Shown piece by piece: positions 1-64,000 of a stretch of 64,000 bases of DNA. This stretch comes from Crambe crambe (Eukaryota; Porifera; Demospongiae; Poecilosclerida; Crambeidae), in NCBI GenBank assembly GCA_963924555.1, contig OZ004598.1:5554858-5618857 (forward strand). The letters are read 5' to 3'. Below the pieces are notes generated by a model. That model was given only the letters and a program-made list of their open reading frames with translations, had not been told where the DNA came from and made no database searches. Position 1 is the first letter of the stretch. Every line of letters begins with the position of its first letter. The translations under genes were made by a program, and so were the position numbers.

Positions 1-988
1 GAAAAAAACTCACCAGGACATTTGTGAGTATTACAGTCTTGTATTTGCACACGATCTCCATTACAGTTGATAATGGCTTTATTCTCGATGTCACATTTCC
101 TCATTCTACTCTGTCTGCCTCCACCACACTCACGGCTGCACTGGGTCCAGACAGTCCAGGGTCCCCATGAATCCTTCTCTTGTTTGCCATTGATTGAATC
201 GACTGGTCCTCTAGTATCATTCACTCTGAAAGGCAGTGATTTCAGATAATCTGCACATGTAGAGAAGCAAAAGGATCAATTTTAACATCTGCCTTACAGC
301 TATATAGCCATGAACTCACCGCATTTTGCACAACATGCCCCAGGGAGGGTATAAGGAGCTTTATGATCTTCACATGCAGCTATATACTCGCACCGGATAT
401 TTAAGAGTTGGAGGTTGTTATTTTCCTGCAAAAATAAAATGCAGAATTATTGTAAAGAGAATGATAGCTCTAGCTAATATAATTATGCAGGCTGTAGTTG
501 TATAGTTAGTAGTTGCATGAGGCTATCATGGAGAAATTTAGCCTACAATTTAGTCATATCATGCAATTATTCTGCAAAATGAGACAGATATAGCTGGATA
601 TTGTATGCAGCAGACAATTCATTGCAATGCAAGAAAAGAATCCTCTTACCAAGCACGAGTAAACTTCGCAAGGATTGGTTTGACTAGTTATGTTCTGTCC
701 TTTCCTTAGGAAGGTGGTTTCTCCATTCATGATCATTTTACATCCTTGTTGACACTGCATGATGCAAAAACAATGCATTGTTGTTAAATATGAGCATGCA
801 TGCATGGTGAATGTGGTGGACTCACAGTTGATGCGGGCTGCACTGTACTTGAGGTTCCATCCAGTGGATTCAGTGGAACAGCTATAGAATAAAAGAATCA
901 TCAAATAACTCAGCTAGCTTAGGTTTTTAGTCTTACCACAAGCTGGTGCTGAGAAAAGAGCTGCAAGGCAGATAAGAATTAATCTCAT
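1..988 (-). CDS. Secreted VWC + TSP type-1 domain protein (partial, runs off left edge)
   Basis: A multi-exon gene on the minus strand whose 3' part lies outside the window. The ATG at 988 opens a hydrophobic signal peptide (MRLILICLAALFSAPAC), split by an intron with donor GTAAG just below 937. The exon beginning at 881 gives a short linker. The next exons encode a cysteine-rich module (CQQGCKMIMNGE..., CEVYSCL) and end with PGACCAKC, the typical C-terminal signature of a von Willebrand factor C domain. The exon at about 250-12 encodes a thrombospondin type-1 repeat: WGPWTVWTQCSRECGGG, then spaced cysteines to CNTHKCP. It stops at a GTGAG donor near position 12, so more exons follow beyond the edge. 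The protein is extracellular by family knowledge, probably matrix or signalling. VWC followed by TSP1 is the order in CCN proteins, but no IGFBP module precedes it here. Ligand and exact family are unknown. Confidence 0.8.
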
Positions 989-3417
989 ATCTGCAAAAAA
1001 AAAAAACAACAACAAAAAACTAGTAGGTGCTTCTTTGAGTCGCAGAGGCTGCAGAAGTAAATGTACCAATTTTACTGAGAACTAGCTTTATATCTGCAGT
1101 AGAGGTGAACGCCCCTGCCCCACTCGAGCTCGCCCACGATTTTGAATGATTCAATTCCTTTGTGGTGGTCGGTATGACGGTTATGCAGCCATGTAACCAC
1201 TATTTGTATTGTCATAGTAAACAATTACAATAAGCTTCCGAGCTTATTGCAGGTGTCGTTGGAGAAGGAATGCAGATTTCCACATTTCATGAACTCTGAG
1301 AAGTGAGTTCATAATTAGAGTGGCATGTGTGTGAATCCACACTAGTGAATGTGGTTCGCCACAGGGCGTTTGAATCTTAGCAGACACTACTCTATGCTAT
1401 GATTGGACGTATGGATCATCTGGTGAGTCCTAGGGTATCATCCCCTGCCAGTATGGCCAGCATAAACTTGAGCACAACACATACTAACTTACAGTGATTC
1501 CTTGCGGTAATATCTGTGGGTGACAGCAGATGTTGTAAATTCTCCAGAGCAAAAATCTTTTTTACAATTTTAGCTCGATGAAAGAGGATTATTAAAGTGT
1601 GCACTTAATGTGGGTGGATGGTATGTATGTTATTAATGTCTCGACTTTCAGGTTTTTTGATCGAATGTAATAAGAATTCCTTTATGTCTGTTGTCATATC
1701 TCCTTGCTCACTTCTCCAAAGGTCGCATACGTAACTAAATTGCAGTGAGAGGTTAACGTTGCCTCATTTAGAAGAAATGTAGAAGACATGGAGGAGACAT
1801 GGAGGAGTAACTCTTCATTTGGCCTCACCATCATGTTGTCAAAAGCCTTGCTGGCATACTAGCCATGAGAACCGTGGTAACACTAAATATTTCCTCTGCT
1901 CAGTTAGACCTAGTCTGCTGCATTATTGCATTTGGCACTAGCTGGTCTGAGGGTGGAGTTGCAGTACTGTAACGTCACCAAGTGAGACTTGCTCTCATCC
2001 TCATCATAAATGGCAATACTCCACGGGGCCTATTTATTACTCATAATTGGAACTTTGTTGGTATGCTTTGCAGGTTTAATTATGTGGTGGAAACAGATTG
2101 AGTGTGTCATGTTGACAAGAGCCGGGCATTGTGGGGTGGTCCTACTTCAAAGACCAAGAACATATATCTTCTGGGGAATCATTACCCTGGTTCTGAGGTT
2201 GGTATGGGAATCAGCGTCTATGCAGTCTAATTGGTACATGGAGACGATCCAATCTACTCAAAGACAAGTCTGTTGTCTAGTACCAAATGTGGCATATAGA
2301 GGAACTTGCCAAGATAAACACTTGAGAATTCTGCAACTTTTGAACACAACACATGCACTGACTCACAATACCGCCAGCTTTAGTGTGTTGTATTTACAAA
2401 CCAGTAGCACTAAATGGCTTATCTTTTATTTTTTGGATTTAAGAATGATGTCATTGTGGGTATTGTAAAATTATGCAGCCAATTTTCTAGGCAATTCATG
2501 CCCACATCATAGCGTATATTATTACCTCCGTACTTCCTCATATTTGCATCATATCCCACCACCCCCCGCGAGCCCTGTCCTGTCCTGTCCTCTCATACGG
2601 TTTCTCTGTTTGTGCATGTGAGAGGATCCAGGGTGTGATCATACAAGACTGGTAGTGTCGCTTAGAGACCATGAAATGCCAGAAGAGGAACTCTCTCACG
2701 ACTAAAACCTTTTGATTCCTTTGTGATTGCATTCTCGACATCATGTGATATGTCTAAACAGATTCTTACAAAGCTAAGTACGATGCGTCAGTCATTATAT
2801 TCACAGTATACAACTGAATGCAGTGATGTATATAGCTGCGCGTAGGTTGTCCACTCTTCTCATGATGAGAGTAGGTAACAGTTGGTGATGAAATTTGAAC
2901 TGGTCACCACGTCACTGAGTTAAAGGTATTTGCAATGGAATGTCCAATACCTGCCCAACCTGACTGAATATTGACCACAAAATCACAAAAGTGACACCAC
3001 ATACTAAAAATGTTTTATTACCAATCCAGACAGAGCAAGGCAGGTCCTGAGACTTGATGCCCACTCTCTTTTGTTATTGTCCTCCACATTTGTAACAAAC
3101 GCATTCCAGCACCACCCTCACCATTACAATGGACCTGTCCTCCACGAGGAAAGAGAAAGTGTGCTAGATGCGTGTTTGAAACACGATGTCATAGTAAGTT
3201 GCCAAGGGAGCCATGTTGAGCAGCTGCTCCACCCAATCCCTTGGCTCATTTGTACTAAAACAAGACATCATGAAAAAGAAATATTTATAACAATGTTAAT
3301 TCAATGGAAATATGTTGTTTGATATGCAGAAGTCAAATACTCTACATCAGACATCACAAAATGTCTCACACAATCCATACATTTTGTTGGATTCACTTGA
3401 GTTTGGAGTCAGAATAT
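989..3417. other. Gene-poor stretch of about 2.4 kb
   Basis: I could not recognise any conserved exon on either strand. A 152-codon open frame at 2010-2468 (+) begins with a hydrophobic stretch but resembles no family I know and lacks gene-like splice structure. The right end holds the 3' flank of the proteasome gene. The first 200 bases upstream of 988 should contain the promoter of the secreted VWC/TSP1 gene, but no TATA box is obvious. A lineage-specific gene or a decayed transposon could be hidden here. Confidence 0.5.
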
Positions 3418-4862
<1,445 letters not shown>

Positions 4863-6425
4863 ATGGAGTCAGGGGCTAGGGCTAAGAGATCTAGGAGTAA
4901 AGGCCGCAAGAGTCTTATCGAGGATGTGAGTGTGGTAGATATGTCCAGTGAGAGAATGATAAGTTAGGACTTTAATATGTATGTTACTCCAGTTCAAGGC
5001 TCTGAGAGATACCTCTCCTTCCTTTGCCCAAACTGGAAGGAAGAGGAGAAAGGAAGGTGGGATTACTTTGTCTCCATCCCTGAACCCCTCCTCATCCTCC
5101 CCTCAGGACAATTCCCCATCAAATAAAAAGGGTGAGATCATGAGGGATGTAAGTTCACTAGCCAGTTACTGAAACCAGTAAAATCATAATTTTTGTTGCC
5201 TAGTTTTTGGATCTGAGAGACACGACCCCCTCCCTGGCACAGACTGGACCAAAGAGAAAGAAGAAAAAATTAACAAGTCACAAGACAAAGTCGTCACCTT
5301 TCCACTCAGTCACACCCTCTTCCTCTTCTAAATTGTCAATTCTGAAGAGGTAAGGCACATGGTATCTCTGGTTACATCAATGTGATTCAATGCTGCTCTT
5401 GCAGTGCTTTCAAAGATTCTGGACATAAATTTAAAGTTCCCACAGTCTCAAAATCACGAGTTAGTTTTGATCAGCTGGTGTCTGTGGAAGAGTTCACACC
5501 TGAGAAAAGAGCATCTCTGAGGAGGAGCAGTCGTGCTCATCCGGATCGAACCCCTCCTCTTGAGCAAGAACACTCACCTGTAGTATCATTGGACCCCATA
5601 CTTGCTGCCTCCTCAGTGTCTCATCAGCATGATGAAAGGGAGCAGGTTAAGTCAGATGGTCCTGCAGGCAACCAAGATCCTGCACTGGAACCACTGAGCT
5701 CAGAAGAAGAAGAGGAGGAGGAGAAGAAAGAAGAGGAAGAAGGGGTGGAGGAGGAAGAGGAGGAGCCTCAACTGGCTACACCTCACTGGCATGCTGATGT
5801 CGACAGTCATGAAACCAGTCAAAGCGAGGAAGTAGCAGTCAGTAGTGATCCAGACTCCAGGAGGTCAGGACCTATCCTATACAATTTGCTCTTTTATTGT
5901 AATTATTATTCAGATCGGTAGGTAGAAAAGAATCTGGGCATATGAAATGCCGTACCAAGACTACTACCAAGTAAGTTGGGTACAGACCAACAGTATTCAA
6001 ATGATTATAATTGTACTTTTCAGGAGGGAGCCAGTCAAGACTCTATCTCGTGCCCTGATTAAGAATCTGTTTTGCCTATCGTGTAAAAGAAGGATAACTC
6101 GAGATGCCATGAACTCTGTCTTAAAGTTGTAAGTCACATAATCAGAAATTTAACTAGCAGGAAAACTGATAACCATGATCCCAGGTGAACCCTTTATCTC
6201 TTTAGTTCGGAGGACTATTTGAAGCAGGCATCACGAGACTTAGCTGTCTACTCGGCACATGCTGGTAGAAAGACCATCACACTTGATGATGTCGTATTAT
6301 TGCTTCAACGTCAGAGGCTCATCAGTAGCTCTCAGGACTTTGAATACCTAGTGAACACTCATCTGCCGATGGAGTATGCAGAAGAACTTTTACCTTGCCC
6401 TCTCATCACATCTGCCAAAAAGTAA
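4863..6425 (+). CDS. CENPT: Centromere protein T (CENP-T), histone-fold kinetochore protein
   Basis: Exon 1 (4863-4925) begins MESGARAKRSRSKGRKSLIED. Exons 2 (4993-5148) and 3 (5204-5349) each open with the motif F-x-x-LRDT-[ST]-PS-x-AQTG-x-KR. Exon 4 (from 5405 to about 5860) is Ser/Pro-rich with a long Glu-rich run (5702-5765). Two further exons (about 5912-5970 and 6025-6129) carry the start of the histone fold. The last exon (about 6207-6425) has YSAHAGRKTITLDDVVLLL and the terminal VNTHLPMEYAEELLPC, the CENP-T C-terminal signature. CENP-T pairs with CENP-W through its histone fold and recruits NDC80/MIS12 through its disordered N-terminus at the inner kinetochore. The basic N-terminus, acidic middle and C-terminal fold match the vertebrate layout. 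The start is chosen because it is the only ATG in phase with exon 2 after the spacer. Confidence in the identity is high; the exon 4-5 junction is approximate. Confidence 0.9.
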
Positions 6426-6450
6426 TAAACCCGACTGAATTTTAAACACA

Positions 6451-7130
6451 TCATTGATTTTTAGCAGCATTGAATCTTTTCTTTGTCTTGCCGCTACGTT
6501 TTTTGCCACCATGCCCAGTTAAATCTATAGTAGACTTTGGATGGCTGATTGTTGGTTGCCTCAGTCTGGCTTTACTCTTGGTAGCACTCAGAAGCTTCTC
6601 TTTCTGATTGATTAGAGCTGTGTGTGTGGGTGTGATAAAAGTAGTGAATGCAGTCAACCTGTTTCTGTTGCATTATTCACCTTGAAACTCCTTAGTAGCG
6701 TACTGGGCTAGATAAGGTGTGAAGTACGGCTGCTGGGATGCTGATGGATCTAATGAGTGGAGGAAAGGTTAAAGGCAGTGTAGTTGATTGTAAGTGAACT
6801 TACAGAATACATTGACAACAAGGCATAGTTCTCTAAGTGCAAAAAACTTGAGACCATTTCCCTTTTCATGTTTATGCAAGTATTTAACTTCTCCGGTGAC
6901 GGTACAGAGGTCAATCAATTCTATTACAATAACTCAAGTAATTACTCTTCATTCTATTGTAGAATTAATAACCTGATCTCGGAATATTTTGTGATTTTTT
7001 AATGGTGTCAAGGAGAAGATCTACCTGACAGTTGCAATTTAAAAAAATCTCTGGAAAGAAGAATAAAACAGCAGTAAAACAACAATAAATGCTCACCTTC
7101 TTCTTCAGACACTTGCACTCTAATCAACAT
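6451..7130 (-). CDS. CXorf65-like small conserved protein
   Basis: Small multi-exon gene. Exon 1 ends at the donor following MLIRVQVSEEE. Exon 2 reads IFLNCNCQVDLLLDTIKKS. Exon 3 reads ELIDLCTVTGEVKYLHKHEK and FFALRELCLVVNVF. Exon 4 is YPSASQQPYFTPYLAQYA. The last exon is basic: KSKARLRQPTISHP, then GGKKRSGKTKKRFNAAKNQ and stop. The pattern of hydrophobic N-terminus, NC-x-VxLLLxxI, then TIDLCDExG-like and a YxxFxP-like segment, follows human CXorf65 as I recall it. Molecular function is unknown in any species; the N-terminal half looks ubiquitin-like. It is placed tail-to-tail with CENP-T (25 bp between stop codons) and head-to-head with AFG3L2. Identity is moderately sure; the intron inside 6618-6690 was chosen because it keeps frame and uses a CACACACAG acceptor. 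Confidence 0.72.
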
Positions 7131-7375
7131 TTTTTATCTTGGAGATCGGTTGCTAGGGTGATATTTGGATCGGGTCGTCAATAGTATGGGTGGATGTACA
7201 TATGTTATAACATTAATAATAATGATGCAACGTTGCAACATGTAGTCAATCTGGTAGTCATGAGATCATAGATGAGATATTCTAGTAGCTGTCTCTGATT
7301 GGGAAGATATCTAGCTAGTAAGTATAACCGTCGGTGCAGATCCATAGACCTTGGTGGTGGGATCTAATTGGAGTA

Positions 7376-10359
<2,984 letters not shown>

Positions 10360-10406
10360 TTTCAACTCCTTTCTATCACCTTCACAATTTTGAACATTGT
10401 AAATCA

Positions 10407-11433
<1,027 letters not shown>

Positions 11434-11641
11434 CTAAATAATGCCACCTAAAATATGCGTGGTATGTTCAATTTAACCATGAATGTTTACAAATAGAGTG
11501 CACAGAATGTCTTTGTCCTGAATAGATTGTTAGAATATGATAGTCATGAAAGCATTGGGTGAACATGTTTGAATGTCGGAATGACTTGTAGAATGAGATA
11601 CAAATTGTGCAAACAGAGATGCAGACCACACATCACGTGCG

Positions 11642-13987
11642 TTATGATTCTACAAAAAACTGTGCCAAGTGGAGAGAAATTAATTTCTGAATGAAGAGCT
11701 CATTGTCAAGCATGGCAATATGGGCAGCCCTTCCTATGACAGAATTGGCAGAGGTGGGTATGCTATGGTCCACACTGATGCGAACAAGGTTCACCTGCGC
11801 CTTCCTCAGTGGCTCCAAGATGTTTTGCATCATGCGAAGACTGATGCTGCTCTGGAAGGATGCATCCTGACTCAGTGTGGCTATCTTGGCCGAGTGATAA
11901 GGGACATATTTGTCCTGTGGGGAGGCCAGTAGGACCACATGGCGGAAACATTCCAGAGAGGGGGACTCACTCAGATGGTACATGAATGAGTCATATGGGT
12001 TAGGGGCATCTTTTAATGAAAGCTGGAGTAGAGATTTAGAATTGTACCACTTTCTCACTGCCCACATTCCAACGCTCACAATTCCATTCTGATACTTGGT
12101 TCCAAGATGAGGTCCACATATGGAGAAGAAGAGATGGAGTTTTGAGTGTAGCCTGGCAAATTCAGGCCTAGTGACGAGGGAACGGACAATGATGCTTCCC
12201 AGAGAGTGACCAATGAAACTGATCTTGGAAGGTGGTGTAGGCATATCCTGTATGTGCTGCAACACTTCTTCTAGCAGTCGATCAGTCATCAGGTTGAAGT
12301 CACAGAAAGTGTCAGCTTGGTTGGATGAGGTCATCAGGAAATCAAAGCGGATTTGGGGGAGAGTGATTGTTAGGAATATACGATACAGCCGCAGGTCAAA
12401 CTGGTTTCCCTGGAGACCATGAATACACACCACTAAGTGGACCGCATGACTCCTCACACGGTCTGACTTGGGTAACGAATCTATCAAGTACGGCTGAATA
12501 GAACGGGTGAATCCCTCCAATCCTGGTGCCGTTCCAGGAATGTGATCAAGGGGGTTAGAGTCTCTCGTATCCACCTGAGCGGACCTCTCTGGTAGTACAG
12601 GCCAAGGAGGAGGCTCCACAAATATTACGCTGCAGTTCAGAGATGTCTCAACATTTTCCTTGCAGAAAAAAGCCATAGGCACCGATAGATTTTTTCTTAT
12701 TTTGGCTGCCACTACTGACTGATGCGAAGAATTGGCAAAATTGGAGTGATTTTGGAAGAGAGGGTGGTCATGGGGGATGACAGTCTCCAATGCATACTCC
12801 ATGTAGACGTGGTGTGCACGATTCGCCAGGAAAGAGGTCATTTCAGGCTGCACCACAGCAGAGGCACAGAACCACTCCCAAGAAGCAGCCAAAGAAGCAT
12901 TGAGTTGAGTGAGGTGATTGAAACACAATTTCTCAGCTTCCTCCAGAGATGTAGCCAGACTTAGGTCTCCCACTTCAGGACCAGGTTGAACTTCTGATCG
13001 CTCGTGACTCATGATGGAATGGCCGATGTGTAAGCTGTCCCGGGCCGAGCGCAGTACATCACATAGCATCTGGTGTGCATCCTGAGCACGCTCAAGCCGT
13101 TTCTTTGGGACCTGGTACAGAGACTGACGATTTCCATTCCCAAGCTCGCCAGATGGGAACGAAAAAGAACGTAAGGGGTGAAAAGTTGCAGGAGGGCCCA
13201 ATGAACCGGCACTTCCATTTGGCTGGCTGCCAAAAAGGATGGAGTGGAGACTAGGGAACACTGGAGCACTGTTTTGTGACTGGAGGGTAGACCATCGTCG
13301 CCCACCAACCGAACCACGCAGAGACTTGCGTCGTGAAGAAGAATAAGCAGATGGATCAAAATGAAAGTCATCCAGACAGAGTTCAAGAAGAGAAGAATGG
13401 ACTGTTACCCCCACAGCTGCCATATGAAAGTAGTCGAAGAACACAGGAAAGTGATCGTGCAGACCTTTCCTCCAATCCACAGTGAAGTCCAAATTCCTAC
13501 TGGAGACAGAGGCAAAGGAAGATGGATCCTTAGGAAGGTCTTCATCACCACAAAACATCAGATCCAGATGGAGGGAAAAATGGGAAGGTAGGTAGGCATC
13601 TGTGTGGTCACTCTTGACAGGACTATCCGACTTAAAAAGAAAATACTCGCCTAAAAGGAAGGACTGCTCAGTATACTCCACAAGAATAGTTTGTGTGATG
13701 AAGTGATCGCCTCTGTCGCAAGCCCCTGGGTACGAGAACTCGGTGAGTTGGGGCCCGAACATGTCCTTGATCTCCACACATTCTACTCGAGAAATGCTCT
13801 GCTGACTCTGGTCCACTAAACGTACACTGACGTGGTAGTAACCCTTCTTGAATAGGTCTAGATTCACGAAAGGACACAGTGAAACCAAGATCCTTCGAGA
13901 GAAGTAAGGCATCTTCAGCCCGCTGCGCTCGTAGGAGAAATTCGAATTTCCTGTTCTAATTATCCGACTGGTAAGTTCAAAGTTCAT
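11642..13987 (-). CDS. FAM135 family protein (DUF676 lipase-like alpha/beta hydrolase), single exon
   Basis: A 781-codon uninterrupted frame. The N-terminal part (NLDLFKKGYYHVSVRL, FFDYFHMAAVGVTVHSSLLEL) matches the FAM135 N-terminal domain (DUF3657). A Ser-rich linker follows (residues about 220-310). The C-terminal 260 residues form a serine-esterase-like domain (DUF676): VVCIHGLQGNQFDLRLYR as the oxyanion region, FIGHSLGSIIVRS as the nucleophile elbow, DKYVPYHSA for the acid, and GRAAHIAMLDNELF with the likely catalytic His. The triad therefore looks intact. Substrate is unknown; human FAM135A/B are little characterised. The absence of introns in 2.3 kb stands out against intron-rich neighbours. 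A second in-frame Met (MPYFSRR) could be the true start. COG4 ends only 116 bp upstream on the same strand, so the promoter must lie in that gap or within the COG4 3' end. Confidence 0.9.
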   Translation of the reverse strand: MNFELTSRIIRTGNSNFSYERSGLKMPYFSRRILVSLCPFVNLDLFKKGYYHVSVRLVDQSQQSISRVECVEIKDMFGPQLTEFSYPGACDRGDHFITQTILVEYTEQSFLLGEYFLFKSDSPVKSDHTDAYLPSHFSLHLDLMFCGDEDLPKDPSSFASVSSRNLDFTVDWRKGLHDHFPVFFDYFHMAAVGVTVHSSLLELCLDDFHFDPSAYSSSRRKSLRGSVGGRRWSTLQSQNSAPVFPSLHSILFGSQPNGSAGSLGPPATFHPLRSFSFPSGELGNGNRQSLYQVPKKRLERAQDAHQMLCDVLRSARDSLHIGHSIMSHERSEVQPGPEVGDLSLATSLEEAEKLCFNHLTQLNASLAASWEWFCASAVVQPEMTSFLANRAHHVYMEYALETVIPHDHPLFQNHSNFANSSHQSVVAAKIRKNLSVPMAFFCKENVETSLNCSVIFVEPPPWPVLPERSAQVDTRDSNPLDHIPGTAPGLEGFTRSIQPYLIDSLPKSDRVRSHAVHLVVCIHGLQGNQFDLRLYRIFLTITLPQIRFDFLMTSSNQADTFCDFNLMTDRLLEEVLQHIQDMPTPPSKISFIGHSLGSIIVRSLVTRPEFARLHSKLHLFFSICGPHLGTKYQNGIVSVGMWAVRKWYNSKSLLQLSLKDAPNPYDSFMYHLSESPSLECFRHVVLLASPQDKYVPYHSAKIATLSQDASFQSSISLRMMQNILEPLRKAQVNLVRISVDHSIPTSANSVIGRAAHIAMLDNELFIQKLISLHLAQFFVES

Positions 13988-14103
13988 TTGAATGATGATA
14001 ATAATACATGGACTCTATCATAACTTTAATCTATTGATTTCATCGGCATTAAAATCAGTCCTGTATATATCGGTATAGAGATAGAGATGAGTATACAGCT
14101 ATG

Positions 14104-17100
14104 TTATAGTGGATCGTACCTTAGACCCATGATAAGCCTGACTTCCCCAGGTGTGAGACGCCAAACCAATGGCCCTGCACTCTCCCCCCAAAAATCCAAC
14201 ATCTCTCCCACCTACGTACATGATGGATGCACACCATATCTTTACAGCAAACCAGCATGCTATTTAGTTACCTTTCCCAGACTCAAAATGGTAGCCATTT
14301 GAGAGAGACGGGCAAACTTATCTCTCACCGGCCACGGGGTCAGGGAAGACAGGTAGCCAAGGAGACAGCGAAGATCTTTATCCAGCTGTAGTCCTCCTAA
14401 CTATAAAATGAAATAAAATGATGCAAAATTTATTTTTCGAAGCTAAATTGGCTATGTAATCAATAATTTTAATTATAGACTATCTCAATCATTTCCACAA
14501 ACCAATTATTACGACCAGTAAATGTGAATCTGATGCCTGGGTTCACTTTTTTTGACTGTTAAAATTTAAATTGGTCACAAAAATTTTTAAAGCTGTTTTT
14601 CAGAATTCCTAAAAAACCTTTTCCTGAAAATTCAGCATGATACCTAAACATTTTACCAAGGATGCCTAGGTTCACTTTAGCAAGGATCCAGTACCTAGTA
14701 CCTGATTGAAAGAAGACTTGAGAACTAGCTGTTCTAAGTACGAGGCCATTTCAGCAACAGTATCCAAGACAACCTGTTCATACATTTGTTGCAAGAAGCT
14801 GGCCTGTAGGTATTAGAGCACAATATACCTATCGATCCCTAATTGATAGCACCACATTGCACCTTAACTTCATCCAGTGTTGCCTGCACAATATTCACCA
14901 GTTGATGGACAAATGGATCATTTACTTCAAAGTTAGCCATTTTCTCCTGTGTAGAAAGGACATAATTATGATTACAATAATGACGTGAAAATGACAGCAC
15001 GTACTTCAGTGAGAATATGCTCTAGTGAAGAGAACACATCAAGTGCAGGCTTTATTCTGGGCATAATCACCATCTCCAGTAACTTAGCAATTCCTTCCTG
15101 ATAAAGTGAACACACTTGACTACGACAATAGTAATTGTAGACTGAAACACACCTGTCTAAGCTGCTTTAGTTTTACTATTGAACTAGACAGATCTCCGAG
15201 ACAACTCTGAGCATGTATGCATAATGACCATTACCAGATATCTCAATATTATTATTGAATCATACCTGCAATTTGTTAGCAGTAGAGCCCCCAACTCGCT
15301 GAGTAATTAACTTGGTACTCTCCATCTGAAACAGTACGATTCATTATTAGAGGTATTATGACTAGCTGCTGACCTCCAAGTCTTTGGTCAATTTCTGTAT
15401 GTTCTCAATGCTGACTTCTACATCGTTGAGGGCCACCTGTACCACGTCACAGCATCTATTTGGGACTTGAGGGAAGAATTAGATTGAGCCTACCATGCAG
15501 GAAGGTTTAGTTGATTCATTTTCTGTTCCCGAGCGATTCGGCAGTCTCCCTTGGAGCATTACAGACAAGTCCAGTCGAGATAAATCCAATCTAATACAGA
15601 ATATGTTTGTTATTTGGATGACCCCATACCATGTGTGATTTACCCAGCAACTGAAGTGGGCAGACTATCTTTCAGTCTTGCCTGCAACACTATTCTATAG
15701 TCCTCCTCCAGCAGTGTCCTGTGAATAATATAACCCAATCATTGATGATAATATTATAAATTCTCATGAAAGTCTTACCTGGCGTGATTCAGCATGGCAC
15801 AGGTGCAGTCCACATTGGAACTTGCAAATGCACGTCTACACAATAATCATTATAATAATGACTCTCACACCAACTCTATAGCAAAATCAGAAAGTGGGAG
15901 GGGCTAGCAGCTACTGCACTCCACTTACTTGATGCATTTCTGGAGGACAAAGAAAATATCATCAGCCATTGAAGAAGTCAGGGAAGAAGCTGACCACTGA
16001 CACATCCGCACAGCCTGTAACCATGACCACACCCTGGTTATAGGTAGACCCCACCCACTTTGGACAAGCTCCACTCACCTTGGACAGGCTTTCAGACATG
16101 AAATAATTTTCCAGCACTATATATTTGCATATCAGCTCCTGCAGTGTCCTACTGGTGCCACACCCACTCAAAAACTGGTTAGACATACTTCCTGGATCCT
16201 CACTGCTTCCAGCGCCCTGCAGAAAACAAGAAATGTTAAGGGCATTTTGAAACCACATTGACCAAATCTTAATGGTGGTTGGGGAAAAGATAAGGATTCT
16301 CAAATCCCCGCAGGCAATACCACAGAGAGAGCATGATTATTACACTTATAAAACATAGATAATCAATACTTATAATAAGCACTTTTTAACAGAAGATTAT
16401 AATGAAGCACCAGTCAATACAAAACCTGATATCAGTTCCTAGGCATGCGGAAAGCTGTCCATAAGTGTACAATTATGGCAAAGGATGTCCACACACTTGG
16501 AGGACACAACTAGCAGTGTTCCCATGAACATATGTATCATGATGTCCATCCAATACTTCACAAGTTGTTGACAACTCCAGTGGTACGATGTAAGGGCAGG
16601 GCCGGTACTTACTATATATGCTACATACTCCAATGGGACACACACACACACCCCAAAATAAGCACATTTTTTTGTCTAGTGGGACCAGAGCACCCTCCCT
16701 TGGCCTGGCCGCTGGTTTAGTCTGTGCAGGATTGATCTAAAGTTTAGGCCGCTAATCCTCTTACTCTGCACTTTAATTCAATTCTGTCCTGTAGTTACAC
16801 TGCTAGTATTGTCTGGCAACCCCATACAAGGACAAAGGAGATGACCACATGATTCTCTTTCTTGTCCAACTCATTGAGTGTTTGACCACACAACATTATT
16901 CTCTGATTTTAGAGAAGTTATGACCGAGGAGGTCACAACCGGTTGGGATAACTGATTTATAACATAAGGTACTGTCCCTGTGCCAATAGCAATGGTGGGA
17001 ACTCTTAGTTTCCTTTAGTAAACTTCATTATGTGTTGACAAAGCCAATACTGACATCCACATAATCATTGGGAATTTGGCCATCACATGATCCAGTCAAT

Positions 17101-20100
17101 GGAGGTTAATTATAAGCAATTTCCCCTCATCTTTTTGAAAGAAATATTTTGCCAAAAAACAACAACAACATTACATGGTTGGAATCTAGCACTTGGAACT
17201 CACTCTTCCTCCCCCCACCCCACCCTTCCCAAGGGACTTACAGGTGAGAGTTTGCGCTTCAGGAATCTGAAATATAGTTCACTGCAGGAGCTGCACAAAC
17301 TCAGTTCAGTAAGCATCACATCCAATTCCAAAACGTCTGGTCTGGAAAATGGAAAGAGTAGTTTGGAATGGGATTAGATCATGTGACCTTCTAGAAAAAA
17401 ACAACCTTATTGCCCCTACAGTATCTCTGGACTTGAGTGCCATGGTAACCGTGCTGATCTATGGCAAAATTACCATGTAAGGTTAAAAATTTGACAGTAG
17501 GCAATGTTAACCACATCAAAAGAATATAATTGCCTGACCTTGTTGGCTAGAGACCTTTCTTCCTTCAATAGACCAATGATCTTTTCCACCTGAACATCAC
17601 ACTCTTCCTGCACATACAACGCACATAGTGTGGAAGTCCACACTGCTAATCAACATCACCTGAAGTTGTTGAATGAGGAAAGGCATCCACTCAACTCCAT
17701 AATGAGCTTCCACTATGGGCTGGTGGTGCTCTACCACACCTGCTATCTCTTCAAATAGCTGACTCAGTGCATCAGCAAATATAAAGCCAGACCTTTCACC
17801 TGCACACAATGAAATACTATCTAAAATAATTTCCCCTAACCATATCCATAAGATCTACACTGGGAATTCTCGTTATTAATAATTCATCTTAATAACCACT
17901 GAAGTGGTGTATTGCAGTGTTAAAAAGTATATACTTTGTGATGTCACGCACAGATTATGGTGTTAACAGCCAAGAAGAGGAAGTAATGGAGGAAAAGAAG
18001 AGTAAAAGGTCAAAGTGAGGCTAGCTTCACATGAAGTATCTACGTTGTTGGTACTAGAGCTGAGAGGGTTGTGGCTGTAGGATGAGGTGGGGTTACGTAG
18101 GCATCACTACTAAAAACAATTTCTGTGACTACTAAAAACATATTACTGGTTGTCTTGCAGGGACACTTGACACCTCTCATAGACAGAGGAACTATATTTT
18201 ACAAGTAACCAATTTACATAAGAGTAACCACACATACCAGAAACCTGATGCCCTTTAGGGGGGAGCTAGACTACCTTTAGGGGGGACCTGCTGCATCAAA
18301 GGAAAACTAGACAATGCTTGCCTTAAAGAGAGAGGTGTTACCTTTTTGGAATAACTGCAGCTGATCAAGGCAAGTGTGCAGTTAAAAATCAGCTGAGCTG
18401 TGTGGAGTGGCTATGATAACATACCAGACAAGTATGGAACCACAACTACTATCAGTAATGAGCAACCAGCAAGCTAGAGTCATCAGTCACATGATTGTTA
18501 AGATACCAGGAGGTCAGAGCCTGGGCGGAAAAAAGAAAAAAAAAACATGACCCATGCTGGCAGGGAAACAGTTGGCATCCAATAACATCAAACCAAAGGC
18601 AAGTCTCAACATGGCAGAGGTGATCGGGAGTCTTTCCAGGTAGTTCACTTTGATCTCTTGTTGAGGTCATTAACACTTGCAATTCTCATGTAAAGCATGC
18701 GACCAAGTTTGGAGGCAATGTTGACTATCCTAGGCAAGATTATACTTGTTTGTATGCATAATGTAGATTATACTGAATGAGCTGACAGATTGTTCTGTGT
18801 GCAAGCTTTGTTTTGAAGTGGATATTATGTCAGTTAGAGGATAATAGGAGAGAGAGTGAGCAGTAAGGGTGGAAACCTTGTCTGGACCACTTAGTGAGGC
18901 GTCCAGAATCAACACCCGAAAAAAATAGTTCAGATTTGTCAACAGGTTCCATAGCACCTGTGGTGTCCATAAGGCGACACTAATGCCACAAGGTAACAAA
19001 CATGGGATGAAGCTAACTCACCACCTGCAAGCTTCCATAATATCTGCCACCTCAAATACTTCCACAATATTTGCCCCCTAAAACTGCAGATATCAAGATT
19101 TGGAGCAGGTGTGTGACCTTTTCACTAATTATGTGACCTTCTTAAGGTCACTCATGCACAAAAAAAGAGAGCATGATTTGCTTGAGGCAAGAGGGAACTG
19201 GTGATCGATAATGTCTAGGGACTGGGTGGGGAGCATGGCCTGACAGGTCCACAGGTCAAGATAGCACATGCAGCCAAAAGCCAAGAGATGGACCAGATGA
19301 AAGGGTTCTGTGGAGATAACTTATTCTTCATGATAATCACGAGAATCTTCACACCTACCATTGGCTCTAACAAGCCCTACACGTGTGATGTACTCCTAAG
19401 GCTTCATCATTGTGACAACTGTGGTTGGATAATGTTCTATCAGGAAAAGCCCACAAGTGACAGGATCCTTCTAGGAGGTCAGCATGTGACTTGCCATTAG
19501 CTTATTAATACCCACAATAACCAAATATGGTGACTTACCAGAAGTGTCATTGGTGAGGGCGGAGTCTAGGGTAAGTCCAGCTTTATACTTGAGCTGGAGA
19601 GAGGGAGAGGAAGAATGTTAAAAATGTGCCTTCCTACACAAGCTGCAGCACCAGCTGTATACACAGGTAATTGATCACCTTTAAATCATGCCAGCTGACG
19701 GAGGATAACCCCTTGCTGAACTAATTACATCCTGGACTACAATAATGTTGTACTGGTAGGAGGCAGTCGTAGGAGAAGGCTGAATTACATGCTGAATTTA
19801 ATAAATGCAGTTCATGCAGTTCTATATATGCAGTGATCAGCGATCTCTATTGCAGCCCAGAGGTATCAATGTCATGTTCTGCAGCGATAAGCTGCTAACA
19901 AGAGATAAGCAGATGTTTTAAGAATGACATGATTCAACAACAGCCTGAAATGGTATGATGAAAACATTTCAGCAGGAGAGGAATGTCATTAAGAGTCTCC
20001 TATGGACACCGGTCACGTAACAACCAAGTGGTATTGTTGACACCCTAACTGGCAATATAGCAGTAATTGTAGGCACAGACATAACTCCCGGATCATAACA

Positions 20101-23057
20101 ATTCTTACCCAACTGGGTTTAAAGAGAATCAACTTCACACTTTTCTCCTCAGACAACACACAAATAGTGTGTGTATCAGTCGGCTCACCACATTCCATAA
20201 TCATCCACCATAAAAGTGCCAATATTTATAGTCACGTCACACTAGCTACACTACAATATTGACAACAACTCTAGAGAATGCCCATGGAATTATGCCCATG
20301 GAATTATAATAATTAATGCATGCAACAACAACGGCCCATGGTTAATGCATGCAACAACAACATGTGAACTACATGTACACAACACACGAGAGCAGGACCT
20401 GAGATCTGAGGAAGAAGGAGTACCCTTCCAGGCCTTCCTTGTGTAAGTGAAGCAATGGATAAATCTTGAAAAATCTGTACATGAAGTAAGTGCCAACTAA
20501 TTATTATTAATTAGGGAAATGTGAGGAGAGATTTGATGTTTACCGTTCAGCTCCCTTGGAATCTCCTACTTCAGCTGCTTCCTTGAATTTTGACCTTACC
20601 AGCTGTTTGAGTTGGTCCTCATTCTGCTTGAGAAGCTTGAAGGAACTGGCAGAGGAAACATCTGCAGATAATGGGAGGAAACCACAAGTCAGTGGGCATT
20701 GTAAAAATTGTGATTATAGTGGAAGGCTATTAAGAGTGCTATGATAACCAGTTAAGAATACTAGGCACACATTAAGTGACCACCTGGTAACTGATAAAGC
20801 GCTTAAAAAAAGGCTATGTCAACACTTAGAGAGCAGGGGAAATCATTATTAGGCCGTAGCAGGGTGAGGTCAATGATAGGGCAGCTCCTTAGCCCCACCT
20901 ACGCAAGATGCACATTCCCAACAAAGACGTGACTTCCTTTTAAGGTTAGTCTAGTATCGTCAGACAGGACCGAGGCAGATATCTGCGCTGAGCCTGTGTT
21001 GTGCGTGATTTAAGCAATCATTGCTCGAGCCATGCCAGGTAATAAAGATAATCAAATATCACTCATGACCTCGTGATTCCATTCTAATCCTGTGATATCA
21101 TTCTAGTCTTGATACAAGGACACTTGTACCCCAGCAGGAAATTACTATTTGGCAATCACCTGCCAATAGGATCACATAATCTTATAAGGAGGAATAAACA
21201 TCGTTTTAAGTGCCACAGACTGCATACCTTGGCCACTAGGGGGGAAAGCTTCTTGAAACATGGCCTGGTCAAGACTCAAGTATCTGTTGATATGAGCTGC
21301 AGCCTATGACAAAGGAGAGAGAATGTGTCGCATGCTGTCATGTCATGTCAACAGCTTATAGAAAGGGCCACACAGGCAAACCATTATTTACAGCCATGTT
21401 AGGGAAAGGTCCAGAACTCTCAAGTAGAGCCTGAGGCTACTTTATTGGCACATGAGCAAGCTAGAGTTAGTGTGCAAACAAGAAGGAAAGAATACATAAG
21501 AAGAAGACAGTGGGTAAACACAAAAGACCTGCACTGCACAGATAAATGCTTTTTTAGAGCTCAACAAAAGGAGAGAGTGGGCACACATCAGGTGAAGACA
21601 GACACTCAACACCCACTGCATTCAGAAAAAAGTCTGCAAACTGTCAACTCTGATAGTAAAGAAAGCTTCTGTTATCATATACAGCCATATACATAGACTC
21701 TCCCTTAGCAACAAAAAAAATTAAGTCAACAAGCTGCATGGCACTTGGTGAATTTATCTCTTATTTAAATTGTGGCCACCAATTTCTGCTTGTTACCTTT
21801 TCAAAATCCCCCGACTTCATACAGTATTGTACACCATCCACACAACTCTATAGAGAAAGAAACAGCAATACTTCACTTTCATCACAACAACATCAACAGC
21901 CTTTGATCAAGAATGACATCATGGAAAATATTTCTGAAATCGGAAATCGATTAGAGGAGCCAGTGTTATATTTGTAAAAGCCACCTCCCTATGATGTAAT
22001 CTAGATGAAATTGCCAGGATAATGAAAAACTTTCAATTCTGAAATAAAAGTGAATGCATGTGAGGAAGTGAATTAGATGGAAAATGAGTCCATTCCCCCT
22101 TAAACTCATATAGTCAAGTCCTACCACCAGGATGTTAGCATTATGTCATTGATGGACATATGCTAGAGGAATTTACATGACTAGAATAATGATAACAATG
22201 GCACTTATACCTCTTAGCATTGCATTGTCTGTACCCATTAGAAAAATACCAATTAAGGAAAAGAATTCTATAGGACAACACTTTCATAGAGATAAAGAAA
22301 AGAAACACAAAAGGAGGGTATGTCCCTGTCCTGAACTGAAACTCATAACATTTCCCATGGAAACAACTTCCATAGGAAAACAGTCCACATGTAGGGGATT
22401 TTAATTTTTGCTAGACAAAAAGAATTTGCTTTCTATCCCAATTAATTTTGGTCCCAAGTCAGCAGTTTCTTATCCACCTCTGCCCAGCATGGCAAAATTA
22501 TTAAAATAACAAAACAACTATACCAGAGGGGACATGGTCCTGACCTTTAAATCAATGACATCATCCACTTGCCTCATGGCAGCATATACATGGCCCTGCA
22601 TATACACGTACAGAGTTTCCCCAATGAGAGATCAAGAATTAAATACACTAAATACCTTTGCTAAATCCAATACACGGACTTTCCTGCTGACTGATTCAGC
22701 CAAGAGACTGGCTTGTGTGATGGAGGTGCTAAGTTGGGCAGAGTTAGAACTAAGGGTACTCAGATTAGGTCTGCAAGAAAATGTGTATCATGCGAGCACA
22801 AATGGGTTTTAAAAAAGACATACAGCATGTACTGAAATGATGCCATTTTAATGTCCAGTTGAGTCTGTTTCTCAAGCAGTTTGTCTAGTTCTTTCATCAC
22901 TTCCTTCTACACGTACACACGCAGGCAAAATAATAACATCTCTAATTAAAGAGCACCTGTAAAATACGTCTTTTACTTCTCTTTTGTCCAATTGTAACAA
23001 TAGCTCATGTGCTTGGGAGGCATTTCTGACATCTAAAAGATTGGCTGCCATGATCAT
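14104..23057 (-). CDS. COG4: Conserved oligomeric Golgi complex subunit 4
   Basis: A gene of nearly 9 kb with many short exons and unusually large introns for this window (about 17.8-19.5 kb and 21.3-22.5 kb). Recognised exons in order: [40 protein letters not shown]; the [16 protein letters not shown] coiled-coil; [93 protein letters not shown] with [51 protein letters not shown]. Near the end come [38 protein letters not shown] and [22 protein letters not shown]4 is a lobe-A subunit that tethers intra-Golgi retrograde vesicles and binds syntaxin-5/Sly1 at the Golgi. I did not find the short exon expected before AAHINRYL. The start is either of two in-frame ATGs, 23057 or 23051. Confidence 0.93.
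17810..22540. other. Large COG4 introns with small local repeats
   Basis: Apart from the COG4 exons near 19.53-19.6, 20.4, 20.55 and 21.2-21.3 kb, I see no other gene. At 20278-20361 short tandem duplications occur: tgcccatggaattat twice, then ttaatgcatgcaacaacaac twice. At 18255-18290 a tttagggggga motif is repeated. Several 60-90-codon open frames on the plus strand show no family resemblance. No transposase remnant was recognised. Confidence 0.45.
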
Positions 23058-23308
23058 GAGGTTGCACTGAAGAGTAGTTATTCACAGTTCTTTACTCATC
23101 CGGCCTGGCCTCCAGTCTCGCGCGCGCTGTAGCCCAAACACCCACGCAATTAGTCCCTCTTTAGAACAACGCGCGCAACATAAAAGTAGCGATTCTGCAG
23201 CCAAAACATCATTCAGCAATTGAGTTAGCAGTCTTGTGTTGCAGCAACAAATCAAAGATAGAAGTTAATCGAATTTGGCAAGATAATATCCACCAATTAA
23301 CAGCAAAA

Positions 23309-24331
23309 ATGCGTTCTACCATTCTCCTGGCACTCGCAAGTTCTTTCCTTATACTTAGTTACAGGACCAGTGAAGTATTAGCAGGTCCAGTAGACATAAC
23401 ACGTGTAGCAGATGAAGCCACTACTGCTGCCGACACTACCTCTAGTCCAACCACTTCACATAGCACAGAAATGCCAACACCCACCCCCAATCCATCTCTA
23501 CACTATGGAGAACTGAAAACAGATGGTTCCAACCCAATCTTAGGAGACCTACCAATTATTCCCGATCATCAACCAAATATCATCAACAGGAGATGTAAGT
23601 TAGCTAATGCAAAAGAAATATCTATCGCTGCATATGTGCATTTTTATAATCCTTGTATTATTTCTGCAGATGTTCCACTCAGTAGTTGCAAAGAACTGTA
23701 CCGTGATGGTTTTACTAAATCTGGATTGTATGTAGTGCAGCCAAGAGACAATGGAGGAGAATTCGTGGTGTACTGCGATATGCACTTGCAAGGTGGTGGC
23801 TGGACCATTATTCAGAGGAGAGTCAACAAAAATCTCAAGTTTAATCGTTCCTATGACAGTTACAAAACTGGATTTGGAGATTTTACTGAAAATTTCTGGA
23901 TAGGACTTGATAAGATAAATCGTTTGACAGCTGAACCAGTTGAGCTTTACATTGGTCTGGAAGCCTTCTTCAATTACGATAACTCTGCCTTTGCTCGCTA
24001 TAGCAGTTTCTCAGTTGGAAATAAAAACTCTGGATATGCTCTAAAAATCAGTGGTTATGACAGAACTAGCACTGCTGACGATTCATTGAGCTCCCATAAT
24101 AACCAAAAATTTTCCTCATATGACAGAGACCAAGATGGACACAGGGATCTCAATTGTGCCCAGCGTTTCAAAGGAGGTTGGTGGTACAAGGACTGTCATG
24201 ATTCCAACCTCAATGGTGTATACCATGAAGGGTTTTATGACGGTACCGCAGATGGTGTCAGCTGGCAAACGTGGACAGGGGATCACTATTCTTTGAAAAC
24301 AACTGTTTTAGCCATACGTCCCACAAACTGA
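23309..24331 (+). CDS. Secreted fibrinogen-related domain protein 1 (ficolin/tenascin-type FReD)
   Basis: Two exons, 23309-23594 and 23670-24331. The N-terminus MRSTILLALASSFLILSYRTSEV is a signal peptide. A Thr/Ser/Pro-rich mucin-like stretch follows (about residues 35-60). Exon 2 is a complete fibrinogen C-terminal domain: CKELYRDGFTKSGLYVVQP, EFVVYCDMHLQGGGWTIIQRR, GFGDFTENFWIGLDKINRLT. The calcium-site loop is DRDQDGHRDLNCA, and the domain closes with GGWWYKDCHDSNLNGVY. Such proteins are extracellular lectin-like or matrix factors, often in innate immunity; the ligand cannot be predicted. The ATG at 23309 is preferred over the upstream frame because it directly opens the signal peptide. 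A cataaaag TATA-like element lies at about 23179. Its 5' end is 250 bp from the divergent COG4 start. The next gene is a paralogue with the same intron phase. Confidence 0.92.
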   Translation: MRSTILLALASSFLILSYRTSEVLAGPVDITRVADEATTAADTTSSPTTSHSTEMPTPTPNPSLHYGELKTDGSNPILGDLPIIPDHQPNIINRRCKLANAKEISIAAYVHFYNPCIISADVPLSSCKELYRDGFTKSGLYVVQPRDNGGEFVVYCDMHLQGGGWTIIQRRVNKNLKFNRSYDSYKTGFGDFTENFWIGLDKINRLTAEPVELYIGLEAFFNYDNSAFARYSSFSVGNKNSGYALKISGYDRTSTADDSLSSHNNQKFSSYDRDQDGHRDLNCAQRFKGGWWYKDCHDSNLNGVYHEGFYDGTADGVSWQTWTGDHYSLKTTVLAIRPTN

Positions 24332-24509
24332 CTCTAGTTGAAAATTTAGGTGACCTTTTTTTTATTATCACTATTATCAGAAATATTGTATTATCCATAA
24401 TATTATTATGGCCATGTCATCTGACTATAATATTACCTACTCCAATTATGAGCATGCGCGTATCTAACCAAAAACTTTGGAAGTACTGCGCATGCGTGAT
24501 GTAATCTCA

Positions 24510-24607
24510 GTTTGTTATAAAAAGAAATGAAATTGTTGGAGACGAACATCAATTGAGTTTCGCTTACTCACTCTCGAAGTAAAAAGAGCTATTTAAATCG
24601 TCCAGCA
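24510..24607 (+). promoter_or_regulatory. TATA-type promoter and 5' leader of second FReD gene
   Basis: TTATAAAAAG at 24515-24524 is a strong TATA match about 85 bp before the ATG at 24608, leaving room for a short leader. Upstream, two NRF1-like motifs occur: gcatgcgcg near 24452 and TGCGCATGCG at 24487-24496. Function is inferred from motif position only. Confidence 0.5.
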
Positions 24608-25518
24608 ATGTCTATTGTAACAGTAGCGTTACTGTTCTGTGTCATCAATCTAACTGGCTGCCTTCCTACACATAGGGTACAGAAAAGAGCAACACTTGCA
24701 GAAATAGTAGGAGATCTCACAGTAGAAGAACCTGGAATTATAAACGAAAATTGTAAGTCTTTTACAGCCACAGTGGTTCAGCTAGAAATAACTACAGCTC
24801 TTAGATGATAAATATTTTTTCCCCAATCTATCCAGATGTTCCTCAACCAAATTGTAAAGAAATATACGATAAAGATGGTCTTAGAAAATCAGGACTGTAT
24901 CGAATCAACTTGAAGGATGACAAGGGAGAATTTACAGTTTTTTGTGACATGAATCTCCAAGGAGGAGGATGGACCATCATCCAGAGAAGAGTCAACAATG
25001 TTACCGATTTTAATAGGAATAGAGATGCATATAATATCGGCTTTGGTGATTTCAATGGAAGTTTTTGGCTTGGATTGGAAAAAATCAAACGTCTCACTGA
25101 CTATAAAAGTCAAACTTTCGAGCTATACCTTGGCTTTGAGAGTTTTTTAAGTGGAGCGGGTCAGGATCTCTCTTGGGCCAAATATGGGTCATTTGGGCTT
25201 GGGACAAGTACAGCAGACTATGCACTCTCTATCTCCCAATTTGATAACAACAGTCCTGCCAGCGACTCCCTGACCTCTCACAATGGGGAGAAATTTTCCA
25301 CACCAGATGACGACAATGATTCACACAATACTAAACACTGTGCAGAAGACCTGAAGTCTGGTTGGTGGTACCACAGCTGTCATGACTCACATTTGAATGG
25401 AGTTTATCACTGGAATGGAGTTCACCCCACAAGTGACTATGATGGAATCATCTGGGAATCATGGTTAGGTAATAGTGACACATTAAAGACTGTAGTAATG
25501 GCAGTTCGTCCAGCATGA
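24608..25518 (+). CDS. Secreted fibrinogen-related domain protein 2
   Basis: Two exons, 24608-24752 and 24836-25518. MSIVTVALLFCVINLTGCLP is a signal peptide. A short linker (HRVQKRATLAEIVGDLTVEE) contains a KR dibasic that could be processed. Exon 2 is a full fibrinogen domain: CKEIYDKDGLRKSGLYRINL, CDMNLQGGGWTIIQRRVNN, GFGDFNGSFWLGLEKIKRLT. The Ca-loop is DDDNDSHNTKHCAED and the close is GWWYHSCHDSHLNGVYHW. The intron interrupts the same codon position as in the preceding gene (a T before the split, then AT-GTT-CC), which supports tandem duplication. It lacks the mucin-like stretch of its neighbour. Role as extracellular lectin-like protein is by family only. Confidence 0.92.
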
Positions 25519-25691
25519 AAAGATTCATTATAGCTATCATTTTTACTTGCATCCAATCATGACTCATTTAGCACCATCGATTTTTTTATATTTATTGGGC
25601 TTCCAAAGTCCACCACTTATTCAATAAATAATTATTAGTACGATACCAAAAAATTCGCGCGTAGTTTGTTGCTATAGTTACGCACACCGCT

Positions 25692-26834
25692 ATGTCGGCT
25701 GCGAAACATGAAAGTCGATCTGAAAAGACGAAGGGCCGACCGAAGGGTTCGGTTCACGGTATCCAACTTAAACTGACACTGCCCTTCGAAATAGGGCCGG
25801 GTATTCCATTGGTCTTGAAGAAAGTATGTCTGCAGGACACAGTATCCAAGACAAAGATTCGTCTGGAGGAAGAACTAGGAATTTTACCCGAGACATATTA
25901 TTTGAGTTATCTGGACAGTGTCCCCCTGGATAATTCCAGCAAACTAAAAGAGCATGACATTGTGAATGGCGGCACTCTGCGAATTAATGTTTGGAGGATA
26001 TGGTATGATTTAACGAGGACAGCCATAACGGGCAATGTTAAAGAATGCTTGGAAAACTCACCAAGCATTATTGAATCTTCAAATTGGAGTAGACATCGTG
26101 CCTGGATTGCACTCTATATTGCAGCCCATCATGGCCACCACAATCTAGTCACAGAGTTGTTGGACAAGACCAAAGTACAGATCAACTCCACAAGTCCAAT
26201 CGGGCAGAGTGCATTACATGCTGCTACCCGAATGGGGCACTGGAAAGTCCTCTGCATCTTGGTCAATAATGGAGCTGACGTGAGACTATGCAACGATGAT
26301 GATGAAACTCCACTAGATCTATCTCGAAAATACGAACATAAAAGGTGTGAAAACAGCCTAAAGTTTTGTCATTGGAACCTGCAGAAACACGAAATTTCAC
26401 AAGAAAGGAGTCAAAGTTATGATGCAGCCAATGCTCGACGAACAGCATCTAGACTGGAACATCAGCTTCTGGACTCCACTATGTGCAATAGTTTGAGAGG
26501 GACGCAGGGTCAAATCTACTTGGCACAGATGCCAAATCCCATCAGTGTTGCCACAGTCGACAAATTCAAAAGAGAGAAAAAACTGATTACAGAGAAAGAT
26601 CATGTGAAAGGGCATCAGTTGGATAACACTGAAGATGGCAAGAAATTGGACTTCAACTATGGCTGGTTTGATAGCCACAGAGCACAGAAGATGATACCTA
26701 GTGGTCGTGACATTCTCAAATACTCAGATCCATCCTCCAGTCAGCTCAGGGCACGCTCTCTCACCAATCCTGGAGGCTACAAGGTTGCATTTTACACTCC
26801 ACCCCCACCACCCACTTCTTTCAAGTCGATGTAG
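25692..26834 (+). CDS. Ubiquitin-like + ankyrin repeat protein, ANKUB1-like, single exon
   Basis: A 380-codon intronless frame. Residues about 25-100 form a ubiquitin-like domain: IQLKLTLPFEIG, TVSKTKIRLEEELGI, YLSYLDSVPLDNSS, LKEHDIVNGGTLRINVWRIW. Ankyrin-like repeats follow: ALYIAAHHGHHNLVTELLD, QSALHAATRMGHWKVLCILV, then DETPLDLSRKYEHKRCENSL. The rest is basic and low in structure, ending in a proline run (TPPPPPTS). The order Ubl, then RxxVWxxW, then LYIAAxxG recalls human ANKUB1. Function is unknown. The start MSAAKHES is the first ATG after a GC-rich segment (ttcgcgcg, 25655). Identity as an ANKUB1 orthologue is likely but unproven. Confidence 0.75.
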   Translation: MSAAKHESRSEKTKGRPKGSVHGIQLKLTLPFEIGPGIPLVLKKVCLQDTVSKTKIRLEEELGILPETYYLSYLDSVPLDNSSKLKEHDIVNGGTLRINVWRIWYDLTRTAITGNVKECLENSPSIIESSNWSRHRAWIALYIAAHHGHHNLVTELLDKTKVQINSTSPIGQSALHAATRMGHWKVLCILVNNGADVRLCNDDDETPLDLSRKYEHKRCENSLKFCHWNLQKHEISQERSQSYDAANARRTASRLEHQLLDSTMCNSLRGTQGQIYLAQMPNPISVATVDKFKREKKLITEKDHVKGHQLDNTEDGKKLDFNYGWFDSHRAQKMIPSGRDILKYSDPSSSQLRARSLTNPGGYKVAFYTPPPPPTSFKSM

Positions 26835-26962
26835 ACTGAGCTAGCCAAATTTATTATTAAATAATACGAATAAAAAGTAATAATAATAATGCGCATGAAA
26901 GGGGGAGGAGCTAGCTGAAGGTTCGACCTTTGAACTGCTTTGCCACGTGGTCCTTAGAAAGA

Positions 26963-29814
26963 ATGTCCGTCTTAAAAAAGAGACCAAGGTTTGGTGAGCA
27001 GGATGTCGCGAAGGATGAAAATGTCGAGTGGGAGTTGGTAAGTGTCACACTCTTTACAATTGATGCATCCTGTATAGTCTGGCTTGCTGTATAACTGTGT
27101 GGCTGCATGGACATGGTCCATCACCTTATGTTTTGGGTTAGTCCTCAGGTCAGTCAGGTAGTGAGGAAAAGGAAGAGGAAGAAGCCGAATTCTGTGGACT
27201 GAGCAGTAGTGAGTTGGATTCAGAAGAAGAGGAATGGGCTGAAGCAGATGCTACTGATACGTCTGATGAAGAAGAGATTCGCAATAGTGTTGGCAACATC
27301 CCAATAGAGTGGTATGATGAATTCCCTCACTTGGGCTATGATACTGAAGGGAAGAAAATCCTCAAGCCTCCCTCTAGCAAGGGGGACCAGGTTGTGTTCA
27401 CGGGATTTTAAGGATTATCAGTTGCTAATTGAAATTTATGTGGATAGTTGGATGAGTTCCTTTCTATGGAGAACCCTGACTACTGGAGAACAATCACAGA
27501 TAAAGTAACGGGCGAAGAGATCATCCTCACAGATGAGCAAATTGACATGATTGCGAGATTGCAAAAGTCTAGTTTCCCTGAAACGGCCATGGATCCACAT
27601 GAGGTGTGTGGATCTTTTATCATAATCTCATTAATCTGACACTCCCTTGTTTCCAGGACTACGTAGACCACTTCACCAGTGAGAAGCAGCTGCTACCATT
27701 GTCCAATGTCCCCAAACCAAAAAGCAGCTTCATTCCTTCCAAGTGGGAGCACCGGAAGATAGCGAAGCTTGTCCATGCCATTCGGACTGGGAGGATAAAG
27801 ATGCACTCTCAAGCTCCCCCAAAGCCTTCAGTCTACCAACTGTGGGGAGAAGGAGACGAGTCTAGTGTGGGGAGACATCGTATGCACATCCCTGCACCTC
27901 GCATGAAGCTACCTGGTCATTCCGAGTCTTACAATCCTCCACCTGAATACTTGCCCTCTCCACAGGAGGTATGACCTCTAAGAGTGGGTGGGGCTAGATT
28001 AAATGCAGAACTGTGTTCGTTGTAGAAGGAGGTTTGGTTGACTCAGGATGAAGATGAACGTTCCACTCCCTATCTCCCTTGCAGGTCAGAGTGGCTTTAA
28101 TGTCTCTAACTATATTGCATTCACTGACTGTAGGTATGGTGCGCTGCGTGAAGTCCCAGCATATTTGCATTTCATCAAGGAAAGGTTTGAAAGGTGTTTA
28201 GATCTCTACCTGTGTCCTCGGCAACGCAGGATGAGAGTAAGTGGCTTAAATAGATTGGGGGGGATTATTTTATTATCCCTTCACAGGTGCAAGTGGACCC
28301 TGAAGACCTCATTCCAAAGTTGCCTCAACTCAGAGACCTGCAGCCGTTTCCCACAACTGAAGTGCTGGTCAGTTTCGGAACGAGCTGTTTTCTGATAATT
28401 ACGGTGTGTATGTTGTTCGCTCAGGTCTATGAAGGCCATAGTGGAATGGTGCAATGTGTAGGTGTGGAAGCTGAAGGGCAGTGGTTAGCATCTGGAAGCC
28501 ATGACTGCACTGTCAGACTATGGGAAGTAACAACAGGGAGATGTGTACGAATTCTTCCCTTTCCTTCCAAACCTCTGACTGTGGCCTTTTCTCCTAATGC
28601 AAGGCATTCGTTACTGGCTGTGGCAGTGTAAGTTCATTCCTGTTAAAGCTGCCACTCGTAAAGTTACTATTCAGAATTGTGTGTTTTAGGGGTGAAAAGG
28701 TCGTGCTTGTCAACTCCAATGTAGGAGATCACCTTGTGGTACATCGTACAGACACGTACCTTCAACAAGTCCCTCTCCATTCTGGAATACAGTTGGAGGG
28801 GGAGGTGGAATGGGGAAGAGATGGAACTGGTGTGTACATCAAACACTCCAAACCTGTTCAGCAGGTTTCTTGGCATTCCAATGGAGACTATTTTGCAACA
28901 GTGGCAGCTGATGGTAAGGAATATTCATCGTATGCAATCCCACATTTACTTTTTCTGTATAGTTTCTGGAAGCCATGCTTTTGTTCATCGACTTTCTACG
29001 GCCAACTCTCAAGTAATTTCTCATCAATTGTTTTTCTATTGATTTTATTGTCATTTGTGCAGAAGCCGTTCAGAAAGTTGAAGGGTCGAGTGCAGAAGGT
29101 GCTGTTCCACCATTTCAAACCTCTCTTTTTTCTTGCTGTAAGTTTTAATTGTCCAGCACAATTGTATGGTGACTTCACCCTCATTTCAGACCGAGACTTG
29201 CATACGTGTGTACGACCTGGTACGTCAGGAACTTGTTAAGCGACTTTTATCTGGTGTGAAGTGGATTTCCAGCATGGCACTTCATCCATCGGGTGATCAT
29301 CTCCTACTGGGTTCATATGACAAGAAACTCTGCTGGTTTGACCTAGACCTTTCTTCAAAACCCTACAAAGTCCTAAGGTAACGTAAATTGCATCATTATT
29401 GTTTGTAGTGAAGGGGACAAGTGTATTGCAGGCAGCACAGACAGGCAGTTCGTGCAGTCTGCTTTCATCCGTCCCAGCCCCTCTTTGCCTCCTGTGGTGA
29501 TGATGGTTCCGTCATAGTGTGCCACGGAAGAGTTTTCAAGTAGTGCCACGCCTTTCTTCAAATGTGCATTATCATGATTATAAAATGTATTATTTCCAGT
29601 GATCTCCTCCAGAACCCTCTAATAGTTCCAGTGAAACAGTTGCGAGCAAGTGCTCAAGTAGATGGCTTAGGTGAGCTGTGAGGTGCATGCCATGTCTGTC
29701 TGATGTACTTTTCTGTACTTTGTGCATACAGGTATACTGGACTGTGTATTCCATCCCAGTCAACCATGGATCGTTACTGCTGGAGCTGATTCAATGCTTA
29801 GATTGTACTCTTGA
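26963..29814 (+). CDS. BOP1: Ribosome biogenesis protein BOP1 (PeBoW complex)
   Basis: Exon 1 is [19 protein letters not shown], then an acidic exon ([19 protein letters not shown]) followed by [18 protein letters not shown]. The BOP1NT region is clear: [96 protein letters not shown]40 propeller follows: [32 protein letters not shown], then [38 protein letters not shown] and [20 protein letters not shown]. It ends [18 protein letters not shown]1 with PES1 and WDR12 acts in 28S/5.8S rRNA maturation in the nucleolus. A short intron at about 28085-28132 must be removed inside PCR/YGAL; reading through it would break the protein. Confidence 0.94.
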
Positions 29815-30034
29815 CTACTAGTATTACAACACCTCCACGTTCTCCACCACCATGAGAATCAGATTCTTCAACAAACCACCAGGAGTATGATGCTTACACT
29901 ATCACCATAAGAATCGTCTGGTGGTATTCCCCTCCCCACTTCCTTTATCTACAACACACGCAGTTGAAAAAAACATCTCACTTTATCAGTAGTAAAAGTT
30001 AGACATACAAACATACAAGTGGATACTGTCCTAA

Positions 30035-30693
30035 CTAACATGTACACGAACTTGCAGCCACTGGTTCTCCAGGATTTCCATCTAGAAGTCCAGGATTGTT
30101 CTGGGAAGTGGGAGTACCTGGGCTTTTATGCAGGGCTTTAGCTAGTTGAATAAATGCCTCACTGATGCCAGAGTTAGTCTTGCAGGAAATCGAGTGGTGT
30201 AATTCAAACTCGTGAGCTTTTGCAAATGATTTTGAGGTCATCTCGTCTATTTCCAGAGGCTCAATGTCGATCTTATTTCCAATTAGCATTCGAGTTGCAT
30301 TTGGGGCAAAGTTCTGAGTGTCCTTGATCCATTGGGAGAGGTAGTGAAGAGAAGATGCCTCTGCCACACTATACACAAATACAGCAGCATGTGCATTGCG
30401 ATAGTAATTGCGAGTCAATGTCCTGAAGCGTTCCACTCCTGCTGTGTCCCAAATACTCAACTATAAAGTAATAAACAATATCATTTTTTGGCTAAAACAA
30501 TCCAGTTGGATCTTACCATGATTGTCTCACCATCCACCTTTATGACTTTAGTGCAACTGTCTATTCCCGTGGTAGCCGTTTGATACTCATCGAATGTGTT
30601 GTCTTTAAGCCTCCTGAATAGAGATGTCTTTCCTACCCCCAGTTCTCCCAGAAGCACCACTTTATACGTCGGACCTCTGCTAGGAGCAGCCAT
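30035..30693 (-). CDS. Rab-like small GTPase A
   Basis: Two exons (30693-30517, 30460-30035), 200 residues. P-loop GELGVGKTS near residue 16, switch I threonine in TATTGIDS, switch II WDTAGVERFRTLTRNYYRNA, G4 GNKIDIE, G5 SCKTN. It ends SSCTC, a dual-cysteine prenylation tail typical of Rabs. The catalytic glutamine of WDTAGQE is replaced by valine, predicting slow GTP hydrolysis. The intron falls directly before the L-x-x-WDTAG segment, exactly as in the four GTPase genes that follow on the opposite strand. Vesicle traffic is the family role; which compartment cannot be said. It is the most canonical of the cluster except for the Gln. Confidence 0.88.
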
Positions 30694-30793
30694 TGCTATC
30701 GATATCTTTGTAGACCTGTCACGTGATAGATATTAGGTGTGGTTTGTATCGTCGTCTGTACTGTACCAGCAGCTCAGCTAGCTCAGCTCAAGA

Positions 30794-31468
30794 ATGGATG
30801 TTGCTCAGTACAAAGTCATTTTGCTTGGGGATCCAGGGGTTGGAAAAACTACGTTTTTCTTGCAACTTCGCGATAGCTCTTTCGTGGACACAGAAACTCG
30901 TCCGAGTGCATCTATTGGAGTGGAAGATTTGGAGTACACACATATGATTGGCGACACAGAAGTCAAAGTAAGGAGTTACATAAGAGATCTTCCATTCTTA
31001 ATGACTTTCCTCCATCTATTGTAGTGTTATCTGCATGATACTGGAGGAGGGGAAAGGTTTAGGACTCTGACCTCTAACTTTTATCGTAATGCATCTGCAG
31101 CCATTTTGATGTATAGTGTGGAGGATCGATTCACTTTTGAGAACCTGCAGGAGTGGATAGAGAATGCATGTGATAGTATTTGTGACATTGATAACTTTGT
31201 GTGGGCATTGGTAGGCAACAAATCTGATCTGCCTTTGGAGATAGAGCATGACACCATTCTAGCACGACAGGAACAACTTGGAACTAATCTGAGCTTCTTC
31301 ACTTCAGCCAAGACTGGAGAAAATGTGACTGCTACATTTGAACGGATCATTGAAGAACTACATGCCAGAAAGATTGATGGCGGGAGGCCAACTAAAGCTT
31401 CTAGCTCTTCCAAGGGAGTAAAAATAGGTGGTACTCATCACTCACAAGGAAAGAGTGGTTGCTGTTGA
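30794..31468 (+). CDS. Rab-like small GTPase B
   Basis: Two exons (30794-30967, 31025-31468), 205 residues. P-loop GDPGVGKTT, switch I PSASIGVEDLEYTH (the usual Thr is shifted or replaced), switch II HDTGGGERFRTLTSNFYRNA, G4 VGNKSDLP, G5 TSAKTG. It ends GKSGCC, a CC geranylgeranylation tail. Switch II has GGGE where Rabs have AGQE, so the catalytic Gln is lost and an extra Gly gained. The 5' end is divergent to GTPase A, 100 bp between start codons, implying a shared promoter. GTPase C lies 110 bp downstream on the same strand. Confidence 0.88.
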
Positions 31469-31580
31469 GGATGTTTTCTTTTTATCGTTTGTTCCCTGTA
31501 CTAAATTCTTGCTACTGATAATTTTGTGCACAAAAATAAAGTGGGCGTGGCTAGGTTGCAGCTCGATCGCGAGCAAAGAA

Positions 31581-32315
31581 ATGGAGGCAATTCCCGAGTA
31601 TAAGATAATTTTGCTGGGTGAACCTGGTGTGGGAAAGACAAACTTCTTCTTCAGACTGATGAACGGTGTGTTTATTGGTAATACAGCATCTACTGTGTCT
31701 ACAGGGATAGAACACATGGAGTACAAGATGAAAATCAATGGATCTTACATAAAGGTGACTATGAACTCAGGTAGATAGCTCTCATAAAGCCTGTATAGAA
31801 ATCACCTGAAGCTTAAGCCTGTTGGGCATGGTGACACTGATGATTTCATTTCTGTTTAGGCTAATCTGTATGACACTGCTGGAGGGGAACGATTTCGAAC
31901 ACTGACTTCCAACTATTATCTTAACTCTGATGCTGCCATACTCATGTACAGCGTGGAGGACAGTTATTCGTTTGAGCGCCTCAAAGATGAGGTTGACAAT
32001 GCCCAAAAATTTGTCAATTTTGACGAATTTGTGTGGGTTCTGGTTGGCCATAAATCTGACCTGAGTTGTGAAATCTCTCCGGATACTGTTGCAGCCTGGG
32101 CTGCACAGCTTGAAACCAAACTCAGTTTTTTTGCCTCATCAAAAACCGGAGAAAACGTAGTCCAACTGTTTGATAAGGTTATCTCCCATGTACACAAGGT
32201 TCGTCGTGGACGGCCAGCTCGGCAGTCATATGGGCAAGTGCATACTCTTCATAAACCTCTTATCACCAAGTCGCACAAAGAGACTGCTAGTACCACTACA
32301 GCTTGCAATTGCTAG
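31581..32315 (+). CDS. Rab-like small GTPase C
   Basis: Two exons (31581-31754, 31860-32315), 209 residues. P-loop GEPGVGKTN (Ser/Thr of GKT/S followed by Asn), switch I TVSTGIEHMEYK, switch II YDTAGGERFRTLTSNYYLNS, G4 VGHKSDLS (Asn of NKxD replaced by His), G5 ASSKTG. The tail TTTACNC can be prenylated. Catalytic Gln is replaced by Gly. It is closest to GTPase B (shared FRTLTSN, ILMYSVED, EFVWVLVG/FVWALVG), so B and C are probably a recent duplicate pair. Weaker guanine specificity is expected from the G4 change, but this is inference. Confidence 0.87.
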
Positions 32316-32448
32316 CTGGCAACTTTCATTTTGAAATCATAGATAGTTGAACACTGGTATCATTGCAATTTTTTAATATCATTAAATTATTTTTATGCTA
32401 GGGTGAAAGTACAGTATGAAAATAATAATGGTAGGTAATGAATAGGTA

Positions 32449-33182
32449 ATGAATAGACCCACAGATCAACCCTACAACATAATTTTGACTGGTCCCTTTG
32501 GAGTGGGGAAGACTACTATATTCAAGAAGTTGTCTAGTGAGATGCACTTGGATTGCAGGTATGAAAGTGTGAGTAGTGTTGCTAAGAGTATGTTGCACTT
32601 GGACAAGTGGACTCATACAGCTCATGTGGATGGCACTGAAATCAAGGTAGGTAAGTACATTTGTAGTAGGCTAGCTCTGCTCAACATTGTGCACTTCTCA
32701 ATGTGTGTGTGTGTGTGTAGGCAACTTTATGGGACACAGGAAACTTGGAGCATAATGGAATAAATAATGTGACTCGTTCTTACTTTAGACAAGCCGTGGG
32801 AGTGATTCTTGTGTATGATGCGGGAAACAGAGAGACAATTAGTGCCCTTACTGACTGGATGTTGTGTGTCAAGGAGAACTTTAGCTGGCAGTGGCAAAGC
32901 TATATCACATTTGCTCTCTGGGAGAATGACAGAGACCAACCTATGAACCCTGTCACACCCGAGGATCTGAACACCTTTATTGCTGGGAATGGACTGAGTA
33001 AAGAAGTGTGTTACAGTGTCAGTGCATACACCGGGAGCAATTTATTTGAGAGCTATCAGTCTGTACTGGAAAAGGTCCATCATCGGTTGACAGAAATGAA
33101 GTCTTTTAGTGGCTGTGAATCTCAGCATAGAGCCGAAGCACCAGTTGAGTCTTCAAGGGGCTCATTTTGTAGCAAATGTTGA
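32449..33182 (+). CDS. Divergent Rab-like GTPase D with degenerate G3/G4
   Basis: Two exons (32449-32646, 32721-33182), 219 residues. The P-loop GPFGVGKTTIF is intact. Switch I is extended and unlike Rabs (SVSSVAKSMLHLDKWTH). Switch II is WDTGNLEHNGINNVTRSYFR: WDTG is kept but the AGQE-R part is gone. G4 reads FALWENDRDQ in place of GNKxDL. G5 VSAYTG is Rab-like. The end CSKC resembles a CxC prenylation tail. The same intron position proves kinship with A-C and E. It likely binds nucleotide phosphate but may not hydrolyse it or may not select guanine; it could be a pseudo-GTPase. The intron contains a (TG)n run at 32703-32718. Confidence 0.82.
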
Positions 33183-33370
33183 AAGGATTCATGTACAATG
33201 TTCACATTAAACCGTATCTTACAAATGACTGTGGACAGCTATTCATGTCTTTTGTTATTGTGCAGAATTTGCATTTTCAGTTGTCTTGTAATTATTCACA
33301 ACTGACGTAGCACTACCTAAAATGGAAAGGGGTAAGGCCTAAGGTCACTTGGGTGGTGGAGAAACGAGCA

Positions 33371-34078
33371 ATGCCTGTAGAATATAGCTTTGTGTTGGCT
33401 GGGAAGTACGGAGTGGGGAAGACTTCCATCTTCAAGAAGCTCAAGACGGGCCACGCCCCCGAAGGAATAACGGAGGGAAGCAGCAGGAATGCCTTTTCTT
33501 ATACCACCGATGATGGGGGGCTGGAAAATTACTTTTATGAGAGAGAAATCAATGGTAGAAAAATCAAGGTAGGATACTTGCCAATACGTCTAAATGAGTG
33601 TTTAATCTATCTAATCCAACAGGTGACTTTGTGGGATACAGGTGGTCAAGAACGTTATGAATCAATGACTGCCAACTATTATCGCAATGCTAATGCAGTC
33701 ATCTTGGTCTATGCACTCGATGAAGAGAGCACTTTCTATTCTCTTAATGAATTGGTAGCAGAAGCCAAGGACGTCAATCGCCTCGGAGATCAACTAGTGT
33801 TAGCTGCTTGGGGGAGCAAGTCAGACCTCCCAGCTTTTCAAAAGACTGTGAAAGAAGATTCAATTGCTGCTCTAAGTAGCAAGTTTAAAATTCCAAACGA
33901 GCTCAATTGTAAAGTGAATGTATTTGATGATAGTGTAGAGAGGGCCATGCGAACTTTAACAGAATATGTAGACCAAATGTTTGCAAGTATTGACACCAGT
34001 AATGACGATGTCATGACCTTGGACAGAACCGAACCAAATCCATCACAACCTAGGAACAGATGTTGTGACAGATTTTAA
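33371..34078 (+). CDS. Divergent Rab-like GTPase E
   Basis: Two exons (33371-33568, 33623-34078), 217 residues, taking the ATG of MPVEYSFVL; the frame extends a few GTG codons upstream without an ATG. P-loop GKYGVGKTSIFKKL, very similar to GTPase D (GVGKTTIFKKL). Switch I is expanded (AFSYTTDDGGLENYFY). Switch II is canonical, WDTGGQERYESMTANYYRNA, so unlike A-D the catalytic Gln is kept. G4 is WGSKSDLP (Asn replaced by Ser); G5 is lost (CKVNV). The C-terminus RCCDRF is CaaX-like rather than the CC or CxC of its neighbours. D and E appear to be a second duplicate pair. Compartment unknown. Confidence 0.84.
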   Translation: MPVEYSFVLAGKYGVGKTSIFKKLKTGHAPEGITEGSSRNAFSYTTDDGGLENYFYEREINGRKIKVGYLPIRLNECLIYLIQQVTLWDTGGQERYESMTANYYRNANAVILVYALDEESTFYSLNELVAEAKDVNRLGDQLVLAAWGSKSDLPAFQKTVKEDSIAALSSKFKIPNELNCKVNVFDDSVERAMRTLTEYVDQMFASIDTSNDDVMTLDRTEPNPSQPRNRCCDRF

Positions 34079-34112
34079 CAGTAATCAGGTTTTATATGAG
34101 TTTGCAGTTTGT

Positions 34113-34198
34113 CAATAATAGAGGTACTAACTGTGTTGAATACATTGACTTTGTTCAATAATAGAGGTACTAACTGTGTTGAATACATTGACTTTGTT
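34113..34198. repeat. 43-bp direct tandem duplication downstream of GTPase E
   Basis: Two identical head-to-tail copies, 34113-34155 and 34156-34198, each starting caataatagaggtactaac and ending attgactttgtt. They lie between the GTPase E stop and the NFS1 stop. Identity of the copies implies a recent slip or duplication. They may sit in the 3' UTR of one or both genes. Confidence 0.9.
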
Positions 34199-34243
34199 TA
34201 AAGTGCTCGTGTTTGTGAGAAAGATTGTTTGACTCTAGCATTA

Positions 34244-37194
34244 TCAGTGCTGGCTCCATTGAATTGACTTGAGGTCAATGCCTTCTTTCACCATCTCATA
34301 CAAAGGGCTGGGTAAAACAATTATTAAGTGGCATAAATAGATCATAAATATGAGTACCTCATCTGACGTAAAGTAGTAACACTTTTGACGCAATGTTTTA
34401 TGGTGTACTCTACCTCCTCATCAGTAGTGAAACGTCCGATTCCAAACCTACACAGCACACCTTGTATCAATATCAATACTACACAGCAACACTGCACTAT
34501 TTATGAACCTGATGGAAGAGTGTGCCAGGTCTTCATCTGCTCCTATAGCTCTGAGAACATAGGACGGTTCGAGAGATGCAGAGGTACATGCACTGCAGTG
34601 GAGGGAAAAAGTGTTCTCTTCCTTGCATGTCACACAATTTTAGAGTTATTTTACCTTCCAGAAGATAAAGCCACATTCTTCATGGCCATGAGCAAACTTT
34701 CCCCTTCCACAAAAGCAAAAGATAAATTTACACAGCCTACACATACAAATTATGGAAGGACCTGCCACAGCATAATATCATCCATACCATCATATGTTTG
34801 CTCAGGATCACCATTTCTAATCACATGATCCAACTGTGACATTATTCCATCTACCAGTTTCTTGGATAATCTTGAGATGTGCACACGGTCATACTACAAA
34901 TGAATAGACAAGGTGACCAGTGACCACACTGTTTGACACACCACATCCACACCCACTTCCATCTCCTGACCAGCGACGTAGCAAGCAGCTCCCAGTCCTA
35001 CAGCTAGTGTGTGTGGTACAGTACCACTGCGCATTCCTCTAAAAACACAAATAGCTAGACTCAGTCAGATGCATGCTTCCTTGCCCGTCTGCTGACCTCT
35101 CCTGCCCTCCACCACTCATGACTGGTTCTATTCTCACTCGAGGCCTTCTGCGTACATACAGTGCTCCAACTCCCTTGGGACCGTAAAGTTTGTGGCCACT
35201 GATGGACATGAGATCAATCTTGAGTTGATTAACATCCATTGGTATCTTCCCTACTGCCTATGATTACGATCATGGGGAAGACGAATATGCAACAGGATGC
35301 ACTAGGTACAGTACCTGGGCAGCATCAGTGTGGAAAAATACTTTCTTGGAACGACATAGTTCTCCTGCATAATATAATTGTTAAACTTTGCATTCAGCTA
35401 TATATTATTACAAACAACATACCTATCTCCTCTACGGGCTGTCTCACTCCAATCTCATTATTAACTGTCATAATCGAGACAAGTGATGTATCAGGGCGAA
35501 GTGCAGCTTCCAGCTCCTATAAGTAACGACTCATAGCATAGCATAGCATAGCATATGACAGTCACATGACAGCCACCTTGAGATCTATAACTCCATTCTG
35601 TTGCACTGGAAGATATGTCACTGAAAAGCCTTCATTTTCCATCGCCCTGCACGAATCCAACACACACTTGTGTTCCTACAGAACAATTTAATATGACGAA
35701 GGCAAAGGATGGAGAACCACTCACTGTCTGAACTGTAATTATGTGGTTCTTCTTTGCCTTGTAAAAATGTGCTATTCCCTGCACAAAAAAAAATATTCAC
35801 CAATCAATCTCTCTTGAAACCCTTTACCAAGTTATTACTTTCAGGTCGTCTATCATACTAACCTTAATAGCCATGTTATTTGCTTCGGTAGCTCCACTGG
35901 TAAACACAATCTCACGCGGATCTGCTCCTATTAATGTTGCCACTTGCTTGAATCGAAAAATAATCACCACATAATAAACACAACTGGAAGTGGACTCACC
36001 TCTCTGGCTACTTCAACTGCCTTTTCACTCTCCCAGCCATAAGCATGTGTACGAGAGTGAGGGTTTCCATAGTAAGCAGACAGGTATGGCATCATTGTAT
36101 CTAGAACACGTGGATCCTGGGGTACCAGCAGTACATAATGCAAATTGAGGTGTAGTGGGTTGCAGTCTATTATGCTGGCATAATTTCAGGCATAATATAT
36201 AGGTACTCTCATATTATGGGGTGCCGTTTGTCTCAAAATTCAGTCGGGAAGGAATTTACACAGGTGGTGGACATTTATCAACACGGGATGGACATTTACC
36301 ATCCTCAACACACAGGGGGTGGGGATTTACTAAATCTCAACCATGCTCACACACAGGGTGTTGGACATTTACAAAATCTCAACCATGCTCACACATGGGT
36401 GGTGGACATTTACAAAATCTCAACCATACTCACACATGCAGGGGGTAGACATTTACTGAATCTCAACCATGTTCACACACAGGGGGTGGGAATTCAACCA
36501 TATACTCACACAGGGTGGACATTTACTAAATGTCCACCACCTGTGTAGCTATGAGCATGGTTGAGATTTAGTAAATGTCCACATCCTGTGTTGATAAATG
36601 TCCACCGCCTGTGTAAATTCCTTCTCGACTGAATTTTGAGACAAATGGCACCCCATACTCTCAAGCATCATGCACAATGGTAGCATAATGTATTTTGAGG
36701 CATAATTAAGGGTCAAGGAAGCAAGTAATCTCACAAACCATAATTATCTAGGTATCATTGGAATGCATGCAATAATGGCTAGCACATGGCTAAACAACCT
36801 CTAGGTTGTGTGTGAAGAAGAAAACTCAGTAATATTATGGGCACAATCGAGAACATGATGGGGTCAAACAGGATAACAAGCATTAAAAAGAAAGCAAAAT
36901 AGGTAACTTTTTGCTCAAAAGCATAAAAATAAAAAAAAGCACAATAGATTGATGCCTAGTTGCATACCATTGGAGTAGTAGCTGCATTATCCAAGTACAG
37001 TGGTCTCACACTTTCATCCTGAGGAATATCAGTACCACCTACAGCATGCATGGTTAATTACATGTGCTAGCTAAGATTAAGCTGGCTAGAGACTGACTTG
37101 CTGTCACCACTTGCTGAAAATTTTGTGATGACACATGGAAACCTTTCATCAAGCGTTGATAGAGTCCGGGTACCCGCCTTGCTATCACATTCAT
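34244..37194 (-). CDS. NFS1: Cysteine desulfurase, mitochondrial
   Basis: About ten exons. The start [18 protein letters not shown] is Arg-rich, fitting a mitochondrial presequence. Further exons show the PLP-binding [20 protein letters not shown] (the Lys of GHK) and MSGGGQERG. The catalytic-loop exon reads [19 protein letters not shown], with the active Cys in SxSAC followed by LAHSSIR. The C-terminus is [20 protein letters not shown], almost identical to the animal enzyme as I recall it. NFS1 takes sulfur from cysteine for Fe-S cluster assembly on ISCU, with ISD11 and ACP as partners, and for tRNA thiolation. An intron at about 36125-36965 holds a fold-back repeat element. The gene diverges from RBM39 across 180 bp. 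Confidence 0.94.
36215..36657. mobile_element. Fold-back / MITE-like element with long inverted ends inside an NFS1 intron
   Basis: The left end tatggggtgccgtttgtctc (from 36215) and the right end, read on the other strand, tatggggtgccatttgtctc (from 36657), are inverted copies. The match continues through ...aaattcagtcg, ggaatttacacaggtggtgg and catttatcaacac for about 80 bp with few mismatches. Both ends start with TA, compatible with a TA target duplication as in mariner-like MITEs. An octamer tactctca also flanks both sides (with 5 extra bases on the left). The middle holds 4-5 degenerate tandem units of about 45 bp (catttac[at]aaatctcaac, catgctcacacac, aggg). No transposase is encoded. 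Confidence 0.75.
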
Positions 37195-37374
37195 CTCTAG
37201 AATTCAGAGTATCATGAGAGTTTGTTTATCAAGAACACGTGTGCTGATTTGAAGAATCCGGATATCCGGATATCCGGACATAAGAAGTTGTGACCACGTG
37301 CGCACAACTTATGGCGGCCATCTTGCAGGTTGAAGGTTGAGGACGACTAGAAGGACTAGAAGTTGTTTTGAAAT
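37195..37374. promoter_or_regulatory. Bidirectional promoter region NFS1/RBM39
   Basis: 180 bp lie between the two divergent start codons. At about 37258-37279 the octamer tccggata occurs three times in near-tandem (aatccggatatccggatatccggac), which includes palindromic atatccggat units and ETS-like GGA cores. A further atggcggccatcttg at about 37312-37326 resembles a YY1 site, common at animal housekeeping promoters. No TATA box is seen. Binding by these factors is inferred. Confidence 0.5.
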
Positions 37375-40300
37375 ATGGCAGATGACTTGGATGATGTCGA
37401 TGATGTGCTAGAAGCTCCCTTTAGGAAAGGGAATGCTCCGGAGGTGAGAATAACATACCAAATCAAACTTTAGACTGGTTTGCTATTGTGGGTATGTTAG
37501 CTATAGCTAGCTAAAGAATAGCGATAGTTTGAAGAGTATCATATACATGCAGTGATCGAAATATTCATTCACCTTACCTAGGTATGACCTTTGACCCAGT
37601 GCTGGCAGGCCGGGTGGTCGGACAGGCCGGCGACGTGCACACATGATATGCATACATTGTTATTTCACTGCATGTTTTTATGTAGATGACTGGTTTGAAA
37701 AAGATGCCATGAATTAACATTGATACGCCATGCTGTGGCCTATGGTAATCTACCACAGCCTTTAGCTACATGTATTTGTGTGTATTGTGTAAACACATTC
37801 CCAGGGTCTCCAAAGTTTCAGATTTTATCCAAAGACTCAGATTTTTATACACTCTGTTCAGTATTTGGACAGGATTTCTCCTGCACTAGCCTAATACTCA
37901 GATTTTTTTAATTTAAGAGAAAATTCAATTTTTATTCTAATATATAAAACAAGTGTACAATAAATGGAAGTAATAATGTTGAGTCAGAGTTGGTGGATAC
38001 TCTGACATCTCTGTTTATACAATGTCAATTCAATGAGTATTTGAACAAAGTAAAAGTTGTATGAATGTAATATCTTCATTAGAAGATTCTCATTAGCCAT
38101 ATGCACCCATAATTTTTTCACAGACTATTGTTTTTTGAGCTAGCTATGTAGGTATGGTCTATTAATTTTGTATTCAGATTTTCTTTGGATTTTTTTGATA
38201 TTAAAAGTTTCGATTTTTTCACAGAGTTTTCAAATTTTAACTTTGGAAACCCTTCCACCATAATTACCCTGCGTTGCGCACGCGCAACTGGTGAAGTGAC
38301 CAAGAATTTCTTGTCTGTCTACATATGATAGCTCTCGTCCTGTATCCTGTTCTATCCACTCCTACTGAGACCACTATTCCTTGAGCTTTCCAATCCAGTG
38401 GTGTGCTAGCGCATGCGTAGGGTATAAAATTCAGTGCTACTAAATGAATCAAAAAATCCATGTTCCATATTATGTAGTGCTTGGTAGTACTACTTTTTTA
38501 TTATTATTTTAGGGGAATGGAGGTCAGAGTCCATCCTCGAGTGTTGAGGGAAAGAAGAAAAGGTGAGTTCCAGTGTATTGTGATTTTTTGATCCTCCTTT
38601 TATTCCATCCACTTGCAGATCAAAGCATCGTCATCGTCGTAGTAGACACTCTCGATCTCGTTCACCAAGCTACTCTCCCTCGCAAAGGAAGCACAAAAGG
38701 TCAGTACCACTAGAATAGTAATAATCGGTTTTTTAATGTCGGTAATTTGGTACAAGGTCTGGGTCCAGGGAGAGACGTCGCCATTCAGATTACAGACGCA
38801 GATCGGGCTCAAGAGAAAGGCGGCGGAGGTCGGGATCCAGAGACAGGCGGGGGTCTAGAGAGAGGCATCGAGGATCGGGTTCCAGAGACAGGCGCCAGAG
38901 GTCAGGATCTAGAGATAGGTGGCGAAGATCTCGGTCCAAAGATAGGCAGAGGAAGAAGAGTATGTCACCTGGGTACAGAGGGAGGGGGAGATCACGGAGT
39001 CGCTCCCCTTTGAAGAAGCCTCCTGGAGATCACTTGGGCATGTACAGGTATCGAGATACTGTTGGCTTGTGTATGCATTTTAGTAGGAATTGTGTAGACG
39101 TGTAGGTGGGCGATCACCCGATCCAGAACCACCTTCGGAAGAAAGGGACCGGAGGACAGTTATGTGCATGCAGTTGGCAGCTAAAGTAGGGCCCAAGGAA
39201 CTAGAAGAGTTTTTCCAACAAGTGGGGCAGGTCAAGGAAGTCAAGATGATAGCTGACAAGAACTCTCGTCGTTCTAAGGGTATAGCATACATCGAGTTTC
39301 ATGACGAGAGCAGCGTGACTCCTGCCTTGCAGCTAACTGGACATAAACTCTTTGGTGTGCCAATTATCGTCCAACCAACAATGGCTGAAAAGAACAGGTA
39401 TGTTTAGAATGTTTGCTCACAAAGAAGGGGTAGTATGTTGTATTTATTTGATAGACTAGCTGCACAGGCCCAGAATCTCATGAAGAAAGAAGGTCCTCGT
39501 AATCTCTACGTGGGCTCCCTTCATTATAACATTAACGAACAAATGTTGAAGAAAATATTTGAGCCATTTGGTTATGTGGAAAAAATGACAATTCAGCGTG
39601 ATGAAAATGGACTCTCCAAAGGCTATGGATTCATTGAGGTAAGTAACTTGAAAAGAATTTTTTATTTTCAGTTGGTTACTTTGCTTGTCTAATTTTCAGT
39701 TTCGTGATTCTGAAGCGGCAGAGCGTGCCAAGGTGAACCTTGATGGCTTTGAATTGGCAGGACGGCCAATCAAAGTGAATCAGGTGACTGATCGTGGAGA
39801 CCCCATTGGAGGTGCTATGGAGCTATTGGATAGTGATAACTTTACTGCTGGAGTGGGGATGACCCAGCAAGGTCGAGCCAACCTTATGGCAAAGTTGGCA
39901 GAAGGGCACAATGCAGGTACGTGTACACATGCATACAAGCTGCGTGGCATTTGTGTAATTTTTGCAGGGCTAGTGGTACCTACTATCCCAGCTCTGGCAT
40001 CACAACCCCAATCTTTAGGCCTTGCTGCATCGACCTGCTTCACACTAAGCAATATGTTTGATCCTACCACCGAGAACGAACCTGGTTGGGAAAATGATAT
40101 ACGCGATGACGTTCTTGAAGAGTGTGGTGCTTTTGGAAGCGTGGTTCATATTCATGTAGATATGTATTCCCAGGTATAGTGAGGTGTCATGTTGCAAGAT
40201 TTGTTGTAACACATGGATGTCTCTATTAGGGTGATGTGTATGTCAAGTGTGCAAATACACAAGTGGCTGCAGCAGCTGTCCAGTCTCTTGGTGGGCGGTT

Positions 40301-40406
40301 CTTTGCTGGGAAGAAGATAGAGGCCCAGTTTATTCCGGAGTCACAGTATCGCTTGAAATTTCCAGAATCGATTACTGCCATGACACCACTTAAACCCTCT
40401 TCATGA
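37375..40406 (+). CDS. RBM39: RNA-binding protein 39 (CAPER-alpha), splicing factor
   Basis: Exon 1 is MADDLDDVDDVLEAPFRKGN; intron 1 is about 1 kb. Exons at about 38512-39050 give a long Arg/Ser/Asp domain (SKHRHRRSRHSRSRS, SGSRDRRQRS, SRSRSPLKK). RRM1 contains RTVMCMQLAAKVGPKELEEF and RSKGIAYIEF. RRM2 contains GPRNLYVGSLHYNINEQML and GLSKGYGFIEF. A linker carries LAEGHNAG and LSNMFDPTTENEPGW. The C-terminal UHM-type RRM is DVYVKCANTQVAAAAVQSLG with GRFFAGKKIEAQFIP. RBM39 is a U2AF65-like nuclear splicing factor that also co-activates transcription. The UHM ends with the conserved YRLKFPES. All domain boundaries match the family. The start is supported by the immediate acidic N-terminus. Confidence 0.95.
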
Positions 40407-40503
40407 ACTTTTCTTTGCTGAGCACACGTTATATTAGTGAACTTGACTAATTATCATGCTATGTATGCAGATTATATTTAGTAGCGCGGGCGTATTACAT
40501 GTG

Positions 40504-40516
40504 CCCCCCCCCCCCC
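40504..40516. repeat. Homopolymer C run
   Basis: Thirteen consecutive C in the short interval between RBM39 and SNRNP25, 20 bp before the SNRNP25 start codon. It is the longest G/C homopolymer seen in the window and lies where a promoter or 5' leader is expected. Confidence 0.9.
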
Positions 40517-40536
40517 AAAGTCCTGGCTATATTATT

Positions 40537-41173
40537 ATGGCTGAAGCTTCGCCATCACCACCAAAAGCTGAAGAATTCTCTGCAAATGAACTTTCACATA
40601 ATTCTCTAGTTCAAAGAGCTAAAGATATGTTGGCAGTGATGCTTAACGACCCGTTCCTAGTGGACTTGCCTCCAGATTGTAATGCAGAAGAAGCCAAGTC
40701 TCAATTAGCCTTAGCCCAGGGAAAAGCCATCACAGTACACATCAGGAAATATGATGGACAAAGCATATGTAAGTAATGTATATAGTTATAAAGAAAATTG
40801 AAAATCAACTGTGTGTGCCACATCACAGCAGTGATCGTGTTACAAGGTTCAACAGTGCTGGATCTAATGCAGTCATTTCAAAGAGAGGTAGAAGAACAGT
40901 GCGCAAGAGAGAAGAGGACAAAGCACTTGAGTTGGTAAGGCTTGTGTGTGGAAGAACTAGGTTGTTTATGCAAGGCCCACCTACTTACAGGCAATATGTG
41001 TGGAAGAATTACTGGTTAGTGTTTGGGCAAACAGTACTTGAAGACAGGAAGAGAAAATTGACTAGGTAAAGTGATATGCATCATAGTATTTGCTAACATG
41101 ATGACATTGTAGTTATGGGATTGGCAACCAGTCAGAACTGCACTTCACCAAGTGCCTAAAGAGAAAAGCATGA
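40537..41173 (+). CDS. SNRNP25: U11/U12 small nuclear ribonucleoprotein 25 kDa protein
   Basis: Four exons. Exon 1: MAEASPSPPKAEEFSANELS, then VQRAKDMLAVMLNDPFLVDL and AKSQLALAQGKAITVHIRKY. Exon 2: SVIVLQGSTVLDLMQSFQRE. Exon 3: QYVWKNYWLVFGQTVLED. Exon 4: SYGIGNQSELHFTKCLKRKA and stop. Spacing of DPFLxDLP, IALExGxAxTVxVxKxDG, VVVVQxATVLDLK, YVWRxY and DYGIxN matches human SNRNP25 as I recall it. It is a ubiquitin-fold protein specific to the U11/U12 di-snRNP of the minor spliceosome; it binds the 5' region of U11 via SNRNP35/59K partners. Presence implies a minor (U12-type) spliceosome in this organism. Its 3' end faces the BLTP1 stop with 59 bp between. Confidence 0.9.
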
Positions 41174-41232
41174 TGATTATAGTGACTGAAGGTAATATAA
41201 CGATAGATTAAAAAAAAAAAAAATTATTGTAA

Positions 41233-44200
41233 TCACGGTGAAGCTTGTAGTACTGATGATGCCTGCTGCAGGATATTTTTCTTCTTGTTAGCTGTCAGCT
41301 TGACTAGGAATTCTACTGCTGTAGCAACACCTTTGTCCAGAGGGTCCATGGCTCCACGTTGAACCCACTTTGGAATGGTCGTGCGAGCGTCTTTGAAACC
41401 CAATTTTTCTAGAAGCCAGCTGATGTGAGGGTTGAATTGGCCACTGACAGTGGTCATCAGGTATAGGTGAGGGTCAAGTTCCCAGCACACACACTCGAAT
41501 ACCCTTCCAAGCTGCTGCACATCATCCACTGAGCACGATGAACTTGAACTTGAACTTTCAGTGGATTCTGAACTGGGCAGATTTGTGGAACCTAGTTTCG
41601 AATTATACACGAATATGAAAACCTTTTACCAGTTTTGATCCCCCTCCCAAACTTACTTATCCTATGCTTTGCCAGATAGTCAACGTAGCCCTTAATCACA
41701 TCATGCAGAAACAGATAGTGGTCTACTGTAGTTGTCACCGAGATACCTTCAGAAAAGGATGAGGTCAGAGTGCACTCAACTCTGGGTGCTGTGGGGTGAT
41801 CTTCCACAGGCCAGAAATGATCATTAATTAACTCCACCTGTAAAGCTGGAACCAATAACACCGGCTGAATAGATAACTTCCGACTGAGTCGCACTAAAGT
41901 GGAGTTGTCCGAGACATACTTGCTTTCGTGAAGGTAACTATCGATGCAAGCATAAGCAAGCCATTCTCGAATGCTTGAGCTTGATATATTGGGAACACGA
42001 GATCGTCCAGCTGAGACCCGATGTATAGTAGCTAGGTCTGTACATCTGTCTTTAGATTCGTCACTTCCTAAACGTAATTCCACTATCTGCTGACAAGTTC
42101 TGATATCACTGTGCATGAGGTGGTGTTCTGCCACTTCAGCCTTCCAGCGTTTCAGTCCAGGAATAGCCTGAGTAGAGAAGCTAGCTTTGACTTGGTCAAT
42201 GCTGAACACGACACGTTCAGACTCTCTGAAGGAGGTGCCATGGAAACAGACGATGCACAGGGTTTCACCGCTCACACTGATCTTTCCTCCCAGGGAAACT
42301 TCATGATGGGCAGATTTTGGTGGTTGAATTCCAAGAATGCTCATCAGTTCTATGCTCCCAACTTTGATAGCCCATAGCCAGTGATGTCTCGTGTCCTCTA
42401 CAAGTGTTAATATGACAGTGACGACAATGCAATCATGACTGAACGGTAAAGAGCTCACCTTTCACAGTACTCTCTTTCTCTGCAGTTTTCTTGCGGTGTG
42501 CCTGGAGAGCTTTGGAGGCAGCCGAACCAGCTGGAAGAACTTTGTTCAAGGTTCTTTCACTGCGGCGTTTTTGTTGCATAATGAAGTTGTACATTCTCTC
42601 AACAATGTTGAACATGTGTTGAGTGGTGGAGCGATGGATGGCTACTTGCATCTCCTCCCATGTGAAAGAAGCAGTGACACGAATGTTGGCCAGTTTTGAA
42701 TCACTCTGGGTCCATTGCTGCCCATCAAGATGAAGGCCTTCCCAGTGATCGCTACCTTCCACTTTTAGCTGAGTGGCTTGGCCCAGGACTATGCAGGAAC
42801 TCATGTAATCCACTTTGCCTTCTACCAGGGCAAGGGAAGCATTTCCCCTGTGTACTGGTGTGCTTCCCTGCTGACTCTGGGTCAGCACTGCAAGTACAAT
42901 CGTAATTTGATATAAAGCAGCATGGCCTCATGGCCTCAAGGCTTACCATCGAATCCAAGATCTTGTACAAGGATGCTTCCTGCAATCACTCCTGAACGAG
43001 CATCGAACTCTCCCTTTTCCAAGTTCCCGTCCAGTTGCAGGAGAACCAGTTCATTGTGGCTGATGTCACAGTGTGCTTCAAACTTCAGGTGGGTCACAAG
43101 CAAACTGGAAGGAACACATTATTAACGCTAGCTCTACACATCACGTTGGCATTCTGACTCACTCGGCATTTCCCATGACCTGGGCAAAGTTTGCCGATAT
43201 TCTGAAGTCATCTATGCTTGCTGCCACAACAATAGCAGCAGAGATGGAGTTGTCAATGCTGAAGAAATTACCAATGGTTTCCTCCTGTCCATCTGGAGAC
43301 TTTACGGTCACCGGAATGTCCTCTTCAGGTTGCTTCTTAGATCCAATGAAGAGAGCTTCCACCAAGCTAGTGCGATACCAGCAGCGCCTGAAGGCCGTGA
43401 TGTCGTTCAGCCTCCGCATGTCATAGCCCAACACTAGACTAGCCACGTTTGTAATCACTGCAATATATTAGAGGAGGACAGCTCAAACCTCCCCTTCCCT
43501 GGTGTGTGTGTGTGTGTGCACAGTACCTGATACTTGCATCTTGTTGTGAGTCTCATAATCGTCGACACTCTTGATTAGCTTGCTGCCTTTCTGCACGACT
43601 GCCCCCAGGACAGATTTACGACTGAAGTGAAGAAGGGCCTGTCCCACAGTCAGACTGAGAGCTTCCTTATTCTCCCTGGTAGTCAGCCCACCCTTGATGC
43701 TGGCCACTTGAGGGCTATACAGCTGCAACAAGAAGGTGGTGAGACATCCAGTGATGTACAGATTGTTGAAAGGCACAGCCTGGCTGATGATGGAACCAGA
43801 ATGGCTGTCCAATATGGCGGCATGTCCATCCAATGTCTGATGGCTGAACAGAGAAAAGGAAATGACAAAGTTGACGTCTGGGCTCTGAATGATACATTCC
43901 ACTTGGGAGTGAGGCTGGCAGGTGAGGTACACAGTGGAGGGACGAATGTGGAATGTCAGAATCACATCCACTGGAAATGAAATGGGAGAGGATTGTGAAG
44001 AATGGGTTTCAGGTGCATCAGTAGCCTCGTCACTGAGGGATTCCGAACTGCTGGAGCTTGAGACCACAGTGGCGGCTAGTGTCGGGCGAGCCACTTGCTC
44101 GATGAACTCCAAGAAGCTTGGAGTGAGCTTAATATCTTCGGGTAGAGACTCTATGACTGTAGAAAGGGAGAGGACTCCTCGCTTGACTGGCAAGCTGCCA

Positions 44201-47200
44201 GTTTGAGCCTGTTCATGGCCGATGAATGCTGCCGATGGGCGTATAGAGGGAGTCACTTCAAGTCTGGAAGGACTGCTGGGATGGTAGGGAGAAGGAGAAG
44301 CCGAGTAAGAGGGCCCAACAATGGACTGATAGTGTGCCTTGACAGTTAAGGCAGGGATGAGCAAGACACTTTCCACCATATGCTTGTGCTCTGGCTTGTT
44401 CCTTGCACTCTGAAGCAGCGAAGCGTGGGCAATAAAAATAGGAAGACGAGATGAGGAACTCTCCTCTGTCATCAATACCACCTTGCCATGGTCCACATTG
44501 ATGGTGATATCAAACTGCAGGTCCAGACTGGGCAGGACGAATCCTTCTGGTTCCGAGTCCTTATCCTGGGCTGATTGCTCCTCGAGCTCCTCCTCTTCCT
44601 CCATCACCACTTCTTGCTCCTCCCCCTCTTCTTCCAATTCCTCTTCTTTGTCCTTCCCTCTTATTGTTCCCAGAGAAGGTGAGGGGCTAGAAGGCCTTAC
44701 AGTAGGTACCATGGTCAGCTCAGTCAAATCCTCCGAGGTGTAGCGTTTGTGATCAGACAGTATGGAACTCTTACTGGCTCTTGGGAGAGTGCTGTAAGTG
44801 CTGGCCTTGGTATCAACTGGTTCTTGTTGAGTTTCCTCTGAGAGACTGAAGAGCCTCATTCTCACAGTAGTAGAGAGTTTGTGATGGAATGGAGTCGAAG
44901 GAGCTCTCTCCCTTGTACTCGCTGGCCAGGGATTAAAAATTTGATTGATTTTCTGCAAAGACACACGAGACCTTGGATTTCTGAACATTCGTTGCACAGT
45001 CTTTGCTAACTCAGATTCAGTCGATCTTAAAGACGCCTCTTCAGTTTTGATGGTGTCCCCGCTGGCACCCGAAAATCTGAGGTGTTGAACCTTTCTTGTT
45101 TGCCTGGCCAGTTCCTGTTCCAGAGCTACCTTGTAGTTGGCATCTGCCTGTGAAGGACGATGGTGGTGAGGGCGTCTGTGCCCCACTTTGGTTGTGCTGG
45201 CTGATTTACGGGTGAATCTGGTCTGCTGTATCTTTGGAGACAGATTCATGGCTGATTTAGTACGAGTTTTGTACTTGCTTTGTCCCTCCAAGTCAGAAGC
45301 TATGGTGGTCATGGTGCGGACCAGAGTGGAGGTGTGATGTCCGATATCTGTGTTGGCTTGCACATTGATACCAGACATGTCCCACTGGAAGGCACATTGC
45401 AGTCTCTCTCCCACTGGCACTGTGTAGTGAAGGTCATGATCCTCAGCACTGTGTTAAATCTCGTGCAACTTACCAGTTGGTTCTTTCTCTGACAACCTCT
45501 TCTTCGTAGCAATGCAGAGTCTAAAAGTTCCTCGCGTGATGGTGCCGAAATTGGTAAACTTGTGCTTCTTGGAATCAATGGTCCAAATCTTGTGACGTAG
45601 AGAAAATTGCTCTGCAAATCGAATGCAAAATGCCTGAAAGCGTCCAGTACTCGCCACTTTGTGGCTCAAGTTCAGCAAGAACTGCATTTCTTTGATGGTC
45701 ACCACAAGAGCAGGAAATTGCTTTTTTGCAAGATGTTCAGAGTGAGACTGAAAGATGGAGCTGCTAGATCAGTATTGAAGTACAGTGTAAGGCAACTCAC
45801 CATGGGAATTATAGGCATACATGCTCCAACATCACTCACAGAGATCTGGACCAGGCGAGGTGTGGAGAAGTCGATAGATGGAGTATGAAATTGGGTGGGG
45901 CGGGGAATCTTTTCTATAAAGGCTTCGGTAGCTCTCCTGATCTGCACAGAATATGCAAATACAAGATCAGAACAAGCCAAGAGAAATTCCTTATAGCAGC
46001 ACCTCTACATTCAGCTGTTTCCTCTCGTTCTGCCAATAGCTATACACACTCTTACAATTTAACCAGAAGAGAATAGCTGCATTGCATGCATATGAAACAG
46101 AGTCAAGGAGCGAGATTGCCATGATAAGAGTGTACTAACCTTGTTCCACAGCACTGGATTGCAAGTAAAGGTGTGGGGACAAAATGGAGATGAGAAAGGT
46201 GTCCACAGGCATGGCTTCCTCGTCTTCGCCTTCTCCACTACCAGCAAGCTTTTGCAACGTATTCCTTATAGCAATTCTGGTCTGGAAGTATGCGAGCTCG
46301 CACAAATCATCCACTACATCAGGACCCACATGTTGCAGGTAACCTAATGCTAAGTTGATGTCAATCTCCACCTTGCCATCCAGTGAGAGTTGGTTTTTGG
46401 CCGACGCTGGCAGAGATTCCCACTGGCCTCCAGGCTGACTGCTGGCATTGCTTACAGTAAAATCAATTTTACTTGTAGTGAATCTTATGGCAGTAGCTAG
46501 TGGTGTGGAAATGGTGATGATAATGCCAGCCAGAGAAAGTCTACATGACTGGAGACAGGAAATGAAACTGATGCCCTCTTCAGCCACAGTTCCTTGCCTA
46601 ACAGAAGGCAAACGTTCTCGGTGAGGGATATATTCACCAATGCTAGTCAACATTTGCAGAAGGTCATTCAACTCCTACAAGTAAATAAATTCACATCAGG
46701 CACGATACAATATGAAACTAGCATATGTGCCATACCTTGATGAAGGTGTTCTGCACAATGAGCAACTGATTGAGAACATCGGTACTGAGGTCAATATTCA
46801 TTGGCTTGATGGAAAGGTCAAGGGACACTTGGGGCAGCTTCTGCTTTGCCGATACTTTAACTTTTCCCTGCAGGAAGAGGTGTGGCAGTGTGAGGGAACG
46901 CAGCGAGAGTTCGTCTTTGTGCTGCTCCTTGGGGTTAAAGCGCAGCACATGTTCTCCTATCATCAGCTGGAAACTGAGGAGCTGGAGAGTCTGGGCTGTG
47001 ACGGTCACGGGAGACACAGAGTAAGTGACACTGAGAGATGGGAGAGGAGCCACATAGACCAATGTTTTGTCTAGGCTCAAATGGATGAAACCCTGAGGCA
47101 ACAGAGACGGGAGTTTCACGACACTGTCCATGCGCAATAGGGAATAATTAGAAGCAGCATCAGAAACTGCCGACTCAGGGATAGCTTCCACCTCTTTCCC

Positions 47201-50200
47201 AAATATTTCATGATAAAGCTTTGTGTAGGCTGGCATGTTCTGTTGAAAGCGCTTGTGCACTTTGACAGCTGACTGCTTCATCTCTACTTGGAGTGAAGTC
47301 AGTTTGAGAAGACCGCGATAAGTGGGAGTAAAAGGTATGCAGTTGTTGAGTCCGATGGAGGCATACATGGGCAGGAGCACCAGTTGCAGTACATCATTTT
47401 CTGGCAAGCCCCGGTCCAACACACGCAATAAGGTCTTTCTGAGGGTTGCTGCCACAGAGAGGTAAGTTGGCAGGGCTTGGGATAAGATGGAGAGATTGCC
47501 ATCTGCAGTTGCGGCAGAAGGAGCAGTAGCTACATTTCGCGTGTCCACAGCTGCACTAATTCCAGCCAACTCAAGCACAGCTCTAGTGCTCTCAAACTGC
47601 AACTCGCACTTGACTGTAGACAGTTTCAGGAGACCAAATATGGAGTAGAGGAGGTTACACTTTGGTATGACGAGAGATCTGAGAGTTTCAGATTGAGTGT
47701 GGTGATGAGGGCGAGGGTCGGTTGATGGGTCAGCTGATTGATTGGTGGGATATTGTTGGGGATGAGTAGTGGGGCGTTCAAAAGGGAAACGAGGGGAGCT
47801 TGGAGGAGCTTCATCAGAGCTAACAATGCGCTGGCTGTCGGTGGTGTCTTCTCCATAGGTGTCCATAGTGGAAGGTACTTCCTCTGGGCTAGTACCGTCC
47901 TCAATTCTTTGGTTCTCTGGAGAAGAATCTGAAGAATCCTGTCTCTGTAGCTTTGGGGGACGGTAGGCATATTCTCCAGTAGGAGTTTGGTTCACAGGGA
48001 TACCTGGGACTGGGTGCTGTTCAGAGAACAGATTGCTCTTGTGCTTTGGAGGCCGTGGACTTCCCAAGTAATCCAAAACCCTGATGTTGGTAGCAGAGGA
48101 TTGAGACTGTTGCAGAATGTCTGAGTGAGGACTGAAGGATGGACGACTCTTTGCCTCAATGTGTAAAAATCGGTCTACAATGGAAGCAGCAAATTTTGAC
48201 ACATGTCCTGCCTGCAGCGAAATAGGAGGAGCTGACAAAGCAGGTGGGAGTGGTGTTTCCATTCTGTCAATTGCATCCAGCCGGGCCTGCTTAGAAGCCT
48301 TCCTTCGAAGTCTTCCAGTTACACTGAGATGCTTAGCTAGCTTCAAGAGTGGGGTGTTCATGGTGGCACAGATAGTGTCTGCAGCAATGCAGCAGTTGGA
48401 TGAAATACTCACCTTAGCCTGCGGTGGTGGAGCACTTTTGCTGGGAAATGGTAGAAGTGGTGCCAGCTGCACTGCACTAGCCGACTCGAGTTTGGAGTCG
48501 TGTTTGAAACACCCATTTAGGACTATTTGTTCTACCAAGAGAACTGGGGAAGGGGTTGTGACAGTGGCGAGTACAGGTGCTTGCAGGCCTCGCAGGTGCT
48601 CCAAAGCAAACACAGTGGCCTCGTGCAATTTCAGGGTGAAATCAAGAGAAACGTCAGCTTTACTGAGATGGGGAACATAGAGCTGCTGTTCCAGGGGAAT
48701 TTCAGCGGCAGAAAAGAATGGTACAAGAGATTCCCTCAGCAGAGCAAAGGTAGTGTAGGTGACTTGAGCAAAGAGGGGGGCAAAATCGGCCTCTTCATCC
48801 ACGAGTTCTCTGCTGAGATAGACTCTATTAGGTATAGCCAGGTCAGATGGAGCCGGGCTGATGCTCACGTAGCCTACAGTGACCTCTGAACTCTGGTCTG
48901 GATCTCTCAATTGAATGGCAGGGGAATTAGGCCTGAGAGGGAAGCATGGATCCATCTTCTTGTCTCGCAGAGAGTAGATTCTTGATGCTAGAGCCAGCAT
49001 GACTGCCACTAGTTTGGTATCATAGTCAACTGGATCTAGAGAAGAGGGCACGTGAATCTCACTGAAGACAGTAAGAGAGTTCCAAATCTGATGGAGGCAG
49101 GAAAAGAGGACAGTGTTTCGGGAGAGAGAGGACAACTCTGAGAGAACAGGGTTGAAACCCTTGCCCTGGGGGTGAAGCTTGGCAGCATTGGAGATGACGG
49201 TAAGCAGCACTTTCTTTTCTCTAGCTGCCTTGGTCTTGGACAGACCTTTTAAGGAGTGGATTAAGTTTTCTGCTGGATCCTGCCAAGCAGCAATGGCATC
49301 TTTGATTGTGAGAAGGTCCAGACCACAAGAGTGGAAATCAGGCAACCCAAGTTTTGGTGTAGCCAACTGCGACCACACGACCGGCAGAAACACACTCATT
49401 GCCACCTGGTGACTCTTTTTCTCGTCTTGATTGACTAATCCAGGATTATTGGAGGGAGCCAAAGGGTTTTTAGAGGCCGTGGTCTGGACGTTATCCCATG
49501 TGAGAATTATCCCTTCACTGATCTGAGACTGCACAATGCTGGCACAACATAACACACTTGCTTCCTTGATGCCAGCTTCCAAGAGGTCACACATAATAAA
49601 GTGGAGTTGCTGGTCTTCATTGGAGGATGGTGCACTTAAGGCGAAATCAAGTTGTTGCTGAGCAGGTACTAGACCAGGCAAACCATCACTTTTACCATTT
49701 GGTTCTGTCACTAAGATGCACACATCAGCTTGCACCACAGGACATTTGACTTCAGCAGAGACTTTAATATTACTGACTTTAACTTGGTTGGAAGGGGTTT
49801 GTTGCTCCTCTGTTTTCTGTTGCTGGACTGGGACGCACGATACGTGCTGCACTTCCGTGGAGGTCTTGAAGAGAATATTGGCACTCAAGTCACTGGCATA
49901 GAGGGTGAGCAGTGACTTGTGTGCAGGGATCACGTTGAATTCGCCAGTTTTTGATTTTTGATTTTCGATGGCTGCGGATGCTTGTAAAAACTGCAGTGCT
50001 AGGAAAGCCGAAGGAGCCAAGTGGATGTTTAAGTGGAGGATTGGAGTGGTGTGACCTGATGTATTGAAGGACTGACCGGGAACAAAGTGGGTGAGGCTAT
50101 CCACCACGACAGCCATTGCTGAATGTCCCGTCCAGTTTAGAATTGATACTGCACTCCGACCATCAAAGAAAGCCTCAGCAGACTTTGTGACACTACAAGT

Positions 50201-53200
50201 ACACAGGAAACCATTTGGTAATATTATGTTCATACATTTGGATTCTTACCTTGTTATGAAGTCAAGGAGAGGAGGTGAGAAGAGCAGAGTATTCCCACTC
50301 TGGATGCTAATAGACAGAGAGACCTTTGCAAGTTCAGCACTTTCTTCCCCGTCTTCCTCTGCAGGGAAATACTGACGTCTCTGCCTTCTATCTTGAGGTT
50401 CTTTTTGAGATACAACTGGTACAACTCCATGGGAGAGAGGAACAAGGTAAGGAATGTGAACTTTGAAGTGGGGTGAGGAGACACGGGGAGGGGCTTGGTG
50501 ATTATCCGGAAACGTCATGAAGGAGGTATCTGAAACAGAGTGACGATGGTGAATGCGAATATTAGTGGCAGTAGCAGGAGGGGTCTGATCACCACTGGAG
50601 CTCTCGGTGTAGGAGTCATATGGGATCTTCAGAGTTGCCGTGTGAAGCTGATGACTGCCTACCAGACCCTGATACTCACACAGCAAGGGAACAGTTTCTT
50701 CCTCGATACTTGCATCCATCCCAGCACCATTGACTCCAACGCTTAAAGGACTTGGTTTCTTTCTGTGCTTAGATTTGAGAGATGGAGGTTCTGTATTGAC
50801 CTCTGATGAGATAAGGTTATCATTAACGCTAAAAAATTCTTTGTCTCCTGCCGTTATGGAAGAGAAACTAGAACGAGCCGACACGAAAGAAACATCAGAG
50901 ACAGACATTTTAGATGAACGTGAGTCTTTTTGTTGGATATAACTGGAGAGAGAGAAAGACGGTAGTTTGGTGACCGAGGAGTACCTTTGGTGGTAGTGGT
51001 CCAGTAGTCCAGCATGCACTATCTGCAAGCAGTCCAAGTGGCCGATGTGAGATGTCAGGAGAGTTTCCTTCACCCTTTGCAAGCCAAGTTGTCGAGGAAC
51101 AGAAGGAAAGGAAGCAAATTGAGTACCATACACAGCAGACTCACTGCACTTGGTGAGAGCTCTCGGTTGAAGATAGCCGTCTAGGAAAAAACAGTCGCCC
51201 CAGCAGCCACACCGAGCAGCTGAGTCCCTCCTCCACAAAAACCACAAACGCTGCGTTCTTTTATCAGCATTCTTCAGAAAGTGGAGTTGCCTTTGAGGGA
51301 CGCAGTCACCTGGTTCTCTCAGGGCAAGGTTTCCTTGGATACTGTTGATATCAAACAGTCCCACTTGAAGAAGACGGGATGGTTCTTGAGGGTCAGAGAC
51401 AAAACCAGTCACAGTCAAAGCATGCAGCTGCAAAGATAAACCCAAAGTTTCTTGGTTGGAATGGAGCGTGCAAAGTTGCAGGTCAAAGCCAGAAGACTGA
51501 ATTCTTGCCATACTCTCCCTTTCACAGATATGGACATCTGCTTCTGCAATATCAATGCTCAACAGCTGGTACTTGATATTCTCAGAGATCGGTTCGACTC
51601 GTGGACAGATAGGTTCTCCATTGGGGGATACTTTCACTGCATCACCCAAGGAAGATGCATGGATGAAGGCTGTGTAGAACCAATCCAAAGCTATCAGTAG
51701 CTACATCAAGAAATGGAATAGATTTACATGCTCACACACATACCCACCCACCTGTGAAGGAGAGACTGCACCAGTGATTCTGCCCACCAAGAGCTGCATC
51801 AACCAAGCATACTCCACACGTTCCTCACAGAAATACTCAGTGAAGCCATTACAGTTAAAGTCAATGCCATTAATCACCACATGACCCAAGTCAAAGTCAC
51901 CAGTTGGGGAAGAGGGTGTGGCATGCTACGTATGATTTACAGCTACAAATAAGAACGAAAATGAAGAAAGAATGCTCACCATGATGCTGGGCACATGTAC
52001 AGAGAGAGGGTCCACATGTAACGCGACCTTAGTCTCAGAGGCAAGGTATTGGACATGCACACTCAGGACTTCTGTGCAGAGGGTGGGGAGGGGAAAAGTC
52101 TTCAGATAGTTTTTATCCAAGTCCTACACAACAAAAGAAATAATTGTACTACACCCACGGTTCAGTGTGAACGTACAACTGGAAACTCTGCTGTAATCTT
52201 CCTCAGTTTGAAACTGACAAAGATGTCGATGGTTCTTTGAGGAGGCTGGTCTGGTTCCTGGTATGGCTCAGGAGAAGCCACATCTTTGAGGGGCACCTTG
52301 GAAGGGTGGGCTGGGCTCGTGTCCATTTCAGATGGGATATTTGAGTTGAAAGCAGACATACAAATATACTCCCCCGGGTAGTTTTGCTACACAAAATCAC
52401 AGCATCGTTAATTAACTGATACTAGCACCATATACGTACCTTTAGACCAAGGAGATCCCTAGCAAGGCAGCCAAAGACCCTAAGCAAGACCACAGGCACA
52501 TCAATGTCCACTGATAATGTATTGGCGAGAAGAGGCGTGCCTTTTCCAGTCTGAGGGTCATGGTGACTGCTGCAATACTCAATTTCTATGGAGACTTCGG
52601 GACCACAGGCAAGGTCAAGCCAACCATTCTCATAGAGGGTGACATCACGATAACCCATGGGGAAACGCTCCTTGTCTTGTAGTCCTTGCTCCATCACATT
52701 CTCTGTAGCTCCTGGAGTGGGAGCGGCAGATACTGGCTGAGCAGGTTCAGAGTGGATTGGGGACTGTGACGTGTGGGGAGGAGCGTCTGCAATGACAGGT
52801 GCAGTGATGACGTGGTGCATCCTGTCTGCTGCAGAAAGGAGCTGTGTTTGCTCTCTCTCAGGTTCGGAGTGGCTGCTGCGAAGGGAAGATGGTGGTGGTT
52901 GCAAGGAAGAGCTAGAAGATATCGTGTGCGATGAGCTTGTCTCTTTCTTTTTGGCTTGTGAGGGAGCAGCAGGAGGGGGAGGATCCATTACTCTCCAACG
53001 GTATCTGTTTACCGTTGAGAGGGCAAAGAGGCTTTCTCGACTGGCCAGAGAGGGAGGAGCATAGTGTCTCACCACCACATCTTGGCCCTAGTTACAACAA
53101 ATCTTTTATGATGTTCCGTATAATTATGTTACCAATGTCCCTTACTTTAGCTGTAAAGTGCACTAGTTGCTTGAGGGGAATGTATTCAGTGAAGGGAAAG

Positions 53201-55801
53201 GCAAAAGTGATTCGTCCAGTAGAACCACAGAATGCCAAGCGTGTGTTTTCCACTCCTCCACGAACCACATCCACCCAGTTGTACAGGTTGGTGAACAGAA
53301 AAATCTCGTACTGAGTGAGCTCAATATCAATGGTCCAGTCAACAGGAACAAAGTCTAAAAGGTCATTGGGTTCCTTTCCCACCCAGTCATCCAGTAGTGC
53401 TGAAATGCGCATTAATAGAGAGGGGGTGCCGAGACTAATAATTATGCAGACTTACCATTGATGAAATCAATGTAAGCAAACATGACATTTGCCTGAACCT
53501 TTGTGCCTGAAAACTTCATATTCCATCTCTGAATCCCATTCCAAACTCGAGGAAACTTTAGATCGACAAGAAATGAAATGGTCACAGCATTGCCCAGTGG
53601 TCGATAAGGTAACGACGACATGACATGCACATCTAGCAGGTTCCCTTCGATTACTGATGTACTGCCATCCTCAGTAGTGACCCAAGGTATATGTATGGAG
53701 AGGCTGGACTGGGCACCCAGCCCAATGTTCAATCGATGGAGCGATTCCTCAAAGTTAAAGACCACATTAAACTCAGTATGAGAGCTCGCAGATACATTAA
53801 TATCAAATATAGTGTGTATTCTCCTCTCACCAGGCTGTCGCTCACGACTCACCACCTGCTCCATGCGATCCACCGGGAAAAAAAAAGCCTGCAGCTCTTT
53901 CCTTTGCCTGTTGGCATAGGAACCATAGTTGATCACAGTCCCATTTCCAAGAGTAACATCAAGAGCATATTTAGGAGGTGAAGTCTGTCCCAAAGGTACC
54001 AGGCCTGAATATTTGAAGAGAACTAAAGACAGGTACACTTATAGATATAAGTTGCGTACCTGGAGAGTCCTGGGAAAATACTACACATGCAGAGTCAGTC
54101 CTGAGTAGTGGATAGTCATCGGTGTCATCCTCATGCAGAGGAGGCCTGCACAATGTATGCATGCAACCAGTCACACGTACACAATACATGCATGCATGCA
54201 ACCAGTCACACGTACACAATACATGCATGCATGCAACCAGTCACACGTACACAATACATGCATGCATGCAACCAGTCACACGCACACAATACATGCATGC
54301 ATGCAACCAGTCACACGTACACAATACATGCATGCATGCAACCAGTCACACACACACAATACATGCATGCATGCAACCAGTCACACGTACACAATACATG
54401 CATGCATGCTTAAAGCAGTACCTTTCAAAAACTGGTCTGGAGTAACCATGACTGTGCTCCAAAGTGATTTTGATATTGGTTCCACTACAGTTCACACTAT
54501 GTAGCAACTCATCATAGGGAGTGGATGCCTACATGAGCAAGTATGCAGTGTAGCGACTGTACAAACAGGTGACTATTCTGCATACCTCGTTAGTCGAGTA
54601 ATTGACCTCAGCTCTTGTAAAGTGGACCACTAAGGTCCTTTCCACATGGTGGTTGCCTAATAACAAGCGCCCCTGTCCAATGGAGATAGTATCCACATAA
54701 TATGCACACTCAATGAAATGATATACCTACCTTATGGATGGAAAAGTGGAGAGAAGGCTGTGTCTCTTTCCACCATCTCCAGAATACACTGAAAGATGTA
54801 GCACATAAGCACACCGATAATCTAGGTGACTAATCAGAATTAATCTACGAGTCTTGCAGTGATCTATGTAGCAACAGGACCAACAACTGAGATTATAGTC
54901 TAGCCTGTTAACTAGGCATATTGAATGTTTACATTTGAGTAGAAGTGAATTGAGGCATAATGCTTACTGAATTTTTAAGTGCTACCTTCATGATTAAGAG
55001 TTGCAATACTCACCCTTCCTCTCCCTCCACACCACTCTCAGCTCCTAGGGAACATAACAATCTTTAACCTATTAAAAATGGATGTAACTCACCATAGGGA
55101 TTCTTGGATGCCCTATACTCATCATATACTTCACTTCTGCAGAAAAAAACACAATTACCATGCAAAGTCAATCTAATCAATGAACTGACCTGTTGTACCA
55201 ATGGTACTCAAACCCATTCAGATGAACAAACATGAATCTCGTCCATTTCACACCATTATGATGGCAAGCTGCTGGAAGTGATTACACTGGTTAGCAATTG
55301 GTTACACAGATATCTGGCAGACTGATTTTCTACCAATGCCAAAGTGACTTATTGTTGAGAGTGCAAAAATATGGACTTTAATTGACTCACCACTGCACCA
55401 ACACAAACTAGCATATCCACTGCTAACTCTGAAAAGCAAATAATCAGTAAGCAAAGAACAGAGTTCTCATAGTCCTATCATACCTGATTGAATAGTCTCT
55501 GCAGTAATAATGCAGGTGCTTAAAAACCAGACGGCGAGCAAGGAGATTGATATAAACAGACCCTGTAATTGAAATACTACATCAAAACACTTGGATATCA
55601 CACAAGTAGCAACATACCTATTGATATGCCACTGTCTTGAAGAAACAAGTTAACTATTTTAGTGACGAGCAGAGCTAGTAACCTGGAACTGTAGAGAAGG
55701 TGAAAAACCACCCATACCACAGATAACGAGACTGGAAGTAGGAGCAGTAAGGACGGACGCCCTTCACAACTCTCCTCACCAACACACAAACTTGAATTCA
55801 T
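41233..55801 (-). CDS. BLTP1: Bridge-like lipid transfer protein 1 (KIAA1109/Tweek/Csf1 family)
   Basis: The largest gene here, 14.6 kb with dozens of exons. The start MNSSLCVGEESCEGRP leads into a membrane segment (LLLLLPVSLSVVWVVFHLLY), the ER anchor of the family. Early exons carry LNGFEWYHYNR and GSYANRQRKELQAFFFP; the motif TQRLWFLWRRD with CGCWGDCFFLDG lies near 51190-51270. Very long exons at 50233-46718 (1171 codons), 51688-50246 and 45420-43483 contain Ser/Pro-rich linkers and beta-rich groove segments. Near the C-terminus come GYDMRRLNDITAFRRCWYR and ARTTIPKWVQRGAMDPLDKG, the family signature. It forms a rod-like hydrophobic channel moving phospholipids between ER and other membranes. 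A Glu-rich run lies at about 44580-44650. One intron (54146-54421) is a minisatellite. Exon count and some small N-terminal exons are not resolved. Confidence 0.93.
54146..54421. repeat. 35-bp minisatellite filling a BLTP1 intron
   Basis: About seven copies of a 35-bp unit (acaatacatgcatgcatgca + accagtcacacgtac) fill 54152-54409. Variant copies read cgcacac or cacacac in place of cgtacac. The flanking BLTP1 exon edges are at 54145 (after a TGCAG acceptor) and 54422 (GTACTG donor), so the intron is almost wholly repeat. The unit contains tgcatgcatgca, a self-complementary segment. Because 35 is not a multiple of 3 and the unit lacks stops, all three plus-strand frames stay open; these are not genes. 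Confidence 0.95.
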
Positions 55802-55924
55802 AGCTAGCTAACCCAGGCCTAAATAGCCTGCTGGCTGTTATTCAAAATTTCACGGAACGATTAATTAAAAGAGGTCAAAGGTGATACATCATGATTGACA
55901 AAGTGCACTGCATGATATTATATG

Positions 55925-56307
55925 TTATTCTTTCTGCCTCTTTTCTACTATGGCACGTCTCTTGTTCTGCTCAGCTAATTTGTATCTGTTCAATTTTGCG
56001 GTACGTTCACTTCTGCCTGACCAAATGATAAGAATGGAGCCGATCAGACCTAGTCCCATCAGGCCAAACATCATTCCGATCCTGAATCGTGAAGCTGCCT
56101 TATCCAACATAGCAATGCTACAGTCATGGGGCATAGCAAAGGTAAAAAATCGACATTAAGCTTAATTAGATCTTACAACTCGAGTATACCTCACCTAGCT
56201 TCTGAAACTGGTCCTTTTGTTGTTCTTGTCAACTGAAGTAGCTTATTTTGAAACCTGGTCACTCTGTGCTTAGGCACAGAGGAACTATACAACCTCCACT
56301 GGCTCAT
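55925..56307 (-). CDS. FAM162-like small membrane protein (DUF1075)
   Basis: Two exons. Exon 1 (56307 to about 56196) reads MSQWRLYSSSVPKHRVTRFQ, then NKLLQLTRTTKGPVSEA. After a 70-bp intron, exon 2 gives SIAMLDKAASRFRIGMMFGL, one membrane helix (MMFGLMGLGLIGSILIIW), SGRSERTAKLNRYKLAEQNK and a basic end RRAIVEKRQKE. The order of a TxF-K-LL motif, SxxMLDxAxxRxRI, a helix and then SGRxxxxxxxxLxxxN matches the FAM162/UPF0389 family. Human FAM162A is mitochondrial and linked to hypoxia-induced death; here only the family and single-pass membrane topology are supported. About 100 residues. The start is 506 bp upstream of BLTP1 on the same strand and 159 bp from divergent ENY2. Confidence 0.72.
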
Positions 56308-56465
56308 CGTCCTACTCGATTCCTAATACCACGCCCACACCAAGTTTCTATTTAAAGCACACTATAGCTATAGTGTGTTACCACTTGAGGACTGGCTTTT
56401 TTTATAGGCTCTTTGCGAGGTAAGAGGAAGGAAGGTCAGTTTGCAGACCTTGACCTGGATGTACC

Positions 56466-57018
56466 ATGACCACTGAGTAAGTAACGTAGCAGGAAACAAG
56501 AGAGGAAATGCACTAGCCAGTCTGCTCTTTCAGATTCCAGCCAGAAAGGAAAAGGAAAGAAATGCAACTGAGAACTCAGATAAACCAGAAACTAGAAGAA
56601 AATGGCGAGAGAGAGAGGTTAATAGCATGTAAAATGTTATGGAAAGTGATTATTCTTATACATGACAGACTTGGTGAATTACTCCGTGCTAGATTAAAGG
56701 AGTGTGGGTGGAGAGATCAACTAAAGGAAAACTGTCGAGGTCGGTGTTACAAACTCCAGGGGGCCGATAATATGTTGTTAATAATTATTTTGATCTAGCA
56801 ATAATATCTAAAAAGGGCATTAGCAATGTGACAGTGGATGGCCTTGTCCAGGAGATCACACCAGTTGCACGCGGTACACATGCAACTTCTGCCTTGGCAG
56901 TATATATTAACATGCAATTATGTTTTTTTTTCTTTTTTTTTTTCCAGCATCTGTTCCTGATGAAGTAAAGAAAGAACTTTTACAACACATACGCAACTAC
57001 CTGGACCAAAAACAGTAG
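56466..57018 (+). CDS. ENY2: ENY2 subunit of SAGA deubiquitinase module and TREX-2
   Basis: Five short exons. MTTE, then [20 protein letters not shown] with [48 protein letters not shown] with [26 protein letters not shown] and KQ. About 103 residues, matching the family. INQKLxExGERERLxELLRxxLxECGWxDQL and the closing SVPDxVKKELLxxIRxYL are unmistakable. ENY2 (yeast Sus1) binds ATXN7L3 in the SAGA H2B deubiquitinase module and GANP in the nuclear-pore TREX-2 export complex. Exon 1 has only 11 coding bases. The small-exon structure is notable because introns of yeast SUS1 are also known for regulated splicing. Its stop is 145 bp from the convergent NSMAF stop. Confidence 0.95.
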
Positions 57019-57162
57019 TTATTACAATGATAAATAATAATAATACCATCTGTAAAAAAAAACAACAACAACAAAAACAAAACAAAAAAAAACAAAAACT
57101 GAAAACAAAAAACCTTTGAGAAATTGAACATGTGATCTGAAAGTTTGCTATGGAATGAAATT
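57019..57162. repeat. A/C-rich low-complexity tract between convergent genes ENY2 and NSMAF
   Basis: At 57053-57112 the plus strand is nearly pure A with scattered C (aaaacaacaacaac, aaaaacaaaac). It follows an ataataataat stretch just after the ENY2 stop, and could supply poly(A) signals for ENY2. No gene present. Confidence 0.8.
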
Positions 57163-61595
<4,433 letters not shown>

Positions 61596-61728
61596 CAGCA
61601 GTCTCGTCTTTCTTCTCCCCCAAACTATAATTTATTGCTCACATGCAAGGGGCGGGGCAAGCTATCCCCTATAAGGGGATCCCTTACCAAAAACATAGAT
61701 ATACTAGACTACGTAGTCTAGTATATCT
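61596..61728. promoter_or_regulatory. Shared promoter NSMAF/RhoGAP with GC box, palindromic TATA-like element and 38-bp palindrome
   Basis: A GC box aggggcgggg lies at about 61648-61657. The 17-bp inverted repeat atcccctataaggggat (61664-61680) centres on ata and presents TATAA to the plus strand and TATAG to the minus strand. Next, a perfect 38-bp palindrome spans 61694-61731. Only 133 bp separate the two start codons, so all these elements serve both genes. TATA function is inferred. Confidence 0.5.
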
Positions 61729-61731
61729 ATG
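61694..61731. repeat. Perfect 38-bp palindrome ending in the RhoGAP start codon
   Basis: Left arm catagatatactagactac (61694-61712) and right arm gtagtctagtatatctatg (61713-61731) are exact reverse complements without spacer. The last three bases are the ATG of the RhoGAP gene; the mirror CAT is an ATG on the minus strand. An in-frame TAG at 61714 closes the frame upstream. Confidence 0.95.
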
Positions 61732-64000
61732 CCAAAAAGGACCTCCAGATTTGGCAAGGCTGACATGTCTTCGTGCAGAGCAAAGCAAAAAGGAGTGAGT
61801 AGTTATACTTGTGTTGGCATAGGTGGCTGCTGTTTTTTTTCGAGTCTGAGGCGACACAATCATAGAGACTGTCACAGCTAGCTAGCTAGTTCATCATGCA
61901 GTGGTATTGCATCTCTGCAGGTCCGTCAGAAAGGGTGGCTGAACAAGAGGGGAGGTAGAATCCACACCTGGCACAAGAGATGGTTTGTCCTGACTGGTGA
62001 CTTGCTCTTCTACTACAAATATCCACAGGTGAGTGTAGAGCGTAATGGTTCATCAACAAACTGTCAGAAAGTGTGTTGAATATGACAGGACAACAGACCT
62101 ACAGGAACCATTCCACTGGCTGGTAATAAGGTCATCAGGCACCCCGATGACCCCAAGCAACTAACATCTTTCAAGTTTGAGATAGTTGGTACGTATGTCA
62201 GCCTTTTTGCTGAATAGCATTGGCAGTATCGTCTCCCCTATCAGCAGGTAGTGCTGGGCAAGTTGTCACAGGCAATCATGAAACATATCTCATCAGTGCT
62301 GACTCAGCAGATGTGGCAGACAGATGGGTCGAAGCTATTCGTCGAGTGATGCACGAGGTGAGTTGGTAACTTGATCTATCTATATCATAGCCAAGGGTGC
62401 GTGTAAGTGTGATTGATGGATGATCGTTGTAGCCATATGGAGGTGGAATGTTTGGCAGGAGTCTGGAGGAGACAATGGAGGTAGAAGCAAGACTGGGTGG
62501 CACTTATGTACCTGTTTTGCTTCATCGCTGTGTCAAATTTATCCGAGAACATGGTTGGTTGTTGTATATACACTGCAGAATGCTAAAATAGCATGCCATC
62601 ACCATAAAAGGTGGTGGGATTCATTGGGCCACTTAGAATGGCATGTTACAGTGTAGTGTAGCAGTTATATGTGTTTATTTTTGGTAATTGCCATGTGATT
62701 ACTGGCAGGCCTGCATGAGGTGGGAATCTTTCGACTTCCAGGCCAGGCTAGTCGTATCCAGGCCATGAAGGAGCTCTATGACTCTGGTTCTCAGCAAGAC
62801 TTTCCCATTTCTGAAGATGTTCATACAGTGGCTTCGCTTTTTAAACTGTACCTGAGGGAACTGCCTGAGCCAGTAGTCCCCTTCACCTTTTATCAGAGTT
62901 ATAATCAAGCATTGGAAGGTACGTGCACATCTTCTCTGAATGCAATCTCGAATGTAGCGATTATGCAGTGTACTTTGCAGGAGAGTGTGGGAAATCAGAT
63001 GCAACAGAAGGGGAAGGACTGGAACAGCTGAAGAGGTTACTCATCCAACTTCCAGTGGCAAACTTTAACGTGCTCAAGTATTTGAGGTACTATGTCAATA
63101 ATTTTCACTGGTCTTTTTGTTGAGTAGAATATTTTTGTGTAAAGTCGATTTCTTCATGAAGTTGAGGAATATTCAGAGGAAAATAAAATGAACAGTTTAA
63201 ATTTGGGGACCATCTTTGGTCCACACTTGTTGCGTCCAGACACCGAAGACCCTCAGGTTCTCATGGAGTGTAACAGTGTTTCTACCAACTTTGTACGAGC
63301 AATGGTTGCACATCACCTAGACTTATTTCCCCCGACTGGTGACGAACATGCGCCTAAGAGGTTAAGTGTGGTCTTTCAAGCTGGAACTGTTCCCCCATGG
63401 CTACAAATGTCTGACCAGCCCTCCAAGATGGAACAGCAGCGTTCACTCTACCAGGCCGAATCAAAAGGTCGCTCTCTCTCCTTCAGGCCCAGACAGAATT
63501 CCGCTCCTCTCGATCACAAGGGCAGATGTAAGTGTGCACGATTATCACCCAATATCAAATGTGACTGGCTACACATGTAGTACAATTATGTAGTACACAC
63601 ATGGATTATTGTAACATAGGTAGGCATGCCAGTGTTGTTCAGGTAGCGGAAGTGAGACAATTTCATAATCTAGTGCGTGTGAACTTATTGTGATGCAGTT
63701 GGGGGGAAGGTAGCATCCATGGTCGAACAGTTCAATCATCTAAGAGGCTCCAAGCAAGGAGAATCATCCCAGCAAGAAGCACGATGCCATGTGGAAATCA
63801 CAGGACCCATCATGAACTATCAGCCAGGAATGTCTGTTCCTAATCCATCAACCATAGCAGAAAAACCTACTGACCGATCTCCTGAACTCCTGCATGGAAA
63901 GAAGGACTTGGAAAGTCAATGGAAGACAAGTCCGTTATTCACTTCAAGTGAAAAGGTTTCTGACGATGAGGACGATGTGCCAGAAATCATCAAACGACTA
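61729..64000 (+). CDS. PH-domain RhoGAP of ARHGAP22/24/25 type (partial, runs off right edge)
   Basis: Exon 1 MPKRTSRFGKADMSSCRAKQ, then a PH domain: VRQKGWLNKRGGRIHTWHKR with WFVLTGDLLFYYKYPQ, RPTGTIPLAGNKVI, DRWVEAIRRVMHE. Then PYGGGMFGRSLEETMEVEAR. The RhoGAP domain shows VPVLLHRCVKFIREHGLHEV, GIFRLPG with the arginine finger, DVHTVASLFKLYLRELPEPV, and NSLNLGTIFGPHLLRP. A Ser/Pro-rich tail begins (RSLSFRPRQNSAPLDHKG) and further exons run past 64000. The PH then Phe-Gly-Arg-Ser linker then GAP order is that of ARHGAP22/24/25 (FilGAP), which accelerate GTP hydrolysis on Rac or Cdc42. A second in-frame Met at 61765 is an alternative start. The expected C-terminal coiled coil lies outside the window. 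Confidence 0.9.

Follow-up and report, generated by a model that had tools for sequence, protein, structure and literature searches.

The window, a 64,000-nucleotide stretch of the genome of the sponge Crambe crambe, carries at positions 30035-34078 five intact two-exon Rab-like genes, A to E, of which A lies on the minus strand and B-E on the plus strand (Table 1). These genes are probably five of the nine members of a lineage-specific family of atypical Rabs that had a Rab30/33/1-type origin and became detuned from the standard Rab regulators. Odd lineage-specific Rabs are known elsewhere; the nine-gene family described here, which has kept the P-loop and the lipid-anchor tail and has lost a good part of the switching machinery, appears to be a new one of this known sort.

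Gene models and G boxes of the cluster

All introns of the five models have GT-AG borders. The Pfam Ras (PF00071) scores of A, B, C, D and E are 145, 113, 114, 45 and 78 bits, respectively, all above the curated cut-off of 21.6 bits; the Ras superfamily fold predicted for A-E is clear from this match. The closest solved-structure and reference matches are all Rabs, yeast YPT6 included, as opposed to Ras, Rho or Ran proteins. With intact models, canonical introns and every score over the Pfam cut-off, the five adjacent Rab-like genes of the preliminary description were confirmed.

Table 1. Features of the Rab-like gene cluster. The phase-0 intron of A lies at profile position 50, directly 5' of the switch II exon, and the introns of B-E lie at the same profile position; intron strands are those of the genes. 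Exons are listed in the order of transcription.
Feature	Positions	Strand	Product or note	Exons	Phase-0 intron	G3	G4	G5	C-terminal tail
Gene A	30035..30693	-	Rab-like, 200 aa	30693-30517, 30460-30035	30461..30516	DTAGVE	NKID	SCK	SSCTC
A-B gap	30694..30793	.	100 bp between start codons of the divergent pair; candidate shared promoter region (from gene spacing)						
Gene B	30794..31468	+	Rab-like, 205 aa	30794-30967, 31025-31468	30968-31024	DTGGGE	NKSD	SAK	GCC
Gene C	31581..32315	+	Rab-like, 209 aa	31581-31754, 31860-32315	31755-31859	DTAGGE	HKSD	SSK	CNC
Gene D	32449..33182	+	Rab-like, 219 aa	32449-32646, 32721-33182	32647-32720	DTGNLE	NDRD	SAY	CSKC
Gene E	33371..34078	+	Rab-like, 217 aa	33371-33568, 33623-34078	33569-33622	DTGGQE (Gln kept)	SKSD	NCK	CCDRF

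The residues first read at the switch II Gln position (Val in A, Gly in B and C, Gln in E) and at G4 (NKID in A, NKSD in B, HKSD in C, SKSD in E) were recovered, but both readings of D had to be revised. The residue reported as missing in D is actually Leu (WDTGNLE), and its G4 motif, given as ALWEND and lost, aligns gap-free as NDRD with Asn and Asp kept and Lys replaced by Asp. The loss of G5 in E was found as erosion of the motif (aligned ELNCKV). D is the most degraded member among A-E; E retains the Gln and would have an altered base pocket. The HKSD motif of C is not exceptional, since one Gln-keeping Rab of the same genome (g056) also has HKSD and three further Rabs have TKVD. The IGV of switch I is kept among A-E only in B. 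A stepwise loss of G-box residues along the cluster, as originally proposed, has to be rejected because the order of residues at the Gln position from A to E (V, G, G, L, Q) is not monotonic and E keeps the Gln.

The prenylation tails appear to be kept, as had been claimed, with at least two cysteines among the final five residues in every one of A-E and with the cysteine motifs CTC, GCC, CNC, CSKC and CCDRF, for which geranylgeranylation is predicted only. The CSKC tail of D differs from the textbook geranylgeranylation motif.

The single-intron architecture is identical across A-E. The common intron position had been taken as a sign of local duplication; the position stands, but it is no proof of such a duplication, because the same phase-0 intron occurs in 4 of the 31 other Rabs of the genome, all on other contigs (the gene models come from a home-made aligner, and intron calls beyond the nine family genes are less sure). 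For B and C, which are adjacent on the DNA and sisters in the tree (100/99), there is support for a local duplication.

A clade of nine genes

The tree was built from the nine family genes, the other Rab models of the same genome and human reference Rabs. The Ras-, Rho- and Ran-like models and several partial or unclear models with a Rab as best match (L037b, L048, L049, L050, L052 and L064) were left out; L065 gave no model above the threshold and g032 entered without its first exon. Human Rabs such as Rab12, 19, 26, 34, 39, 40 and 42, full Rab43 and the invertebrate RabX types are absent from it. In the main tree A-E fell together with g027, g029, g062 and g044, at least four members thus lying outside the window, in a clade with support of 96/94 (the bootstrap had not settled according to the program warning). 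The nine-gene family was still grouped, at 86/82, after masking of the G-box and Phe columns (see below) and removal of three long rows, and A, B, C, g027 and g029 stayed grouped at 78/92 once eight long or outlying rows had been removed. The latter support is modest, the family members are long branches, and long-branch attraction may have brought D, E, g062 and g044 together as an artefact. An exclusive clade of A-E was neither shown nor rejected (p-AU 0.294), relatives being present elsewhere on the same contig: one contig (C21) that makes up 4% of the assembly carries eight of the nine family genes, or four of the five separate loci, the ninth gene being on another contig. A 37-aa D-like gene fragment that looks dead was seen on a further contig, C3.

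The Phe of the GK[ST]xxF motif, located after the P-loop in helix 1, is present in 9/9 family members, in 0/30 other Rab rows of the genome with data and in 0/26 human references; it is a shared derived residue of the nine genes. The switch II Gln is lost in eight of nine family members versus 4/31 other Rabs (Fisher p 5e-5, the rows not being independent), its place being taken by V, G, G, L, A, I, M or R. The RabF1 site (IGVDF signature) holds Phe or Tyr in 0/8 family members versus 26/29 others with data, in an alignment that is gappy for D and E, and the Trp preceding the G3 Asp is found in 3/9 versus 31/31. The P-loop Lys, the G3 Asp and the G4 Asp are present in all nine members. Within NKxD the Asn is kept in six of the nine and the Lys in eight, the motif being whole in A, B, g027, g029 and g062; Gly60 is kept in six and lost in D, g062 and g044. 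C-terminal cysteines occur in all eight members with a resolved end, g029 having one only.

The family count is a lower bound, 150 of 379 candidates having been scored in the Rab census. Among the matches listed in single-protein searches with A, C, D, E, g029, g062 and the last exon of g044 there were some weak ones and no further clear family member. A phage collection searched with C gave no match, which says nothing about eukaryotes.

Nucleotide state and coding constraint

The loss of the Gln could be supposed to block hydrolysis and thereby to keep A-D, all four of which have lost it, permanently active on membranes. We regard this reading as unlikely. In Rab5, as in some Rabs, Gln loss does lower intrinsic hydrolysis (PMC3919269), and atypical GTP-bound GTPases governed by their expression level are described for the Rho family (PMC13236570). 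Against it, TBC GAPs contribute an Arg and a Gln finger of their own and are able to act on Rabs whose Gln is mutated, and the intrinsic hydrolysis of Rab1 is little changed by Gln mutation; furthermore, once the Gln is mutated, Rab35 is refractory to the GEF DENND1 and Rab1 to the bacterial GEF DrrA, TRAPP remaining able to activate mutated Rab1 (PMC3919269, PMC3919270). The constitutively GTP-bound state deduced from Gln loss in the preliminary description does not follow, given the Gln brought in by TBC GAPs and the resistance to some GEFs that mutation of this residue confers on some Rabs. The family also shows no uniform P-loop change, and in it the RabF1 Phe is lost and the Trp before the G3 Asp is often lost, which argues against permanent activity; both residues belong to surfaces used by Rab effectors.

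We favour instead a family that has probably lost its fit to the usual GEFs, GAPs and effectors of Rabs. Its ancestor, probably of the Rab30/33/1 type, would have spread by local duplication and by dispersal mainly along one chromosome. The proteins would be prenylated and located on internal membranes with a guanine nucleotide bound, which can be said most firmly for A, B, g027, g029 and g062, where NKxD is kept. The output of such detuned proteins would depend chiefly on the choice of the gene that is expressed and on its site of expression, not on a complete GTP cycle. D, g062 and g044, having also lost Gly60, are the likeliest pseudo-switches. A bolder and quite speculative extension would see in the family chromosome-linked non-switching Rabs, prenylated and nucleotide-loaded membrane labels free of GEF and GAP control, which may confer membrane identity through differential expression of the nine paralogs and through a rewired switch I surface that recruits lineage-specific effectors. 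Eight of the nine paralogs naturally replace the very residue that cell biologists mutate to obtain 'active' Rabs, and the family may serve as a natural test of whether the Gln is needed for hydrolysis, for GEF activation or for neither.

It is rather doubtful that the genes are merely decaying duplicates, under relaxed selection and heading to pseudogenes without a distinct function. The long branches of D and E (2.09 and 1.54 changes per column in the main tree), the variety of residues that stand in place of the Gln and the dead-looking fragment on C3 would fit such a decay, but each of A-E has an unbroken frame, sound splice sites and a complete cysteine tail, the P-loop Lys and the G3 Asp do not vary among the nine genes, and 0/2000 single-base shuffles of the coding sequence stayed open for each gene. 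The differences at codon positions 1/2/3 were 0.37/0.25/0.63 between B and C and 0.40/0.33/0.59 between g027 and g029; the third positions are the fastest in both pairs, a pattern as in coding sequence under constraint, which bears on the period after the duplications and not on the present day. No dN/dS value could be obtained, since dS was saturated and undefined for B-C, g027-g029 and A-C and was 3.1 for A-B. For D and E, which lack a close relative, the case for constraint consists of the unbroken frames, the preserved splice sites and tails and a mild third-position excess.

Relation to named Rabs and to other divergent Rabs

The absence of clear one-to-one orthology held for the named Rabs tested, no human reference standing out: the best and second-best reference scores were 136/127 bits for A, 99.4/99.0 for B, 89/87 for C, 70/69 for D and 80/76 for E, in contrast to, for example, 344/189 for Rab11 and 352/163 for Rab6 in the same comparison. 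It is highly improbable that the genes are rapidly evolving one-to-one orthologs of as many different named Rabs, gathered here by chance, e.g. A of Rab18 (its best structure match, at 131.5 bits, in a pairing not formally rejected, p-AU 0.068), given margins of 9 bits or less to the next reference Rab in A-E, the nine-row clade with its common Phe and the identical single-intron architecture. The idea of A as a clear ortholog of Rab18 was set aside (131.5 bits versus 129.3 with Rab1B among structures, 136 versus 127 with Rab1A among references); the pairing is absent from the best tree, and forcing it cost 18.3 log units.

The nearest group consists of Rab30 and Rab33B with g019, g034 and g032 (72/87 in the main, 62/78 in the reduced and 76/66 in the masked tree). 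The best tree shows the family as a neighbour of this group, not nested inside it, which weakly suggests a Rab30/33 parentage; a placement of the nine beside Rab18 was not rejected (p-AU 0.267). The metazoan Rab1-derived Golgi Rabs (Rab30/Rab33/Rab19-43) resemble the family in this proximity and in the phase-0 intron carried by g019 and g034, in g019 as the sole intron. The Rab30/33 group, however, keeps DTAGQE and, where there are data, the Rab switch I signature; these features are gone from most of the nine genes, among which there is no one-to-one ortholog. Human Rab24, with Ser at the switch II Gln and TKSD at G4, and Rab20, with Arg at the Gln, are likewise natural cases of Gln loss, but they group elsewhere; joining them to the nine cost 20 log units, and the resulting tree was not rejected (p-AU 0.098).

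By description only, the family may be likened to RabX6 and RabX4, which PMC3425129 gives as metazoan Rabs lost in vertebrates, with RabX6 listed as a Rab1 duplicate and RabX4 reported in Amphimedon. RabX1 and RabX2 of Trypanosoma brucei are also, as described in PMC2748683, adjacent, tandem-duplicated, lineage-restricted Rabs with predicted incomplete canonical motifs that are still membrane-located; they differ in belonging to another eukaryotic lineage, in being two genes only and in being reported as non-essential in culture. The divergent Rabs D1-D41 of Tetrahymena are a large set unassignable to named subfamilies, and large divergent sets are cited for Trichomonas and Entamoeba as well; these hosts are unicellular, and family-wide Gln loss is not mentioned in the portion of the source that was available (PMC2954822). 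In the same paper, animal and plant Rab expansions are reported to lie mainly in conserved clades (PMC2954822), whereas the nine genes would be a divergent Rab expansion in an animal.

Composition of the cluster and its relatives in the genome

The cluster described from the sequence alone as five Rab-like genes is confirmed as five complete two-exon models with canonical GT-AG introns, all of which exceed the Pfam Ras cut-off in the profile search (5/5); the closest solved-structure matches of all five are Rabs. Genes B, C, D and E are arranged head to tail, and the spacing from A to E, coding to coding, is 100, 112, 133 and 188 bp. On the two sides of the cluster, reading-frame pieces have matches to WD40 repeats and to a class-V aminotransferase. 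The profile scan of the window, run on overlapping pieces with the best match kept per piece and strand, revealed no other gene above 25 bits, with the limit that near the cluster on the plus strand B or C could mask a weaker gene. The 54-bp intron of gene E (33569-33622) is stop-free and keeps the frame; its retention would add 18 residues ahead of switch II. Directly downstream of this gene lies a 43-bp tandem duplication with two identical copies (34108-34198), and a minisatellite (unit 41 bp, 4.6 copies) is found at 36298-36489.

Rab-like genes of the family, by position in the window (A to E) or on the contigs of the same genome
Gene	Position	Strand	Remark
A	30693-30035	-	two-exon model
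B	30794-31468	+	two-exon model
C	31581-32315	+	two-exon model
D	32449-33182	+	two-exon model
E	33371-34078	+	two-exon model
g027	C21 1.14 Mb		family member by tree
g029	C21 1.26 Mb		family member by tree
g062	C21 4.33 Mb		family member by tree
g044	C18 4.19 Mb		family member by tree; middle part not resolved in model

Relatives were sought in the window's own genome (143 Mb), from which 60 regions with Ras-like matches and two further pieces were fetched; spliced models were made with a home-made profile aligner. Of the 66 rows in the resulting tree, 26 are human references (23 Rabs, HRas, RhoA and Ran), 31 are other Rab rows of the genome and nine form one clade, with a support of 96/94 that is rough given a bootstrap convergence warning. 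This clade holds (86/82) with the G-box and Phe columns masked and three long rows omitted, and A, B, C, g027 and g029 remain grouped (78/92) when the tree is built without eight long or outlying rows. Eight of the nine genes, representing four of the five separate loci, lie on contig C21 (5.67 Mb, 4% of the assembly), where the window occupies 5.55-5.62 Mb. An isolated fragment of about 110 bp on another contig (G000 C3:4445288-4445395, region L069) resembles the gene D 3' end, at 75% across 37 aa, and is apparently a dead copy of a D-like gene.

Many named Rabs were recovered in the genome; their branches are short, and the best reference outscores the next by a wide margin (for example Rab11, 344 vs 189 bits; Rab6, 352 vs 163). 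For A to E the margins are only 0.4 to 9 bits, and none of the named Rabs tested is a clear one-to-one ortholog. In the 66-row tree, which covers 23 human Rabs, a part of the human set, and no RabX types, the nine genes lie closest to Rab30/Rab33B and three genome rows (72/87; 62/78 with long or outlying rows removed, 76/66 with G boxes masked); the AU test does not reject a position next to Rab18 (p-AU 0.267).

Lineage-specific divergent Rabs are a familiar kind. They are exemplified by the adjacent, tandem-duplicated RabX1/X2 of trypanosomes (PMC2748683) and the many such Rabs of Tetrahymena (PMC2954822); a 2012 genomic survey, which also names Amphimedon, reports lineage-specific types that are difficult to place (PMC3425129). 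Among the papers listed in searches of open-licence full text for sponge Rabs, none describes the nine-gene family in its title or the opening of its abstract; as a set, the family is new as far as we have searched.

Signature residues and the possible consequences of Gln loss

The catalytic Gln of DTAGQE is absent from eight of the nine members. The replacements (V, G, G, L, A, I, M, R) are so varied that the position looks more like a site released from constraint than one selected for a single new residue. The preliminary description saw a stepwise loss of G-box residues; there is, however, no progression along the cluster, since E, the last gene, retains Gln and yet has SKSD at G4 and an eroded G5. 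In gene D, where Gln had been considered missing and G4 lost, both the multiple alignment and the HMMER alignment to Rab11A place Leu at the Gln position and a gap-free NDRD at G4. Gly60 is absent in D, g062 and g044.

The initial list, which covered G3, G4 and G5, did not include switch I, which is also consistently altered. Where the Rab signature IGVDF has its Phe, Phe or Tyr occurs in none of the eight members with data (C has His; the region is gappy in D and E) and in 26 of 29 other Rab rows of the genome with data. Outside the active site, the Phe of GK[ST]xxF is present in 9/9 members, in 0/30 other genome rows with data and in 0/26 human references. Substitution of the G4 Asn also occurs in other Rabs of the genome (g034, g032, g047 and g056). 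Two of these genes form a Rab30-like pair about 170 kb apart (G000 C5:5758500-5763000 and 5926500-5931500; L034, L032), near-identical over the modelled exons, with TKVD at G4 and DTAGQE intact. Also outside the family, g058 and g059 (C20:911078 and C20:2700764; L058, L059) have Met and Ser in place of Gln and carry the phase-0 intron discussed below.

The P-loop Lys, G3 Asp and G4 Asp are each invariant (9/9), and C-terminal cysteines are present in all eight members with the end resolved, g029 having only one; nucleotide binding and membrane attachment are therefore probably retained. A drift to constitutive GTP binding, as first proposed from the Gln loss, is an unsafe conclusion for Rabs. 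According to Langemeyer 2014 (PMC3919270) and its Insight (PMC3919269), TBC GAPs contribute their own Arg and Gln, and Gln mutation hardly alters the intrinsic hydrolysis of Rab1 and does alter that of Rab5; DENND1 fails to act normally on Rab35 Gln mutants, which resist it, and the Rab1 mutants are resistant to the bacterial GEF DrrA but still activated by TRAPP. We lean towards reading these sequences as a family of atypical, membrane-anchored Rab-like proteins that would be uncoupled from the standard regulators, their output being set by expression; as a counterpoint, some Gln mutants are also poor GAP substrates (PMC3919270, PMC3919269).

Intron position, codon constraint and duplication

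Differences by codon position (1/2/3) are 0.37, 0.25 and 0.63 for B vs C and 0.40, 0.33 and 0.59 for g027 vs g029, a pattern that is that of constrained coding sequence for the period since these genes duplicated; because of saturated dS, no dN/dS ratio is given. D and E are without close relatives, and in five pairwise comparisons drawn from A, B, D and E third positions are somewhat more divergent than first and second ones.

Both ends of a phase-0 intron at a common position are seen in eight of the nine family genes, and its acceptor side alone in g044. This shared intron had been taken as proof of local duplication, but it is also present in four of the 31 other Rab rows (g019, g034, g058 and g059, on C20 and C5) and thus predates the cluster. 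Duplication in place still appears likely for part of the cluster, since B and C are adjacent sisters (100/99) and D and E share 78% identity across 45 bp of P-loop DNA; A to E as a single clade are neither shown nor rejected (p-AU 0.294). G-box loss does not follow from tandem duplication by itself, as a second tandem group of five intronless Rab8-like genes spanning about 28 kb on C11 (G000 C11:4947787-4975525; L009, L010) retains DTAGQE and NKxD in all five copies. This group perhaps arose from a retrocopy that was later duplicated.
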